64,000 bases of DNA from Lachnospiraceae bacterium (GTDB lineage Bacteria; Bacillota; Clostridia; Lachnospirales; Lachnospiraceae): the NCBI GenBank assembly GCA_017473115.1, contig JAFUNC010000008.1:1-64000 (forward strand), given 5' to 3'. How positions within the stretch are numbered: the first letter of the stretch is position 1; each line of letters begins with the position of its first letter. A program made the position numbers and the translations under genes. The notes under the pieces were generated by a model. The model was not told the DNA's origin and did not search any database. It saw only the letters and a program-made list of their open reading frames with translations. This document shows, one piece after another, positions 1 to 64,000 of this stretch.

Positions 1-1
1 A

Positions 2-970
2 GCGGTAGGATATCATCAGAATGAGACATTCTATATGGGTGAAGGAAACGATACGGTAAATGCCGCAGACGGAAATGACACCATTCATGGAGAAGAAGGA
101 AATGACAGCCTGTACGGTCAGAAAGGTGATGATACCTTAATTGGAGGAACAGGTGATGACCGTTTGTATGGTGGAGAAGGTGCAGACACTTACTATATTG
201 GTGCGGCGGATGGAGATGATATCATTGACAATTATGATGCAACCGATAGTAGGCAGTTAGATAAGATTGTGTATGGTGAAGGTGTTTTGGTCGATGATAT
301 TTCTATTACACGTTCGGGAAATGATTTACTGATTTCAAATGCGAAGACTGAGCAGACCACAGTAATAGCAGGCGCATACAATCATGAATTTAACCGATTA
401 TATAATCTTGAGTTTTATGACGAGGATACGGCAATGATTGATTATGCAACGAACTCACTTAATATCACTTACGCTGTAAAGGAGGAGATTGTCGAAGATG
501 TACCTGTAGTTGAATTTGTTGAAAATGTAGCTGCGGATGAGATTATAGAGGCAGAACTTGTCGAAGATGTTGCTGCGGAGGAGATTACAGAGGCAGAACT
601 TGTCAAAGATGTAGCTGCGGAGGAGATTACAGAAGTAGAACTTATTGAAGAGGTTACTACGGAAGAGATTACGGAAACGGAACATATTGAAGAAATAGAG
701 ATCGCGTCTGAAGTGGTTCCTAATATAGAGGTGGAACTTGAAACTCTTGTAGAGAATGAAGAGAATATATATGTTCAGGAAGAAATTGCAGAGACTGAAT
801 CTTCGGAGGATGCAGGCAGTACTGTTATGGTAAGTGAGGAAGATATTACCAAAATGACCGGTTTAATGGTGCAGGAAATGGCAGGGACGGGAACAGAAGG
901 TACTCCACAGATTGTGAATCCGGACACAAATGCTGTTTCAGAAAGTGATTCACTGCTTTGGACTGAATAA
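2..970 (+). CDS. RTX (haemolysin-type Ca-binding repeat) protein, 3' part
   Basis: The frame is open from the first bases of the window, so the gene starts upstream and only about 322 C-terminal residues are present. The first part holds tandem nonapeptides of the GGxGxDxxx type (for example GEGNDTVNA, GGTGDDRLY, GGEGADTYY). Known RTX repeats fold into Ca-binding parallel beta-rolls on secreted or surface proteins. A globular stretch follows, then a Glu-rich tail made of four 14-residue repeats with an AEEITE core. Hydrophobic and acidic residues alternate in this tail, and the protein ends at ...SLLWTE. No sortase motif or membrane segment is seen at the C terminus. The C-terminal position of the RTX repeats would suit type I secretion, but no type I exporter is in the window. 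Function (adhesin, enzyme or toxin) cannot be told without the N terminus. Confidence 0.75.
   Translation, partial: AVGYHQNETFYMGEGNDTVNAADGNDTIHGEEGNDSLYGQKGDDTLIGGTGDDRLYGGEGADTYYIGAADGDDIIDNYDATDSRQLDKIVYGEGVLVDDISITRSGNDLLISNAKTEQTTVIAGAYNHEFNRLYNLEFYDEDTAMIDYATNSLNITYAVKEEIVEDVPVVEFVENVAADEIIEAELVEDVAAEEITEAELVKDVAAEEITEVELIEEVTTEEITETEHIEEIEIASEVVPNIEVELETLVENEENIYVQEEIAETESSEDAGSTVMVSEEDITKMTGLMVQEMAGTGTEGTPQIVNPDTNAVSESDSLLWTE
527..694 (+). repeat. Four tandem 42-bp repeats encoding a Glu-rich tail
   Basis: In-frame direct repeats inside the RTX gene encode VAADEIIEAELVED, VAAEEITEAELVKD and two more diverged 14-residue units. The DNA copies are similar enough to suggest slippage or unequal recombination, so copy number may vary between strains. 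Confidence 0.75.
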
Positions 971-982
971 CAAAATAGAGAA

Positions 983-1010
983 ATGGTGCCTTTAGAGGTG
1001 CCATTTTTTT
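983..1010 (+). terminator. Intrinsic terminator after the RTX gene
   Basis: An 8-bp hairpin (ATGGTGCC / GGTGCCAT, two G-T pairs) with a short loop is followed by a run of seven T. It lies 12 bp after the stop codon and separates this gene from the sporulation promoter. Confidence 0.8.
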
Positions 1011-1011
1011 A

Positions 1012-1077
1012 TGTCGAAAAAAATTTAACATAAGCGTTCCCGTTTCGACAAAATGTGCAAGCCTTCAGTGGTATTCT
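1012..1077 (+). promoter_or_regulatory. Spo0A-type promoter of spoIIGA-sigE
   Basis: Two exact 7-mers matching the 0A box are present: TGTCGAA at 1012-1018 and its reverse complement TTCGACA at 1044-1050. The second overlaps a -35-like TCGACA (1045-1050). A -10-like TATTCT lies at 1072-1077, leaving 21 bp between the hexamers. The B. subtilis spoIIG promoter is known to be a sigma-A promoter with unusually wide (22 bp) spacing, activated by Spo0A~P bound at 0A boxes overlapping -35. The same architecture is visible here. Assignment to Spo0A control is inference. Confidence 0.7.
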
Positions 1078-1100
1078 TAACTTCAAGAAGGATATGAAGT

Positions 1101-1895
1101 ATGAAATATGAAGTCTATTTAGATACGGTGTTTTTGATACAGTTTGTCATGAATTACTGCGTGTTTATGATGACGGCAAGCATTATGAAACTGATTACTT
1201 CAAGGTTGAGAATTATTCTTGCGGCCTTAATCGGTGCAATAGGAAGTTGCTTTATGTTCTTGCCGGTAGGGCTCAACGGTTATGTTAAGTTTATTTTGGT
1301 TTTTGTTCTTTGGATTGCGGCAAGTACGCGGATTGCCTTTTGCGTGAGAGGGCGAAGGCAGTACTTTAGTATGTTGCTTTCCATTGTAGCGATTACGTTT
1401 CTGCTTGGGGGCGTTGCTCAGTGGTTGATGTCTGTATTTAGCGGAAATTTAGCGGTTGGTATATGGTTGACACTGATTATTTTGATTTACGGGATTTTTC
1501 AATATTCATTGCGTCAGTACAGGCGGCAAAAAAGTCTGTTTGTGCCGGTCACTATTTTGACGGAAGTCGGGGAAGATGCGTGCCAAAAGGTAAGTATCGT
1601 AGCACTGATTGATACCGGAAACCGATTGCGCGAAAACAAAACGGGGAAGGCGGTATGTATTGTAGAGCACGGTATTATGCCGCCGCGGGAGCAATACGAT
1701 TACGAAGTAACCTATTACGCACTGGGAAGTACAGGCGCCACCATGAAAGCGCAGTCAATTCCGCAGATGATGATTCATACCAAAGAAGGAGATATCAAAT
1801 GCAGGGATGTGATGCTTGCCTTTTATCCGGGGAAAATATCCCAAAGCGGTGCGTATCATATGATTTTACATAAGGACTATATGAAGGAGGAGTAA
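1101..1895 (+). CDS. spoIIGA: Sigma-E processing peptidase SpoIIGA
   Basis: This is a membrane aspartic protease that removes the pro-sequence of sigma-E in the mother cell during sporulation. The N-terminal ~130 residues form about five hydrophobic segments (start [19 protein letters not shown]). The C-terminal half is soluble and carries the catalytic motif ALIDTGN, with the active Asp at about residue 171. The length of 264 aa is near the family's usual ~300. It ends 4 bp before the sigE ATG, the standard spoIIG operon order, so protease and substrate are co-expressed. The upstream promoter carries two Spo0A boxes. In B. subtilis the enzyme is activated by the forespore signal SpoIIR, which is not in this window. 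Confidence 0.95.
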
Positions 1896-1899
1896 GGAA

Positions 1900-2646
1900 A
1901 TGATGAAGTCGTTTCAAAACTGGTTTGTGGATGGGAGTGTATGCCGGAAGGTATATTTTCCGATTGGAATAGATGTGGAAGAAGAAGGGGAACTTTTTTA
2001 TATCGGCGGAAATGATATTTTGCCGCCGCCTTTGGAAGCCGAGGAAGAGAACCGATGTATTTGTGAATTGGAAAAGGATGAAAATGCAGAGGCCAAAGCA
2101 TCCCTGATTGAACATAATTTACGTCTTGTAGTCTACATAGCCAAAAAGTTTGATAACACCGGCGTGGGTGTGGAAGATTTGATTTCCATCGGAACCATTG
2201 GTCTGATTAAGTCCATCAATACGTTCCGTTCGGATAAAAACATCAAACTGGCAACCTATGCGTCCAGATGCATTGAAAATGAAATTTTAATGTTCCTTCG
2301 CAGAAACAGTAAAACCAAATTTGAAGTGTCCATTGATGAACCGCTGAATGTGGATTGGGACGGAAATGAATTGTTGTTATCGGATATTCTGGGCACGGAT
2401 GAGGATATTATCTATCGGGATATCGAGAGTGATGTGGAGCGAAGGCTTCTGATGAAGGCCATCGGTAAATTGAGCGAAAGAGAGCGTTTGATCATCAGTT
2501 TGCGATATGGTTTAAACCGCAGTGACGGACAGGAAATGACCCAGAAAGAAGTGGCAGATTTACTTGGAATTTCCCAGTCATACATATCAAGATTGGAAAA
2601 GAAGATTATGAACCGGTTAAAAAAGGAAATCAGCAAAGAAATCTAA
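1900..2646 (+). CDS. sigE: Sporulation sigma factor sigma-E (pro-form)
   Basis: This is the early mother-cell sporulation sigma factor. The 248-residue product has an N-terminal pro-sequence of about 30 residues, then [13 protein letters not shown], which matches the known processing-site region. Region 2 follows ([36 protein letters not shown]), then region 4 with the helix-turn-helix [13 protein letters not shown]. Two adjacent ATG codons follow a GGAGGAGTAAGG ribosome binding site that overlaps the end of spoIIGA, suggesting translational coupling. Unlike B. subtilis, sigG does not follow on the same strand but faces it tail to tail. Confidence 0.96.
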
Positions 2647-2648
2647 CA

Positions 2649-2676
2649 TATCTGGAGGGGATTACCCTTCCAGATA
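2649..2676. terminator. Shared hairpin between convergent sigE and sigG
   Basis: A 12-bp stem (TATCTGGA... / ...TCCAGATA, one G-T pair) with loop ATTA spans the 15-bp gap and the last codons of sigG. No clear T-run follows on either strand, so it may be a weak bidirectional terminator or an RNA-stabilising end. Its symmetry at the collision point of two sporulation genes is suggestive. Confidence 0.5.
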
Positions 2677-3441
2677 GTTGCGCATTGTTTTTAGGGCATT
2701 TTTTTCCAAACGGGATACCTGCGCCTGGGAGATGCCGATGAGATCGGCTACTTCCATTTGGGTCTTACCTTCAAAGAAGCGTAAAACAATGATTTCATGT
2801 TCTCTGGCGTTTAATTTTTTGAGGGCATCGCTTAGGGATAAATGTTCTACCCAGAGTTCCTCGCGATTCTTTTTATCGCTGACCTGGTCCATCACATAAA
2901 GTGTGTCGCCGCCCTCCGTATAGACGGGTTCATAGAGACTCATGGGATTTTGGATGGCATCCAGAGCATAGACAATGTCTTCTTTGGGAATACCGATTTC
3001 CTGAGAGATTTCCATAATGGTAGGTTCCTGCATATTGCGTTTGGTAAGGGCTTCTTTGGCGTAAATTGCCTTATAAGCGGTGTCTTTTAAGGAACGACTG
3101 ACGCGGATGGTATTGTTGTCTCGTAAAAAACGACGGATTTCACCGATGATCATGGGGACTGCATATGTGGAGAATTTGACATTTAACGTGGTATCAAAAT
3201 TGTCAATGGCTTTCATCAGTCCGATACATCCGATTTGGAACAAATCGTCCACATTTTCATTGTTGGAAGAGAAACGTTTGATGACACTTAATACCAGACG
3301 CAGATTTCCTTCGATATATTTTTCTCTTGCTTCCTGATCGCCTTCTGCGATTTTCTCGAACAGTTCCTCTTTTTCGGCAGCATTCAACAGTGGTAATTTG
3401 GCAGTATTTACGCCGCAAATTTCGACTTTTCCATTGGCCAT
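2662..3441 (-). CDS. sigG: Late forespore sigma factor sigma-G
   Basis: This sigma-70 family factor acts in the forespore after engulfment. The start is placed at MANGKVEICG because B. subtilis SigG begins with the near-identical MSRNKVEICG. A GGAGAAC ribosome binding site lies just upstream, and the open frame extends 29 codons further without support. The protein has 259 residues: region 1.2/2.1 (NLRLVLSVIKRF), 2.2 (DDLFQIGCIGLMKAI), 2.3-2.4 (FSTYAVPMIIGEIRRFLRD), region 3, and region 4 (GISQAQVSRLEKNALK). In B. subtilis and most clostridia sigG follows sigE collinearly. Here it is inverted, so read-through from the Spo0A-driven spoIIG operon would be antisense to sigG. Confidence 0.95.
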   Translation of the reverse strand: MANGKVEICGVNTAKLPLLNAAEKEELFEKIAEGDQEAREKYIEGNLRLVLSVIKRFSSNNENVDDLFQIGCIGLMKAIDNFDTTLNVKFSTYAVPMIIGEIRRFLRDNNTIRVSRSLKDTAYKAIYAKEALTKRNMQEPTIMEISQEIGIPKEDIVYALDAIQNPMSLYEPVYTEGGDTLYVMDQVSDKKNREELWVEHLSLSDALKKLNAREHEIIVLRFFEGKTQMEVADLIGISQAQVSRLEKNALKTMRNYLEG

Positions 3442-3575
3442 GATGTTCTCCTTTTTTGCATTTTTACAGACTACAAAAGAGGCTGTAAAATAAGGATTTA
3501 CGATTTGTGGGAATTTATACAAAATCACAGGGACAAATTGGGCTGCGTATGATAAAAGAAAAGGATGATGCTGCT

Positions 3576-3803
3576 ATGTTGTTTTCAGAGTTGCGTGATA
3601 AAGAAGTAATCAGTATCCGGCAATGCCGGAAATTGGGGCATGTCAGTGACATTGAGTTTGATTGTTGCAAGGGTTGCATCGAAAAAATACACGTGCCTGG
3701 AAGAGGAAAACTGTGTAATTTATTTAATCAGGAACCGGATTGTGTAATTTGTTTTTGTGACATTAAGCAAATCGGCCCGGATATTATTCTGGTGGATATT
3801 TAA
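3576..3803 (+). CDS. YlmC/YmxH family PRC-barrel protein
   Basis: A 75-residue protein of the YlmC/YmxH family: small PRC-barrel proteins linked to sporulation in Firmicutes, with no firm biochemical role. Start MLFSELRDKEVISI is chosen over upstream in-frame starts because AAGGATG lies about 8 nt before it and family members begin near 'SELRxKEVI'. Features seen are GKLGHV-like RKLGHVSDIEFD, a GxI beta strand, and a C-terminal CFCDIKQIGPDIILV, where 'IxxIGxDxILV' is the family signature. Four cysteines (CCKGC, CVICFC region) may be incidental or bind metal. It is divergent from sigG, and placement next to sigG is conserved in many clostridia to my knowledge. Confidence 0.75.
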   Translation: MLFSELRDKEVISIRQCRKLGHVSDIEFDCCKGCIEKIHVPGRGKLCNLFNQEPDCVICFCDIKQIGPDIILVDI

Positions 3804-3852
3804 AAAAGTAGTGGCACAAAGAGGCTTTTACCTTGAAAAAGTCAGAATTTAG

Positions 3853-3879
3853 TTGACGAAATGACATAAATGTTATAAA
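3853..3879 (+). promoter_or_regulatory. Probable sigma-A promoter of nrdR
   Basis: TTGACG at 3853-3858 and TATAAA at 3874-3879, preceded by TG (extended -10), with a 15-bp spacer. The spacer is short, but both elements are good, and nrdR starts about 105 bp downstream. Confidence 0.45.
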
Positions 3880-3983
3880 ATTTTTATGGTAAACCAAATG
3901 AATAAAATTGTAGTTTGGTTACGGTTCATAAGATAAAATAATCGTCAATGTGCGGTGTGACGCATAGGAAGAGGAGAGCAGAA

Positions 3984-4433
3984 ATGAAGTGTCCTTTTTG
4001 TAATCATGAAAATACCAGAGTAATCGATTCCAGACCGGCGGAAGATAATAATTCCATTCGTCGTCGCCGTGTGTGTGATGAGTGCGGCAAGCGATTTACC
4101 ACATATGAAAAAGTGGAAACCATTCCTCTGATTATCATTAAGAAGGATAATAACCGTGAAACCTATGACCGCAGCAAGATTGAAGCGGGTATTTTGAGAG
4201 CCTGCCATAAGAGACCTGTTTCTGCGGCTCAGATTACGCAGTTGGTGGATTCTGTGGAAACCGAGATTGTGAATCGCGAAGAACGCGAGATTTCAAGTAA
4301 TGTTATCGGCGAATTGATTATGAACAAATTAAAGGATTTGGATCCGGTAGCCTATGTAAGATTTGCATCGGTATATCGTGAATTTAAGGACGTAAATACT
4401 TTTATGGACGAACTGAAAAAGATTTTAAAATAA
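3984..4433 (+). CDS. nrdR: Transcriptional repressor NrdR
   Basis: This is an ATP/dATP-sensing repressor of ribonucleotide reductase operons. The 149-residue protein has an N-terminal zinc ribbon (CPFCNHENTRVIDSRP ... CDECGKRFTTYEKVE) followed by the ATP-cone domain (KKDNNREXYDRSKIEAGILRAC region). Length and order match the family. ATG at 3984 follows a GAGGAG site, and the 12-codon upstream extension lacks support. It is followed by a terminator, so it is probably monocistronic. No reductase gene or NrdR box pair was recognised in this window. Confidence 0.96.
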   Translation: MKCPFCNHENTRVIDSRPAEDNNSIRRRRVCDECGKRFTTYEKVETIPLIIIKKDNNRETYDRSKIEAGILRACHKRPVSAAQITQLVDSVETEIVNREEREISSNVIGELIMNKLKDLDPVAYVRFASVYREFKDVNTFMDELKKILK

Positions 4434-4441
4434 GAATGAAA

Positions 4442-4464
4442 GGCCGGTGGCACACCGGTCTTTT
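4442..4464 (+). terminator. Terminator after nrdR
   Basis: An 8-bp GC-rich hairpin (GGCCGGTG / CACCGGTC, loop GCA) is followed directly by TTTT, 8 bp after the nrdR stop. Confidence 0.75.
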
Positions 4465-4499
4465 GATGTATATAAAGTAAAAAGATTTTGGAGAAAACG

Positions 4500-5471
4500 A
4501 TGATAAATTTTGCTGTTTTGGCGGCCGGAAGTATTGCGGGAAAAATGTCGCATGCGGTATCCGGACTGAAAGAAATCAATAAATACGCCGTGGCGTCCCG
4601 CAGTTTGGAACGGGCGGAACAATTTGCCGCAGAATGGGGATATACAAAAGCATACGGCAGTTATGAAGAAATGCTTGGGGATGCGGAAGTGGAACTGGTA
4701 TATGTGGCATCGCCCCATTCCCATCACTATGAACATACCAAAATGTGTTTGGAAGCCGGTAAACATGTGTTGGTGGAGAAGGCTTTTACCGTGAATGCGG
4801 GACAGGCGGAGGAATTGGTTGCGTTGGCAAGAGAGAAGAACCTTTTGCTGGTGGAGGCGATGTGGACAAGGTTTCTGCCGGCAAGACAGATGATTGATGA
4901 TTTACTTGCGCAGGGTACAATTGGTGAAATTACGTCATTAACGGCCAATTTGGGTTATTCTATGCGGCACAAGGAACGTTTGATTAAGCCGGAACTTGCA
5001 GGAGGTGCTCTTTTGGATGTGGGAGTCTACCCCATTCAGTTTGCCTTAATGACCATCAAAGAAAAAGTAGTTAAAATTACTTCGGATGCGGTGTTGTCGC
5101 CGGAAGGAATTGATTATACCAACAGTGTGACTTTGACTTTTGAAAGCGGAAAAATGGCGATGCTTCACAGCAGTATGCTGTCTTTGACAGACAGGGAAGG
5201 CGTGATTTACGGTGAAAAAGGAAGTATCCGTGTGCATAATATCAATAATTGTGAAGGCATTGATGTTTATGACGGGAACGGCAATAAGATAAAAGAAATT
5301 GCAGTTCCGCCGCAGATTAACGGTTATGAATATGAGGTACTTGCCTGCGCGGAAGCGATTCAAAAGGGTGAAATTGAGTGTTTGCAGATGCCTCATGAAG
5401 AAACCCTTCGGGGAATGCGGATTCTGGATACCATCCGCGGTCAGTGGGGGATGAAATATCCCGGAGAATAA
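4500..5471 (+). CDS. Gfo/Idh/MocA family oxidoreductase
   Basis: A 323-residue NAD(P)-dependent dehydrogenase of the glucose-fructose oxidoreductase/inositol dehydrogenase family. The N-terminal Rossmann domain begins INFAVLAAGSIAGKMSHAV. The conserved block ASPHSHHYEHTKMCLEAGKH is followed by VEKAFTVN, the family 'EKP' motif with A in place of P. The C-terminal alpha/beta domain includes GGALLDVGVYPIQ, where the family catalytic His is replaced by Gln (D-x-G-x-Y-x-x-x). ATG at 4500 is preferred to an upstream TTG because the TTTTGGAG ribosome binding site spans the TTG. The closest architecture is dihydrodiol/D-xylose dehydrogenase-like. Substrate is unknown. The following dehydrogenase starts 20 bp later, so the two probably form an operon. 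Confidence 0.85.
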   Translation: MINFAVLAAGSIAGKMSHAVSGLKEINKYAVASRSLERAEQFAAEWGYTKAYGSYEEMLGDAEVELVYVASPHSHHYEHTKMCLEAGKHVLVEKAFTVNAGQAEELVALAREKNLLLVEAMWTRFLPARQMIDDLLAQGTIGEITSLTANLGYSMRHKERLIKPELAGGALLDVGVYPIQFALMTIKEKVVKITSDAVLSPEGIDYTNSVTLTFESGKMAMLHSSMLSLTDREGVIYGEKGSIRVHNINNCEGIDVYDGNGNKIKEIAVPPQINGYEYEVLACAEAIQKGEIECLQMPHEETLRGMRILDTIRGQWGMKYPGE

Positions 5472-5491
5472 TGAACAAGGAGTTGTTTTTT

Positions 5492-6424
5492 ATGAGAAAA
5501 ATAGTAATGTTAGAGCGTGATAACATAGGAGCCGATGTTGATTTGAGTTATTTTGAGAATTTAGGTGAGTTAACGGTTTACGGAACCACACCCAATGAAC
5601 AGGCGGCGGAGCGTATCGGGGACGCGGATGTGTTGGTCATTAATAAGATTCCCATGAATGAGACTACCTTAAAAAATGCATCCAATGTGAAACTGATTTG
5701 TGTTACGGCGACGGGAACCGATAACGTGGATATGGAGTATTGTAAAAGTCGCGGTATTACGGTAAAAAATGTGAGCAGTTATTCTACCGAAAGCGTGGTA
5801 CAACACACTTTTGCCATGTATTTTTATCTCAGTGAAAAATTGCGTTTTTATGACGATTATGTAAAGAATGGGGAGTATATGAAGTGTCCCAGATTTACGT
5901 TTTTCGGAGAGACATTTGGGGAACTGTACGGTAAGACATGGGGCATTGCGGGATTAGGCGAAATCGGCACAAGAGTCGCAGAAATTGCCAAGGCTTTTGG
6001 CTGTAAAGTGATTTATTATTCCACTAGCGGCAGAAACAACAATGACCTGTATGAGAGAGTAGATTTTGAGACGTTGCTGAAAGAATCGGATGTGATTTCC
6101 GTTCACGCACCATTGAATGAGCAGACAAAACATCTGTTTACCTATGATGTTATGGCGAAGATGAAGCCTTCTGCGTATCTTTTGAATCTGGGTCGCGGTC
6201 CCATTGTAAAAGAGGGGGATTTGTGCAGGGCGTTAAATGAGAACCTGATTGCGGGCGCAGGGCTCGACGTATTGGAAAAGGAGCCGATGTCTGCTGATAA
6301 TCCGTTGTATTCCATTCAGGACAGCCGAAAATTATTGATTACTCCGCATATTGCCTGGGCAACCACGGAGGCCAGAAATCGTCTAATGAAACAGGTGTAT
6401 AAAAATATTGAGGAAAACTCATAA
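5492..6424 (+). CDS. D-2-hydroxyacid dehydrogenase (HprA/SerA-like)
   Basis: A 310-residue NAD-dependent D-isomer-specific 2-hydroxyacid dehydrogenase. Visible elements are the Rossmann motif GIAGLGEIGTRVAEIAKAFG, the conserved Arg region LLNLGRGPIVKEGDL, the acidic ALNENLIAGAGLDVLEKEP and the catalytic His in LLITPHIAWAT. It resembles hydroxypyruvate/glycerate dehydrogenases, but substrate is not decided by sequence. Two starts are possible: ATG 5471 overlapping the previous stop, and ATG 5492. The second is preferred because AAGGAG sits 9 nt upstream and family members begin MKIVxLD-like. It probably shares a transcript with the oxidoreductase upstream. Confidence 0.85.
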   Translation: MRKIVMLERDNIGADVDLSYFENLGELTVYGTTPNEQAAERIGDADVLVINKIPMNETTLKNASNVKLICVTATGTDNVDMEYCKSRGITVKNVSSYSTESVVQHTFAMYFYLSEKLRFYDDYVKNGEYMKCPRFTFFGETFGELYGKTWGIAGLGEIGTRVAEIAKAFGCKVIYYSTSGRNNNDLYERVDFETLLKESDVISVHAPLNEQTKHLFTYDVMAKMKPSAYLLNLGRGPIVKEGDLCRALNENLIAGAGLDVLEKEPMSADNPLYSIQDSRKLLITPHIAWATTEARNRLMKQVYKNIEENS

Positions 6425-6460
6425 AAACTTATAAAAAAACTGTTATTTTATTTGTTTTTA

Positions 6461-6469
6461 TGATATAAT
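6461..6469 (+). promoter_or_regulatory. Extended -10 promoter of cheV
   Basis: TGATATAAT (TGn plus a perfect TATAAT at 6464-6469) lies in an AT-rich leader 61 bp before the cheV start. No good -35 is visible and no flagellar sigma-D signature was seen. Confidence 0.5.
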
Positions 6470-6529
6470 CAGTAGGAATATATGTATTTGGATTTAGAGG
6501 GAAAGCAAAAATATTGGTGAGGTGACGTT

Positions 6530-7426
6530 ATGGATAGCAAAATTCTTTTAGAAAACGGAACAAACGAACTGGAAGTGTTGGAATTTGTGGTAGGAGGTAA
6601 TTCCTACGGAATCAATGTGGCAAAGATTCGTGAAATCATTCCTTATCAGCCTGTTACAATGGTACCCAATGCACATCCCAGCATTGAAGGTATTTTTATG
6701 CCGAGAGATTTTATGATTACAGCAATTGACTTGTCCAATTGCTTACAACTTGGTGAAGGTAAGCCCGGCGGATTGTTTATCGTAACGAATTTTAATAATT
6801 TGGATATTGCATTTCACGTTGAGTCTGTAGTAGGCATTCATCGTGTATCTTGGGCAGATATTGTGAAGCCCAGTGCAACCGTTGTTTCTGCAGAAGATGG
6901 TATTTCTACAGGTATTATAAATATTAATGGTAAGTTGATTATTATTCTTGATTTTGAAAAAATTGTAGCGGATATTAATCCCGATACCGGACTTAAGGTT
7001 TCGGAAGTGGAAGCCTTGGGTGTAAGAGAGAGAAATGATATTCCTATTTTGATTGCTGAAGATTCTGCACTTTTAAATGCATTGATTTGTGATTCCCTTA
7101 AGAAAGCAGGATATTGCAATGTCATCAGTTGTGAAAACGGCAAGGAAGCGTGGAATGTGATTCAGGATTGCAAAGCAAGAGGCGTTTTAGAAGAACATGT
7201 CAAATTGGTAATTACCGATATTGAGATGCCTCAGATGGATGGACATCATTTGTTGAAACTGATTCGTGAGGACAGTGAAACAGAAGATATCCCGGTTATG
7301 ATTTTCTCTTCCTTAATCAACGATGATATGAGAAGAAAGGGAGAAGCACTTGGTGCAAATGTTCAACTTACGAAGCCGGAAATCGGTAACTTGGTTCGTG
7401 AGATTGATGCCTTGGTTCTTTCATAA
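6530..7426 (+). CDS. cheV: Chemotaxis coupling protein CheV
   Basis: CheV couples chemoreceptors to CheA and takes part in adaptation. This 298-residue protein has an N-terminal CheW-like domain (about 12-160, LEVLEFVVGGNSYGINVAKI) and a C-terminal CheY-like receiver (about 172-298). The receiver has the acidic pocket ED near residue 175, the phospho-acceptor D230 in LVITDIEMPQMDG, and the conserved Lys in QLTKPE. GGTGAGGTGACGTT precedes the ATG. It has its own promoter and terminator and no other che gene is adjacent. The next gene downstream encodes the membrane protein with FliM-like CheY-binding motifs, which makes a functional link plausible. Confidence 0.95.
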   Translation: MDSKILLENGTNELEVLEFVVGGNSYGINVAKIREIIPYQPVTMVPNAHPSIEGIFMPRDFMITAIDLSNCLQLGEGKPGGLFIVTNFNNLDIAFHVESVVGIHRVSWADIVKPSATVVSAEDGISTGIININGKLIIILDFEKIVADINPDTGLKVSEVEALGVRERNDIPILIAEDSALLNALICDSLKKAGYCNVISCENGKEAWNVIQDCKARGVLEEHVKLVITDIEMPQMDGHHLLKLIREDSETEDIPVMIFSSLINDDMRRKGEALGANVQLTKPEIGNLVREIDALVLS

Positions 7427-7432
7427 GTTTTT

Positions 7433-7460
7433 AAAAGCCGGGATAACTCCCCGGCTTTTT
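7433..7460 (+). terminator. Terminator after cheV
   Basis: A 10-bp hairpin (AAAAGCCGGG / CCCGGCTTTT) runs into a T tract, 6 bp after the stop. It separates cheV from the gene at 7506. Confidence 0.85.
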
Positions 7461-7505
7461 CTACTCTAAAAACAGAGATGTTTCTACGATGCAGGAGGAA
7501 TAATC

Positions 7506-10076
7506 ATGCAGTCTACAGAAGAATATTTGGATCAGTTACTGGCGTCGGTCAGTGACGAAGAACCCAAAAGAGAGACAGATACAAAAGCGCAGAAAGCGCA
7601 TAGAAAGTCCATAGAAGAGTTGGACGAATCGGAATTGACAGAGGAAGTGTTACAGAAACAACTTGCTCTGCTTTTAGGGTTGGAAACCGAAGAGGAAGAT
7701 GATTATTTTAATACGCCGGAAGAAGATTTTATGTCGCAGTATACGGAACAACTGTCTGCGCAATCTTTTGATACCGATATACAGGATATTGTGGAGGAAG
7801 CGTCTGTTGCGGCGCCGGAATTAAAGGCGGAAGAAAGTGTAGAGAATCATGTGGCGGATGTTGCAACCGTTTCTGTTGAACCGGTTTCCGAGCCTGCACC
7901 TGCCATTTCCAATACAGGTGTATTATCAGATGATGAAATTGCGGCACTTTTTGCATCGATGGAAGCAGAGAACAGCGAGCAGGAAGCGGAAGAAGTAAAA
8001 GAAGCAGTACAGGAAACGGTAAAAGAGGAGCCTGCACCTGCAGTTTCCAATACCGGCGTGTTATCGGATGATGAAATTGCGGCACTTTTTGCGTCTATGG
8101 AAGAGGATAACAAAGCAGAAGCGGAAGAGGTAAAAGAAGCAGTACAGGAAACGGTAAAAGAGGAGCCTGCACCTGCAGTTTCCAATACCGGCGTGTTATC
8201 GGATGATGAAATTGCAGCACTTTTTGCATCGGTGGAAGCAGAGAATAGTGAGCCGAAAACAGAAGAAGTGAAAGAGGCGATACAGGACGCAATAAAAGAA
8301 GAGATTGTAGCGGAGAAAGAGGCTGCTCCTGTGATGTCTGACAGTGGCATGATGTCTCAGGAAGAAATCGCTGCTTTGTTTGCGGCTATGGAGACGGAAG
8401 AACCTGCCAAGGATGAATCAGGCGGACTTACCAGAGAAGAACTGGAGGAATTGGGTCTGAGTGATATTGCGGATGTATTAGTGGACGGCGAAGCGGAAAT
8501 TTTGGCCGAGACGTCGGGAGAGGAAAACTCCGCAGTGTCGGATGCATTGAAAGAAACGGAAGATGAAGCACCGGTAAGTCAGGTGGTTGAGTTTTCGGAT
8601 TTTGATTTTGATGAAGAAGTCTTACTGGATTTAGAAAATGTAGAAGAAATGTTGGAAGCCACCGCGAAACTTGCGGAGGAAGAGTCGGTTTCATTTGATG
8701 CGGATATGCAGGCAGAAGAAGACATTATGTCTATGCTGTCACAATTCGAAGAGGAGAGCATCCAAGAGAATGCCGAAGCAATCGCTGAAAGTACCAAGGC
8801 GGCAGAAGAAGCGGTTTCGAAGGCGCTTGAGCCCGAAAATGACATTCCGGCAGAATTGGCGGAAGAAGCGGAGACGGGAAAGAAGAGACGTAAAAAAGAA
8901 AAGAAAGAGAAAGTCAAAAAGGAAAAAGTTAAGAAAGAGAAACCGATAAAAGAAAAGAAATCTAAAGTCTCTCTAAAAGACAGAATTACTGCTTTTATGT
9001 TCGAAGATGATAGTACTGAGGACGGCAAAGTGCCTTTGGGAGAAGGGGATTCGCTGGAATATATGGATATTCCGTCAGAGGAAACACCTGCGAAACCCAA
9101 GAAAGAAAAGGCCCCTAAAAAGAGCAAAAAAACAAAGGCAGAAAAGCAGGAGAAAAAAGCAAAGGACGAGAATGCCGAAATTGCGGCAGAGTTAGCGGCC
9201 GAAGACAAAAAGAAGGCCAAGAAGAAAGAAAAGCCCAAGAAAGAAAAGAAAGTCAAAAAAGTTGTTATTGCAGATGATAATAATACTGACGATATCAAAG
9301 AGAAGAAACGCGGCATCGGAACAAAAGGTATCGTGGCTACATTGTTGGTATGCGCATCTGTGCTTGGACTGATTTTGGTGGGAACATACTTTTTGCCGCA
9401 ACAATTGTCTCTTGCCGCTGCGAGAGTGGCATTTTATGCACAGGATTATGAAGAAACAGCGTTACGCTTAAAGGATAAGTCTCTGAATGAAAGTGACCGG
9501 ATTATGTATGAAAAAGCCAGTTTGTTATACGGATTGGAAGAAAGATTCCAACAGGCTGAGATTTATGCAAAACGCGGTATGATAAAAGAAAATCTGGACG
9601 CTTTGTTGCAAGGTGTGGTTGCATGTAACGAAGAATCTGTTTTGGCAGGTCAGTTGGGCATCGAAACGGAATGGAAGTTACAAAAGGACCGGTTTATTAA
9701 GGCTTTACAGGAACAGTACGGTTTGGATGCGGAAACAGTAGAAGCAGTTTGTGCATTGCGCAATCCGAATTATACGGTAGCAGTAGAGAATATTTTAGCC
9801 GGACGAATGTATAATGATATGTCTGCTTTCGGTGGGGAAGCAGTAGAAACGCCTGAGGATACAACAGAAAATGTTGAGGTGGAAAATGAAACCGAAGACG
9901 GGCTGAATCCGGAAGAAATGGAAGATTTGTTACCGGAGGAAGAGGCGATTATAGAGCAACTTCAGCAGGAGGGAGTACAGACTTCCGAATCGGTTCCGTC
10001 TGCTTCCGAAGAATATACGGATGATTTGTTATATTCCGGAAACGTCGAAGGCGGAGCGGTGAATTTTGTGGAATAG
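7506..10076 (+). CDS. Acidic membrane protein with four FliM/FliY-like CheY-binding motifs
   Basis: I do not recognise this 856-residue protein as a named family. Seen: an acidic, low-complexity N-terminal ~450 residues; four copies of an LSxxEIAALF motif starting near residues 140, 186, 231 and 283 (three are VLSDDEIAALFAS, the fourth MMSQEEIAALFAAM); Lys/Glu-rich runs near 458-490 and 520-600; one hydrophobic segment about 608-628 (IVATLLVCASVLGLILVGTYF); then ~230 residues with TPR-like helices and an acidic tail. Known: FliM and FliY of B. subtilis begin with LSQ(N/D)EIDALL, the peptide that binds CheY~P. Inferred: the cytoplasmic N-terminal half displays four CheY/CheV-receiver docking peptides anchored to the membrane. 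Topology N-in/C-out is inferred from the basic stretch before the segment. It has a GGAGG site and ends 11 bp before hisH, so read-through into hisHF is likely. Confidence 0.7.
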   Translation: MQSTEEYLDQLLASVSDEEPKRETDTKAQKAHRKSIEELDESELTEEVLQKQLALLLGLETEEEDDYFNTPEEDFMSQYTEQLSAQSFDTDIQDIVEEASVAAPELKAEESVENHVADVATVSVEPVSEPAPAISNTGVLSDDEIAALFASMEAENSEQEAEEVKEAVQETVKEEPAPAVSNTGVLSDDEIAALFASMEEDNKAEAEEVKEAVQETVKEEPAPAVSNTGVLSDDEIAALFASVEAENSEPKTEEVKEAIQDAIKEEIVAEKEAAPVMSDSGMMSQEEIAALFAAMETEEPAKDESGGLTREELEELGLSDIADVLVDGEAEILAETSGEENSAVSDALKETEDEAPVSQVVEFSDFDFDEEVLLDLENVEEMLEATAKLAEEESVSFDADMQAEEDIMSMLSQFEEESIQENAEAIAESTKAAEEAVSKALEPENDIPAELAEEAETGKKRRKKEKKEKVKKEKVKKEKPIKEKKSKVSLKDRITAFMFEDDSTEDGKVPLGEGDSLEYMDIPSEETPAKPKKEKAPKKSKKTKAEKQEKKAKDENAEIAAELAAEDKKKAKKKEKPKKEKKVKKVVIADDNNTDDIKEKKRGIGTKGIVATLLVCASVLGLILVGTYFLPQQLSLAAARVAFYAQDYEETALRLKDKSLNESDRIMYEKASLLYGLEERFQQAEIYAKRGMIKENLDALLQGVVACNEESVLAGQLGIETEWKLQKDRFIKALQEQYGLDAETVEAVCALRNPNYTVAVENILAGRMYNDMSAFGGEAVETPEDTTENVEVENETEDGLNPEEMEDLLPEEEAIIEQLQQEGVQTSESVPSASEEYTDDLLYSGNVEGGAVNFVE
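7986..8227 (+). repeat. Tandem 135-bp duplication with 107 near-identical bp
   Basis: Bases 7986-8092 and 8121-8227 differ at only about two positions and are offset by exactly 135 bp (45 codons), so the duplication keeps frame. It carries the second and third EIAALF motifs, indicating recent expansion of the motif array. Confidence 0.85.
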
Positions 10077-10087
10077 TAGGAGATGAA

Positions 10088-10693
10088 ATGATAGCAATTA
10101 TTGATTATGATGCAGGAAATATCAAGAGCGTGGAAAAAGCCTTACAGTCTTTGGGGGAAGAAGTGATTGTAACCAGAGATGCACAAGTGCTTTTGAATGC
10201 CGAAAAGGTTATTTTACCCGGCGTTGGTGCGTTTGGTGATGCTATGGCCAAAATCAGAAGTTATAACTTAGAGAATGTAATTCATCAGATTGTAGCGAAC
10301 GGAACTCCCTTTTTGGGAATTTGTCTCGGGTTGCAGTTGATGTTCGAAGAGAGTGACGAAACTCCGGGAGTAAAAGGATTGGGACTTTTGCCCGGTAAAA
10401 TTTTACGGATTCCGGATGGTGAAGATTTAAAGATTCCGCATATGGGTTGGAATTCACTGCATTTTGAGAAAGATACCAGGTTATTTAAGGGAATCGGAGA
10501 AGGTGCATACGTTTATTTTGTACATTCTTACTACTTAAAGGCAGAGGATGAAAGTATTGTAGCGGCGTCTGCGGAATACGGCACTCATATTCATGCGGCG
10601 GTTGAAAAAGACAATGTATTTGCCTGTCAGTTCCATCCGGAGAAATCTTCGGAGGTCGGTTTGTCGATTCTTAAGAATTTTATTGAATTATAA
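10088..10693 (+). CDS. hisH: Imidazole glycerol phosphate synthase, glutaminase subunit HisH
   Basis: HisH hydrolyses glutamine and channels ammonia to HisF for histidine and purine by-product (AICAR) synthesis. The 201-residue class I amidotransferase has the nucleophile C79 in GICLGLQLMFEES and the His/Glu pair in CQFHPEKSSEVG. The start MIAIIDYDAGNIKSVEKAL is typical. It begins 11 bp after the preceding gene and is followed 65 bp later by hisF. No other his genes occur in the window, so hisHF stands apart from a classical his operon. Confidence 0.96.
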   Translation: MIAIIDYDAGNIKSVEKALQSLGEEVIVTRDAQVLLNAEKVILPGVGAFGDAMAKIRSYNLENVIHQIVANGTPFLGICLGLQLMFEESDETPGVKGLGLLPGKILRIPDGEDLKIPHMGWNSLHFEKDTRLFKGIGEGAYVYFVHSYYLKAEDESIVAASAEYGTHIHAAVEKDNVFACQFHPEKSSEVGLSILKNFIEL

Positions 10694-10758
10694 ATACAGG
10701 CTTTTCAAACTGAAAAAGTAAAGTCTTAAAATCTGTAGTGTAAGGAATGGTTTGTTTT

Positions 10759-11523
10759 ATGCATACAAAAAGAATTATCCCCTGCCTTGATGTAAACGCA
10801 GGGAGAGTTGTAAAAGGTGTAAATTTCGTAAATTTAATCGATGCCGGGGATCCGGTGGAAATTGCCAGAGCCTATGACAAAGCAGGCGCGGATGAACTCG
10901 TATTTTTGGATATTACGGCATCCTCTGACGGCCGTGATACCGTGGTGGATATGGTCCGTCGAGTGGCAAGTCAGGTTTTTATTCCTTTTACCGTAGGCGG
11001 CGGTATCCGTACCGTGGATGATTTTAAAAAGATTCTTCGTGAAGGCGCGGATAAGGTTGCGGTAAATTCTGCAGCAATTATGAATCCGCAGTTAATATCG
11101 GAGGCTGCAGAGAAATTTGGCAGTCAGTGTGTGGTTGTGGCAATCGATGCCAAGAGACGTGCAGACGGCAGCGGTTGGAATATTTATAAAAACGGCGGTC
11201 GTGTTGATATGGGGATTGACGCGGTTGAATGGGCAATGAAAGCAGATCAATTAGGTGCCGGAGAGATTCTTCTGACCAGTATGGATTGTGACGGGACCAA
11301 GGCAGGGTATGATTTGGAATTAACCAGAATTATATCAGAAAACGTATCCGTTCCGGTCATTGCATCCGGCGGTGCGGGAACCAAAGAGCATTTTAAAGAG
11401 GCACTGACCATTGGTAAAGCGGATGCGGCACTTGCGGCATCACTATTTCATTTTAAAGAACTGGAAATCTGTGAAGTAAAGGAATATCTCCACGAGAACG
11501 GTATTTCGGTACGAAGGATGTAA
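10759..11523 (+). CDS. hisF: Imidazole glycerol phosphate synthase, cyclase subunit HisF
   Basis: This is the (beta/alpha)8 cyclase partner of HisH. The 254-residue protein shows the two half-barrel signatures: [19 protein letters not shown] with the catalytic Asp near residue 11, and the phosphate-binding loops [12 protein letters not shown] and [26 protein letters not shown] carries the second catalytic Asp. The start is placed at [11 protein letters not shown]; an ATG four codons earlier overlaps the AAGGA site. HisH and HisF form a heterodimer, and the gene order matches co-expression. Confidence 0.96.
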
Positions 11524-11601
11524 TATAAGAAGTTCTGTTTTCCGTGAATGGATGAGGGATAAAATTATCCTGCAGGTAACATACGATAAGGAGAATGAAT
11601 C

Positions 11602-12276
11602 ATGGCAGCGATTTCAAATGACTGGTTAGAGTATATTAAGCCTGAATTTGGAAAAGAGTATTATAAAAATTTATATTTAAAAGTAAAAGAGGAGTATGCG
11701 ACCACCCGTGTGTTTCCGGACTCGGGAGATGTATTCAATGCTTTTCATTTAACACCACTCTCAAATGTAAGAGTGGTGATTTTGGGACAAGACCCATATC
11801 ATAACGTTGGACAGGCTCATGGTTTGTGTTTCTCCGTGAAACCCGGAGTTGAAGCACCGCCTTCACTGGTAAACATTTATAAAGAATTACAGGATGATTT
11901 GGGACTTCAAATTCCCAATAACGGATATCTTGTCAAATGGGCCGAACAGGGTGTATTATTGCTAAATACCGTATTGACGGTTCGGGCACATCAGGCAAAC
12001 TCTCACAGAGGGATTGGTTGGGAACAGTTTACGGATGCAGTGATTAAAATCTTGGACGAGCAGGACAGACCGATTGTATTTCTTTTATGGGGAGCACCGG
12101 CTCAAAAGAAAAAGGCAATGCTTCACAATCCGAAGCATCTCATTTTGGAAGCACCCCATCCCAGTCCTTTGTCCGCATACAGGGGCTTTTTCGGATGTAA
12201 GCATTTTAGTAAAACGAATGAATTTCTGCAGGCCAATGGGCTTTCACCCATTGATTGGCAGATAGAAGATATTTAG
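11602..12276 (+). CDS. ung: Uracil-DNA glycosylase
   Basis: This family 1 UDG removes uracil from DNA. At 224 residues it has typical length. Motif A is GQDPYHNVGQAHGL with catalytic D64; the DNA-intercalation and catalytic His motif is APHPSPLSAYRGFFGCKHF. It begins with a good site (AAGGAGAATGAATC). It lies in a run of same-strand housekeeping genes and ends 21 bp before lysA. Confidence 0.97.
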   Translation: MAAISNDWLEYIKPEFGKEYYKNLYLKVKEEYATTRVFPDSGDVFNAFHLTPLSNVRVVILGQDPYHNVGQAHGLCFSVKPGVEAPPSLVNIYKELQDDLGLQIPNNGYLVKWAEQGVLLLNTVLTVRAHQANSHRGIGWEQFTDAVIKILDEQDRPIVFLLWGAPAQKKKAMLHNPKHLILEAPHPSPLSAYRGFFGCKHFSKTNEFLQANGLSPIDWQIEDI

Positions 12277-12297
12277 GTAACTTTAGGAGGACATAAA

Positions 12298-13569
12298 ATG
12301 AATAAAACAGCATTTGTCAGCAAAGAGCAGATTGAAGAAATCGTAAAAGAATTTCCTACGCCCTTTCATATCTATGACGAGAAGGGAATCAGAGCCAATG
12401 CACAGGCGATGAAGGAGGCTTTTGCGTGGAATAAAGGATTCAAAGAGTATTTTGCGGTGAAGGCGAATCCCAATCCGCATTTGATCAAAATATTAAATGA
12501 ATACGGCTGCGGCTGTGATTGTTCTTCCAAGACGGAATTGATGTTAAGTAAGGCTATGGGTATTACAGGAAGTGATATCATGTTTTCTTCCAATGCCACA
12601 CCGGCGGAAGAATTTGAATATGCGGCGAAATTGGGTGCAACCATTAACTTGGATGATTTTACGCACATTGAGTTTTTGGAGAAGACGATTGGTTATATTC
12701 CGGAAACGATTTCCTGCCGCTATAATCCCGGTGGCGTGTTTGAAGTGTGTAACGGTATTATGGATAATCCGGGAGATGCAAAGTACGGTTTTACACCGGA
12801 GCAGATGGTAGAAGGTTTTAAACTTTTAAAAGCAAAGGGCGCGAAGCATTTTGGTATTCATGCGTTTTTGGCAAGTAATGTGGTTCAGAATGAATATTAT
12901 CCCATGCTTGCGAAGGTACTGTTTGAACTTGCGGTAAAGTTAAAAGAAGAGACTGGCGTGCATATTGCTTTTGTCAATCTTTCCGGAGGTATTGGTATTC
13001 CTTACAGACCGGACCAGGAGCCCTGCGATATCCGTGCGGTAGGTGAAGGCGTGCGTAAAGTGTATGAAGAAGTTCTTGTGCCCGCAGGTATGGATGATGT
13101 GGCAATTTTTACGGAACTCGGCCGTTTTATGATGGGACCTTATGGCGGACTTGTGACCAAGGCTGTTCACGAGAAGCACATCCACAAGGAATACATTGGT
13201 TGCGATGCATGCGCGGTTAATTTAATGCGCCCCGCAATGTATGGTGCATATCATCATATTACCGTATTAGGCAAGGAAGATGCGCCTTGTGACCACAAGT
13301 ACGATATTACCGGGTCTTTGTGTGAGAACAATGATAAGTTTGCAATCGACAGAATGTTACCTGAAATTGAGAAGGGTGATTATCTGTTTATTCATGATAC
13401 GGGCGCTCACGGCTATGCTATGGGCTATAACTATAACGGAAAATTAAAATCCGCAGAAATTCTTTTACGGGAAGACGGCAGTGCAAAATTAATTCGTCGT
13501 GCCGAAACTCCGAAGGATTATTATGCGACTTTGGATTGTTTTGATATTTTTGAGAAGTTCGATTTTTAA
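12298..13569 (+). CDS. lysA: Diaminopimelate decarboxylase
   Basis: This PLP enzyme converts meso-diaminopimelate to lysine in the last step of lysine synthesis. The 423-residue fold-type III decarboxylase has its PLP lysine at about K55 (YFAVKANPNPH), the phosphate-binding glycine loop LSGGIGIPY, an active-site Cys in SLCENND, and the C-terminal HDTGAHGYAMGYNYNG typical of LysA. Ornithine/arginine or carboxynorspermidine decarboxylases are related, but the C-terminal motif favours LysA. The ribosome binding site is AGGAGGACAT. Confidence 0.9.
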   Translation: MNKTAFVSKEQIEEIVKEFPTPFHIYDEKGIRANAQAMKEAFAWNKGFKEYFAVKANPNPHLIKILNEYGCGCDCSSKTELMLSKAMGITGSDIMFSSNATPAEEFEYAAKLGATINLDDFTHIEFLEKTIGYIPETISCRYNPGGVFEVCNGIMDNPGDAKYGFTPEQMVEGFKLLKAKGAKHFGIHAFLASNVVQNEYYPMLAKVLFELAVKLKEETGVHIAFVNLSGGIGIPYRPDQEPCDIRAVGEGVRKVYEEVLVPAGMDDVAIFTELGRFMMGPYGGLVTKAVHEKHIHKEYIGCDACAVNLMRPAMYGAYHHITVLGKEDAPCDHKYDITGSLCENNDKFAIDRMLPEIEKGDYLFIHDTGAHGYAMGYNYNGKLKSAEILLREDGSAKLIRRAETPKDYYATLDCFDIFEKFDF

Positions 13570-13610
13570 CTATTCAGAGCCTGCGTTTGCGGATTGCTTT
13601 GGAGAGAATT

Positions 13611-14987
13611 ATGTTTAAAAATTTGATAGGCGATAAAAAATTTTACGGGATGGTGTTGCGAATCGCCATCCCCATTATCATACAAATGGCAATTACCAAC
13701 TTTGTGGGTCTTTTGGACAATATTATGGTTGGTCAGGTTGGCACCGAGCAGATGACAGGTGTAGCGGTTGTGAACCAGTTGCTGTTTGTTTTTAATATTT
13801 GTGTATTTGGCGGTGTTTCCGGTGCGGGAATATTCGGCGCACAGTTTTATGGGAGCGGCAATGAGGATGGTTTGCGCTATGTGTTGCGTTTTAAAATGCT
13901 TATATGTTGTGTTATTTCGGTGATTGCCCTTGCCTTACTGATACTTTTTCCTGAGTTTTTGATCAATCTGTTTCTGACGGATTCCGGAGAAGGTGACGTG
14001 GAGGCAACTTTGATGTATGGAAGACAGTACCTGGAAGTGATGCTGTGGGGACTTCTGCCGTTTGCAATCAAAGAGGCCTATGCGAGTTCATTGAAAGAAA
14101 CGGAAGAAACCGTACTTCCCATGAAAGCAAGTACAATAGCGGTGGGTGTAAATCTGGTATTGAATACATTGTTGATTTTTGGTTTATGCGGTTTTCCGAA
14201 ATTGGGTGTTACAGGTGCGGCAATTGCAACCGTAATATCCAGATATGTTGAATTTGCCATTGTAATCATTGTATGTCACAGAGGCAAAAGAAACTTTTTT
14301 AAAGGAGTATACAAAAATATGTATATTCCCAAGTGGTTGATTTTGCAGATTATTTATAAAGGTGCACCGTTGTTAGTGAATGAGGCAATGTGGTCGGCGG
14401 GAGTTATCGCAATGAATCAGCGTTATTCTCAAAGAGGATTAGGCGTTGTGGCTGCAATAAATATTGCATCTACCATTGCTAATTTGTTTAATGTTGTTTA
14501 TTTGTCCATGGGAAGTTCCATTTCCGTGATTGTGGGGAAAGAATTGGGAGCCGGACGGTTAAAAGAGGCGAAAAGCACTGCTGCTAAAATGATTGCTTTT
14601 TCGGTCATGTGCTGTATTGTTACGGGTGCATTGATGGCTGCTTGTTCTTACGGATTTGCAAACATTTATAATACGACGGATGCAATCAAGGAACTGGCTG
14701 TGATTTTTATTTGCATTTGTGCACTTTTGACACCGGTAGAGGCCTTGAACAATGCCTCGTATTTTACCTTGCGTTCCGGCGGAAAGACGTTTGTCACTTT
14801 TCTGTTTGACAGTGTATTTTTGTGGGTAATCAGCATTCCGGTAGCAACGGTTCTGGTAAAATATACGGATTGGGGCATTGTTCCTGTATATGCATTTTGT
14901 CAGTCACTGAATTTGATAAAAAGTGTGATCGGAGTGTTTTTGGTCAAAAAAGGTATCTGGATTCAGAATGTGGTAACGGAGAAATAA
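13611..14987 (+). CDS. MATE family efflux transporter
   Basis: A 458-residue inner-membrane Na+/H+-coupled multidrug exporter of the MATE (MatE) superfamily, with about twelve hydrophobic segments in two homologous halves. It starts MFKNLIGDKKFYGMVLRIA, followed by PIIIQMAITNFVGLLDNIM, the characteristic first-helix block. ATG 13611 follows GGAGAG with a 5-nt gap; the TTG at 13587 lacks support. It is near-contiguous with lysA. The substrate cannot be predicted. Confidence 0.92.
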   Translation: MFKNLIGDKKFYGMVLRIAIPIIIQMAITNFVGLLDNIMVGQVGTEQMTGVAVVNQLLFVFNICVFGGVSGAGIFGAQFYGSGNEDGLRYVLRFKMLICCVISVIALALLILFPEFLINLFLTDSGEGDVEATLMYGRQYLEVMLWGLLPFAIKEAYASSLKETEETVLPMKASTIAVGVNLVLNTLLIFGLCGFPKLGVTGAAIATVISRYVEFAIVIIVCHRGKRNFFKGVYKNMYIPKWLILQIIYKGAPLLVNEAMWSAGVIAMNQRYSQRGLGVVAAINIASTIANLFNVVYLSMGSSISVIVGKELGAGRLKEAKSTAAKMIAFSVMCCIVTGALMAACSYGFANIYNTTDAIKELAVIFICICALLTPVEALNNASYFTLRSGGKTFVTFLFDSVFLWVISIPVATVLVKYTDWGIVPVYAFCQSLNLIKSVIGVFLVKKGIWIQNVVTEK

Positions 14988-15079
14988 GTCCGGAATATCG
15001 AATTTGTATAATTTATACAAAGAATAAATTCAATTATTCAAAAAAAGTATGAAAAATATGATTTTTTTGGCTTATTTTT

Positions 15080-15108
15080 TTGACATTTGCATTTTATGAG
15101 TATATAAT
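15080..15108 (+). promoter_or_regulatory. Perfect consensus sigma-A promoter
   Basis: TTGACA at 15080-15085 and TATAAT at 15103-15108 are separated by exactly 17 bp: both hexamers and the spacer match consensus. It lies 53 bp upstream of the dynamin-like gene, whose ribosome binding site is GGGAGG. Strong constitutive transcription is expected. Confidence 0.9.
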
Positions 15109-15161
15109 TAAAATGGTTTTCTTTTATAAGGGGAAAATTTCGTTTTTCGGGAGGTAGAGTA

Positions 15162-17678
15162 ATGAAAGAATTGATGATCATGTATCATCCGGTTAAAAAA
15201 GAGATTCGATTTTTAGCGAAGGCAAAAGGAGAATTTGTTGAGATTCCGTATGCTATGTGTCCCTGGTTGTCCCAGTACGGACCTGACAAGGGTGAATTCT
15301 TATTACAGAATCATGGTAATAAATTCTTCGAGGATATTTGGGAGCAGTTCTTACGCGATAAGGTAAGTCTGGTATTTAAGGGTACCAAAATTGACTACGA
15401 AGATTTCGAAAAGAAAGTAAAAGAGTACAATGCGACTTCAGGGGAAGAACGTTTTGTAATCAGTAAATTTATCGAGTTGCCGGCTGTATCGGATATCTAT
15501 ACCTGCATCAGTGAATTCTGTGATGATACCATAAGTGTATTTACAAAGGAATTGCAGGGTTCTGATATTCAGAAGTCTTTCCTGACACGTAAGGCAGAAT
15601 TTGAAATTAAGAGAGAAAAGTTAAACAAGAACGATGTAAATCTTTGTCTTGTAGGTACATACAGTGCAGGTAAATCTACGTTTATCAATGCTTTAATCGG
15701 TAAGAGAATTTTACCGGAAAGTATCAATTCAGAAACGGCTAAAATGTTCCGTATTAAGAACAGTGATAAGCCCGGAGTTTCTTTTATTGTTAAAAAAGGT
15801 GAAAGTGATAAAGCAATTATTGCCAATATCGTTTGGGACGAAACAAAGAAGAAGTTTTCATTCCATGCAGATGGTGAGTGCGAATTTACACAGGAAAAAG
15901 TAAACAGTGAAATTAATTCTGCGCTTATGTTCCGTTTGCAGCAGCACGAACAGTTGTATCAGGTACTTAAAAAATTAAATGATATTCCCAATGCGCCTAC
16001 CGCGGATTGTGAAGAATATATTGACGGTATCATTGAAGTGAATTTCCCGATTCCCTTGGATGAAAACATTAACTTTACGTTTTATGACACACCGGGTACC
16101 GACAGTAATTCCAATGAGCATTTATTGGTACTCCAGAAGGCATTACATCAGCAGACCAACTCTATTTTGATTGTGCTTTATGAACCCACTAAGATGGAAG
16201 GTACCGGTAACTCTATTCTTTATAACTTAATTAATTCTTCCAAGAATGAGCAGGAGAACGGAAGTAATGTAACCATCGATTTGACACGTTCTTTACATGT
16301 TATCAATCAGGCGGATACCAAGGGTCTTGCTGATTTGGCAGAATTAAAGAATAAGAAAGTTGAAGTTACTTTAAAAGAAACAGATAAAATTTATAACGAA
16401 GAAGCGCAGCATATTGATTTATCCAAAGAAAGACTGTTCTTTGTATCATCTAAGGCTGCTTATATTGCTAAGGCAATCAACAATAACGTAGATACCGAGG
16501 ATGAAAGAAGATGGTTGGCAAACCACAGAAATGAAATCAATAACGAACCTGTGGAAGATCCTTTCTTAGGTAAGACCAAACCCTCTGAAGTAGAAACCGG
16601 TATGTACTTTAAACTGGATAAAATGGCTAATGCCGATAATGAAACCAAGCAGTTGATTGAAGAGTGTATGGAGGAATTGAAGAAATGTGATAATCCGGAT
16701 GATGCAAGTTTATATCCTATTATCCAGCGTCTCTATGTAAACTCCGGTATGTTTGCCATTGAGCAGGAAATTTTGAAGTATGCGCAGAAGTATGCGTTGG
16801 CAGTTAAAGCAAAAGGTCTTTATGACGGCATTAAGAATGTAGTAAACTTCATCAAGGAAGATTACGAAGTGATTGAGAATCAGGCAAGACTTTCAAAAGA
16901 AGAAATTGCTAAGAATATTGAATTGATGAAGACCAATATGGTAAGTGATATTGATGCTGCATATGCAGAGTATCTCCAGAATATGACTACTGAAAATATG
17001 GTATTCCAGATTGACGATATCAATACTCTTTACACTGTAATGGGTAACCGCCAGATTCAGGCAGGTCATATTGCGGATAAGATGAAATGGATTGCGCTTC
17101 GTCCGGAAGTATTCGAGGAGAAGAACAATATCATCCGTAACGAATTAAATCGTTATTTACAGGAAATCGATGACTACTACAAGGTAAATCGTGGTAGAAT
17201 CTTACAGCAGCAGATTGAAGAATTAAAGGGTATCATCATCAAGAAGATTACCGGTTACAAGGGTATCGATGAAGAACTCATTAAGAGAATTACCAATGTT
17301 GCGGATACACAGATTCCTCCTTCAAGTTTAACAGCATTGAAGATGGATGATTACATCAATAAGCAGAAGGCAATCTTTATTTTCTCTACCAACGACAAGA
17401 AGTCATATAAGAATGACGTAGAGACAATGTTTGCCCAGACTACAAGAAAACAGTTTGATTCTTATATCGATGAAATTACTGAGGTTGCAAAGGTTAAGAC
17501 TGCAGAATTGATTCAGGAATTTAAGAATAACATTGATGTAATTTCAAGTAATTTGGAACTCCTCATCAGAGATGAAAAGAAAGCAACAGCAGAGCAGAAT
17601 AAAGCGAAAGCAGTGCTTGAACTGGTTGAGAAGAAAGACGTTGAACTCAACAAGAAAATTTGGGGAGAAGAAGAGTAA
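15162..17678 (+). CDS. Dynamin-like GTPase
   Basis: An 838-residue large GTPase of the bacterial dynamin-like group. G1 P-loop is GTYSAGKST (165-173), G3 DTPGTDS (309-315) and G4 NQAD (382-385, a variant of N/TKxD). The ~130 N-terminal residues precede the GTPase and have no family I recognise. After the GTPase come ~400 mainly helical residues with likely coiled coils (about 560-640 and 780-830). No clear transmembrane helix is visible, so membrane association would be peripheral. Known bacterial dynamins act in membrane fusion, division or phage tolerance; which applies here is unknown. A perfect consensus promoter, and codons richer in TTC, ATC and AAG than its neighbours, suggest an abundant protein. 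It is monocistronic, with its own terminator. Confidence 0.8.
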   Translation: MKELMIMYHPVKKEIRFLAKAKGEFVEIPYAMCPWLSQYGPDKGEFLLQNHGNKFFEDIWEQFLRDKVSLVFKGTKIDYEDFEKKVKEYNATSGEERFVISKFIELPAVSDIYTCISEFCDDTISVFTKELQGSDIQKSFLTRKAEFEIKREKLNKNDVNLCLVGTYSAGKSTFINALIGKRILPESINSETAKMFRIKNSDKPGVSFIVKKGESDKAIIANIVWDETKKKFSFHADGECEFTQEKVNSEINSALMFRLQQHEQLYQVLKKLNDIPNAPTADCEEYIDGIIEVNFPIPLDENINFTFYDTPGTDSNSNEHLLVLQKALHQQTNSILIVLYEPTKMEGTGNSILYNLINSSKNEQENGSNVTIDLTRSLHVINQADTKGLADLAELKNKKVEVTLKETDKIYNEEAQHIDLSKERLFFVSSKAAYIAKAINNNVDTEDERRWLANHRNEINNEPVEDPFLGKTKPSEVETGMYFKLDKMANADNETKQLIEECMEELKKCDNPDDASLYPIIQRLYVNSGMFAIEQEILKYAQKYALAVKAKGLYDGIKNVVNFIKEDYEVIENQARLSKEEIAKNIELMKTNMVSDIDAAYAEYLQNMTTENMVFQIDDINTLYTVMGNRQIQAGHIADKMKWIALRPEVFEEKNNIIRNELNRYLQEIDDYYKVNRGRILQQQIEELKGIIIKKITGYKGIDEELIKRITNVADTQIPPSSLTALKMDDYINKQKAIFIFSTNDKKSYKNDVETMFAQTTRKQFDSYIDEITEVAKVKTAELIQEFKNNIDVISSNLELLIRDEKKATAEQNKAKAVLELVEKKDVELNKKIWGEEE

Positions 17679-17693
17679 ATATTTGCCACAGTG

Positions 17694-17722
17694 GGCGCCG
17701 GTTTATAACCGGCGCCTTTTTA
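17694..17722 (+). terminator. Terminator after the dynamin-like gene
   Basis: A perfect 8-bp hairpin GGCGCCGG / CCGGCGCC with a 7-nt loop is followed by TTTTTA. Confidence 0.9.
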
Positions 17723-17731
17723 TAATAGGAC

Positions 17732-17936
17732 GCGAATATTGGTGAATAAATGAATATCAGCCGGAGTATAAAACAATAGGTCTTAGGGACGCTTTCGCTT
17801 GCTTGTCCCACATAGCGGTACTTAGGATTGTATAATACACAATCCAAGTACCGATGGGGACAAAACACCCTGCGAACCTATTCGTTTTATACTTCGGCTT
17901 AAGTTATGTATATTTATCTTATCACCCAATATCCGC
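17732..17936. repeat. 205-bp imperfect palindromic element
   Basis: The two arms pair over nearly their whole length. Outer ends are GCGAATATTGGTGA and (reverse complement) GCGGATATTGGGTGA. Next come CCGGAGTATAAAACAATAGG against CCGAAGTATAAAACGAATAGG, and an inner stem CGGTACTTAGGATTGT / ACAATCCAAGTACCG. One arm carries a side branch GGGACGCTTTCGCTTGC. No open frame is supported. Size and structure suit a MITE-like or structured intergenic repeat. No target-site duplication was identified. Confidence 0.75.
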
Positions 17937-18004
17937 TGCTCATAAAAACTACCATTCTAAAATGATGGTGTAATAGGGTCAAATGTTCTATTGATAATAA
18001 AGTG

Positions 18005-18079
18005 TTTACAAAGTGTAGAAAAATGTTGACAAAGCATTCTACAAAGAGTAGACTAATGATATATTCTACAGAATGTAGA
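18005..18079 (+). promoter_or_regulatory. blaI promoter with three BlaI/MecI-type operators
   Basis: Three dyads with TACA/TGTA half-sites occur: TTTACAAAGTGTAGA (18005-18019), TTCTACAAAGAGTAGA (18037-18052) and TTCTACAGAATGTAGA (18064-18079; core CTACAGAATGTAG is a perfect palindrome). A promoter TTGACA (18026-18031), 17 bp, TAGACT (18049-18054) runs through the second dyad. BlaI/MecI repressors bind such TACA/TGTA palindromes, so autoregulation by the downstream repressor is inferred. Confidence 0.75.
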
Positions 18080-18169
18080 CAAAAGATACTATATACTAAA
18101 ATTAAAAAGTATTGTTATTGATTAAGTATAGCGTTAGTCAATATAAAAGAATATCAAACGGAGGATAAT

Positions 18170-18529
18170 ATGGCTGAATACAGATTGGGCGAAATTGAAA
18201 TGAAGTTTGCGGAATTGATATGGAGCAATGAGCCCATTGCATCAGGAGAACTTGCAAAACTTGCGTTGGAAACCTTAAGTTGGAAGAGAACAACAACCTA
18301 TACCGTGTTAAAGCGCCTTTGTGAAAAGGGGATTTTTCAGAATGAGAAAGGGACAGTGACTTCTTTGGTTTCCAAAGAGATGTTTCAGGCTAAACAGAGT
18401 GAAGAATTTGTAGAAGATTCTTTTGAAGGTTCCTTGCCGAAATTTGTTGCGGCTTTTATGAATTCGAGGAAATTGTCCAAACAGGAAGTGGAAGAATTAA
18501 GGCGAATGATTGATGAGGCAGATGTGTAA
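18170..18529 (+). CDS. BlaI/MecI/CopY family transcriptional repressor
   Basis: A 119-residue winged-helix repressor. The DNA-binding part (about 1-75) contains LGEIEMKFAELIWSNEP and WKRTTTYTVLKRLCEKG, the family recognition-helix region. The C-terminal helices (about 80-119) give dimerisation. In the known family, cleavage by the membrane peptidase BlaR1/MecR1 relieves repression. The partner peptidase is the next gene, 65 bp downstream, and three candidate operators lie upstream. No beta-lactamase or PBP gene is adjacent, so besides this operon its targets are unknown. Confidence 0.93.
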   Translation: MAEYRLGEIEMKFAELIWSNEPIASGELAKLALETLSWKRTTTYTVLKRLCEKGIFQNEKGTVTSLVSKEMFQAKQSEEFVEDSFEGSLPKFVAAFMNSRKLSKQEVEELRRMIDEADV

Positions 18530-18594
18530 CTTGTGCGACGGGGGAAAGTCGGTGCGCAAGAAATGTGTTTCAGGATGAAGAGTGAGGAATGCTT

Positions 18595-20847
18595 ATGATA
18601 CAGTTGATTTTTGAAACGGTCTTACGAATGAGTATGCAGGGTGTGATTATTTTTGCAGTCATATTTCTGATGCGTTTTATATTAAAAAGTTTGCATGTTT
18701 CACACAAATACATTGCGGTTTTGTGGGTGATTCTTTTCTTTTATCTGGTGTTCCCATGGAAACTGGAACTGCCCATAGGATTTTGGAATGCAGATGTGAT
18801 TCAATGGGTGAATAGTAGTGAAGGTGCTTTAGATGGTGATGAAAATGAAGCATTTAATGTCGCAGGTACAATGCAGGAAGAAATGCCGGCAGTTAAAGAG
18901 CCGACGAACGTAACGATGCCGGAAGATTATCTTATGCTTCAACATATAAATCCGTCAGCGCAAATAGAGTATATTGAAATACCGTTTTCTGGTGATGAGG
19001 TTGTAAATGCCACTGATGAGGACGGTGTGCATACTTTGTCTGAAAATCAGGCAAATGGATCAATTTTGACGGGTATAAAATCAGTGATACCTTATATATG
19101 GTGCGTTGTCGCAATGGTTTTGTTCGGTCATTTTATATGGTCTTATGTGTCAATACAAAGAAAATTGTCTGTGAGTAAAAAAGGAAGTGACAATATTTAT
19201 TATGTTCAGGATATTGAAACCGCTATGGTGTTTGGCGTAATAAAACCACGCATTTATCTGCCGTTAACCTTGGAAGAAAACAATCTTTTTTATGTACTGT
19301 CTCATGAGAGAATGCATATCAAGCGAGGGGACCATATTTTTAAAATGATCACATATATCGTGTGTATGATACACTGGTTTAATCCGTTGGTATGGGTGGC
19401 ATATCATATGCTTGGGGAAGATATTGAAAAATCCTGTGATGAGGCGGTAATATTGGGGATTGGCGAAGATAAAAAGAAAGACTATGCCAATGCTTTATTG
19501 CTTGCGGCGGAAACAGGGAACAGAAAGGGGAAAAGAGTTTTTGTGGCACCGATTTGTTTTGATGAGGGCAATGTGAAATCACGTATTAAAAATATTATAA
19601 AATATAAATATACTTTACCGATTGCAGGCGCAGCAGTACTCGTTGTTGCGATTGTCGTGGGTGTTGTTTTTATAACGAAGGGAAACACCGGTACGGATAT
19701 CCAAAATAATGAAGGAAATATTTTGGCAGAAAGTACAGTCGAAGAAGGCGAATTGCAAAATGGCGATATTTCGAAGGATAATACAGTAGAGGAAAGTATT
19801 GCAGAAGAAAGCGGCAGTCAATTAATTACAGACCCTTATTATATTGACAGTGAAACCATGCGTCGCGTAAGTTTTCACGATTTGCTGGGGTACGATGGAT
19901 ATTTTATAACGAAAAAGGATTGTACCCCGATGCAGACCACTTATTATGCGGTGGAAGGGGATGAAACTTTCATTATTGCACAAAGTTGGGGCTTTGAAAG
20001 AGAAGATTATTTCCGTGATGTGGATGGGGATGGTGTTCGCGAGTTGCTTTGCAATGTGTGCTGGGGAGATGGTGTGCAGGATACACTGATTTATCGCCGA
20101 TTTGAGGATGGTATCCGGGTTGCTTACGGTAGTTCCCTATTGGATGAAGAATATGATAATTATGGTGCGTATTGTTTGTATTCATCTTTTGATATTACGA
20201 CTAAAAAAGTTGTGGTGGGATATTGGAAAGACGAAAATCAGTGTTATAACATGAAGACCTATGAATTGGATTTAGAGGCTATTCCCCAATGGTATCGTCC
20301 GGATATTCCGGAGACGGGAAATTATACATTGAAGTCATTGGATTTCTATGTTGGTGATATACCGGTTACGGCAGCGGCCGTCGGAAAGGAAATTGGTGAT
20401 TATGAAATATATGGCATAAAAGAAGTGGATGTTTATGTTAACGACAGCTTAAGCCAGACCCTTATTATGCAGGAGGCCATTCAAAAAGATGGAATTCCTA
20501 TGGTGGAAGAGGGGTATACCATGTGTCCAGAAAGTATTGCGGAAGAACATCTTATAAAAACCGTTGACATTAATTTTGACGGTTCTTTGGATTTGCAAGT
20601 CTATGCATGGAATACCAAAGATGATGATTGGTACTATTATTATTGCTGGAATCCGGCAGAAAGCAAATTTGAGTATGCATTTTGTCTCAACACACCGGAA
20701 ATTGATGCGGAGAATCAATTACTGATTACCTATAATCTCGTGAGTCGATATGAGATGTACCACTACAATTATTATAAAGTCAATGAAGACAATACATTGG
20801 AACTGGTAAAAACCGTAGAAGACCCTGTGGAGGATGATGGGTACTAA
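18595..20847 (+). CDS. BlaR1/MecR1-type M56 membrane metallopeptidase with unusual sensor
   Basis: A 750-residue signal-transducing peptidase, expected to cleave the BlaI-type repressor encoded upstream. Membrane helices lie near 1-60, around 165-190 and near 345-365. The gluzincin motif HERMH (H237, E238, H241) sits in LSHERMHIKRGDH, and a downstream ExxxD zinc/active-site block is EKSCDEAVI. The extracellular C-terminal ~385 residues do not show the SxxK penicillin-binding motifs of true BlaR1. Instead there are aromatic-rich repeats with Ca-site-like DVDGDGVRE and NFDGSLDLQ, similar to VCBS/FG-GAP-type blades. The ligand is therefore unlikely to be a beta-lactam bound covalently. Start MIQLIFETVL is chosen because GAGG lies 7 nt upstream; an ATG two codons earlier is too close. 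Confidence 0.85.
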   Translation: MIQLIFETVLRMSMQGVIIFAVIFLMRFILKSLHVSHKYIAVLWVILFFYLVFPWKLELPIGFWNADVIQWVNSSEGALDGDENEAFNVAGTMQEEMPAVKEPTNVTMPEDYLMLQHINPSAQIEYIEIPFSGDEVVNATDEDGVHTLSENQANGSILTGIKSVIPYIWCVVAMVLFGHFIWSYVSIQRKLSVSKKGSDNIYYVQDIETAMVFGVIKPRIYLPLTLEENNLFYVLSHERMHIKRGDHIFKMITYIVCMIHWFNPLVWVAYHMLGEDIEKSCDEAVILGIGEDKKKDYANALLLAAETGNRKGKRVFVAPICFDEGNVKSRIKNIIKYKYTLPIAGAAVLVVAIVVGVVFITKGNTGTDIQNNEGNILAESTVEEGELQNGDISKDNTVEESIAEESGSQLITDPYYIDSETMRRVSFHDLLGYDGYFITKKDCTPMQTTYYAVEGDETFIIAQSWGFEREDYFRDVDGDGVRELLCNVCWGDGVQDTLIYRRFEDGIRVAYGSSLLDEEYDNYGAYCLYSSFDITTKKVVVGYWKDENQCYNMKTYELDLEAIPQWYRPDIPETGNYTLKSLDFYVGDIPVTAAAVGKEIGDYEIYGIKEVDVYVNDSLSQTLIMQEAIQKDGIPMVEEGYTMCPESIAEEHLIKTVDINFDGSLDLQVYAWNTKDDDWYYYYCWNPAESKFEYAFCLNTPEIDAENQLLITYNLVSRYEMYHYNYYKVNEDNTLELVKTVEDPVEDDGY

Positions 20848-20861
20848 TATATCATAGCACA

Positions 20862-21011
20862 GCAAGAGGGTGGTTTCCTATGTTCGATGATCGTTTTTGG
20901 TCGTCGGCGCTTAACGAGAGGATTTGCATGCAAATTATCGAGTTTAGCGACCGTTACGTATCCAAAACCGAGCGAAAGCGTGTCAGAGAACATAGGAAAC
21001 CACCTTCTTGC
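20862..21011. repeat. 150-bp palindromic element between blaR1-type gene and nifJ
   Basis: The 24-bp outer arms 20862-20885 and 20988-21011 pair with a single G-T: GCAAGAGGGTGGTTTCC... / ...GGAAACCACCTTCTTGC. Inner arms CGTTTTTGG / CCAAAACCG and GGCGCTTAACGAG / CGAGTTTAGCG also pair, and the centre is a perfect 14-bp palindrome ATTTGCATGCAAAT. One arm has an unpaired insert with AGCGAAAGCGTGTC, whose reverse complement resembles the side branch of the palindrome at 17732. It fills the whole gap between two convergent genes, so it may also act as a bidirectional terminator. Confidence 0.8.
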
Positions 21012-21018
21012 GTCCTAT

Positions 21019-24000
21019 TTACATATCTGCCCGTTTCTTCAGCATTTCATACCGTTTCTTCGCATTTTTTTCGGCTTTTTCAAACAGTTCTTTTGCACGT
21101 TTGGGGTTACTTCTCAATAACGAATTGTATCGCACTTCGCTTGCTAAAAATGTTTGGAAATCACCCTTTGGCTCTTTTGAATCCAATTGAAAAGGATTTT
21201 TACCTTCATGTTCCAAGCGGGGATCGTAGCGGAAGAGATGCCAGTATCCGGCTTCCACTACGGCTTTCTCGGTATTTTTGGCTTTGGTCATTCCGCCCTG
21301 AATTCCGTGGCTGATACAGGGGGCATAGGCTACAATCAAGGAAGGACCGGGATAACTTTCGGCCTCCGTAAAAGCTTTGATGCATTGGTTAAAATCTGCG
21401 CCCATGGAAACCTGTGCCACATAAGCATGTCCGTAACTCATGGCAATGGCGGTTAAGTCTTTTTTGCCGGATTCTTTGCCGGAAGCGGCAAATTGCGCAA
21501 TGGCACCCAAGGGAGTTGCCTTAGAGGACTGTCCGCCGGTATTGGAATAAACTTCCGTATCAAATACCAAGACATTTACGTCGGAATTGCCGGATAAAAC
21601 GTGGTCCAGACCACCGAAACCGATGTCATAAGCCCATCCGTCACCACCTACAATCCAGTGGGATTTCTTGGCGGCATAATCTTTGTGTTTTAAAATATAT
21701 TGTTTATCTTCATCATTGCAGTCACAGGTTTCCAATGCAGCAATCATATTGCGGGTTGCCGGTCCGTTTTCGGTAGAAGAGTTCTGTGTATCCAGGAACG
21801 TTTGTATTACTTTACGTATACTTTCGTGCTTACTTTTACGCATCAGACGTTCTGCGGCGTCCAAAATCGGTTTGCGTAAGGCGCGACTTGCCAATCCGAT
21901 TCCGTATCCGAATTCGGCATTGTCTTCAAATAAGGAATTTGCCCAGGCAGGTCCCCGCCCTTGTTTATTTACGGTGTAAGGGGAGGCCGGAGAAGAACCG
22001 CCCCAGATGGAAGAGCAGCCTGTGGCGTTGGCAATATACATTTTATCTCCGAATAACTGTGTTAAAAGTTTGGCATAAGGTGTCTCGGCGCAACCTGCAC
22101 AGGCACCGGAAAATTCCAAGAGCGGCTGTTTGAATTGACTGCCTTTTACGGTTCGGACTGGGAATTTTTCAAATACGGCGGTCGGAGTTTCGATGGTTGC
22201 ACCATAATCAAACAGTTCCTGAGAAGTTCTTTGTGTTTCAAACGGTTTTAACAGTAAGGCTTTTTCCCCTTTTTTACCGGGACAGATATTTACGCAGGAG
22301 CCACAACCGGTACAGTCCAACGGAGAAATGCTGACTGCAAATTTGTAACCGGGAAGTCCCATCAAATCAGTAATGGTACTTTCGGGTGCGTTTTGAAACT
22401 GTGATTCGTTCATTGCCATAGGGCGGATAGCGGCATGAGGACACACATAGGAGCAGAAATTACATTGAATGCAATTTTCCGGATTCCAACCGGGCACTTC
22501 TATGGCAATGCCGCGCTTTTCAAATGCAGAGGAACCTGAAGGAAGTGTACCGTCAGCATATTCCGTAAAAGCGGACACAGGAAGGGTATTACCGATCTGA
22601 CGATTGATTTTGTTCTGTATTTGGTTTACATAATTCACAACATCAGAGCGTTCACCGGTTGCTTCGATTTCCAAGGGTTCATATTCACATTCGCCCCAAC
22701 TTGCAGGGATTTTGATTTGATGAACAGCATGAGCACCGGCTTCGATAGCTGCGTGGTTCATGGAAACCACTTCTTCGCCTTTTTTTGCGTAGGTGTTTGT
22801 GGCGGCTTCTTTCATCAGATGAATGGCATCTTTAACCGGGATAATTTCTGACAAAGCAAAAAATGCCGCCTGCAAAATCGTATTAATACGCCCGCCCAGA
22901 CCGATTTCTTTGGCAATTTTAAATCCGTCAACGGTGTAGAACCGGATTTGGTGGTCGTATAAATATTTTTTAACCTGTCCGGGTAATTCTTTTTCCAATT
23001 CTTTTTGATTCCAGGAACAGTTTAAAAGAAAAACACCTTGCTCCTTTAGGTCCTGAACCATATCATATTTGCGAACAAAAGCAGGCTTATGACAGGCTAC
23101 GAAATCTGCTTTGTGAATCAGATAAGCAGAGCGGATCGGTTTTTTGCCGAAACGCAGGTGAGAGACTGTGAGTCCTCCGGATTTTTTGGAATCGTAGTCA
23201 AAATAGGCTTGTACATAAAGGTTTGTATAATCGCCGATGATTTTGACAGAGTTTTTATTGGCACCTACAGTTCCATCCGCGCCCAAGCCCCAGAATTTGC
23301 AACTGATGTTTTCGGTAGGAGAAGTGTCGGGGAGAATTTTACGCTCCAAAGATAAATGTGTTACGTCATCAATGATTCCCAATGTAAAATGTTTTTTGCT
23401 CTGATTATGAAATGCAGCAGCAATGTCACCGGGGAGTGTGTCTTTGGACGAAAGGCCGTAACGTCCCGCATAAACAGGTACGGTTTCAAAAGGGCTTCCT
23501 TTCAATGCCGCGACCACATCAAGAAACAAAGGATCCCCCACAGCACCGGGTTCTTTGGTACGGTCCAGCACAGTGATTGTTTTACAGGAAACAGGGATTT
23601 CTTTCAGCAGGTGTGCGGTGCTGAAAGGGCGATAAAGACGGACTTTGATAAGACCGACTTTTTGACCTTGGGACATAAGATAATCAACCGTTTCCATGAC
23701 GGTTTCGCAAACAGAACCCATAGCAATGATGACGTGCTCGGCATCCGACGCGCCATAGTAATTAAACAGCCGATATTCCGTACCGATTCGTGTGTTGATT
23801 TCGTTCATATAACTTTCCACAATTTCCGGAATTGCATTATAAAAGGGATTGCATGCCTCTCTGGCCTGGAAATATATATCCGGATTCTGGGCAGTTCCGC
23901 GCATGACAGGATGTTCCGGATTTAAAGCACGATTCCGGAAAGCATCTACGGCATCCATATCACACATTTCTTTTAGTGTTTCGTAATCCCAAACTTTGAT

Positions 24001-24546
24001 CTTTTGGATTTCGTGCGAGGTGCGAAAACCATCAAAAAAATGTAAAAAAGGGACGCGTCCTTTTATGGCAGACAAATGTGCCACGGGACTTAAATCCATA
24101 ACTTCCTGTACACTGCAGGTTGAAAGCATGGCAAAACCGGTCTGGCGGCAGGCATAAATATCGGAATGATCGCCAAAGATGGATAATGCATGGGTGGCTA
24201 CTGTTCTGGCACTGACATGAATGACGCAGGGAAGTAATTCTCCGGCAATTTTGTACATGTTGGGTATCATTAAAAGAAGGCCCTGTGAGGCGCTGAACGT
24301 TGTGGTGAATGCCCCGGACAGCAGTGCACCATGTACTGCTCCGGCCACTCCGGCCTCTGATTGCATCTGAGTTAGCGCTACGGGCTGGCCAAAAATATTT
24401 TTTCGTTCCTGATGTGACCATTGGTCCATACAGTCGGCCATAGGAGATGAAGGGGTAATCGGATAAATGGCAGAGACATCCGTGTAAGCGTAAGCGACAT
24501 GAGCGGCAGCTGTGTTGCCGTCCATCGTTTTTGTTTTTCGTTCCAT
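21019..24546 (-). CDS. nifJ: Pyruvate:ferredoxin (flavodoxin) oxidoreductase
   Basis: The enzyme oxidises pyruvate with CoA to acetyl-CoA and CO2 and reduces ferredoxin, a central step in anaerobic fermentation. The 1175-residue single-chain homodimeric type has domain I (TDVSAIYPITPSSPMAD) through the CoA domain, then two [4Fe-4S] motifs CIQCNFCSYVCPH and CTGCGSCVNICPG. The TPP domain holds CAGCAETPYAKLL and NATGCSSIWGGSSP, with GDGWAYDIGFGG for Mg-TPP and a C-terminal clamp region. The ATG at 24546 follows AAAGGAG; the 18-codon upstream extension is unsupported. Two identical 14-bp direct repeats lie in its upstream region. Confidence 0.97.
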   Translation of the reverse strand: MERKTKTMDGNTAAAHVAYAYTDVSAIYPITPSSPMADCMDQWSHQERKNIFGQPVALTQMQSEAGVAGAVHGALLSGAFTTTFSASQGLLLMIPNMYKIAGELLPCVIHVSARTVATHALSIFGDHSDIYACRQTGFAMLSTCSVQEVMDLSPVAHLSAIKGRVPFLHFFDGFRTSHEIQKIKVWDYETLKEMCDMDAVDAFRNRALNPEHPVMRGTAQNPDIYFQAREACNPFYNAIPEIVESYMNEINTRIGTEYRLFNYYGASDAEHVIIAMGSVCETVMETVDYLMSQGQKVGLIKVRLYRPFSTAHLLKEIPVSCKTITVLDRTKEPGAVGDPLFLDVVAALKGSPFETVPVYAGRYGLSSKDTLPGDIAAAFHNQSKKHFTLGIIDDVTHLSLERKILPDTSPTENISCKFWGLGADGTVGANKNSVKIIGDYTNLYVQAYFDYDSKKSGGLTVSHLRFGKKPIRSAYLIHKADFVACHKPAFVRKYDMVQDLKEQGVFLLNCSWNQKELEKELPGQVKKYLYDHQIRFYTVDGFKIAKEIGLGGRINTILQAAFFALSEIIPVKDAIHLMKEAATNTYAKKGEEVVSMNHAAIEAGAHAVHQIKIPASWGECEYEPLEIEATGERSDVVNYVNQIQNKINRQIGNTLPVSAFTEYADGTLPSGSSAFEKRGIAIEVPGWNPENCIQCNFCSYVCPHAAIRPMAMNESQFQNAPESTITDLMGLPGYKFAVSISPLDCTGCGSCVNICPGKKGEKALLLKPFETQRTSQELFDYGATIETPTAVFEKFPVRTVKGSQFKQPLLEFSGACAGCAETPYAKLLTQLFGDKMYIANATGCSSIWGGSSPASPYTVNKQGRGPAWANSLFEDNAEFGYGIGLASRALRKPILDAAERLMRKSKHESIRKVIQTFLDTQNSSTENGPATRNMIAALETCDCNDEDKQYILKHKDYAAKKSHWIVGGDGWAYDIGFGGLDHVLSGNSDVNVLVFDTEVYSNTGGQSSKATPLGAIAQFAASGKESGKKDLTAIAMSYGHAYVAQVSMGADFNQCIKAFTEAESYPGPSLIVAYAPCISHGIQGGMTKAKNTEKAVVEAGYWHLFRYDPRLEHEGKNPFQLDSKEPKGDFQTFLASEVRYNSLLRSNPKRAKELFEKAEKNAKKRYEMLKKRADM

Positions 24547-24586
24547 AAAAACTCCTTTGGTTTGTTTTTTTATAGTTTGGTCCAAA

Positions 24587-24630
24587 TAGAGTAAAAACAT
24601 TCGTACTATTGATTTTTAGAGTAAAAACAT
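24587..24630. promoter_or_regulatory. Tandem 14-bp direct repeats upstream of nifJ
   Basis: TAGAGTAAAAACAT occurs identically at 24587-24600 and 24617-24630, start-to-start 30 bp (about three helical turns). It lies in the gap between divergent nifJ and the CAP-domain gene. An exact 14-mer repeat in a 180-bp gap is unlikely by chance, so an operator or activator site is inferred. Confidence 0.5.
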
Positions 24631-24726
24631 ATAAAATAGTATCGTATATGCGAATCTGAAATGTAGGATTTGAAATTGGGAAAATGTATAATAGTACAAA
24701 GGAAATAAAATAATGGGGGTTATTTT

Positions 24727-25767
24727 ATGCGAAGAGTACAATTATGTATACTTCTATTGGCTTATATTTTTTCTCTGACTGCGTGTAAGGGGACTACGGA
24801 TATTTCTGAAAGTATGAGTGTTTCGGAAATTGTACCATCTGAAGTTTCATTAGAAATTTCAGAAACTTTTAATGAGTCAGAGTCGGAAACTGAATCGCAG
24901 GGTAATTCGGAAGAATATGTATCCGAAGAGAATGTTCCGGCTGAAGTTTCTTCAGAAGAAAACTTTTTAGAAGAAAGCAATTTGGAAGAAGAAAGTGTGT
25001 CTGAGGAACCGAAATTTACGGTTCAAGAATATAGGGCAAGTTTGTTCGCAAAGAAGGCAGTCAACGTACGTAAAGGTCCTTCCACGGATTATGAAAAAAT
25101 CGGTGGGTTAAATAAAGGTGAGCAAATCCAGGTTACAGGTATTGCGGATACCGGATGGTATCAGATTCAGTATAATGGTGAGGAAGCGTATGTTGCAGCG
25201 TCATATTTGCTTGATGAAGCATCTTATCAGGCAATGATTGCGGAAGAAGAAGCGGCTGCATTGGCAGCCCAGCAGGCGGCAGAACAGGCGGCAGCGGAAC
25301 AGGCGGCGGCAGAACAGGCAGCGGCAGAACAGGCAGCCCAGCAACAAGCGGCAGCGGAACAGGCAGCGGCACAGCAACAGGCACAGGGGGATTACAGAGC
25401 ACAGGTTGTGGCTTTGATGAATCAGGAAAGAGCCAATGCAGGAATTGGCGGAATCAGCCAAAATGCGGCGTTGGATGCAGTGGCACAACTTCGTGCACAG
25501 GAGATTGTGCAGAGTTTTTCGCATACAAGACCGGATGGTTCCAGTTGTTTTACTGCACTGGATCAGAGCGGTGTTGGATATATGACTGCGGGTGAAAATA
25601 TTGCAGCAGGATACGGCACACCGGCAGAAGTTATGAATGGCTGGATGAATTCAGAAGGTCATCGCGCCAATATTTTAAACGGTTCGTTCGGACAGGTTGG
25701 TATCGGATTTTATTCTGATCCCAATACACCTTACGGAACCTATTGGGTACAGGTTTTTACAAATTAA
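24727..25767 (+). CDS. SH3b- and CAP-domain lipoprotein
   Basis: A 346-residue secreted protein. The signal peptide ends in a lipobox-like SLTAC (Cys near residue 20). A Ser/Glu-rich linker follows, then a bacterial SH3 domain about 105-160 (VNVRKGPSTDYEKIGGLNKG) likely to bind cell wall, an Ala/Gln/Glu-rich linker of AAAEQ repeats about 175-220, and a C-terminal CAP/SCP domain. The CAP domain shows FSHTRPDGSSC, AGENIAAGYG and GWMNSEGHRANIL, the conserved His and Glu residues of the family. YkwD-like CAP proteins are common in spore formers but their activity is unclear. It is divergent from nifJ, and alaS follows after 35 bp. Confidence 0.88.
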   Translation: MRRVQLCILLLAYIFSLTACKGTTDISESMSVSEIVPSEVSLEISETFNESESETESQGNSEEYVSEENVPAEVSSEENFLEESNLEEESVSEEPKFTVQEYRASLFAKKAVNVRKGPSTDYEKIGGLNKGEQIQVTGIADTGWYQIQYNGEEAYVAASYLLDEASYQAMIAEEEAAALAAQQAAEQAAAEQAAAEQAAAEQAAQQQAAAEQAAAQQQAQGDYRAQVVALMNQERANAGIGGISQNAALDAVAQLRAQEIVQSFSHTRPDGSSCFTALDQSGVGYMTAGENIAAGYGTPAEVMNGWMNSEGHRANILNGSFGQVGIGFYSDPNTPYGTYWVQVFTN

Positions 25768-25802
25768 AAACATAGAAATAAAAAAACGCGGAGGTACGTA
25801 TT

Positions 25803-28496
25803 GTGAAAGCGTATGGAGTAAATGAATTACGAAAAATGTTTCTTGACTATTTTGAGCAGAAGGAACATTTGAGATTAAACAGTTTTTCGCTGGTTCCCAA
25901 GAATGATAAGAGTCTTCTCTTAATCAATTCAGGTATGGCACCTTTGAAACCTTATTTTACAGGGGCAGAAATTCCGCCCAAGAGCAGAATTACTACCTGT
26001 CAGAAGTGTATTCGTACCGGTGATATTGAGAACGTAGGTAAAACGGCGCGTCACGGTACCTTCTTTGAAATGTTGGGTAACTTCTCATTCGGAGATTATT
26101 TTAAGGAAGAAGCAATCGGTTATACATGGGAGTTTCTTACCGAAGTGGTAGGATTGGATAAGGATCGTCTTTATCCTTCCGTATTTGAAGAAGATGATGA
26201 AGCATTTGAAATTTGGAATAAAAAAATTGGTATCGCACCGGAACGTATTTTCCGTTTCGGACGTGCAGATAACTTCTGGGAGCATGGTGAAGGTGCCTGC
26301 GGTCCCTGTTCGGAAGTATACTATGACCGTGGTGAAAAGTACGGCTGCGGTAAGCCTGATTGTAAGGTCGGCTGTGAATGTGACAGATATATGGAAATCT
26401 GGAACGACGTATTTTCACAGTTTTATAATGATGGTAAGGGCAATTATACAGAACTTGAAAAGAAGAATATTGATACAGGTATGGGACTTGAGCGTCTTGC
26501 ATGTGTAGTGCAGGATGTAGATTCCATGTTTGACGTAGATACCATGAAAGCCTTAAGAGATCATGTATGTCGTCTCGCAGGTAAGCAGTATGGCGAAGAT
26601 TATCAGACAGACGTATCATTGCGTGTCGTAACTGACCATATCCGTTCTGTTACTTTTATGGTTTCCGACGGTATTATGCCGGAAAACAGCGGTTGCGGTT
26701 ATGTCATGAGAAGACTTCTTCGTCGTGCATGCCGTCACGGTAGAATCCTCGGTATTCAGGGTGCATTCCTTGCTGATTTGGCAGTAACCGTTATCGAAGG
26801 TTCTAAGGACGGATATCCTGAATTGGAAGAAAAGAAGGAATTCATCCTTAAGAATATTGCAAAAGAAGAAGAACAGTTTAATAAGACCATCGACCAGGGA
26901 CTTGCAATCCTTGCCAAGATGGAAGAAGATATGGTGAAAAAAGGTACAAAGGTGCTTTCCGGTGAGGATGCATTTAAGTTATATGATACCTTTGGTTTCC
27001 CTATCGACTTAACCATCGAAATTCTGGAAGAAAAAGGCTTTACTTATGATGAAGAGGGCTTTGAAAAGGCAAAGGCAGAAGCAAAGGCACAGTCTAAGGG
27101 AACTTACGTTGGTGCCGAGCATATGGCTGGCCGTGCTAAGAACGTATACGATGATTTGGATTTGAATTTAGAAACCAAATATGTAGGTTATACAGAAAGT
27201 TCATGCGGTGCAAAGATTACCGCATTAACCACAGATGCATCTGCAGATGATGCTAAGGTAACAGATGTTCTTACAGAAGGACAGAAGGGTACTGTAGTTT
27301 TGGATACAACCTGTATGTACGGAACCATGGGTGGTCAGCTTGGTGATGCAGGTATTATTTCTACCAAGGACGGTGAATTTACCGTTACCGAAACCATTCA
27401 TTTAACCGGTGCTAAAATGGGACATGTTGGTTATGTATCCCGCGGTGAAGTAAAGGTTGGAGAAGAAGCACTTGTAACCGTTGACGAAGATAAGCATGCG
27501 GCTACCTGTAAGAACCACTCAGCAACCCACCTTTTACAGAAAGCATTAAAGACAGTGCTTGGTAATCACGTAGAGCAGAAGGGTTCTTTGGTAACTCCTG
27601 ACCGCTTACGTTTCGACTTCTCGCACTTTGAGGCTATGACTGCAGAACAGATTGCAGAAGTGGAAGCACTTGTAAATAAAGAAATTGCTCTGGGCTTACC
27701 TGTTATTACAGATGAGATGAGCATTGCGGACGCAAAGAAGACCGGTGCTATGGCATTGTTCGGCGAGAAATACGGCGAAAGCGTACGTGTTGTAAGTATG
27801 GGTAAAACAGATGCTGACACCATCGAAGATGCATTTAAGGATGCATTCTCCGTGGAACTTTGCGGTGGTACCCATGTAAGCAATACATCTACCATTCAGT
27901 CTTTTAAACTTTTATCCGAATCCGGCGTAGCAGCAGGTGTAAGACGTATTGAAGCGTTAACCGGTGAAGGCGTACTTGCATATTATGCAGACTTAGAGAA
28001 GAAACTTAACAAAGCAGCAGAACTTCTTAAGACTACAACCGATAAGGTAGAAGAAAGAATCGCTCATTTATTGGCTGACAACAAGACTCTTGCTTCCGAG
28101 AACGAATCCTTAAAGAGCAAGGCTGCTAAGGATGCATTGGGCGATGTAATGAACAATGTAAAAGAAGTAAAAGGCGTGAAATTACTGGCAACCAAGGTTT
28201 CCGGCGTTGAAATGAACGGACTCCGTGATTTGGGTGACCAGTTAAAAGAAAAACTCGATGAAGGTGTTGTTGTTTTAATTTCCGACAAAGACGGCAAGGT
28301 GAATATGATTGCCATGGTAACCGATGGCGCTATGAGCAAGGGCGCACATGCAGGTAACTTAATCAAAGGTATTGCGGCACTTGTTGGCGGCGGTGGCGGC
28401 GGAAGACCGAATATGGCTCAGGCCGGCGGTAAGAATCCTGCAGGAATTGATGCAGCAATTGCGGCGGTAGAAGAAGTTCTTGCAGGCCAGTTATAG
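25803..28496 (+). CDS. alaS: Alanyl-tRNA synthetase
   Basis: This class II enzyme charges tRNA-Ala. The 897-residue protein has the catalytic core (INSGMAPLKPYFTG, RHGTFFEMLGNFSFGDYF), the tRNA-recognition helices, the editing domain with zinc ligands HSATHLL and CGGTHVSNT, a coiled coil about 715-760, and the C-Ala domain with a polyglycine GGGGGGRPNMAQAGG. GTG start at 25803 has GGAGG 8 nt upstream, and MKAYGVNELRKMFLDYF is the usual AlaS opening. Codon choice looks biased toward highly expressed genes. The leader is too short for a T-box. Confidence 0.97.
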   Translation: MKAYGVNELRKMFLDYFEQKEHLRLNSFSLVPKNDKSLLLINSGMAPLKPYFTGAEIPPKSRITTCQKCIRTGDIENVGKTARHGTFFEMLGNFSFGDYFKEEAIGYTWEFLTEVVGLDKDRLYPSVFEEDDEAFEIWNKKIGIAPERIFRFGRADNFWEHGEGACGPCSEVYYDRGEKYGCGKPDCKVGCECDRYMEIWNDVFSQFYNDGKGNYTELEKKNIDTGMGLERLACVVQDVDSMFDVDTMKALRDHVCRLAGKQYGEDYQTDVSLRVVTDHIRSVTFMVSDGIMPENSGCGYVMRRLLRRACRHGRILGIQGAFLADLAVTVIEGSKDGYPELEEKKEFILKNIAKEEEQFNKTIDQGLAILAKMEEDMVKKGTKVLSGEDAFKLYDTFGFPIDLTIEILEEKGFTYDEEGFEKAKAEAKAQSKGTYVGAEHMAGRAKNVYDDLDLNLETKYVGYTESSCGAKITALTTDASADDAKVTDVLTEGQKGTVVLDTTCMYGTMGGQLGDAGIISTKDGEFTVTETIHLTGAKMGHVGYVSRGEVKVGEEALVTVDEDKHAATCKNHSATHLLQKALKTVLGNHVEQKGSLVTPDRLRFDFSHFEAMTAEQIAEVEALVNKEIALGLPVITDEMSIADAKKTGAMALFGEKYGESVRVVSMGKTDADTIEDAFKDAFSVELCGGTHVSNTSTIQSFKLLSESGVAAGVRRIEALTGEGVLAYYADLEKKLNKAAELLKTTTDKVEERIAHLLADNKTLASENESLKSKAAKDALGDVMNNVKEVKGVKLLATKVSGVEMNGLRDLGDQLKEKLDEGVVVLISDKDGKVNMIAMVTDGAMSKGAHAGNLIKGIAALVGGGGGGRPNMAQAGGKNPAGIDAAIAAVEEVLAGQL

Positions 28497-28568
28497 TTTT
28501 AAAATATGTAACCCTATATTTGAACAACCTTAATTTTCCAATATTTTTAACGGGTTTCAAAAAAAAGG

Positions 28569-28596
28569 TTGACGAATGCAAATTTTATGATATAAT
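28569..28596 (+). promoter_or_regulatory. Promoter of rpsU
   Basis: TTGACG (28569-28574), a 16-bp spacer, and extended TGA-TATAAT (28591-28596). It predicts a leader of about 65 nt before rpsU. Confidence 0.8.
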
Positions 28597-28667
28597 CTAT
28601 TTTGTGCAATTTAGAAGTACCCGAACAGTCAGTGCACAATTTAGGACTGGGAGGAGGGTGAGTGTAG

Positions 28668-28844
28668 ATGTCTAGAGTAGAAGTAAAAGAAAACGAATCT
28701 TTGGATAGCGCATTGCGTCGTTTCAAGAGAAGTTGTGCTAAAGCAGGTATCCAGCAGGAAATCCGTAAGAGAGAGCACTACGAGAAACCTAGCGTAAAGC
28801 GTAAAAAGAAATCCGAAGCAGCTAGAAAGCGCAAATTTAACTAA
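28668..28844 (+). CDS. rpsU: 30S ribosomal protein S21
   Basis: A 58-residue basic protein read directly from the sequence: [20 protein letters not shown], then [20 protein letters not shown] and a Lys/Arg-rich tail ending KRKFN. This is the standard S21 pattern for the small-subunit protein near the anti-Shine-Dalgarno region of 16S rRNA. A strong GGGAGGAGG site precedes the ATG. It has its own promoter and terminator, so it is monocistronic here. Confidence 0.95.
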
Positions 28845-28855
28845 TTAAAATTAAG

Positions 28856-28884
28856 GAACCATCGCAGATGCGGTGGTTCTTTTT
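28856..28884 (+). terminator. Terminator after rpsU
   Basis: A 10-bp hairpin GAACCATCGC / GCGGTGGTTC (one T-G pair) is followed by TTTTT. Confidence 0.85.
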
Positions 28885-28914
28885 ATGTATCGTATTGTTG
28901 CATAAAAAGTAAAA

Positions 28915-28946
28915 GAAACCGGATACATCAGAAACCGGTTTCTTTT
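28915..28946. terminator. Bidirectional terminator
   Basis: GAAACCGG / CCGGTTTC arms lie 12 nt apart, with T runs reading outward on both strands. The element lies between convergent rpsU and the PD-(D/E)XK gene and can serve both. Confidence 0.75.
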
Positions 28947-28963
28947 GCAAAAAATAATGAGAA

Positions 28964-29864
28964 TTAATTAGAATATTTATCAAGATAATCTTTGGATTCC
29001 TCGGGGGATAAAGAGAAATTAGACATGAGTTCATCAAGGATGTTGTCGTCAGCAGCATTGTATTTTTTGAGGGAAGAAATAAGAATGTGAATAGCATTTT
29101 CACGTTCTTCTCTGCGCCCTTCCTCTCTACCTAATTTCTTGTTATAATCATCCCATTCCCACGATTTCATATATTCTAAATTCAACTCCCTTCCGTTCCT
29201 TGATACGGTCAACCATATGATGTAAGGATTCAATGTCCGGATTGGTGACATTGTCCGTAGTGGATTGCTCAAAGTATTTTAACATATCCATAAGCTCTTT
29301 TCTAGGGTTTCCCGCTTTGCCTTTGGTATAAAGTATCATTTTTAGCGCTCCATCATTGTATTTGATAGACGGGTCTTCTTTTATCATATTTTGCATGGTA
29401 TAGGCACATCTGTCTTGCCCGAAGGGGGCATAAGGTAAAATAAAAATAACCACGACATTGGGGAGTTTATCATAACCTTCTCCGATGCGAAGTAAGCCTG
29501 CATCAATTAGGGCATGATAGTAGCGCATTCTCTTTGGTAACGTATCAACTTCATAGGTTTGATTCGGCTCGATATCATAGATGTCCGGTGCGATGTCTGC
29601 ATCAATAGCATCGCAATCTGAGACTTCTTCCAGGTAGGCATCCATGCGGATTCCGTGATTGTCCGTGTCGGGACCTAAAATGTTCTTTTGGGGAGTAATC
29701 TTAACATGTCTTACTTCTTTGTTAAGGATTGTCTTTAGTAGAATGCGACAGAATTCTTCGCCGTTTTCCTTATCCGCAAGCATCTCATGGAAGAGAAAAT
29801 TATCGATGAGATTCAATTCGGATAAGGGGCGAAAATGTCTGTTTGTAGTATGCGCCATAGGCAT
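28964..29864 (-). pseudogene. Frameshifted Rpn/PD-(D/E)XK nuclease family transposase
   Basis: The first part (29864 to 29148) encodes a 238-residue protein starting MPMAHTTNRHFRPLSELNLI. It has the family blocks NFLFHEMLADKENGEEFC, ILNKEVRHVKI, the nuclease D in GIRMDAYLEE, YEVDTLPKRMRYYHALID and VVVIFILPYAPF. It stops early after GVEFRIYEIVGMG. A second frame continues NLEYMKSWEWDDYNKKLG, then REEGRREERENAIHILIS, the usual C-terminal tail of this family, to 28964. Joining the frames needs one skipped base near 29180, so a 1-nt insertion (or 2-nt loss) is inferred. These genes are abundant in Lachnospiraceae genomes; their relation to transposition is weakly established. It could be a sequencing error. 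Confidence 0.75.
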
Positions 29865-30221
29865 TTTCTCCTTCTAAAAATATTATGCAGATTGTTATAT
29901 GCGAAGAAGTACTTTTATTTGTTTGATTACACACAAAAAGAGCATAAAACAAATCTTTATCCAAGTGAATTCGTGAAAAAATTGATTTGAGTCAGAACAG
30001 TCAGAAGTAGAGAATGCTACATAGTAAATGACTTGTGTAATCAATATATTATATTTTAGCAGTTAATGCAAGAAGATTTCATCGCGCAAATTAGGATAAA
30101 ATATAAATGAAGTGATTTTGTTCATTTGAATGAAGTAAAAATACTGAATCGCCTTGACATTCGCAATATATATATATAATGGTTTTCACTAAATTTTATA
30201 TGTAAAAGGAGGACAAAATAC
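29865..30221. other. AT-rich intergenic region with an 11-bp inverted repeat
   Basis: No gene is supported. A perfect inverted repeat TTGATTACACA (29923-29933) and TGTGTAATCAA (30034-30044) encloses 100 bp with no open frame. A promoter-like pair for the next gene lies at its 3' end. Confidence 0.4.
30154..30180 (+). promoter_or_regulatory. Probable promoter of the 30222 lipoprotein
   Basis: Consensus TTGACA (30154-30159) and TATAAT (30175-30180) are both perfect, but the spacer is 15 bp. They are embedded in a TATATATA run that allows other registers. Confidence 0.5.
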
Positions 30222-30944
30222 GTGAAAAAATTAGTGGCAATATTGGTTGTGGCTGTGTCATGTATAGTAATGTTTACAGGTTGCGCAGTTGAAGAAGAAA
30301 ATATAGGAGGTTCAAGTGAAGTTGAAGTAGAAAATAGTGAGTTGAGTGAAGTGAACAGTGAAGAAGAAACGGAATCTGTTCAAGCAGAGGCTGATGTTAT
30401 AATGTATTCTGCTGATGAAGTCATGACTCATATAGATACGTTGATTGGACAGTTTCCGTATAATAATTCTGAACATATCAAAGCCTTGGTGATTGCGGCA
30501 AATTTGGATTATATCGCAGAAGAAGATTTAAATACTCTTCTTAGTACCTATGGATATAGTATAGATGAATTGGCAGTTGTATATGATGAATGCATTCTTG
30601 ATAATGCTGCGGCTTTGCAAAAATCTGTAGACTACAGCCAAGGAGATGTTAATACATTGGCGGATGTAGATACTTATGCCAATAGGATCACTTTAGAAAC
30701 TGCTATGTTGAATGATTATGATAAAGAAATTGCGAAGTGGTATGATGATATGATGGTAAACTATTCGGTTGGTAGCGCTATATCAGATGCTAACAAAGAT
30801 CTTTACCATGCCATGCAAAATATTGATAATAATATATCAAGTGCAGAGCGGGTAATGTATACATATACATCAGGTGTGTGTACAAATGATATAACTTATT
30901 ATATAGAGTACCTTGATAATCCCTTTGTGAATTATAGTAAATAA
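30222..30944 (+). CDS. Hypothetical lipoprotein
   Basis: A 240-residue protein not assigned to a family. The signal peptide is MKKLVAILVVAVSCIVMFTG followed by Cys (lipobox FTGC), then an acidic Ser/Glu linker to about residue 60. The rest is a mainly helical acidic domain with few basic residues. A GTG start at 30222 follows AAAGGAGG. Base composition is more AT-rich than neighbouring genes, which might reflect recent acquisition. It stands alone between a decayed transposase-family gene and an ABC operon. Confidence 0.65.
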   Translation: MKKLVAILVVAVSCIVMFTGCAVEEENIGGSSEVEVENSELSEVNSEEETESVQAEADVIMYSADEVMTHIDTLIGQFPYNNSEHIKALVIAANLDYIAEEDLNTLLSTYGYSIDELAVVYDECILDNAAALQKSVDYSQGDVNTLADVDTYANRITLETAMLNDYDKEIAKWYDDMMVNYSVGSAISDANKDLYHAMQNIDNNISSAERVMYTYTSGVCTNDITYYIEYLDNPFVNYSK

Positions 30945-31016
30945 GCAGACTGTCTATTCCTAATTATTAAGTATCAATAAAAATTTGTCATATCACAATT
31001 TTAATAAAATATTTAT

Positions 31017-31066
31017 TATAGCACAGCAAGAGAAAACAATCCCCCCTTGCGTTCTCTTTTATCCGG
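31017..31066. repeat. Short element sharing ends with the 20862 palindrome
   Basis: ATAGCACAGCAAGAG, present at the left edge of the palindrome near 20854, recurs here. CTTGCGTTCTCTTTTA matches that element's right end CTTGCGTCCTATTTA. The interior is only about 15 nt. GCAAG/CTTGC and AAGAGAA/TTCTCTT can pair. It may be a deleted copy or a related terminator-like repeat. The remainder of 30945-31272 shows only AT-rich sequence and the promoter at its end. Confidence 0.45.
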
Positions 31067-31200
31067 TCAAATCGACCCAATTTTTAAAATTTTAGCAAAA
31101 TGTACAAATTGACAGGAAAGGTGGGAGAGGCCTATCGAAATCTTATGATTATTCTTGGGATTGCGTATCCACAGAAAAAAGAAAATTAATCTATTTATAC

Positions 31201-31229
31201 TTGCAAATAGATATCATATTTGTTAAAAT
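31201..31229 (+). promoter_or_regulatory. Promoter of the peptide/nickel ABC operon
   Basis: TTGCAA (31201-31206), a 17-bp spacer, and extended TGT-TAAAAT (31224-31229), 43 bp upstream of the binding-protein gene. Confidence 0.55.
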
Positions 31230-31272
31230 GTAGCCGAAAAAATAAATATTTTTAGAAGAAAGGAAAAGTAAA

Positions 31273-32802
31273 ATGAAAAAAAGAAGATTATTAGCAAGTC
31301 TTCTTCTGATGATTTTACTCACAAGTACTGTTGCACTGAGCGGATGCTCAGGTGATAAGGAGAATTCCTCTTCATCGATCACCATCGGAATTCCTCAGGA
31401 CATTGAGGACAGTCTTGACCCCCACGATATGTTGGCGGCAGGAACCAAGGAAATCTTTTTCAATGTCTACGAAGGTTTGTATAAGGCAGATTCCGAAGGT
31501 AATTTAGTGCCCGCAGTAGCAAGTGGTGTGGAAATTTCAGAAGACGGACTGACCTATACCTTTACGGTTAAGGAAGGTGTGAAGTTCCATAACGGAAATT
31601 TAGTTACGGCGGAGGATATCAAATATTCAGTTGAAAAATTCGCCGATATTGAGGGTGGTGCGCCTTCGATAGCGGCGTTTTCTAATATTAAGGCTGTAGA
31701 AATTACGGAAGATGGTGCGGTAGCAATTAAACTTGCACAGCCGGACAGTGATTTTCTTACAATGTTGTCCACTATTGAGGCAGCGATTATTCCTGCAGAC
31801 AATGCAGACCCGGATGCCAATGCCATTGGTACCGGCCCTTACAAGTATGTATCACGTTCCCCTTTGACCAATGTAAAAATGGAACGTTTCGATGATTACT
31901 GGGGTGAAAAGGCCCATATTGAAAAGGTTACTTTTAAAATATGTGCAAATGCGGATACCATTGCCATGGAATTAAACGGTGGTTCCATTGATATGTTCTC
32001 AAGATTGACCACTGCCCAGATGGCAGAACTTGATATGGAAAAATACAATGTGTTGGAAGGTAATATGAACCTTGTACAGGCCTTGTATTTAAACAATGAT
32101 TTTGAACCTTTTAGCGATGTACGCGTGCGTCAGGCGCTTTGTTATGCAGTAAACCGCGAAGAAGTATTGGATTTTGTATCGGACGGTAAGGGAACCATTA
32201 TCGGAACCAGTATGATTCCGGCTTTTGGTAAGTATTATGATGAAAGTCTTTCGGAGATGTATCCTTATGACGTGCAGAAGGCCAAAGACCTTTTGGCAGA
32301 GGCTGGTTATGCGGATGGTTTTACTTTTAGCATTACAGTGCCTTCCAACTATCAGCAGCACGTAGATACCGCTCAGGTCATTGCGGAACAGTTAAAAGAT
32401 GTGAATGTTACTGCGGAAATTCAGTTGGTGGACTGGAATACCTGGTTAAGCGAAACTTACAGCAACCGCAATTATGAAGCTACCGTAATCGGTGTAGATG
32501 CACCTCAGCTTACGGCGACGGCCTTTTTGGACCGTTTCGTGAGTACGGCAGGAGATAACTTCGTAAATTATAAAAACGCGGATTATGACGTGGCTTTTGC
32601 AAATGCTATGGCAACTACGGACGAAGCGCAGAAGGTTGTGTATTTTAAGGAATGTGAGACCTATCTTGCAAAGGATGCGGCAAATGTATATATTCAGGAC
32701 TTACCCGAATTTACCGCATTGAATAAGAAGTATGCCGGATACGAGTTTTATCCGATGTACGTAATGGATGTGTCTAAGATTTATATTGTGGATGCAGAGT
32801 AA
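31273..32802 (+). CDS. Peptide/nickel-type ABC transporter substrate-binding lipoprotein
   Basis: A 509-residue extracytoplasmic solute-binding protein of family 5 (SBP_bac_5). The signal peptide ends in a lipobox ALSGC (Cys near 26), so it is membrane-anchored. The family signature lies around residues 85-120: EISEDGLTYTFTVKEGVKFH followed by NGNLVTAEDIKYSVEKF. FSDVRVRQALCYAVNREEV is another conserved block. It heads an operon with two permeases and two ATPases, a complete DppABCDF-type importer. Substrate may be peptides, nickel chelates or another small molecule. Confidence 0.93.
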   Translation: MKKRRLLASLLLMILLTSTVALSGCSGDKENSSSSITIGIPQDIEDSLDPHDMLAAGTKEIFFNVYEGLYKADSEGNLVPAVASGVEISEDGLTYTFTVKEGVKFHNGNLVTAEDIKYSVEKFADIEGGAPSIAAFSNIKAVEITEDGAVAIKLAQPDSDFLTMLSTIEAAIIPADNADPDANAIGTGPYKYVSRSPLTNVKMERFDDYWGEKAHIEKVTFKICANADTIAMELNGGSIDMFSRLTTAQMAELDMEKYNVLEGNMNLVQALYLNNDFEPFSDVRVRQALCYAVNREEVLDFVSDGKGTIIGTSMIPAFGKYYDESLSEMYPYDVQKAKDLLAEAGYADGFTFSITVPSNYQQHVDTAQVIAEQLKDVNVTAEIQLVDWNTWLSETYSNRNYEATVIGVDAPQLTATAFLDRFVSTAGDNFVNYKNADYDVAFANAMATTDEAQKVVYFKECETYLAKDAANVYIQDLPEFTALNKKYAGYEFYPMYVMDVSKIYIVDAE

Positions 32803-32866
32803 AAGATATTAGAAATAAAATTGTGTAAAAGATTGAATATGTAATAAAACAGAAAGGAGGCCCAAG

Positions 32867-33823
32867 ATGGCGAAGTACATGTTAAAAAAAGTATTGATGC
32901 TTGTACTGACCCTTCTTGCGGTCTCTTTTGTGGTGTTTGCAGCCTTTTCCATTCTGCCCGGAGATCCGGCTTTGCAGAAACTGGGCACGGAAGCAACGCC
33001 GGAGAAATTAGAGGCTTTAAGAGAAGAGATGGGACTAAATGCACCGTTTTTTGTAAGATACGGCAAGTGGCTTCTTGGTATGCTTACCTTTGATTTTGGC
33101 AAGTCCTATTCTTATTCCATGAGTGTTACGGATTTAATCGGAGATAAAATTTTTATTAATTTTACGATGTCGGCCTTAGCCCTTGTGATTGTGTGCGCGG
33201 TGTCCATTCCGTTGGGAATTTACACGGCGAAACGCGTGGGTGGCGTGGTTGATAAAATTTTTATAGTAATTAACCAGTTGTTTATGTCCGTACCGCCGTT
33301 TCTTTTGGGGCTTCTTTTAACGTTTGTATTTGGCTTGACCTTCCGTTTATTTACGCCGGGAGGATATATCGATTATCATGATAATTTTATTGGATTTGTG
33401 GGATACCTTATTTGTCCGGCGATTGCCATTGCTTTGCCCAAATGTGCCATGTGTATCCGCCTTTTAAAAGCGAATATCTTGGAAGAGGCGAAAAAGGATT
33501 ATGCAAGAACGGCTTATAGTCGCGGAAACAGTACCACAAGTATGTTGTACCGACATATTCTGCAGAATGCCATTATGCCTACGATAACATTTATCGGAAT
33601 GGTAGTGGCAGATATGATTGCGTCAGGTATTATCATTGAGCAGGTATTCGGTATTCCCGGGCTCGGAAGAAGCCTTTTATCAGCCATATCTACGAGAGAT
33701 TATCCCGTAGTGATGGCTATTGTAATGTTGATAGCGGCAGGAATTGTAATCATCAGTACGGTAACTGATTTGATTTATGCCTGGGTAGACCCAAGAGTCA
33801 GGGTGACCGGGGAAAGCGAGTAA
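32867..33823 (+). CDS. ABC transporter permease (DppB/NikB-like)
   Basis: A 318-residue permease with six predicted membrane segments. The N-terminal FxxFSILPGDPA block is typical of the OppB/DppB group. The EAA loop is near residue 205 (KKDYARTAYSRGNSTTSML), where the ATPase docks, and FGIPGLGRSLLSAISTRDYP is a conserved C-terminal block. The strong site AAAGGAGG precedes the ATG. It pairs with the following permease to form the channel. Confidence 0.93.
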   Translation: MAKYMLKKVLMLVLTLLAVSFVVFAAFSILPGDPALQKLGTEATPEKLEALREEMGLNAPFFVRYGKWLLGMLTFDFGKSYSYSMSVTDLIGDKIFINFTMSALALVIVCAVSIPLGIYTAKRVGGVVDKIFIVINQLFMSVPPFLLGLLLTFVFGLTFRLFTPGGYIDYHDNFIGFVGYLICPAIAIALPKCAMCIRLLKANILEEAKKDYARTAYSRGNSTTSMLYRHILQNAIMPTITFIGMVVADMIASGIIIEQVFGIPGLGRSLLSAISTRDYPVVMAIVMLIAAGIVIISTVTDLIYAWVDPRVRVTGESE

Positions 33824-33894
33824 GGAAGTAAAAGTTATATAACTTATAAAGTATGTCCGGAAATTTGGTCATATAAAAACGAGGGAAGAAAACA

Positions 33895-34713
33895 ATGAAA
33901 AAAACAACCACCAACAAAAACTTCATGATTGGTTTCTGTATGGTACTGGCAGTGCTTGTATTTGCGCTGGCAGGTCTCGTTTTTGCGCCTTTTGATCCGG
34001 AAGAGATGGATGCTGCCTCAAAGTTAGCGGCTCCGTCTTTAAAGCACCTGTTTGGCTGTGATAACTTTGGCAGGGATATTTTAAGCCGTGTACAACAGGG
34101 AACTCGAATGACCTTGTTGATTGGTCTTGGTTCTACGGCAATCGGTGCGGTAATCGGAACCGTCCTGGGTGCAGTGATGGGGTATTTTGGAGGTCTTTTG
34201 GATGAAGCCCTTATGCGTATCATAGATGTGCTGTTTGCAATCCCCAGTATTTTATTGGCATTGATTTTTATCAGTTTGTTTGGGACGGGAACGTTTAATG
34301 TGATTCTTGCTTTGGGCTTTGCCATTGTGCCAAGCTTTGCGAAGATGGTGAGAACTGAGTTTATGAAGCAGAGGGAAATGGATTATGTGAAGGCTGCGAA
34401 ACTGATGGGCGCAGGCAGAGGCAGAATCTTGTTTGTGCATATTTTGCCCAATGTAATGCCAACATTGTTAAACTGCGTCTTGATTTCTTTGAACAATGCA
34501 GTTTTGGCGGAAGCAGGTATGAGTTTCTTAGGTATTGGCGTACAGCCGCCCCAGGCAAGTCTTGGACGTATGCTTTCGGAGGCGCAGGGATATTTGCAGA
34601 CGGCGCCTTTTTATACCATATTCCCGGGCCTTGTGATGATTATTATGCTTCTCGGCTTTGGTCTTATGAGTGAGGGAGGAGGTTTGAAAGATGCTTTCCG
34701 TAGAAAATCTTAA
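33895..34713 (+). CDS. ABC transporter permease (DppC/NikC-like)
   Basis: A 272-residue second permease, with FGCDNFGRDILSRVQQGTRM (the OppC-family signature), EAA loop REMDYVKAAKLMGAGRGRIL and six membrane segments. The C-terminal LSEAQGYLQTAPFYTIFPG is family-typical. Its 3' end overlaps the next ATPase gene by 23 bp, indicating translational coupling. Confidence 0.93.
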   Translation: MKKTTTNKNFMIGFCMVLAVLVFALAGLVFAPFDPEEMDAASKLAAPSLKHLFGCDNFGRDILSRVQQGTRMTLLIGLGSTAIGAVIGTVLGAVMGYFGGLLDEALMRIIDVLFAIPSILLALIFISLFGTGTFNVILALGFAIVPSFAKMVRTEFMKQREMDYVKAAKLMGAGRGRILFVHILPNVMPTLLNCVLISLNNAVLAEAGMSFLGIGVQPPQASLGRMLSEAQGYLQTAPFYTIFPGLVMIIMLLGFGLMSEGGGLKDAFRRKS

Positions 34714-35479
34714 GATTGAGTTTTTTGACCATTCCCTGCCTGAGACTGCGGTGGATGACGTGACTTTTACTATGGGCGAAGGGGAGATTCTCGGAATCGT
34801 AGGCGAGTCCGGTTCGGGTAAAAGCTTGACTGCCCTTTCCATCGCGGGACTTTTAAACCGGGGCGACATTACCAAGTCGGGAGATATTGTTTTTAACGGT
34901 CTAAATCTCCTTCATTGTAAAAGAAGTGAATTGCGCAAACTGCAGGGCAAGGACATAGCCATGATATTTCAGGAGCCGATGACCTGCTTAAACCCTGTAA
35001 AAAGGATTGGCTGGCAGGTGGAAGAGGCCTTACGTGTTCATGGCGAAAAAGATAAATTTAAGTTAAAAGAAGAGGCAATCAAGGCGTTGACGGACGCCGG
35101 TCTGGAAGATGCCGAACGGATTTATGCATCTTTTCCGCATCAGTTATCAGGCGGACAGAGACAGCGTGTGATGATTGCAGCGGCTATGATCAGTAAGCCG
35201 AAACTTTTGATTGCGGACGAGCCTACCACAGCTTTGGATGTTACGGTGCAGGCGCAGGTAATTGAATTGCTTCGAAGAATTAACAGGGAGAAGAAAACGT
35301 CTATTCTTTTTATTTCCCACGATTTGAGTCTTGTGCGTCAATTGTGTCAGCGTGTGCTGGTGATGAAAGACGGTAAAATTGTGGAACAGGGCGAGGCGGA
35401 AGATATTTTTGCAAACCCGCAGGAAGAATATACGAAGGAATTGATTGCGGCGATACCGGTGGTGAAGAAGCCGAATTAA
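34691..35479 (+). CDS. ABC transporter ATPase (DppD/NikD-like)
   Basis: A 262-residue nucleotide-binding protein. Walker A is GESGSGKS (38-45), Q-loop FQEPMTCLNP, signature [12 protein letters not shown], Walker B LLIADEPTTALD, H-loop ISHDLS. It ends shortly after the core (RVLVMKDGKIVEQGEAEDIF), so it lacks the C-terminal oligo_HPY extension of OppD/DppD. This length is closer to NikD. The start lies inside the preceding permease gene behind GGAGGAGG. Confidence 0.92.
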   Translation: MLSVENLKIEFFDHSLPETAVDDVTFTMGEGEILGIVGESGSGKSLTALSIAGLLNRGDITKSGDIVFNGLNLLHCKRSELRKLQGKDIAMIFQEPMTCLNPVKRIGWQVEEALRVHGEKDKFKLKEEAIKALTDAGLEDAERIYASFPHQLSGGQRQRVMIAAAMISKPKLLIADEPTTALDVTVQAQVIELLRRINREKKTSILFISHDLSLVRQLCQRVLVMKDGKIVEQGEAEDIFANPQEEYTKELIAAIPVVKKPN

Positions 35480-35592
35480 GCAGAAGGCAGCGATAAATTC
35501 AAACAGAAAAAGTGGAGAAACGATAAGCAAAATCGGAAACAGAATCGGTTGGAGAATAAAGAATTGCAAGGCAAGAAAGGCGGTGTGAAGAA

Positions 35593-36315
35593 ATGACAAA
35601 TGAATACTTGTGCAACGTGCAGAATCTTTTCTTCACATACGGAGGAAAGAAAAATAACCCCACCTTGGAAGACGTCTCATTACAATTAAAAAAAGGCGAG
35701 ATTCTGGGGCTTGTAGGCGAAAGCGGCAGCGGCAAGTCGACTCTTGCCAAGGTGATGACGGGACTTTTTAAAGAGGATTCCGGCACCGTGGAGTGCGGGA
35801 AGACCGCGATGATTTTTCAGGATAGTTACAGTGCCTTAAATCCTGCAAAAACCGTGGAATGGCTTTTACACGAAGTTCAGCGTTTGCAGGGCGTCAAAGA
35901 CAAAGCAACAAGACAAAAAGAAATCCTTAAAATGCTGGATGCGGTGGAGTTGGAGGAACAGTATCTAAACCATTATCCGTCTGAATTGTCAGGCGGGCAG
36001 AGACAGCGTGTTATGATAGCCATGGCGCTTTTATCAAAGCCGGAGGTGCTGATTGCGGACGAACCTGTTTCGGCCCTGGACGTAACAGTACAGAAACAAA
36101 TTGTGTCGCTTTTAAAGCGTTTAAGCCATAAAAGAAATTTGGCCGTTCTTTTTATCTCGCACGATTTGCGTACGGTTTATGAATTGTGTAACCGCGTAAT
36201 TGTGATGAAAAACGGAAAAATAGTTGAAGAAGGCGCTAAGAATGCGTTATACTTTAATCCGAAAGAAGAGTATACGAAAGCATTGCTGACGAGCGCAGGA
36301 ATAGATTGGGAGTAA
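35593..36315 (+). CDS. ABC transporter ATPase (DppF/NikE-like)
   Basis: A 240-residue second ATPase. Walker A is GESGSGKST (42-50), signature [12 protein letters not shown], Walker [13 protein letters not shown] and H-loop ISHDLR. It too lacks the oligo_HPY tail. A 113-bp gap of A/G-rich sequence without a terminator separates it from the first ATPase. The stop codon lies 2 bp before the yqeG-type start, so the phosphatase is probably part of the same transcript. Confidence 0.92.
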
Positions 36316-36317
36316 AC

Positions 36318-36818
36318 ATGTTTAAAGCCATTTATCCGGACGAGTATCTGGATTCTACTTATGAAATTGATTTTGAACAATTGTATGAAGACGGGTACCG
36401 CGGTGTTATTTTTGATATCGATAATACGTTGGTTCCCCATGGTGCGCCGGCGGATGAGCGCAGCAAGAAACTTTTGAATTACCTGCGTGACCGAGGTTTT
36501 AAAATTGTTCTTTTATCCAATAATACGAAGACACGAGTAGATATGTTCAATGAAGACTTGCATTTGGACACTATTCCGAGAGGGGCAAAGCCACTTTTAA
36601 AAGGTTATAAAAAAGCTATGCAGATGATGGGAACTTCCAAAGAAAATACGTTCTTTGTAGGCGACCAACTATTTACGGATGTGTGGGGAGCCAAGCGTTT
36701 GGGAATCCGTTCCATTTTAGTAAAACCCATCAATGCCAAAGAAGAAATTCAGATTGTTTTGAAACGAAAACTGGAAAATATCGTGCTGAAAGAGTACGAT
36801 GAAAATAAAAAAAATTAA
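36318..36818 (+). CDS. YqeG family HAD-type phosphatase
   Basis: A 166-residue HAD subfamily IIIA protein. Motif I is FDIDNTLV with both catalytic aspartates, motif II LLSNNT, the motif III Lys is in GAKPLLKGYKKAM, and motif IV is FVGDQLFTDVWGA. YqeG proteins are phosphatases, and some relatives act on phosphatidylglycerophosphate (Gep4/PTPMT-like role). Which substrate applies here is not known. ATG 36318 has GGGAG upstream; a TTG four codons earlier overlaps that site and is rejected. Confidence 0.9.
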   Translation: MFKAIYPDEYLDSTYEIDFEQLYEDGYRGVIFDIDNTLVPHGAPADERSKKLLNYLRDRGFKIVLLSNNTKTRVDMFNEDLHLDTIPRGAKPLLKGYKKAMQMMGTSKENTFFVGDQLFTDVWGAKRLGIRSILVKPINAKEEIQIVLKRKLENIVLKEYDENKKN

Positions 36819-36834
36819 AAAAAGCAAAAAAATG

Positions 36835-36863
36835 TTGAAATATGCTTGTTCTTATATTAAACT
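36835..36863 (+). promoter_or_regulatory. Probable promoter of efp
   Basis: TTGAAA (36835-36840), a 17-bp spacer, and TAAACT (36858-36863), 41 bp before efp. Confidence 0.45.
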
Positions 36864-36903
36864 ATTGATGAATTATTATGTTAAAAATTAGGAGGAAGAA
36901 ACA

Positions 36904-37461
36904 ATGATTTCTGCCGGCGATTTCAGAAACGGTATTACGATTGAATTAGACAGCAACGTTTTTCAGATTATTGAATTCCAGCATGTAAAGCCCGGAAAGG
37001 GTGCTGCGTTCGTTAGAACCAAACTGAAAAACATTAAGAGTGGTGGTGTGGTTGAAAAGACTTTCAGACCTACCGAAAAATGTCCTCAGGCTCGTATCGA
37101 CAGAAAAGAAATGCAGTATTTGTATTCTGATGGCGATATGTTCAACTTCATGGATGTAGAAACATACGATCAGATTTCCTTAACAAAGGACGAAATCGGT
37201 GATTCTTTGAAGTTTGTAAAAGAAAACGAAATGGTTAAGATGTTATCACACAACGGTAGCGTATTCGCAATTGAACCCCCTCTGTTTGTTGAACTTGAAG
37301 TTACAGAAACAGAACCCGGATTCAAGGGTGATACAGCAACAGGTGCAAGTAAGCCTGCTACAGTTGAAACAGGTGCAACCGTCAGCGTTCCTCTTTTCGT
37401 TGAAATCGGGGACAAGATTAAGATTGATACAAGAACCAGCGAGTACTTGAGTAGAGTTTAA
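36904..37461 (+). CDS. efp: Elongation factor P
   Basis: EF-P relieves ribosome stalling at polyproline stretches. The 185-residue protein has three beta-barrel domains. The modification-loop region reads [17 protein letters not shown], with the tip Lys in the PGKG turn. The C-terminal domain has the signature [20 protein letters not shown] and ends RTSEYLSRV. The full-length match is typical. It follows AGGAGGAAG and has its own terminator. Confidence 0.97.
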
Positions 37462-37491
37462 TCTGTATAATTCAATAAATCATTAGCTTAT

Positions 37492-37529
37492 AAAGACAAT
37501 GAAGAGATTTTCTTTTCGTTGTCTTTTTT
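37492..37529 (+). terminator. Terminator after efp
   Basis: AAAGACAA / TTGTCTTT arms with an inner GAAGA...TCTTTTC pairing are followed by TTTTTT. Confidence 0.7.
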
Positions 37530-37616
37530 GCGTCCGAAGGGCGCAAATCTTTATAAATATATCTATGTGCAAATCTGCAATTCACATTGCCCGCTCGGGC
37601 GTTTTAGGAGGTTTCT

Positions 37617-38558
37617 ATGATAATTCACACATTTATGTTTCAAGTATTACAAAAGATGCAGGACGAGATGGGAGAAAATGTCACAGTATCCCTTCAGGAT
37701 ATTACAAAAAATAACGGGGTGGTTTTAACAGGACTTACCATTGCACAAAAGAATGTGAATATTTCACCAACCATTTATTTGGAAGATTTTTATGAAGAAT
37801 ATGAGAAAGGGAAAAGTATGGAGGATGTTATGGAAGAAATTAAGGAAATTTTTTACAGAAGTAAAATGGACCGGGATATCGATATGAAATTCTTTACGGA
37901 ATACGAACAGGCAAAAAAGCGAATTGTTTTTAAGTTAATTAATTATGATAAAAACAGAGAATTATTGAAAACAATTCCGCACCGTGAATATTTGGATCTT
38001 GCCGTTGTTTATTATTATCTTGTGGATATGAAAGAGTTTTCCAATGCGACAATATTGATTCATAATAAGCATATGGAATCCTGGCAAATCGATGAAGAAA
38101 CCTTATATGAATTGGCTTCGAAGAATACGCCGCAATTGTTAAAAACGAATTTTTGCGGAATGATGGAGGTTTTAAAAGAATTGGCGGAAGAAGATTTCTG
38201 GTGTGATATTCTGGGTGAGAGCAGTGATGAGGAAAATGGTTTATTAATGGAGGCACATAAGGAAACGGATGCAACCGGAATGTATGTACTTAGCAATCAG
38301 TCGAGATTGTATGGTGCCGGTGTACTTTTGTATGAAGGTGTGCCGGAACAATGCAGAGAACAGTTGGGCAGTAACTTTTTTATTCTGCCAAGTTCGGTTC
38401 ATGAAGTGATTTTGGTGCCGGATTTGGGACAAGTTACAAGGGAAAAGTTGGGAGAAATGGTTAGGGAAGTCAATGCGACCCAAGTAGAGGAACAGGAGCA
38501 ATTGTCAGATTTTGTCTACTATTATGACGGGGAAAATAGGGGAATTGTGCGTTTATAA
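37617..38558 (+). CDS. DUF5688 family protein
   Basis: A 313-residue soluble protein resembling the DUF5688 family found mostly in Lachnospiraceae. Recognisable blocks are GVVLTGLTI, NISPTIYLEDFYEEYEKG, IPHREYLDLAVVYYYLVD, ATILIHNKHMESWQIDEETL and a C-terminal NFFILPSSVHEVILVPDLG. Its function is unknown; no signal peptide or catalytic motif is evident. An AGGAGG site precedes the ATG. It stands alone between efp and the tRNA. Confidence 0.75.
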   Translation: MIIHTFMFQVLQKMQDEMGENVTVSLQDITKNNGVVLTGLTIAQKNVNISPTIYLEDFYEEYEKGKSMEDVMEEIKEIFYRSKMDRDIDMKFFTEYEQAKKRIVFKLINYDKNRELLKTIPHREYLDLAVVYYYLVDMKEFSNATILIHNKHMESWQIDEETLYELASKNTPQLLKTNFCGMMEVLKELAEEDFWCDILGESSDEENGLLMEAHKETDATGMYVLSNQSRLYGAGVLLYEGVPEQCREQLGSNFFILPSSVHEVILVPDLGQVTREKLGEMVREVNATQVEEQEQLSDFVYYYDGENRGIVRL

Positions 38559-38562
38559 ACAC

Positions 38563-38635
38563 TAGACAAAAAGAAAATAGTATGATATGATAGGCAACAG
38601 TGGCGTAATAATTTCGTAACAATTTGCCACTGTTG
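38563..38635 (+). promoter_or_regulatory. tRNA promoter and leader hairpin
   Basis: TAGACA (38563-38568), 17 bp, and extended TGA-TATGAT (38586-38591). A perfect 10-bp hairpin CAACAGTGGC (38595-38604) / GCCACTGTTG (38626-38635) follows with a 21-nt loop, just 4 nt before the tRNA. The hairpin probably lies within the precursor transcript. Confidence 0.6.
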
Positions 38636-38639
38636 TAAT

Positions 38640-38711
38640 GCACCCGTAGTCTAACGGATAGAACGAAGGCCTCCGACGCCTTTAATGCAGGTTCGATTCC
38701 TGTCGGGTGCA
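38640..38711 (+). tRNA. tRNA-Arg (anticodon CCG)
   Basis: A 72-nt cloverleaf: acceptor arms GCACCCG and CGGGTGC, anticodon stem AAGGC/GCCTT enclosing loop CTCCGAC (anticodon CCG, reading CGG), T-arm CAGG-TTCGATT-CCTG, discriminator A. CCA is not encoded. A protein gene begins 26 nt downstream without an intervening terminator. Confidence 0.93.
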
Positions 38712-38737
38712 TTAAAAAGAGATTTAGGGGGACCATG

Positions 38738-39934
38738 ATGAAAGCGATTCTGGCTTTTGTGGCGAAACATTCGTTAATTACAGCGACTACATTGTTTGCA
38801 ATTACGGTAGGAATTGTGGCTATGGTGGTTTTTTCTGTTGGCAGTAAGGATACCAGTACTGCAGGAACTTCAGTCAATGAGGTATCTGACAGTGATTCTT
38901 CGGTATCAGAAGAAGTGCAGGATGACATTCAGGATTTGACGTTACAGTGTGATGCATATCCGGAAATCAACGAAGTGATGGAAATATACCATAAGGCATT
39001 GGCTGATAATGACGAAGAAACAGTAAAAAAATATCTTTTATATGTAAATGAAAACGAACTGGTAAATATTGCCGTTAAAAGTGAATATGTGGAAGGTTAC
39101 AATGATATTCATTGTTATACGCAGGAAGGATTCCAGGATGGCTCCTACTACGTATATGTGTCTTATCAGTTAAAACTGACTGAATTTGATACAACGATTC
39201 CGGGACTTATCGGTTTGTATTACTGTCCGAATGAAGCGGGTGATTATCACATTTACCGTAAAGCAGATATGAGTGAGAATGTATTGGATAATTATTATTC
39301 TGCATATATGAAACAGGAAGTGCAGGATTTATACAATACGATTGATTTGAAGTATAATGAAGTTTTGGATTCGAATCCTGACATTAAGACTTATATGGAA
39401 GGCTTTGAAGAAATGGTTACCAATGAAATGGTAAAAATTATTGCAATCAGGGAAGCCAGTGAAGCAATTCAGGAGTCTGAGAGTGAATCCGAGGCGTCAG
39501 AAACTCAGTCAGAAAGTGAAACACCTGAAGTTGCAATGACAGAGACCGTACGTGCAACCACAACCGTAAATGTCAGAAGTTCCGACAGTGAAACTGCAGA
39601 TAAATTAGGTAAGGTATCTACAGGAACAGAGTTAACACGTCTGGAAGACCGCGTGAATGGATGGAGTAAAGTGCTCTATGACGGAAAAGAAGGCTACATT
39701 AAGTCTGAATTCCTGGAAGTTGTATCGGAAGACGGTGAAGAAACTACAGCAGCGTCGTATGTAACGGTAAAAGAAAACGTAAATATTCGTGAAACGGCAA
39801 GTCAGGATGCGGACAGGGTTGCATTGGCATATGCCGGAACAAAACTTGAATTGGTAGAGCATATGAGCAACGGATGGACAAAGATTAAATATAATGGTGA
39901 AGTTGCATATGTAAAATCTGAATACGTTGAATAA
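38738..39934 (+). CDS. Membrane-anchored protein with two SH3b domains
   Basis: A 398-residue protein. One N-terminal membrane segment (about 13-35, TATTLFAITVGIVAMVVFSV) leads to an extracellular part. A Ser/Asp-rich linker precedes a ~160-residue middle domain (about 65-220), recurrent in Lachnospiraceae SH3 proteins but of unknown function. A Ser/Glu linker and two bacterial SH3 domains follow (VNVRSSDSETADKLGKVSTG and VNIRETASQDADRVALAYAG), likely cell-wall binding. ATG 38738 is preferred over ATG 38735 for spacing to AGGGGG. It may be co-transcribed with the tRNA immediately upstream. Confidence 0.82.
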   Translation: MKAILAFVAKHSLITATTLFAITVGIVAMVVFSVGSKDTSTAGTSVNEVSDSDSSVSEEVQDDIQDLTLQCDAYPEINEVMEIYHKALADNDEETVKKYLLYVNENELVNIAVKSEYVEGYNDIHCYTQEGFQDGSYYVYVSYQLKLTEFDTTIPGLIGLYYCPNEAGDYHIYRKADMSENVLDNYYSAYMKQEVQDLYNTIDLKYNEVLDSNPDIKTYMEGFEEMVTNEMVKIIAIREASEAIQESESESEASETQSESETPEVAMTETVRATTTVNVRSSDSETADKLGKVSTGTELTRLEDRVNGWSKVLYDGKEGYIKSEFLEVVSEDGEETTAASYVTVKENVNIRETASQDADRVALAYAGTKLELVEHMSNGWTKIKYNGEVAYVKSEYVE

Positions 39935-39948
39935 AAACAAAAGAGAAA

Positions 39949-39986
39949 GGGTTCCTAATCTGCGGATTACGAACTCTTTTTTATTA
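39949..39986 (+). terminator. Terminator after the SH3 protein gene
   Basis: An 11-bp imperfect hairpin GGGTTCCTAATC / GATTACGAACTC, loop TGCG, is followed by TTTTTT. Confidence 0.8.
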
Positions 39987-40106
39987 TAAAATCATCTTAT
40001 GGTAAAATGTACAAATAATATAGTTTTTTCTGTTAAAAAAAACTTATTTTTATGATAAAATAAAGAAGGTTGCGTAAACCTACTTTTATTTGGAAATGAG
40101 GGACTT

Positions 40107-40826
40107 ATGGAAGTCAGAATCAATAAATATCTGGCAGATGCCGGAGTGGCATCCAGACGGCAGGCGGATAAACTGGTAGAAAGCGGACAGGTTACCATTA
40201 ACGGTGTGGTGGCAAAGAACGCGGACCGTGTATGTGACGGAGATGTTGTCTGCGTGAAAAATAAGCAGATTTTTAAACAGGAAGAGAAGCATGTGGTGGC
40301 ATTTTATAAGCCGGAAGGTGTGACCTGCACCAAGCAGGATAAGTATGCTAAAGTCACTATTGATGATGTGTTCCGTTATCCGTTACGTCTGAATTATGCG
40401 GGGCGTTTGGATAAAGATTCCAAAGGTCTTTTGATTATGACCAATGACGGTGAACTGATCGACCGTATGATGCGTGCCCGGAACGGTCATGAGAAAGAAT
40501 ATGTTGTAAAAGTCAATGAACGGATTACGGATGATTTTATATCTAAAATGTCCGAGGGTGTGTTTTTAGAAGAACTTGAGGTAAAAACCAGACCATGCCG
40601 GGTTACCAAAGTCGGAGACCATACATTTCGTATTATTTTAACCCAAGGACTGAATCGTCAAATACGACGTATGTGCGCTTCTTTGGGGTATAAGGTGGTG
40701 TCTCTGATGCGTGTGCGGGTAATGAATATTGAATTGGGAGATTTAAAGCCCGGTGCGTATCGTAGAATTTCAGGAGAAGAATTAAATGAATTGTATCGGC
40801 TTGCTCATAAAAGTGAAGAATTATAA
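40107..40826 (+). CDS. RsuA/RluF-type pseudouridine synthase
   Basis: A 239-residue rRNA pseudouridine synthase. The N-terminal S4 RNA-binding domain is INKYLADAGVASRRQADKLV. The catalytic domain has the nucleophile D102 in GRLDKDSKGLLIMTNDG. RNGHEKEYVVKV, TQGLNRQIRRMCASLGYKV and LMRVRVMNIELG follow the RluF pattern (23S rRNA U2604 in E. coli) more closely than RluB or RsuA. The exact target site in this organism is not certain. It is followed by ligA after a 72-bp gap. Confidence 0.88.
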   Translation: MEVRINKYLADAGVASRRQADKLVESGQVTINGVVAKNADRVCDGDVVCVKNKQIFKQEEKHVVAFYKPEGVTCTKQDKYAKVTIDDVFRYPLRLNYAGRLDKDSKGLLIMTNDGELIDRMMRARNGHEKEYVVKVNERITDDFISKMSEGVFLEELEVKTRPCRVTKVGDHTFRIILTQGLNRQIRRMCASLGYKVVSLMRVRVMNIELGDLKPGAYRRISGEELNELYRLAHKSEEL

Positions 40827-40898
40827 AAAACGATGCGCAGAATATATTAAGTTTTGAAATATTAAGTATGTCCGCAAGCCGGAAGAAGGAAGTTTGAT

Positions 40899-42863
40899 AT
40901 GAATAAAGAGCAAAAAATCGACAGAATGAAAGAATTGATAAACATTTTATCAGAGGCTTCTTATGCGTATTATGCCAAGGATGAAGAAATCATCAGCAAT
41001 TATGAATATGATCGTTTCTATGATGAACTGGAATCTTTGGAAAAAGAATGCGATATGGTGTTGGCAGGAAGTCCGACCGCAAAGGTTGGTTTCGAGGCAG
41101 TGGATGAATTGCCGAAAGAAAAGCATGCTGCCCCTATGTTATCCCTGGGTAAGACCAAGGAGAGAGAAGAATTAAAAAGTTTTCTCGGCACTCAGACAGG
41201 CTTACTGTCATGGAAATTAGACGGATTGACCGTTGTTTTAACCTACGAAAATGGGGAATTACTGAAAGCCGTTACCCGCGGAAACGGTGAAGTGGGAGAG
41301 GTGGTTACCAATAATGCCCGCTTTTTTAAGAATATTCCGCTGAAAATCTCTTTTGAGGGTCGACTTGTGATTCGCGGGGAAGCGGTAATCGGATACCGGG
41401 ATTTTGCCAATATTAATGCTAAGATTACAGATCCTGCGTTACAGTATAAAAATCCCAGAAACTTGTGTAGCGGTTCTGTCCGCCAGTTAAACAATCAGAT
41501 TACGGCGGAACGGCATGTGCGCTTCTATGCTTTTTCATTGGTAGAAGCAGAAGGTTTGGAAGATAAAAATTCCCGCAAGGAGCAAATGGAGTTTTTGCGC
41601 AATCAGGGATTTGAGGTTGTGGAATATAAGGAGGTAACTGCAGATTCCATTTTGGAGCAGGTGGAATATTTTGCGGAGAAGATTGCAACATATGATATTC
41701 CTTCCGACGGATTGGTATTGATTTTTGATGACATTGCTTACGGCAAATCGTTAGGACGTACGGCTAAGTTCCCCAGGGATGCCATTGCTTTTAAATGGGC
41801 GGATGAAATCAGGGAAACAACCTTAAAAGAAATTGAATGGAGTCCCAGCAGGACAGGTTTGATTAATCCCGTGGCGATTTTTGAACCGGTAGAATTGGAA
41901 GGTACCACGGTCAGCCGTGCAAGCGTTCACAATATCAGTGTAATGCGCAGTCTGAAGTTGGGTATTGGTGACAAAATAACGGTGTACAAAGCCAATATGA
42001 TTATCCCCCAGATTGCGGATAACTTAACGGGAAGCAACAATGTAGAGATTCCCTGTACCTGCCCCGTATGCGGTGAGAAAACGGAAATTCAGGCATTGAA
42101 CGATGTACAGACCTTATACTGTGTGAATCCGGAATGTCCGGTAAAAAAGATTAAGGCGTTAACACTTTTTGTAAGCCGCGATGCTTTGAATATGGAAGGC
42201 TTAAGTGAGGCTACTTTGGAAAAATTTGTGGCGGAAGGTTTTATCAGAGACTATAAGGATTTATTCTGTTTGGAGCGTTACCGGGAACAGATTGTCCAAA
42301 TGGAAGGGTTTGGAGAAAAGTCTTATGAAAATCTGATTGCAAGCGTGGAAACTGCAAGAACTACCACATTGCCAAGATTGATTTACGCATTAGGCATCGG
42401 AAATATTGGTGTGGCTATGGCCAAAGTAGTGTGCAAGCACTTTGATTATGATTTGGAGGCTATGCGTAATGCGTCGGAAGAAGAAGTCAGTCAAATTGAA
42501 GGTGTGGGCGATGTAATTGCGGGCACATTTTGTTCATACTTCCGTGATACACTGAAAATGCAGTCATTGGATGAACTTTTGACGGAACTGACATTGGAGA
42601 AACCGGAAGCGGGAGCAGATGCCGATAAATTAAAAGGGAAAACTTTCGTGGTAACCGGTAGTGTAAATCATTTCAACGGAAGAAGCGAGTTGAAAGAAAT
42701 CATTGAAAATATGGGTGGTAAAGTAGCAGGCAGTGTGTCAGCCAAAACAGAGTGCCTGATTAATAATGATACGGCATCTTCCTCTTCCAAGAATAAGAAA
42801 GCCAAGGAGTTAAACATTCCAATACTTTCGGAAGAAGCATTTATGGATAAATACGGAGTATAA
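40899..42863 (+). CDS. ligA: NAD-dependent DNA ligase
   Basis: LigA seals nicks in replication and repair. The 654-residue protein has domain Ia (YDRFYDELESLEKE), the adenylation domain with the nucleophile K106 in SWKLDGLTVVLTYENG, an OB fold, a Cys4 zinc finger (CPVCGEKTE ... CVNPECPVKK), helix-hairpin-helix repeats (LGIGNIGVAMAKVVCKHF, EGVGDVIAGTF) and a C-terminal BRCT domain (GKTFVVTGSVNHFNGRSELK). It is a little shorter than the usual ~670, with all domains present. Confidence 0.97.
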   Translation: MNKEQKIDRMKELINILSEASYAYYAKDEEIISNYEYDRFYDELESLEKECDMVLAGSPTAKVGFEAVDELPKEKHAAPMLSLGKTKEREELKSFLGTQTGLLSWKLDGLTVVLTYENGELLKAVTRGNGEVGEVVTNNARFFKNIPLKISFEGRLVIRGEAVIGYRDFANINAKITDPALQYKNPRNLCSGSVRQLNNQITAERHVRFYAFSLVEAEGLEDKNSRKEQMEFLRNQGFEVVEYKEVTADSILEQVEYFAEKIATYDIPSDGLVLIFDDIAYGKSLGRTAKFPRDAIAFKWADEIRETTLKEIEWSPSRTGLINPVAIFEPVELEGTTVSRASVHNISVMRSLKLGIGDKITVYKANMIIPQIADNLTGSNNVEIPCTCPVCGEKTEIQALNDVQTLYCVNPECPVKKIKALTLFVSRDALNMEGLSEATLEKFVAEGFIRDYKDLFCLERYREQIVQMEGFGEKSYENLIASVETARTTTLPRLIYALGIGNIGVAMAKVVCKHFDYDLEAMRNASEEEVSQIEGVGDVIAGTFCSYFRDTLKMQSLDELLTELTLEKPEAGADADKLKGKTFVVTGSVNHFNGRSELKEIIENMGGKVAGSVSAKTECLINNDTASSSSKNKKAKELNIPILSEEAFMDKYGV

Positions 42864-42921
42864 GGTACCATTTAATGTTTTCGGTAAGTGAATGCCTGCG
42901 GAGCGGTTCTTGTTCCTGAGG

Positions 42922-42950
42922 TTGCCTGTGGAATGTTTTTATGGTATGAT
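42922..42950 (+). promoter_or_regulatory. Probable promoter of metA
   Basis: TTGCCT (42922-42927), 17 bp, and extended TGG-TATGAT (42945-42950). The predicted leader is only ~30 nt, leaving no room for a SAM riboswitch. Confidence 0.5.
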
Positions 42951-42985
42951 TTCCAAAGATTGTTTGATAAAAGGAGGGTATTTTT

Positions 42986-43891
42986 ATGCCCATTAGAACA
43001 CAAAGTGATTTGCCGGCAAAAGAAAAACTGGAAAATGAAAATATATTTGTTATGGATGAAACCAGGGCGATGCATCAGGATATTCGTCCCTTAAAGGTGT
43101 GTATTTTAAATTTAATGCCTCTGAAAGAAGAAACGGAACTGCAGTTGTTACGTGTATTATCCAATACACCCTTACAGATTGATGTCAGTTTTATGACTTT
43201 AAAAAGCCATGTTTCATTGAATACGTCAGCAAGCCATTTGAATAAATTTTATATTACGTATGATGATGTAAAAGAGGAAAAATTTGACGGCCTGATTATT
43301 ACCGGTGCACCGGTGGAAAAAATGGATTTCGAGGAAGTGGATTATTGGGAAGAATTGTGTAGGATTATGGATTGGTCCAAGACCAATGTAACGTCTACCC
43401 TTCATATTTGTTGGGGAGCGCAGGCCGGTTTGTATTATCACTTCGGACTGCCCAAACGTCTTTTGGAGAAGAAGATTTCCGGTATTTTTAAACATCGTGT
43501 CAGAAATCGTAAAGAGCCGTTAGTGCGTGGATTTGACGATTATTTTTATGCACCTCACAGCCGTTATACGGAAGTGACAAGAGAAGATGTGTATGGTTGC
43601 AAGGAATTAAAGGTGCTTGCGGAATCCGAGGAGGCAGGCATTTATATTGCCTTGGCCGGAGAAGGAAAACAGATTTTTATTACGGGACATCCGGAGTATG
43701 ACCGTGTAACGTTAAAAAATGAGTATGTCAGAGATTGCGGTAAGGGATTAAATCCTGAAGTGCCTGCGCATTATTTCCCGGAAGATGATCCGGAACAGGA
43801 ACCGTTTTTACAATGGCGTTCTCACAGCATTAATTTGTACAGTAACTGGTTAAATTATTATGTATATCAGGTTACACCCTACGAGTTGTAA
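42986..43891 (+). CDS. metA: Homoserine O-acetyltransferase (MetA type)
   Basis: This enzyme acylates homoserine for methionine synthesis. The 301-residue MetA-fold protein has the nucleophile C142 in HICWGAQAG, the catalytic His/Glu in [10 protein letters not shown], and [17 protein letters not shown]. In this fold, Glu at 111 is reported to give acetyl-CoA specificity (B. cereus) and Gly gives succinyl-CoA (E. coli). Counting from the ATG, residue 111 is Glu, so O-acetyl-homoserine is the inferred product even though annotation pipelines often name it succinyltransferase. AAAGGAGGG precedes the ATG. Confidence 0.93.
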
Positions 43892-43984
43892 AATCATGCA
43901 ATATTAAGATAAAACAAAGCAAGATGAAAGCGAAAGAGCGTCTGTTTTGGAATGAAAGAAATATAAAAAAGAGGTATGTTCATT

Positions 43985-44926
43985 ATGGGACAATTCTTGG
44001 CAAAAATGGAACGAAAATACGGCAAATATGCAATTCGCAATTTGCCGATGTATATTATAATTGTATATGCATTTGGATTTTTCTTATCTATGTTATTTCC
44101 GCAGACGATGGATTTGTTATCCCTTAATTTCCATGCGATTTTTAAGGGACAGGTTTGGAGATTGTTTACATGGATTCTGATTCCGGAAGGAATGAATATC
44201 TTTTTTACGCTGATTAGTTTGTATTTTTATTATTCTATCGGCAGAACATTGGAGCGGACTTGGGGAAGTTTTCTGTTTAATGTGTATTTCTTTTCCGGTT
44301 TAATTCTTACGGTAGTGGGTGCGCTGATGTTGTTCGGATTTCTGGAGATTTTCGGTCAGGATTGGCTTACGGCAATGGAGCAGAGTTATGTTTGGGCATA
44401 CGGAGAATGTCCGGCATTGTATGGAGGTTCCCATATTCATTCCGTGATTGCAATGTTTTTTGGTATTTATTATATCAATATGTCTATTTTCCTGGCGTTT
44501 GCCATGACATACCCGGATATGCAGGTATATGTCTTTTTTATCTTGCCGATCAAAGTGAAAATCTTGGGAATCATCTATGTGATTATTATGGCGTTCAGCA
44601 TAATCAGCAATTTCCTGGGCGGGGATTTTTATGTAGGCATGATCAGTTTGGTAAGCATCGGTATGTCGCTGATGAATACGTTCTTATTCTTCCTGTTCTT
44701 TAAGACAAGACTGGGACGCAGAAGCCCGAAACAGATCAAGCGTCAGCATGAATACAAAGTGAAAGTAAAAGCAGCGTCTCATGTAACCAGACATAAGTGT
44801 GCCATTTGCGGCCGGACGGAAGAATATGACCCGGATTTGGCATTCCGTTATTGCTCCAAGTGCGAAGGAAATTATGAATATTGTTCTGACCATTTATTTT
44901 CCCATGAGCATGTAAAAAGAAATTAA
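43985..44926 (+). CDS. Rhomboid-like membrane protein with C-terminal zinc ribbon
   Basis: A 313-residue membrane protein with about six hydrophobic segments between residues 20 and 240, then a soluble tail. FKGQVWRLFTWILIPEG matches the 'WR' L1-loop motif of the rhomboid superfamily, and YYSIGRTLERTWGSFLFNVY resembles the following helix. The GxSG serine is absent (GGSHIHS occurs instead), so it is probably not an active protease. The tail holds CAICGR ... CSKCEG ... CSDHLFSHEH, a likely zinc ribbon with extra His ligands. The exact family is not recognised; Derlin/DUF-type pseudorhomboids are the nearest idea. ATG 43985 is preferred to ATG 43976 for spacing to GAGG. It precedes the sigma-like gene by 63 bp. 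Confidence 0.6.
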   Translation: MGQFLAKMERKYGKYAIRNLPMYIIIVYAFGFFLSMLFPQTMDLLSLNFHAIFKGQVWRLFTWILIPEGMNIFFTLISLYFYYSIGRTLERTWGSFLFNVYFFSGLILTVVGALMLFGFLEIFGQDWLTAMEQSYVWAYGECPALYGGSHIHSVIAMFFGIYYINMSIFLAFAMTYPDMQVYVFFILPIKVKILGIIYVIIMAFSIISNFLGGDFYVGMISLVSIGMSLMNTFLFFLFFKTRLGRRSPKQIKRQHEYKVKVKAASHVTRHKCAICGRTEEYDPDLAFRYCSKCEGNYEYCSDHLFSHEHVKRN

Positions 44927-44989
44927 GGATGAAAATGTCACTATAAAACATCCGATGTACAATTTTACTAATAAATAAAAGAGGCCAAA

Positions 44990-45736
44990 ATGAACGGATT
45001 AAACGAAGCAACTTTTACAAAGTTATTAATGGAATTAAAAGAGACTGCTGCGGCTCAGGGCAATGTTGTGACTAGTGCTCAGGTAGAAGAGCAGTTTGAA
45101 GAATATCACTTAAATGACGAACAGATGGATTTGGTATATGCCTATTTGAAAGGGGCTAAAATCGGTGTGGATGAACCGGTGGATTTGGATGCCTACATTG
45201 AAGGTGAGGACCGTAAATATCTGGATATGTATTTGGAGGAACTGGAGCAGTTGCCCAAAGTGTCTCAAGGTAAGAAAGAAGCCTTGCTTTTGTCGGCGAT
45301 GGCAGGGGACCTTTCGGTCAAAAACGAATTGATGGAGGCTTTTTTGCCGCAGGTAGTGGATATTGCGAAATTATATACCGGACAGGGTGTCCTTTTGGAA
45401 GACTTAATCGGAGAAGGAAATGTGGCTCTTGCCGTGTTGATGGATATGCTTGGAAGTCAGGAGTCGGCCAAAGAGGCTGAGGAAATGATTGCTCAAATGA
45501 TTATGGAAGCCATGGAAAACCTTGTTTATGAGAACCGTAATGAAAGTGACAGTGCGGGAGAATGGGCAGAGAAGGCAAATTTGGTTATGGAAAAGGCCAA
45601 TGCCCTTGCGGATGAACTTCTCCGAAAAGTGACTTTGGAAGAGGTGGCCGGCGAGACAGGTATGAGCGTGGAAGAAATTGCGGAAATTCTCCAAGTGACC
45701 GGTTGGAAGATTGAAGTAATTGATGAGAATAAATAA
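44990..45736 (+). CDS. Degenerate sigma-70-like protein (regions 1.1, 1.2-2.2 and 3 only)
   Basis: A 248-residue acidic protein. Residues 10-57 (GNVVTSAQVEEQFEEYHLND, QMDLVYAYLKGAKIGV) resemble region 1.1 of the primary sigma factor. Residues ~65-152 resemble regions 1.2-2.2 (DLDAYIEGEDRKYLDMYLEE, YTGQGVLLEDLIGEGNVAL), including the DLIxEGNxxL core-RNAP-binding helix. Where regions 2.3-2.4 should melt and read the -10, there is an acidic stretch lacking the aromatic and basic residues (SAKEAEEMIAQMIMEAMENL). A region 3-like helix pair (TLEEVAGETGMSVEEIAEIL) follows, and the protein ends without region 4. It could bind core RNAP or an anti-sigma factor without initiating transcription; this is inference. 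It is probably in an operon with the next hypothetical gene. Confidence 0.6.
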   Translation: MNGLNEATFTKLLMELKETAAAQGNVVTSAQVEEQFEEYHLNDEQMDLVYAYLKGAKIGVDEPVDLDAYIEGEDRKYLDMYLEELEQLPKVSQGKKEALLLSAMAGDLSVKNELMEAFLPQVVDIAKLYTGQGVLLEDLIGEGNVALAVLMDMLGSQESAKEAEEMIAQMIMEAMENLVYENRNESDSAGEWAEKANLVMEKANALADELLRKVTLEEVAGETGMSVEEIAEILQVTGWKIEVIDENK

Positions 45737-45813
45737 TAGATACGAAGCATCGGAATTATTATGTGAAGAAGTTGTATGCAGATGTGTGGGAAGCATGAAG
45801 GCGGCAGAGTAAT

Positions 45814-46224
45814 ATGGAATATCAAAATGAAAGAGATTTTAAATATGTGATGCAGGATACTTCCCATGTTTTTATGGGTGGTCGGATGACCTATGACGAT
45901 ATGATGACGTGGGAAGATACACCTTTTAAAATAAAAGCCATTGTGAGCAAGTACTTTCTGGGCAAGGAGGAAGATGGTCTTGCTGTTACTTTGGCAGTTC
46001 TTCAACAGAATGATTTCCGTTATCAGATTTTAAAGCAATTAAAAGTAAAAATCAAAGCGGGAACTTATCAGACGAAGAAAAATTTGTTCGGGAAAGAAGA
46101 ATCAAAATACGTCAGCAGATTGTATTCTCTGGATGAATATATGGAAGTTTGCAGTCGGGAAAAAGCATTGATTACGGAAGAATTTGTCTTCTCTAAACTG
46201 GCATTATTAGCGTTTTCACTGTGA
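45814..46224 (+). CDS. Hypothetical protein
   Basis: A 136-residue soluble protein with no family I recognise. It starts MEYQNERDFKYVMQDTSHVF and is mixed alpha/beta, moderately charged, with a Lys-rich middle (KQLKVKIKAGTYQTKKNLFG). No signal peptide, membrane segment or catalytic motif is seen. AAGGCGG lies upstream of the ATG. The 77-bp gap to the sigma-like gene has no terminator, so co-expression is likely. Confidence 0.6.
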   Translation: MEYQNERDFKYVMQDTSHVFMGGRMTYDDMMTWEDTPFKIKAIVSKYFLGKEEDGLAVTLAVLQQNDFRYQILKQLKVKIKAGTYQTKKNLFGKEESKYVSRLYSLDEYMEVCSREKALITEEFVFSKLALLAFSL

Positions 46225-46291
46225 TTTGATGCGAAATATCTAAAAATACCCATCTTTTATTGTTATTTTTGCTGAAAAGCAAGAAAAAAAC

Positions 46292-46320
46292 TTGGTAGAA
46301 GTTTCTAAATATGATATAAT
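46292..46320 (+). promoter_or_regulatory. Promoter of the EAL-solenoid gene
   Basis: TTGGTA (46292-46297), exactly 17 bp, and extended TGA-TATAAT (46315-46320), 60 bp upstream of the start. Confidence 0.7.
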
Positions 46321-46380
46321 CATTTAGATGTCATATTATGGCAAAGTATGTGATTTATTCATTGTAGGGGACTTTAGGCC

Positions 46381-49170
46381 ATGGAGCGAGAAAATAATTC
46401 AAAACAGACCGGATATAAAAAGATACGATACTACCTGGTTACGGAGAATGTATTTATTGTATTGGCATTTCTCTTGATTGCGGTAGGTGCGTATAACTTT
46501 TGGGCATCCGGTTTTTCTTATTGGATTTCTTATGTGTATATATGTGCGGGTATTATTTTGCTTGTGGTAGGTCTTATTATTGCCATTAAAATGGTAAAGG
46601 CTTTCCAACGTGATGATATTCCGGCATATGCAAATCTTTTGGAATCGGAAGATGTAGACCCGGAAACAGGACTTTTATATTATGACCAGTTTATGAAGCA
46701 GGCGGATACCAGAACACAGTTGGCGTTGACGACCTGTTATTTGGCATGCTTTCAAATTGAAGGTGTGGAGCACTTAAGACATTTCGTGGGGTATCAGAAG
46801 GCTGCCGATACAATGGCAGAAATCGGTGATATTTTTAAACGATATCAAAAACTCCGCAGTGAAAGAAATGTTTTGTGCGGATGTAAGTCCGGTCATGAGT
46901 TTTTGGTTTTGGCACAGGATTGTGACCGACAGGATTTTAAGGCGGATTTACAGAATATTACAGCGCAGATTAATAATATTCTTTTAAAACTTGCTACGGC
47001 GGAAAATTTTACTACTTTCTGCGGATACAGTAATTTCCCCAGACATGCAGCCACGGCTGAACAGATGGTGAAAAATTCAAGTTTTGCAGTATATGAATCG
47101 GTAATGTTCCGTAAATCGGATCCGCATTATTTCTCTCCGGATGCATTCAGACGTCAGGAAACAGAGTATATGAAGGATAATAAACTTCGTATTCTTTTGG
47201 ATAAAAACGAACTGCAATACAAGTTTCAGCCTATTGTCAGTGCGAAAACCGGTAAAATTTATGCATATGAGGCTTTGATGCGTTCCAAAACGGAAATCGG
47301 TTTGAGTCCTGTGGATATTTTGGAACTGGCACAGCGTCAGGACAGATTGTATGAGGTTGAGCATTACACATTTTATAATGTGTTAAAAATTATGAATGAG
47401 CACGGTGCTACTTTTGAAGACCGCAAACTGTTTCTTAACAGTATTCCCACAGCGATTATCAAAGAAGAAGAGTTCGACGAATTGCTGGGTAAATATCATG
47501 ACGTTATGAAAAATCTGGTCATTGAAATTACTGAAAACGGATTCCAGTCGGAGGAATCCTGTGCTGCAGTACATAAGTATATGGAGAAGAGCGGTTGTGA
47601 ACTGGCACTGGATGATTACGGAACCGGTTATTCCAATGCATCCACATTGTTGAATAACAGTCCTAATTATTTAAAGATTGACCATTCCATGATTATGGGT
47701 ATTGATACGGACAGTAAGAAGCAACATCTGGTTTCCAGTTATGTATCTTTTGCCAATAATCATAATATGAAAATTCTTGCGGAAGGTGTTGAAACCGCGG
47801 AAGAATTACAGATGGTAATTCAGTTGGGTTGTCATTTGATTCAGGGATTTTATACCGGAAGACCCAATTCACAGATTGTGGATCATATCAATGAAGATAT
47901 TGAAAACCAGATTGTGGCAATTAATTTAAAACTTGCAAAACTGGCTTATGAAAATAAAATTTATGAGACCAATAATTACGACGTGGTATCTTTGGTAAAT
48001 CTGGCATTGGATTTTTACTCCCAGATTTATATCGGACATTCCACAACACGAATTGTGGGTGAAACCGGCAGAGAAGTCTGTATGGGTATCCGCATCAAAG
48101 ATAATACGCAGACCGTTCTTACAATCGCAAATATTAACCTGCGCGGACGTGAGGCTCCGGCCATTGAAATCGGTGAGAATTGTCAGGTAATCCTTTGCGT
48201 GGAAGGCGATAATATTCTTTCTTATGAAGGTATTCATGTGCCCCGTTCCTCTAAATTGATTATTCAGGGTGACGGTGATTTGACCATCCATGTAGACCAT
48301 AATAACGGTATCGGTATCGGTTGCGCAAGCAATGAGCCTTACGGTAATATTTTGATTGAAAGCAAGGGAACCATTCGTGTGGAGACCAACGGTGAAGTTG
48401 CCATCGGTATTGGCGGAACGGTAGCGGATGAAGATTCTGAAATTAAAATTGCTTCCGGTAATATTGAAATTATTGCAACCGGCAGTAAGGCAATTGGTAT
48501 CGGTTCCGTTCAGGGACCTACCCGTATTGTTTTGGATAATTGTGATATTGCAATTTCTTCTTCGGCGGCAGATTCCATTGGTATCGGTTCTTTCAATGGT
48601 GACGTGGATATTGCATCCATTGCCAATATTGAAATGGACGTATCGGGCAGCGTATCCACCGGTATCGGAACGCTTTGGGACAGAGCGGGCCGTGTGGCCA
48701 TCAATGACGGTATTGTGAAGATTCTTTTACACTGTATGGAAGGTGTGGGAATCGGTTCCAAAGACGGTGATATTGACACCTATATTTTTGGTAAAGAGAT
48801 TTTTGTTTATGTGGAAGGTTCGGATGTGGGCGGTATCGGAAACTATCGTGGCGGCGGTAATACCTTTATCCGTACGGGCATTGTTAAGATTGTCCTTTTG
48901 GCTGCGAATCCGTTGTCCTTGGGCGGATTAAAAGGCCGTTTGGAAATAACGGGCGGAAATATCTTCTGCGATTTGGGTGACAGTGTTCAGCCTGTCAATG
49001 CATATGGTATGCCGGTATATCCTAAGGTGATTGAAAGCAACGAACCCTATCGTAAAAAAATTGAAACGACGGAAGGTACGTACCAGTACCTGGCAGAACC
49101 TTCGGATTTATTTGAAAATATTCATATTTTTGTTCCGAAATTCTGTAACGAAACGGATTTACAAACCTAA
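46381..49170 (+). CDS. EAL-domain c-di-GMP phosphodiesterase fused to a GIG-repeat beta-solenoid
   Basis: A 929-residue protein. Two membrane segments lie at about 16-37 and 44-70. A degenerate GGDEF domain (about 95-260) has SGHEF (170-174) in place of GGDEF, so no cyclase activity is expected. The EAL domain (about 270-510) keeps EAL (297-299), FLNSIP, IEITEN, LALDDYGTGYSN, LKIDHSMI, AEGVET and QGFYTGRP, so metal and catalytic residues look intact. From about 600 to 860 there are seven repeats centred on GIG (for example GIGIGCASN, AIGIGGT, SIGIGSFNG, GGIGNYRGG) every ~24-38 residues, likely a right-handed parallel beta-helix. Such repeats are usually extracellular. With two helices at the N terminus and none later, both EAL and solenoid should be cytoplasmic. 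The role of the solenoid is unknown. Confidence 0.8.
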   Translation: MERENNSKQTGYKKIRYYLVTENVFIVLAFLLIAVGAYNFWASGFSYWISYVYICAGIILLVVGLIIAIKMVKAFQRDDIPAYANLLESEDVDPETGLLYYDQFMKQADTRTQLALTTCYLACFQIEGVEHLRHFVGYQKAADTMAEIGDIFKRYQKLRSERNVLCGCKSGHEFLVLAQDCDRQDFKADLQNITAQINNILLKLATAENFTTFCGYSNFPRHAATAEQMVKNSSFAVYESVMFRKSDPHYFSPDAFRRQETEYMKDNKLRILLDKNELQYKFQPIVSAKTGKIYAYEALMRSKTEIGLSPVDILELAQRQDRLYEVEHYTFYNVLKIMNEHGATFEDRKLFLNSIPTAIIKEEEFDELLGKYHDVMKNLVIEITENGFQSEESCAAVHKYMEKSGCELALDDYGTGYSNASTLLNNSPNYLKIDHSMIMGIDTDSKKQHLVSSYVSFANNHNMKILAEGVETAEELQMVIQLGCHLIQGFYTGRPNSQIVDHINEDIENQIVAINLKLAKLAYENKIYETNNYDVVSLVNLALDFYSQIYIGHSTTRIVGETGREVCMGIRIKDNTQTVLTIANINLRGREAPAIEIGENCQVILCVEGDNILSYEGIHVPRSSKLIIQGDGDLTIHVDHNNGIGIGCASNEPYGNILIESKGTIRVETNGEVAIGIGGTVADEDSEIKIASGNIEIIATGSKAIGIGSVQGPTRIVLDNCDIAISSSAADSIGIGSFNGDVDIASIANIEMDVSGSVSTGIGTLWDRAGRVAINDGIVKILLHCMEGVGIGSKDGDIDTYIFGKEIFVYVEGSDVGGIGNYRGGGNTFIRTGIVKIVLLAANPLSLGGLKGRLEITGGNIFCDLGDSVQPVNAYGMPVYPKVIESNEPYRKKIETTEGTYQYLAEPSDLFENIHIFVPKFCNETDLQT

Positions 49171-49180
49171 GAGAAATGAT

Positions 49181-49215
49181 AAAACGGGAAGAGATACATA
49201 TTCTTCCCGTTTTTT
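49181..49215 (+). terminator. Terminator after the EAL-solenoid gene
   Basis: A perfect 12-bp hairpin AAAACGGGAAGA / TCTTCCCGTTTT with a 9-nt loop ends in a T run. Confidence 0.9.
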
Positions 49216-49248
49216 ACCGAATATATAGTAAGAAAGAGAGGAAAAGGA

Positions 49249-52170
49249 ATGAGACTGGAAGAGTTAAAAGCCTATGAAATTCTTGAAAAGAGAAGTATTA
49301 ATGATTTAAATAGTGAGGGAATTGTTTTAAGACATAAAAAAACAGGTGCCCGAATTGCGTTACTATCCAATGATGATGATAATAAAGTTTTTTATATCGG
49401 TTTTCGTACACCGCCGCATAACAGTACCGGTGTGGCACATATTGTGGAGCATACCGTTTTGTGCGGTTCGAAAGAGTTTCCGGTAAAAGATCCTTTTATT
49501 GAATTGGCAAAAGGTTCATTGAATACCTTTTTGAATGCCATGACGTTTCCGGATAAAACAGTATATCCTGTAGCAAGTTGTAATGATAAAGATTTTCAGA
49601 ATCTGATGCATGTATATTTGGATGCGGTTTTTTATCCGAATATTCACAATGAGAAGAAGATTTTTGAGCAGGAAGGCTGGCATTATGAGTTGGAAAGTGC
49701 TGATGATGCGTTGACCATTAACGGTGTGGTTTACAGTGAAATGAAAGGGGCGTTTTCTTCGGCAGATGATGTGCTGGAGCGAGAAATTATGAATTCACTG
49801 TTTCCGGATACGGCTTACGGCGTGGAGTCCGGCGGTGACCCTGATGTAATTCCGGAACTTTCTTATGAAGAGTTTATTGCATTTCATAAGAGTTTTTATC
49901 ATCCCAGTAACAGTTATATTTATCTTTACGGCGATATGGATATGGCAGAAAAACTGCAGTTTATTGACGAAAAATATTTAAGTAAATTCGATGCGCTTGA
50001 AATTGATTCGGAGATTAAAAAGCAGAAGCCTTTTGAGCAGATTAAAGATATCAGGATTGAGTATCCGATTTCTGAGGCAGAGTCAGAGGAGGGAAATGCG
50101 TATCTTTCCTATAATACCATTGTGGGAGACAGCCTTGACAAAGAATTATATGTAGCATTCCAGATTCTGGATTATGCGGTATCATCCGCACCGGGAGCGC
50201 CTTTGAAGACGGCATTGATCAATAAGGGCATCGGAAAAGATGTTTACAGTGTTTACGAAAACGGCATCAGCCAGCCGTATTTTTCAGTCATTGCCAAGAA
50301 TACGGATGCAGACTGTAAAGAAGCCTTTGTAGAGACCATTGAAAATGTGTTAAAACATCTGATTGCCAACGGCATTGATAAAAAGGCCCTTGCTGCAGCC
50401 ATTCAATATTTTGAATTTAAATACAGAGAGGCTGATTTCGGTTCTTACCCTAAGGGATTGATGTACGGTTTGCAGATGTTTGACAGTTGGCTTTATGATG
50501 ATAAAAAGGTGTTCTGGCATATCGAAGCCAATGAAACCTTTGCCGCTTTAAAAGCAAAAATCGATACCGGATTTTTTGAAGAACTGTTGGAAAAATACAT
50601 TTTAAACAATACGCACAAGTCTGTTGTAACGGCTGTGCCCGTGAAGGGATTGGGTGACCGTAAGGAAGCGGCACTGGCTGCAAAACTGGCGGAATACAAA
50701 GACTCGCTTTCGGAAGAAGAGATCCTGGCGATTGTAAAAGAAACCAAGGCATTAAAAGAATATCAGGAAACACCGGATACCCCGGAGGCTATGGCGTGTA
50801 TTCCGCTTCTTACAAGAGAAGATTTGCGTAAAGAGATTGTACCGTTAAGCAACAGTTTGGATGATATCGACGGAACTCCTTTTATCCGTCACGATATTTT
50901 TACCAATGGAATCGGCTATGTACGATTGGTGTTCCGGGCAGATAATGTTTCTACGGATATGTTGGCGTATTCCGGTATTTTAAAGAATGTGCTGGGATAT
51001 ATGGATACGGATAAACATACCTACGGAGATTTGTTTAACGAAATTCATTTGCAGACCGGTGGCATTTCCGGCGGATTTACGTTAGTGGAAGATGTTAAAC
51101 AAAAAGGAAAGTATTGTGTAGCTTTTGAGATGAAGACCAAGGTGCTGTATGACAATATGCAGAAAGGTTTTGATTTGCTGGAGGAAATTCTTCTTCATAC
51201 GGATATTACCGACGAGAAGCGTTTGTATGAGATTATTGCGGAAAGCAAGTCCAGAATGCAGTCTCAACTTATGTCTTCCTCACATTCCGTAGCAGCGATG
51301 AGAGGGGCCTCATATTTTAATGAATGTGCAGCATTGACAGACATTATGGGGGGCATTCCTTTTTATCGGTTATTGGAAAAAATCGAAAAGAATTTTGAGG
51401 AAGAAAAAGGAACTTTAATTGATACCTTACAACTTCTTATGAAGCAATTGTTCCGTCCCGAAAATGTATTATTGGGTTATACGTCTCCTCTTGATAAAGA
51501 AGCGGGAATTCGTCAGGCTTTCCGTAATTTTAAGGCGAATTTGTATACGGAGCCCGTGCAGAAATATGACAGGGTAGTTCCGGTTGTAAAACGTAACGAA
51601 GGTTTTCAAACTTCTGCGCAGGTACAGTATGTATGCCGTGCAGGTGATTTTTCACGAAACGGTCTTCCTTATACCGGTTCCCTGAAGGTGCTTCGCGTCA
51701 TTATGGGATATGATTATTTGTGGAACAATGTCAGGGTAAAAGGCGGGGCCTACGGCTGTATGTCAGCCTTTCGAAGAAACGGAAGTTCGTACTTTGTTTC
51801 CTACAGAGACCCTAATCTTGGTAAGACCAATGAAGTGTACGAGAAGGTTGTGGAGTATCTTGAGAATTTTGAAGCGGGAGAACGTGAAATGACGCAGTTT
51901 ATCATTGGTACGTTAAGCGGAGAAGATACACCGTTAACTCCTGCTGCAAAGGGAAATCGCTCTTTTATGGCTTATATGGCGAACATTGATGAGGCACTTT
52001 TACAGAGAGAAAGAGATGAATTGCTGGCTACTACCAAAGAAGATATCCGTGGTCTTGCGGAATATATGAAAACATTTTTGGAGCAGAACTGTATCTGCGT
52101 AATCGGAAACAGCAATGCCATTGAAAACGAGAAACAGTTATTCCATCATGTGGAACCGTTGTTTCATTAA
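49249..52170 (+). CDS. M16C family zinc peptidase (PreP-like)
   Basis: A 973-residue insulinase-superfamily metallopeptidase. The inverted zinc motif HxxEH is H64-I-V-E-H68 in VAHIVEHTVLCGS, and the distal zinc Glu lies in YSEMKGAFSSADDVLEREI. The conserved LNTFLNAMTFPDKTVYPVAS block, four homologous ~240-residue domains and a central linker match the presequence peptidase/falcilysin subgroup, which degrades oligopeptides in a closed chamber. No signal peptide, so it is cytoplasmic. It lies directly after a terminator with GAGAGGAAAAGG before the ATG. Confidence 0.92.
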   Translation: MRLEELKAYEILEKRSINDLNSEGIVLRHKKTGARIALLSNDDDNKVFYIGFRTPPHNSTGVAHIVEHTVLCGSKEFPVKDPFIELAKGSLNTFLNAMTFPDKTVYPVASCNDKDFQNLMHVYLDAVFYPNIHNEKKIFEQEGWHYELESADDALTINGVVYSEMKGAFSSADDVLEREIMNSLFPDTAYGVESGGDPDVIPELSYEEFIAFHKSFYHPSNSYIYLYGDMDMAEKLQFIDEKYLSKFDALEIDSEIKKQKPFEQIKDIRIEYPISEAESEEGNAYLSYNTIVGDSLDKELYVAFQILDYAVSSAPGAPLKTALINKGIGKDVYSVYENGISQPYFSVIAKNTDADCKEAFVETIENVLKHLIANGIDKKALAAAIQYFEFKYREADFGSYPKGLMYGLQMFDSWLYDDKKVFWHIEANETFAALKAKIDTGFFEELLEKYILNNTHKSVVTAVPVKGLGDRKEAALAAKLAEYKDSLSEEEILAIVKETKALKEYQETPDTPEAMACIPLLTREDLRKEIVPLSNSLDDIDGTPFIRHDIFTNGIGYVRLVFRADNVSTDMLAYSGILKNVLGYMDTDKHTYGDLFNEIHLQTGGISGGFTLVEDVKQKGKYCVAFEMKTKVLYDNMQKGFDLLEEILLHTDITDEKRLYEIIAESKSRMQSQLMSSSHSVAAMRGASYFNECAALTDIMGGIPFYRLLEKIEKNFEEEKGTLIDTLQLLMKQLFRPENVLLGYTSPLDKEAGIRQAFRNFKANLYTEPVQKYDRVVPVVKRNEGFQTSAQVQYVCRAGDFSRNGLPYTGSLKVLRVIMGYDYLWNNVRVKGGAYGCMSAFRRNGSSYFVSYRDPNLGKTNEVYEKVVEYLENFEAGEREMTQFIIGTLSGEDTPLTPAAKGNRSFMAYMANIDEALLQRERDELLATTKEDIRGLAEYMKTFLEQNCICVIGNSNAIENEKQLFHHVEPLFH

Positions 52171-52203
52171 AAAATAAAAATTATTAAAAAAATACCATAA
52201 AAT

Positions 52204-52257
52204 ACCTTCGGCTGATACGTATTCTTTATAGAAACGTCAATCAGGCGAAGGTTTTTT
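52204..52257 (+). terminator. Terminator after the M16C gene
   Basis: Long arms ACCTTCGGCTGAT / ATCAGGCGAAGGT with an extended imperfect inner stem are followed by TTTTTT. Confidence 0.8.
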
Positions 52258-52301
52258 ATTGAAAATAAGCCGTTCGCCGTAAAACAAGGGAGGAAGTTTT
52301 T

Positions 52302-53393
52302 ATGAAAAAGATAAGAAGCAGAGTTGCGGTGTTAATGCTTTTAGGTGTGATGTTGTGTAGTTTCGTTGCATGCGGTTATAGCAGCGATACGGCGATGTCG
52401 GAGACAATTTACGGCGATTCTTTTATGATGAGCAACCAAAGTTCCAATCATAAGGAATCAAACGAATCTTATGATATGATTACGGAAGAAATGGACGGAG
52501 CACCGGCTGAAGCACCTATGAGCGATTCAAGCACCGGCGCGGATGTTACCACAAACCGTAAATTGATCCGGACGGTTACCATGGAAGTGGAAACGGAAGC
52601 GTTTGAAACGATGATGACAAACGTGGAAAATAAGGTAAGTTCCATGGGCGGTTATATTGAGCATGCTTATACATACAACGGAAGTGCTTACAGTAACAGT
52701 GCGAGACGTTATGCGGAAATGACGGTAAGGGTACCTGACAGTGAGTTGGAAACTTTTGTGGAGCAGGTGGCTGGTTTTTCCAATGTAGTAAGTAAGACTA
52801 CTTCTACGGAAGATATTACGCTGGAATATGTGGATACGGAAGGTTTGCGCGATATGTATCTGGCGGAAGAACAGAGCCTTCTTGCATTGTTAGAAAAGGC
52901 AGAAAGTGTGGAGGATATCAGTTATCTTACATCCCAGTTATCTCAGGTGCGCTATAATATTGAAAATTTAGAATCAAGACTTTTAAAGTATGATGATTTG
53001 GTAGAATATGCAACCATTCATTTGTACATTGAAGAAGTAGAAGTATATACCCCTGTTGTAACGGAAGAAAAGACTTTCGGTGAGGAAATTAAGGACGGTT
53101 TTACTGCCAGCCTTCAGGATATTTGGAATTCTGTTGTAAATTTTGTTAAAAATACTATTATTAATTTGCCTTATATCATTCGTTTCTTTGTTGTTGTCGG
53201 TTTAATTATTCTTGCAATCAGACTGATTATTGTTATAATAAAAAAGGTAATAAAAAAGAACAGAGCAAAGAAAGTTGCAACGCAGAATCATACTAATGTG
53301 CAGGCTGTAGCAGTAAAAAATGAAGCGGAAACTGCACAAAAACCGGAGAATACAAAGAATCCGGATGTAAAAACCGGTGAAGAAGCCAAATAA
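52302..53393 (+). CDS. DUF4349 lipoprotein
   Basis: A 363-residue membrane lipoprotein. The signal peptide ends FVACG (lipobox Cys near 25). The DUF4349 domain spans about 85-245 (RKLIRTVTMEVETEAFETM, YAEMTVRVPDSELETFV, LEYVDTEGLRDMYLAEE) with a coiled coil (LEKAESVEDISYLTSQLSQ). A transmembrane helix lies about 290-318, followed by a basic cytoplasmic tail. Known family members are found near cell-envelope genes; function is unknown. It precedes era by 36 bp without a terminator, so it may be co-transcribed. Confidence 0.88.
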   Translation: MKKIRSRVAVLMLLGVMLCSFVACGYSSDTAMSETIYGDSFMMSNQSSNHKESNESYDMITEEMDGAPAEAPMSDSSTGADVTTNRKLIRTVTMEVETEAFETMMTNVENKVSSMGGYIEHAYTYNGSAYSNSARRYAEMTVRVPDSELETFVEQVAGFSNVVSKTTSTEDITLEYVDTEGLRDMYLAEEQSLLALLEKAESVEDISYLTSQLSQVRYNIENLESRLLKYDDLVEYATIHLYIEEVEVYTPVVTEEKTFGEEIKDGFTASLQDIWNSVVNFVKNTIINLPYIIRFFVVVGLIILAIRLIIVIIKKVIKKNRAKKVATQNHTNVQAVAVKNEAETAQKPENTKNPDVKTGEEAK

Positions 53394-53429
53394 TCTGCTG
53401 CAACAATTCGGAATAAGGACAGGTAAGAT

Positions 53430-54329
53430 ATGGAGCAGAAAAAATCGGGATTTGTAAGTATTATAGGCAGACCGAATGTGGGAAAATCAACCCTGATGAA
53501 TCAGATTATCGGTCAGAAGGTAGCGATTACATCCAATAAACCGCAGACAACCCGAAACAGAATACAAACCGTATATACGGATGATATGATGCAGATTGTT
53601 TTTGTGGATACGCCCGGCATTCATAAGTCCAAAAATAAACTGGGCGATTATATGGTGAATGCGGCAAAGAGTACCTTAAACGAAGCCGATGTCATTCTTT
53701 GGCTTGTGGAACCTACGGATTATATCGGAGCCGGAGAGAAGAGCATCATAGAGAATCTGAAACAGGTGCGTACGCCGATTATTTTGGTCATCAATAAGAT
53801 TGATACCGTAAAAAGAGAAGAGTTGCTTCATATCATTGACACCTACCGTAAAGAACTTGATTTTGCAGAGGTGGTTCCCGTATCGGCCCTGAAAGGGAAT
53901 AATACGGATACTCTTTTGGAATGTATCGGAAAGTATCTGCCCTATGGCCCGTGGTTTTATGACCCGGATACGTTAACGGATCAGCCGGAGCGTCAGATTG
54001 TGGCTGAATTGATTCGTGAGAAGGCATTGCGCTGTCTGGAAGATGAAATTCCTCATGGCATTGCGGTGGCAATTGATACCATGAAATTCAGCAAAAAGAT
54101 GGCCGATATTGAGGCTACCATTGTTTGCGAACGTGATTCCCATAAAGGAATTATTATCGGAAAAGGCGGACAAATGTTGAAAAAAATCGGTTCCCTGGCC
54201 CGTGCGGACATTGAAAGAATGCTGGATATGAAGGTAAATCTGAAACTCTGGGTCAAGGTAAAAAAGGATTGGCGTGACAGCGATTTTCTGTTAAAAAATT
54301 TCGGTTTCCAATCGAAAGATTACGAATAG
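53430..54329 (+). CDS. era: GTPase Era
   Basis: Era assists maturation of the 30S subunit by binding the 3' end of 16S rRNA. The 299-residue protein has G1 GRPNVGKST, G3 DTPGIHKSKNKLG, G4 NKID and G5 SALKG. The C-terminal KH domain has the signature GKGGQMLKKIGSLARADIE. It leads the usual era-yqzL-recO cluster. A GGACAGG-type site precedes the ATG. Confidence 0.97.
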   Translation: MEQKKSGFVSIIGRPNVGKSTLMNQIIGQKVAITSNKPQTTRNRIQTVYTDDMMQIVFVDTPGIHKSKNKLGDYMVNAAKSTLNEADVILWLVEPTDYIGAGEKSIIENLKQVRTPIILVINKIDTVKREELLHIIDTYRKELDFAEVVPVSALKGNNTDTLLECIGKYLPYGPWFYDPDTLTDQPERQIVAELIREKALRCLEDEIPHGIAVAIDTMKFSKKMADIEATIVCERDSHKGIIIGKGGQMLKKIGSLARADIERMLDMKVNLKLWVKVKKDWRDSDFLLKNFGFQSKDYE

Positions 54330-54357
54330 TTTTATCAAAAAAGCAAACCCTAAAAAA

Positions 54358-54391
54358 GAAGCCGCGAACTGTTTGAAAAGGTCGTGGCTTC
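54358..54391 (+). other. Hairpin between era and the YqzL-like gene
   Basis: A 10-bp stem GAAGCCGCGA / TCGTGGCTTC with a 13-nt loop, one wobble pair and no T run. It is more likely an RNA-processing or attenuation structure than a terminator. Confidence 0.5.
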
Positions 54392-54428
54392 TGTGTCGGA
54401 ATACAAAAAGCAGAAAGGCGGGTTTGCT

Positions 54429-54614
54429 ATGAGAGACGGAAGTGATTGGGATACTTTTTATAAAAGCGGCAGAGTGGAAGATTACTTAAACTACTGTCAA
54501 AACAAAGAGAAAAACGAGTCGGCGGAAGCGGATAGAGGATTAAAAGATAAAAATGCAGAATTTTATGGTGGTTTTAGGTCTGGTACTGAAGGCGGAGCCT
54601 ATCGGGGAATATGA
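54429..54614 (+). CDS. YqzL-like small protein
   Basis: A 61-residue protein whose first half, WDTFYKSGRVEDYLNYC, follows the YqzL pattern (W-x-x-F-x-x-[ST]-G-x-[VI]-x-x-Y-L). In B. subtilis yqzL sits at the same place between era and recO. The ATG follows AAAGGCGGG. The C-terminal half is Gly- and Glu-rich and extends beyond typical YqzL (~47 aa). Its last 62 bp overlap the start of recO in another frame, which suggests translational coupling. Function is unknown. Confidence 0.7.
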   Translation: MRDGSDWDTFYKSGRVEDYLNYCQNKEKNESAEADRGLKDKNAEFYGGFRSGTEGGAYRGI

Positions 54615-55209
54615 CAGGCGCATTGTGCTTCTTACCAGGGAGAAAGGAAAAATTACGGTGTTTGCAAGAGGGGCAAGAAGACAGAATAATCGTTTTCTTG
54701 CCACTACAACACCTTTTTGCTTCGGTGAGTTTAAATTATTTGCCGGACAGAATTCCTATTCCCTTTCCGAGGCTAATATTACCAATTATTTTGAAGAGGT
54801 GCGTTCGGATTTTGAACTGGCATTTTACGGAATGTATTTTTTGGAAATGGCAGATTATTATGCAAGAGAAAATACGGATGAAAAGCAACTTTTGAAGCTG
54901 TTGTATCAGTCTTTGAAAGCGTTGAGCCATCCTTCCCTGAACCGTGATTTTGTGAAGTTGATTTATGAAATGAAAGCAATCATGATTAACGGTGAATTTC
55001 CGGGAGTACCGGAACGGAGAGATGATTTGAGCGGTGCGGATATGGCAATTCGCCATTTGTGGGATATGCCGGCGGAGAAAGTATATTCTTTTCAGGTCAG
55101 TGAGGGGGTCTTTCAGGAACTGACCCGGCGTTGCGACGAGATTCGTAAACGTGTAATTGATAAGGAATTTAAAAGTCTGGATATGTTGAATAGTCTGGAT
55201 GCGGATTGA
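54553..55209 (+). CDS. recO: DNA repair protein RecO
   Basis: RecO loads RecA together with RecR and anneals SSB-coated DNA. The 218-residue protein has the N-terminal OB fold (GEYDRRIVLLTREKGKITVF, ARGARRQNNRF) and a helical C-terminal domain (AIMINGEFPGVP). It lacks the Cys4 zinc cluster of many RecO proteins and is short, a form I associate with Lachnospiraceae. The first ATG at 54553 is used; a second in-frame ATG four codons later is possible. Confidence 0.93.
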   Translation: MQNFMVVLGLVLKAEPIGEYDRRIVLLTREKGKITVFARGARRQNNRFLATTTPFCFGEFKLFAGQNSYSLSEANITNYFEEVRSDFELAFYGMYFLEMADYYARENTDEKQLLKLLYQSLKALSHPSLNRDFVKLIYEMKAIMINGEFPGVPERRDDLSGADMAIRHLWDMPAEKVYSFQVSEGVFQELTRRCDEIRKRVIDKEFKSLDMLNSLDAD

Positions 55210-55272
55210 TTTCGAAAATAAAAGGCGTTATAACGCCAACAACGATGAATTTGAAACAAAAGGAAAAGTGAG

Positions 55273-57867
55273 ATGAGTGAGATACATAAAGGAATAAAAC
55301 GAAGGATTTTAAAGCCTTCCATACTTGCTTTTGTGTTGCCTGTGCTGATATTGTTTGCAGTCTATATCATCAGAGGTGTTTTTCCTTTTGGAGATAAAAT
55401 GTACATCCGTATGGATTTTTATCATCAGTATGCACCGTTTTTGAAAGAATTCGGCCGTCATATTTTAAATGGTGAAAGTTTATTGTATGCATGGGAATTT
55501 GGTCTCGGCACCAATTACTGGGCGCATTTTGCATATTATCTGGCAAGCCCGTTAAACTGGCTTCTTGTGTTGGTGCCGGGGGATTTTATCGTGGAAGCAA
55601 TGAATCTGTTGCTGATTCTGCGTGCAGGTGTTGCGGGAAGTGCGTTTGTGTTCTTCTTAAAAGAAAACCGTAAAGAAAATATGGCGATGGCGGTGTTCGG
55701 TATTTTTTATGCCCTTTCAGGGTATTATCTTGCATATTGCTGTAATGTGATTTGGGCGGATGGCTATGCTTTGTTTCCCTTGGTGGCATTGGGCGTTTTG
55801 AGAATTGCACGTGGGAAAAGTGCCAAATTATATACGGTTAGCATGCTTATTTGTACGTTCAGTAATTTTTATCTTGCGGTAATGATTGGAATGTGTTGCG
55901 TACTTTGGTTTGGAATTTGTCTGATTGCAGGTCGTAAAAAAAGTGTAAAGGCTGTATTTGTTGCAATTGGAAAGTTTATTGCATCAACCCTTTTATATGT
56001 GGGAATGTGCGGAGTGATTCTGCTCCCGGTAGCAGCGGCACTTATGAATACGCCGGCGGGGGATAGTAGTTTTCCGGAACAGGCAGAAACCTATTTTGCT
56101 TTTTATGAGTTGTTTGAGCGGATGTGTTTGAACGTTTCGGTTAATTTAAAAGGGTCCGATTTGCCCAATATTTATGCTTCGGTTTTTGCGTTGGTAATGT
56201 TACCGGTTTATTTCGGAAATAAAGGCATCCGCTTAAAGGAAAAAATTGTCTGCGCTATCGTCCTTTTATTTCTGTTGGCAAGTTTCAATATCAATACGCT
56301 GGACTATATCTGGCACGGATTGCATTTTCCTAACAGTTTTCCGGCAAGACAATCGTTTTTTTACATTTTTCTTTTGCTGGCAATGGGGTATGAAGCCTAT
56401 GTAAAAAGAAAAAGAGTATCGGTTTGGGTATTGTATATTGCGATGTCGCTGATGGCTGTGCTGACGGGAGTGGCCTGGATTTTTCTGGGAAAAGACAACG
56501 ATTATCACGGAACGGCAATTTATTTGTGTACATTACTTTTTATTTTGTTGTATGGCATTTTATTGATTTTAGAACGGGAGATTCCTAAGAAAGCCCTGAT
56601 TGCGGTGCTTTTGATTGCCTGTGTGGCGGAGGCCGGGATTCATGTCGGTGTGGCCGGTGTGGATTCGGTGATCACCAGGGCACCTTATCTGGAGGATGAT
56701 AAGGAAACGCAACAACTTCTGGCGGTAATCCGACCGGAGGAAGGCGACTTTTATCGTATCGAAGAGCAGGATCGGCGTACGGTGAATGATGCGGCCTGGG
56801 ATGCGTATTACGGTGCATCGTATTTTTCGTCTACTATGCCCGGCGGCGTGAAGGAATGGTATGATGCTTTCGGTATGCGAAACAGCAGTGTTTCCTATTC
56901 GTTTGAAGGCGCCACTCCTTTGGCGGCGTCTCTTTTGAATGTGAAATATATATTTGCCAGTGAAGATGCATTTTATCCGGGGAATACTTTTACGGAAACG
57001 GAAGTGGTGACGGATGAGGGAGAAGTGATTCACTGTTATGAAAATAATCTGGTGTTACCGCTGGGATATATGGTGGATGCCGGTTTGGAAAACGCATTTT
57101 TATATAATACAGGCAATCCGTTTATAACCATGAATGATTACGGAAGTGCAGTGTTAAAAGAGCAGTGTTCTTTGTTTGTGCCTGTGATGCAATATAATGA
57201 ACTTTCTCTGCTGAATTTTGACGTGGGTGCCGGTGTGGAAGCAACTATGGAAGAAGAGAATGATAAGCAGAGAACCGCCATGGAAATTTTTGCGGGTGAA
57301 AATGTATTTTTATATGTTTCCACTTATATGGATGCCATTGATGTGGAATTTCATAATTTGGAAACGGGAGAAACGGAAACGCGTCATTTTGATGATTTGA
57401 AATTTAAAAAAATCATATCTCTGGGCGTGGAAGACTATAACAGAACCGTTGTGGTAACGCCTGCGGATTCTGATATTGATGAAGTTAAATTTTATTCCTA
57501 CAGAATGGACGAGGATGTTTTGAGCCGAATTTATAAAGTGTTGAGTGAGCAACCTATGGAATTGCAGGAGTTTGGCGACAGGTTCTTTATGGGAAGTATC
57601 CGTGCAAAAGAAGACGGAGTATTGCTTTTATCGGTGCCATATGATAAAGGGTGGACTGTCAAAGTAGATGGCGTGAAAGCGGAAACCTTTGCTTGGAAAG
57701 ACGCATTTCTTGCATTGGAACTGGAAGAAGGAGAACATACCCTTACATTTACCTATTGTCCCGAAGGATTCCGGGAAGGGATGATCATCAGTCTTGTTTC
57801 TGTTTGTATTGCTTTGGTAATTTTAGGATATTCATCTTATCGCAGAAATCGTTTCGTAAAAGAATAA
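55273..57867 (+). CDS. YfhO family membrane protein
   Basis: An 864-residue membrane protein of the YfhO family. About 12 N-terminal membrane segments (to ~445) include the GT-C-like first loop DFYHQYAPFLKEFGRHILNG, with acidic residues, and GLGTNYWAHFAYYLASPLNW. A large extracellular beta-rich domain (~460-830) follows, then a final C-terminal helix. In B. subtilis YfhO is linked to glycosylation of lipoteichoic acid. The same role here is inference. The ribosome binding site is AAAAGGAAAAG, and recO ends 63 bp upstream. Confidence 0.9.
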   Translation: MSEIHKGIKRRILKPSILAFVLPVLILFAVYIIRGVFPFGDKMYIRMDFYHQYAPFLKEFGRHILNGESLLYAWEFGLGTNYWAHFAYYLASPLNWLLVLVPGDFIVEAMNLLLILRAGVAGSAFVFFLKENRKENMAMAVFGIFYALSGYYLAYCCNVIWADGYALFPLVALGVLRIARGKSAKLYTVSMLICTFSNFYLAVMIGMCCVLWFGICLIAGRKKSVKAVFVAIGKFIASTLLYVGMCGVILLPVAAALMNTPAGDSSFPEQAETYFAFYELFERMCLNVSVNLKGSDLPNIYASVFALVMLPVYFGNKGIRLKEKIVCAIVLLFLLASFNINTLDYIWHGLHFPNSFPARQSFFYIFLLLAMGYEAYVKRKRVSVWVLYIAMSLMAVLTGVAWIFLGKDNDYHGTAIYLCTLLFILLYGILLILEREIPKKALIAVLLIACVAEAGIHVGVAGVDSVITRAPYLEDDKETQQLLAVIRPEEGDFYRIEEQDRRTVNDAAWDAYYGASYFSSTMPGGVKEWYDAFGMRNSSVSYSFEGATPLAASLLNVKYIFASEDAFYPGNTFTETEVVTDEGEVIHCYENNLVLPLGYMVDAGLENAFLYNTGNPFITMNDYGSAVLKEQCSLFVPVMQYNELSLLNFDVGAGVEATMEEENDKQRTAMEIFAGENVFLYVSTYMDAIDVEFHNLETGETETRHFDDLKFKKIISLGVEDYNRTVVVTPADSDIDEVKFYSYRMDEDVLSRIYKVLSEQPMELQEFGDRFFMGSIRAKEDGVLLLSVPYDKGWTVKVDGVKAETFAWKDAFLALELEEGEHTLTFTYCPEGFREGMIISLVSVCIALVILGYSSYRRNRFVKE

Positions 57868-57923
57868 AAAGTAAAAAGGCAAGGCGGAACTTTTACCTTG
57901 AGAAATCAAGATAAAAGAAAACC

Positions 57924-57952
57924 TTGAAAAACAAAGTGGACTTGGTTATAAT
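57924..57952 (+). promoter_or_regulatory. Promoter of the 58007 lipoprotein
   Basis: TTGAAA (57924-57929), exactly 17 bp, and TATAAT (57947-57952). Confidence 0.75.
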
Positions 57953-58006
57953 TAGGTACGTGTGTTAGAAAAGACCTGATTATTGTGAACGGAAGGAAGA
58001 TAGGGA

Positions 58007-58594
58007 ATGAAGAAAGTATCAATTCTTGTAATGATGCTTCTGATGGTTTGTATGTGTGCATGTGCCGAACAGAAACCGGAAGATATTGGTGCGACAACGG
58101 TCTATGTGAGAAATGACGGAAGTATTGTTGCTACCTATGTGGAAGATTTCAGTCAGTCGTATTATGATATGACAGAACTGCAGACAAATACAGAGAATAC
58201 TATTAGTGCGTATAATGTTGCGAATGGTGAAGGTAAAGTGGAAATGACTTACTTTGCGGTAGAAGGCAATATTGCTAAAATGCAGATGGAATTTGCAGAT
58301 GCGGAAGTTTATACGGACTATATCGGAGAGAAAGTATTTCACGGAACCGTAGCAGAGGCTCTGGAAGAAGGGTATGATTTAAAATACAGTTTAATCAATC
58401 CTCTGGACAGCGAAGATGTAATCGGGGAACACGAACTGCTTTCCATGCAGGATTCCAATATCATTATTGTGGAAGATGCAGTGCGTGTTCGTTCTGAGAG
58501 CACAATGCTTTATATGAGTTCCGATGCAAAATACATTGATGAAAATGAAGTGGACGGATACGATAATCCGGACGCAACTGTAATTGTATATTAA
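58007..58594 (+). CDS. Hypothetical lipoprotein
   Basis: A 195-residue secreted protein. The signal peptide is MKKVSILVMMLLMVCMCAC with a lipobox-like MCAC. The mature part is acidic with predicted beta strands: VYVRNDGSIVATYVEDFSQ near the start and AVRVRSESTMLYMSSDAKYI near the end. I do not recognise a named family. Similar small lipoproteins beginning 'TTVxVxxDGxI' occur in Lachnospiraceae. It has its own near-consensus promoter. Confidence 0.7.
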   Translation: MKKVSILVMMLLMVCMCACAEQKPEDIGATTVYVRNDGSIVATYVEDFSQSYYDMTELQTNTENTISAYNVANGEGKVEMTYFAVEGNIAKMQMEFADAEVYTDYIGEKVFHGTVAEALEEGYDLKYSLINPLDSEDVIGEHELLSMQDSNIIIVEDAVRVRSESTMLYMSSDAKYIDENEVDGYDNPDATVIVY

Positions 58595-58692
58595 GGTAAT
58601 AAGTTCAGGGTAAGGCGGATAATGATGTTTTCGGATGATTTATGATGTCAGGCTCTGAATACATATAATAATAAAAGCGAGGAGAAGTGAAA

Positions 58693-60081
58693 ATGGAAAA
58701 GACAATGGAAAAAATTGTAACCCTTGCCAAAGCGAGAGGTTTTATTTATCCCGGTTCTGAAATTTACGGTGGTTTGGCAAATACATGGGACTACGGTAAT
58801 CTTGGTGTAGAATTAAAAAACAATGTAAAAAAAGCATGGTGGCAGAAGTTTATCGTTGAGAATCCCTACAACGTTGGTGTGGACTGTGCCATCCTTATGA
58901 ATCCCCAGACTTGGGTTGCATCAGGACATTTAGGCGGTTTTTCCGATCCTTTGATGGATTGTAAGGAATGTCATGAGCGTTTCCGTGCAGATAAAGTAAT
59001 CGAAGATTTCTGTGCAGAGAAGGGGATTGCTTTGACAGAAGCGGTAGATGCATGGTCACAGGAAAAGATGATGGATTTTATCAAAGAAAATTCCATTCCC
59101 TGTCCTACCTGCGGTAAGCACAATTTTACGGATATCCGTCAGTTTAACTTAATGTTTAAAACCTTCCAGGGTGTTACGGAAGATGCGAAGAATACCGTAT
59201 ATCTTCGTCCTGAAACTGCTCAGGGTATCTTTGTTAACTTTAAGAATGTACAGAGAACATCCAGAAAGAAAGTTCCTTTCGGTATCGGACAGATCGGTAA
59301 GTCTTTCCGTAATGAAATCACACCCGGTAACTTTACTTTCCGTACCCGTGAATTTGAACAGATGGAACTTGAATTCTTCTGTGAACCGGATACAGACCTT
59401 GAATGGTTTGCATACTGGAAACAGTTCTGTATTGATTGGTTAAAGGCTCTTGGTATGAAGGAAGAAGAAATGCGTGTTCGTGACCACGATCCCGAAGAAC
59501 TTTCTTTCTACTCTAAGGCTACAACCGATATCGAGTTTTTATTCCCCTTCGGTTGGGGCGAACTTTGGGGTATTGCCGACAGAACCGATTATGACTTAAC
59601 ACAGCATCAGAACGTGTCAAAGCAGGATATGTCTTACTTTGATGATACCAAGAATGAAAGATATATTCCTTACGTTGTAGAACCTTCCTTGGGTGCTGAC
59701 CGTGTGGTTCTTGCGTTCCTTTGCGGTGCTTATGATGAAGAAGAATTGGGCGAAGGAGATACACGTACCGTGTTGCGTTTCCATCCTGCGCTTGCACCCG
59801 TTAAGATTGGTGTGCTTCCTTTGAGTAAGAAGTTAAACGAAGGTGCGGAGGCAATCTATACCAAACTTTGCAAGAAGTATAATTGTGAATTTGATGACAG
59901 AGGTAACATCGGTAAGAGATATCGTCGTCAGGACGAAATCGGTACACCGTTCTGTATCACATATGACTTTGAATCAGAAGAAGACAATTCCGTAACCGTA
60001 CGTTTCCGTGATTCCATGGAACAGGTTCGTGTTAAAATTGATGAATTGGATGCCTTCTTTGCCGACAAATTTGATTTTTAA
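58693..60081 (+). CDS. glyS: Glycyl-tRNA synthetase (alpha2 type)
   Basis: A class IIa enzyme that charges tRNA-Gly. The 462-residue single-subunit dimeric form carries [20 protein letters not shown], motif 2 region ([20 protein letters not shown]), motif 3 ([13 protein letters not shown]), and the insertion with Cys pairs CKECHERF and [23 protein letters not shown] is the eukaryote-like GlyRS signature. The C-terminal anticodon-binding domain is complete. ATG 58693 has GAGGAG 8 nt upstream, and the GTG two codons earlier is too close. Codon choice resembles highly expressed genes. There is no room for a T-box leader. Confidence 0.97.
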
Positions 60082-60094
60082 TCTGAGACGAAAG

Positions 60095-60130
60095 TCCTGC
60101 TTTGTTTTGATGACAAGGCAGGATTTTTTT
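60095..60130 (+). terminator. Terminator after glyS
   Basis: A 10-bp hairpin TCCTGCTTTG / CAAGGCAGGA is followed by seven T. The next 160 bp, to the ppdK promoter, hold nothing recognisable. Confidence 0.85.
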
Positions 60131-60285
60131 GTTTCGGTGATAAATCATAAAAGGCTGCATGGAGGAAAAGGAAGCCTGTTTTTTAGGCGAAAACTGTGCA
60201 ATTTGTCATAAAAAAATGATGTTTCAATATTTTATAACAACATTGTGCTGTTTTAAAAAAAAGGGTGGCAGATAAAGGAAAGATA

Positions 60286-60294
60286 TGCTATAAT
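60286..60294 (+). promoter_or_regulatory. Extended -10 promoter of ppdK
   Basis: TGC-TATAAT (60289-60294 is a perfect -10) with a weak -35-like GTGGCA 18 bp upstream. It predicts an ~85-nt leader that can form a small GTATCG / CGATAC stem. Confidence 0.65.
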
Positions 60295-60387
60295 ATTTGA
60301 GCGTGCGAGCGTTAGTATCGACGCAGACAGTATGAGACGATACATTTTAAGATAAAGTATCTACGTTTCAAAGGAGGAACAATTGGC

Positions 60388-63012
60388 ATGAAGAAATGGG
60401 TTTATTTATTCAAAGAAGGCAGCGCTGATATGCGTAACCTTTTAGGTGGTAAGGGGGCAAACCTTGCAGAGATGACAAATATCGGATTACCGGTACCTCA
60501 GGGTTTTACCATCACAACAGAAGCATGTACACAGTACTATGAAGACGGCGAAGTAATTAACGATGAAATCCAAGCACAGATTATGGAATACATCGGCAAG
60601 ATGGAAGAGATTACCGGCAAGAAGTTCGGTGACAAAGAGAATCCCTTGCTTGTATCCGTTCGTTCCGGTGCGAGAGCATCAATGCCCGGTATGATGGATA
60701 CTATTTTGAACCTTGGTTTGAACGAAGAAGTAGTAGAAGTTTTGGCTGCAAAGTCAGGAAATCCCCGTTGGGCTTGGGACTGCTACAGAAGATTCATCCA
60801 GATGTTCTCAGACGTAGTTATGGAAGTTGGTAAGAAGTACTTCGAAGAGTTGATTGATGAAATGAAGGAAGCCAAAGGCGTAACTCAGGACGTTGATTTG
60901 ACAGCAGATGATTTAAAAGAACTTGCAAATCAGTTCAAGGCTGAATATAAGGCAAAAATCGGTGCAGATTTCCCTACCGATCCCAAGGAGCAGTTAATGG
61001 CTGCTGTTAAGGCTGTATTCCGTTCATGGGACAACCCCAGAGCAAACGTATACCGTCGTGATAATGATATCCCTTATTCATGGGGTACTGCCGTTAACGT
61101 ACAGATGATGGCATTCGGTAATATGGGTGATACATCAGGTACCGGTGTTGCGTTTACACGTGATCCGGCTACCGGCGAAAAGAAACTTATGGGTGAATTC
61201 CTTATGAATGCACAGGGTGAAGACGTTGTTGCCGGTGTTCGTACTCCTAATAAGATTTCTGAATTACAGACAGTTATGCCTGAAGTATATCAGCAGTTTA
61301 TTGATATTTGTGCAACTTTGGAAGATCACTACAGAGATATGCAGGATATGGAATTTACCATTGAAGATAAGAAGTTGTATATGCTTCAGACACGTAATGG
61401 TAAGAGAACAGCGCAGGCTGCTTTACAGATTGCATGTGATTTAGTAGATGAAGGTATGATTACAGAGGAAAAGGCAGTTGCAATGATTGATCCCAGAAAC
61501 TTGGATACTCTGTTACATCCTCAGTTTGATGCTGCTGCATTAAAGGCTGCTGTTCCTGTTGGTAAGGCACTTGGTGCTTCACCGGGAGCTGCTTGCGGTA
61601 AGGTTGTATTTACTGCAGAAGATGCAAAAGAATGGAATGCAAGAGGCGAAAAGGTTGTTCTTGTTCGTCTTGAAACTTCACCGGAAGATATCGAAGGTAT
61701 GAAGGCTGCTCAGGGTATTTTAACCGTACGTGGCGGTATGACTTCTCACGCAGCAGTTGTTGCTCGTGGTATGGGTACCTGCTGTGTATCCGGTTGCGGC
61801 GATATCGCAATGGATGAAGCAAATAAGAAATTTACACTGGCAGGCAAGGAATATCATGAAGGAGATTATATCTCCATTGATGGTTCTACCGGTAAGATTT
61901 ATGATGGAATTATCCCTACCGTAGATGCTACCATTACAGGTACTTTCGGACGTATTATGGCATGGGCAGACAAGTATCGTGTGCTTAAGGTTCGTACCAA
62001 CGCGGATACTCCTGCAGATGCAAAGAAGGCTCGTGAACTTGGAGCAGAAGGTATCGGTCTTTGCCGTACAGAGCATATGTTCTTTGAAGAAGACAGAATT
62101 GCTGCATTCCGCGAGATGATTTGTTCCGATACTGTTGAAGAAAGAGAAGAAGCATTAGAGAAGATTCTTCCTTATCAGCAGGGTGACTTTGAAAAATTAT
62201 ATGAAGCATTGGAAGGAAATCCTGTTACCATCCGTTTCTTGGATCCCCCTCTTCATGAGTTCGTTCCTACAGAAGAAGATGATATTAAGAAACTTGCAGA
62301 CGCTAAGGGTAAGAGCGTAGAAGAAATCAAAGCAATCATTGATTCGCTTCATGAATTCAACCCTATGATGGGTCACAGAGGATGCCGTCTTGCAGTTACT
62401 TATCCTGAAATTGCCAAGATGCAGACAAAGGCTGTTATCCGTGCAGCAATTACAGTAAAGAAGGCACATCCCGATTGGAATGTAAAACCTGAAATTATGA
62501 TTCCTCTTGTATGTGAAATTAAGGAATTAAAGGTAATCAAGAAAATGGTTGTTGAAACCGCAAATGCAGAAATCGAAGCTGCAGGTATTGCATTGGAATA
62601 CGAAGTTGGTACTATGATCGAAATTCCCCGTGCAGCACTTACTGCTGACGAAATTGCTGCAGAGGCTGATTTCTTCTGCTTCGGTACAAACGACTTAACA
62701 CAGATGACCTTCGGTTTCTCTCGTGATGATGCAGGTAAGTTCTTAGATGCTTACTATGACAGCAAGATTTTCGAAAACGATCCGTTTGCAAGACTTGACC
62801 AGAATGGTGTTGGTAAGTTGATGGAAACAGCAATCAAACTCGGTAAGCCCGTAAACAATAAACTCCACATCGGTATTTGTGGTGAACACGGTGGTGATCC
62901 TACTTCTGTTGAATTCTGCCACAAGTTAGGTTTGGATTATGTTTCTTGTTCACCGTTCCGTGTGCCTATTGCAAGACTTGCAGCAGCACAGGCAGCAATT
63001 AACAATAAATAA
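60388..63012 (+). CDS. ppdK: Pyruvate, phosphate dikinase
   Basis: The enzyme interconverts pyruvate + ATP + Pi with PEP + AMP + PPi; in fermenting clostridia it can run glycolytically using PPi. The 874-residue protein has the N-terminal ATP-grasp domain (LLGGKGANLAEMTNIGLPVP), the phosphohistidine domain with catalytic H454 in GGMTSHAAVVARGMG, and a C-terminal PEP/pyruvate barrel (GIGLCRTEHMFF, ICGEHGGDP). All catalytic elements are intact. AGGAGGAAC precedes the ATG, and codon use suggests high expression. With nifJ in the same window it covers the pyruvate node. Confidence 0.98.
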   Translation: MKKWVYLFKEGSADMRNLLGGKGANLAEMTNIGLPVPQGFTITTEACTQYYEDGEVINDEIQAQIMEYIGKMEEITGKKFGDKENPLLVSVRSGARASMPGMMDTILNLGLNEEVVEVLAAKSGNPRWAWDCYRRFIQMFSDVVMEVGKKYFEELIDEMKEAKGVTQDVDLTADDLKELANQFKAEYKAKIGADFPTDPKEQLMAAVKAVFRSWDNPRANVYRRDNDIPYSWGTAVNVQMMAFGNMGDTSGTGVAFTRDPATGEKKLMGEFLMNAQGEDVVAGVRTPNKISELQTVMPEVYQQFIDICATLEDHYRDMQDMEFTIEDKKLYMLQTRNGKRTAQAALQIACDLVDEGMITEEKAVAMIDPRNLDTLLHPQFDAAALKAAVPVGKALGASPGAACGKVVFTAEDAKEWNARGEKVVLVRLETSPEDIEGMKAAQGILTVRGGMTSHAAVVARGMGTCCVSGCGDIAMDEANKKFTLAGKEYHEGDYISIDGSTGKIYDGIIPTVDATITGTFGRIMAWADKYRVLKVRTNADTPADAKKARELGAEGIGLCRTEHMFFEEDRIAAFREMICSDTVEEREEALEKILPYQQGDFEKLYEALEGNPVTIRFLDPPLHEFVPTEEDDIKKLADAKGKSVEEIKAIIDSLHEFNPMMGHRGCRLAVTYPEIAKMQTKAVIRAAITVKKAHPDWNVKPEIMIPLVCEIKELKVIKKMVVETANAEIEAAGIALEYEVGTMIEIPRAALTADEIAAEADFFCFGTNDLTQMTFGFSRDDAGKFLDAYYDSKIFENDPFARLDQNGVGKLMETAIKLGKPVNNKLHIGICGEHGGDPTSVEFCHKLGLDYVSCSPFRVPIARLAAAQAAINNK

Positions 63013-63086
63013 TAGTTTCACACTGATTTGCAGTATTTTTCTTATTGTATGAATACTGTTAATCCAATCGGATTGATTTAAAATGT

Positions 63087-63126
63087 AACCCGTTCGAAGT
63101 ATAAAAACTTCGGACGGGTTGTTTTT
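63087..63126 (+). terminator. Terminator after ppdK
   Basis: A 14-bp hairpin AACCCGTTCGAAGT / ACTTCGGACGGGTT (one wobble) is followed by GTTTTT. The stretch from here to 63317 is AT-rich with no supported gene. Confidence 0.9.
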
Positions 63127-63317
63127 ATGCTGCAATGTAGTGTCGAGATTTGTCGATGTAAAAAGATTGATTTTTGAAATGAAATGAAACATAATAATTT
63201 TAATAACAGATTTATTTCAATGATTTCTATTGAGTTCTAAATTCTTATTTTCAATTGGGTCTGTGACCATCTGTTGTTTATTCCATAATTAAAATGAATA
63301 TTGAGAGAGGAGTAACT

Positions 63318-64000
63318 ATGTATAGTTATGTGTCTACCGGTGCGCTAAACGGCATCGAAAGTTATCTGGCAACCGTAGAGGTGGATGCGTCCACGGGATT
63401 GCCGGGTTTTGAAATGGTGGGTATGCTGAATGCTGAAGTGAAAGAAGCGAAGGAGAGAGTGCGGGTTGCATTGAAGAATAACGGATTTTCCACGCCGCCG
63501 CTTCGTGTGACGGTCAATATTTCTCCTGCAAATTTACGAAAAAACGGCACTGCTTATGATTTGCCTATTGCCATTGCCTTGCTGATTGCAGTAGGGGAGT
63601 TGTCCCAGGAAAGCGTTGAAGAAGTTTTGATTGTAGGGGAATTGGGTTTGAACGGCGAAGTGAAATTTACAAGCGGTATTTTGCCAATGGTTTTACAGGC
63701 TCAAAAAGAAGGGATAAAAGTATGTCTTGTTCCGAAAGAAAATGCGGAAGAAGGGGCTGTTGTAGAAAATGTTTGCGTAATCGGCGTTTCGAGTCTCGGA
63801 GAGGTGATTGAATATCTGCATGCAAATGCGGCGGAACGTAAAAAATGCTTTAAAAGGGCGAGAGTGGACCCGGTCAAATTAATGGCGGATGGCGGTATAT
63901 ATACGGGGCTGGATTACGCACAAATCAGCGGACAGGAAAATGTGAAAAAAGCAGTAGAAACTGCGGCGGCAGGATTTCATCATATTTTATTGATTGGTGC
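63318..64000 (+). CDS. YifB/ComM family Mg-chelatase-like ATPase, 5' part
   Basis: The frame opens with MYSYVSTGALNGIESYLATV after GAGAGGAG and stays open to the window end (227 codons), so the gene is cut. It has the N-terminal ChlI domain: VEVDASTGLPGFEMVGM, VTVNISPANLRKNGTAYDLP, IALLIAVGEL. The start of the AAA+ module is also present: QISGQENVKKAVETAAAGFH followed by HILLIG just before the Walker A loop. ComM family proteins act as hexameric helicases in branch migration during natural transformation. In Firmicutes the role is less clear. The catalytic part lies outside the window. Confidence 0.93.
   Translation, partial: MYSYVSTGALNGIESYLATVEVDASTGLPGFEMVGMLNAEVKEAKERVRVALKNNGFSTPPLRVTVNISPANLRKNGTAYDLPIAIALLIAVGELSQESVEEVLIVGELGLNGEVKFTSGILPMVLQAQKEGIKVCLVPKENAEEGAVVENVCVIGVSSLGEVIEYLHANAAERKKCFKRARVDPVKLMADGGIYTGLDYAQISGQENVKKAVETAAAGFHHILLIG

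Follow-up and report, generated by a model that had tools for sequence, protein, structure and literature searches.

The window, a stretch of 64,000 nucleotides from a genome of the Lachnospiraceae, carries a cheV gene on its forward strand, followed by an open reading frame whose product is referred to here as X (P0001), and then by hisH, hisF and a gene for uracil-DNA glycosylase (Table 1). A reading of this DNA made from the sequence alone had placed X next to cheV, and cheV does indeed lie immediately upstream. Between the two genes the RNA would form a terminator-like hairpin with a U tract, which a simple terminator-pattern scan did not pick up, and hisH begins 11 nt past the stop codon of X; in this genome X may therefore be cotranscribed with hisHF and not with cheV.

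X had been described in the same sequence-only reading as a membrane protein with an acidic N-terminal half, four short motifs near residues 140, 186, 231 and 283, and one membrane segment near residues 608–628. This anatomy holds throughout. The translation puts all four motifs at those residues, the first 440 residues comprise 29% D+E and carry a net charge of −106, and the hydropathy scan gives a single segment at about residues 608–630, with no further segment above threshold. Searches of X against Pfam gave zero matches at an E value of 0.01, the FliM middle domain and the SpoA/CheC domain included, and the one NCBIfam match fell far under the cut-off. Since a lysine-rich segment precedes the membrane span, the positive-inside rule suggests that the motif-bearing half is cytoplasmic, with the N terminus inside. 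The domain after the span is predicted to lie outside the membrane; a 152-residue AlphaFold2 model of positions 9390–9845 has eight helices at a mean pLDDT of 94.7, and because structural comparison returned common helical matches only, no fold, whether of the TPR or alpha-solenoid kind or another, is claimed for it. The tail, residues 781–856, has neither lysine nor arginine.

A conserved element lies at the very start of the protein, where 62 of the 69 named X proteins carry a peptide of the form E-x-(Y/R)-L-(D/E/N)-x-(L/M)-L; the other seven comprise three with gaps or a disturbed start and four with a common alternative start. Its likeness to the FliM peptides is a judgement by eye only, and the profile of FliM/FliY peptides described below (A4) did not retrieve it.

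Table 1. Features of the cheV–X–hisH region, in window positions
Feature	Position	Strand	Basis or remark
cheV	6530..7426	+	298 aa; Pfam CheW 6.1e-28, Response_reg 4.5e-18
Terminator-like RNA hairpin and U tract	7433..7459	+	between cheV and X; −17.6 kcal/mol, z −5.08
X (P0001)	7506..10076	+	856 aa, single-pass membrane protein; ORF translation
Conserved N-terminal peptide STEEYLDQLLASV	7512..7550	+	X residues 3–15
Three direct DNA repeats, 128 nt each	7845..8245	+	spacing 138 and 135
Motif 1, LSDDEIAALF	7923..7952	+	X residues 140–149
Motif 2, LSDDEIAALF	8061..8090	+	X residues 186–195
Motif 3, LSDDEIAALF	8196..8225	+	X residues 231–240
Motif 4, MSQEEIAALF	8352..8381	+	X residues 283–292; FliM/FliY-only profile E 0.0047
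Lys-rich segment before the membrane span	8826..9326	+	X residues 441–607; K+R 32%
Membrane segment	9327..9395	+	X residues 608–630 (about); hydropathy
Predicted all-helical domain after the span	9393..9797	+	AlphaFold2 model
hisH	10088..10693	+	Pfam GATase

Occurrence of X with flagella and cheV

The distribution of X was followed with a profile of its membrane span and the domain that follows (A1) in 250 Lachnospiraceae genomes, sampled at about one per genus. The profile matches 103 of these, 102 of them with a single match and one (G108) with a second, weak match. When the genomes are classed by FliM (PF02154), 106 have a usual FliM, 20 a divergent one, 2 only fragments and 122 none, the boundary between usual and divergent (best E value of 1e-44) having been chosen after the values were known. 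X is present in 97 of the 106 genomes with a usual FliM, in 0 of the 20 with a divergent FliM, in one of the two with fragments and in 5 of the 122 that lack FliM; two of those five (G176 and G182) have weak X matches. These family-wide counts, like those for cheV below, are raw genome counts that ignore phylogeny. Homologues thus accompany genomes with FliM and are far from widespread in those without it; a wide spread in non-motile genomes is what the sequence-only reading had named as evidence against itself.

The linkage to cheV extends well beyond the window. Among 116 X-homologous loci, 108 have at least 1 kb of upstream sequence, and cheV is found within 4.5 kb upstream of X in 101 of these, adjacent (<400 nt) in 57; hisH or hisF lies downstream in 111 of 112 loci. 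In many genera an ORF of roughly 250 aa sits between cheV and X. One example of it gave no Pfam or NCBIfam match above cut-off, and a SIR2-like identity suggested by eye was dropped as unsupported by either database. The signal for a SigD-type promoter upstream of cheV was not above that of shuffles at 47 loci.

Within the usual-FliM genomes, 94 have both cheV and X, eight have neither, one has cheV only (G068) and three have X only (G065, G154 and G223). All four mismatches lie beside contig ends: the cheV of G068 ends 153 nt from one, and the sequence available upstream of X amounts to 0 nt, 0 nt and 774 nt in G065, G154 and G223, respectively. The eight double absences are singly weak evidence, because one assembly gap can remove both neighbours; three of these genomes (G091, G109 and G261) are 94–96% complete. 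In the divergent-FliM class, cheV is present in 14 of the 20 genomes.

A part common to all flagella was considered and ruled out as an identity for X: of 24 genomes sampled from other families, 20 carry FliM, and P0001 as the query found X in none of the 24. The same query matches 20 of 61 related genomes. Across 196 genomes sampled at the level of the order, A1 gives 16 in-family matches and three marginal ones outside the family. X is an addition specific to its lineage rather than a general flagellar component. The relatives found with CheV are mostly Lachnospiraceae according to database records, and the same records describe the hosts of X as mostly gut and rumen bacteria.

Within the genus of the window, 31 genomes were compared. 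Fifteen have both X and FliM and 14 have neither. Of the remaining two, G019 (74% complete) has X without FliM, and G015, in which hisH is cut by a contig end, has FliM without X. A hisF match is retained in 13 of the 14 genomes without X and FliM; in seven of these 13 a cheV remnant consisting of the CheW domain stands before hisH and X is gone, and in the other six neither cheV nor X remains and hisH is preceded by a different gene. In a tree built from HisH, HisF and Ung these genomes fall into two distinct groups, both on starred branches; when G015 and G019 are left out, the label on the tree needs two changes. X was hence lost together with cheV, or with the receiver half of cheV, in two separate flagellar losses, which count as two independent events and are too few for a sign test.

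This pattern bears on the possibility that X is a passenger with a function unrelated to chemotaxis, which stays close to cheV because the gene order is old and which co-occurs with it through shared ancestry. The possible cotranscription with hisH and the hairpin behind cheV would suit such a gene, as would the neglect of phylogeny in the family-wide counts; the retention of hisHF where X was lost, in two separate non-motile clades, and the lack of X from every divergent-FliM genome speak against it and leave it very improbable. We are confident, on the co-occurrence with FliM and cheV, the synteny and the pattern of loss, that X is a real, uncharacterised protein associated with chemotaxis, and a chemotaxis or motility role, as supposed in the sequence-only reading, is borne out to that extent. 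Because it is nearly confined to relatives that are still flagellated, X is probably an undescribed part of the chemotaxis system; no description of the family was recognised among the literature matches listed, a scope that takes in few subscription papers.

The motif array and its possible relation to FliM and FliY

The motifs in X are not a by-product of acidic composition, an explanation rejected by shuffling. In 20,000 shuffles of residues 1–600 of X the mean number of strict motifs was 0.00005 and the maximum one; 115 X N-termini, some of them cut by contig ends, hold 64 strict internal motifs where 0.1 is expected from shuffles, and the 69 named X loci hold 46 against an expectation of 0.14. 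These are unevenly spread. At least one strict internal motif occurs in 22 of the 115 N-termini, at least two in 12 and none in 93, and of the named loci 29 have at least one and 10 at least two. By one strict pattern the number of internal copies per X ranges from 0 to 12, the highest being in G154, in keeping with the earlier suggestion that valency is evolving; seven relatives in the genus of the window have a single DMDEIDAIL motif instead, with the I-D core kept. Motifs 1–3 are underlain by the 128-nt DNA repeats, starting at 7845, 7983 and 8118. The second and third copies share 94% identity and copy 1 is 64% identical, which confirms the recent duplication of a unit that had also been proposed.

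According to PMC5677366, the docking consensus of the FliM/FliY N terminus is LSQxEIDxLL, and a change of ID to WA in Caulobacter FliM abolished the binding of CleA. The X motif resembles this peptide in its Leu-Ser, acidic pair, Glu-Ile and hydrophobic pair at equal spacing, but it is repeated and located on a membrane protein, and the Gln, the Asp and the final Leu are mostly missing. Among 31 distinct X motifs, position 7 is Ala in 19 and Asp in 7, position 3 is Gln in 2 and position 10 is Phe in 16; in motif 4 of the window, too, Ala replaces the Asp of the I-D core. In 20 genomes the N-termini of FliM and FliY were read, and neither Ala for Asp nor Phe at position 10 is found among them.

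The relation was probed with two profiles, one built from 18 X motifs (A2) and one from 22 FliM/FliY peptides (A4). Over 18 whole genomes A2 found the FliY N terminus in all 14 motile genomes in which fliY was read, with E values of 1e-4 to 6e-3 (0.0028 in the genome of the window), ranked below X. Since A2 was built from X motifs its matches to X are expected, and what is informative is FliY, the second host family described below, and the lack of matches elsewhere. In four motile genomes (G106, G133, G196 and G246) other motif proteins outrank FliY, and in three non-motile relatives A2 matched other proteins only, one of which, an unrelated protein in G005 (E = 0.0027), scores as well as FliY does in the genome of the window. 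Conversely, A4 in that genome (G000) returned FliY, FliM and motif 4 of X (0.0047) only, up to an E value of 10, yet of the 15 genomes searched that carry X, it finds the protein in only two, the other being G246 (0.023). It also matches small motif proteins (G133, 0.001; G246, 0.0045), and it reaches unrelated stretches at E values of 0.03–0.07, such as an XRE-like protein with LSQQEIDALL. A small protein with a C-terminal motif, considered as a candidate, was strong in only 3 of the 250 genomes and was set aside. The profiles therefore match both ways, though patchily. Of the FliM/FliY-type assignment made from the sequence, what stands is a reciprocal match in the window's own genome, where it is suggestive, and it is not general among X proteins; the motif evidence as a whole is mixed, though on balance positive.

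A further line of evidence comes from a second host of the motif. At an E value of 1e-5, A2 matched 42 of the 250 family genomes, and these strong X-type motifs fall in 41 of the 106 usual-FliM genomes, one of the 20 divergent ones and none of the other 124. The single divergent-FliM genome, G248, carries the motif on a protein resembling FliY. The strong motif stands on X in 13 genomes and elsewhere in 28, of which 27 (all except G286) match a family that we call Y. When 29 non-X motif loci were inspected, from the 28 genomes and G137, 27 gave a candidate by pattern, and the remaining two (G130 and G295) gave none although the Y profile matches there. Exactly two N-terminal membrane segments are present in 22 of the 27 candidates (not in L348, L350, L370, L371 and L378), and the last motif lies 3–7 residues before the stop in 26 and 61 residues before it in one. 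CheZ carries a C-terminal CheY-binding peptide, and the candidates are alike in ending with a docking-type peptide. The Y profile matches 38 of the 250 genomes, 37 with a usual FliM and one, G297, marginal (E = 6e-5) and without it; the profile was derived from motif carriers, and still 11 of the 38 matching genomes have no strong motif. Y had no Pfam match above cut-off, and its NCBIfam matches were at most far under cut-off. It is a two-TM membrane family unrelated to X, with the motif at the C terminus. Y and an X array never share a genome (0 of 13; Fisher p = 0.0037, phylogeny ignored), and Y is present in three genomes (G128, G199 and G217) in which X and cheV were both not found. That the peptide rides on unrelated membrane hosts, and on each of them only where flagella exist, we take as the strongest hint of a partner for it in chemotaxis.

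One such partner would be CheY~P itself, as the sequence-only reading proposed; X, tethered to the membrane, would then be a multivalent sink by which the level of free CheY~P is lowered or CheY~P is retained close to the motor. The profile relation to FliY and FliM is consistent with this, and so is the finding that strong motifs are limited to genomes with flagella. The Ala in place of the core Asp and the frequent Phe at position 10, both foreign to the FliM and FliY peptides read, argue against it, as does the large majority of X proteins with no strict internal motif; for a plain CheY sink the hairpin lying between the two genes, cheV and X, in the window is a further difficulty. We consider a CheY~P buffer distinctly unlikely.

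A possible receiver hub at the membrane

In the usual account, chemotaxis gives its output when CheY~P meets FliM, or FliY, at the motor. For X as a whole, the explanation that we favour, while giving it somewhat less than an even chance, is a chemotaxis-dedicated, membrane-anchored receiver hub of the Lachnospiraceae. It starts from what is observed, namely the anatomy of X, its linkage to cheV, its co-occurrence and co-loss with flagella and the confinement of the strong motif to flagellated genomes, and from a relation of the motif to FliM/FliY that is demonstrated in part; the topology, the binding of receivers and the way in which the motor would be affected are what we infer from these. 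In this model the long acidic N-terminal half would lie in the cytoplasm and display short amphipathic docking peptides, namely the N-terminal EEYLDxLL and, in this lineage, the LSxDEIAALF array, built like the FliM/FliY peptide. Through these X could hold several receiver domains at the membrane, those of CheV, those of CheY~P or both, such that the signal would be buffered or localised near the receptor array or the motor, and the helical domain outside the membrane would probably anchor the protein or sense there. That X docks a receiver of some kind we put at about even.

Several observations weigh against the hub. The FliM/FliY profile retrieves few X proteins and misses the N-terminal peptide, A2 has an equally good unrelated match in G005, a strict internal motif is missing from most X proteins and the arrays mostly have Ala for the core Asp. 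Most divergent-FliM genomes keep cheV without X, the flagellated genomes of other families do without it, the hairpin follows cheV in the window, and no SigD-type signal precedes cheV at the 47 loci.

The receivers themselves offer a clue to which of them would be held. In CheV from 80 named loci the phospho-Asp motif is kept in all 80 and the aromatic switch position is Gln in 79, whereas it is Phe in each of the 18 CheY proteins read, the equivalence of the two positions resting on our own alignment on the KP motif. Because CheV has Gln where CheY has Phe, a changed partner for the X motif is plausible. CheV has been proposed to act as a phosphate sink (PMC4742279), and for a Vibrio CheV with Ala at the switch position PMC8789113 describes a link to MotV, a regulator of motility, and perhaps one to HubP as well. 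A reading specific to CheV would have its receiver and the I-A/F motif codiverge, so that X gathers CheV, along with CheA and receptors, and does not compete for CheY~P. The company of X and cheV within usual-FliM genomes fits this, as do the switch residue and the departures of the X motifs from FliM/FliY at positions 3, 7 and 10. The motifs that keep I-D do not, nor do the 14 divergent-FliM genomes with cheV but no X and the three genomes that have Y and neither X nor cheV, and exclusive dedication to CheV is in our estimate rather unlikely.

The Vibrio example leads to a further alternative, in which X is an organiser of receptor arrays or flagella akin to HubP of Vibrio cholerae, its acidic half binding several partners and the LSxDEIAALF repeats being the site of a partner other than a receiver. 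According to PMC8789113, HubP likewise spans the membrane once, with a folded domain across it from a large, acidic and repeat-containing cytosolic portion; the placement of CheV4 is partly HubP- or MotV-dependent, and HubP is tied to chemotaxis by a CheV whose switch residue is non-aromatic. Most X proteins have no array, so the core role may not need one. Compared by description, X differs from HubP in having no LysM match (Pfam, E 0.01), in the helical domain on the other side and in its FliM-type motifs, and the organiser would leave the profile matches with FliY and FliM unexplained; we hold it to be unlikely.

ChePep of the Campylobacterota, like X, is an extra chemotaxis protein confined to one lineage; it differs in being reported (PMC11237671) as important for the polar localisation of CheZ. 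Extending the hub to family Y, we very tentatively propose a second chemotaxis layer in the Lachnospiraceae, for which we see a real but minority chance, in which membrane-tethered arrays of diverged FliM peptides on either of the unrelated proteins X and Y would capture receivers, probably the non-canonical one of CheV, away from the switch, with valency tuned by repeats. If this is true, a widespread protein that displays docking-like peptides beside cheV would be a receiver capture site outside the motor, and its array would give the CheV receiver a concrete role. The range of 0 to 12 motifs, counted by one strict pattern, would then form a natural valency series for the study of multivalency in switching. 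A different peptide, MEDLLGSLN-like, is repeated in the X frame of G436, which is 2100 residues long.

Transcription of X in the window

X, the membrane protein family with FliM-like motifs, is encoded in the window by a gene that directly adjoins hisH. As a terminator-like hairpin separates this gene from cheV on its other side, X may share expression with the histidine genes.

Features in the window and in other loci
Feature	Locus	Position	Strand
ORF with Gly-Asp-rich repeats	window	35-970	
Terminator-like hairpin between cheV and X	window	7433-7459	
Conserved ORF (example)	L062	2031-2849	
774-aa protein	L196	4024-6345	-

Surroundings of cheV in relatives

In seven relatives that have neither FliM nor X (L211, L212, L213, L215, L223, L225 and L226), a CheW-domain remnant of cheV precedes hisH; the frames read span 116-169 codons, with that of L213 interrupted by the contig end. 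The cheV-X interval itself holds, in many genera, a conserved ORF of ~250 aa from an unknown family. Many of the contigs L243-L322 stop ~80-760 bp 5' of cheV, which suggests that repeated DNA, an rRNA operon for example, lies at that place.

Further motif-bearing proteins and neighbouring genes

A FliM-like LSQAEIDAL motif terminates small proteins at L198, L199 and L331, two of which were read (74 and 64 aa), the third being known from its profile match alone. Among the divergent-FliM genomes (20 Lachnospiraceae genomes with weaker FliM matches, none with X), L336 encodes a FliY-like protein whose linker carries the FliM-like sequences MSQEEIERML and MSQEAIEQML; L340 and L345, which were covered by counting, appear to resemble it.

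In genome G196, the tabulated 774-aa protein, for which there is a weak cNMP-binding match, is encoded 5' of Y, an unrelated two-TM family bearing the X-type motif at its C terminus. The product of the ORF at the start of the window has an acidic, repeat-rich tail.
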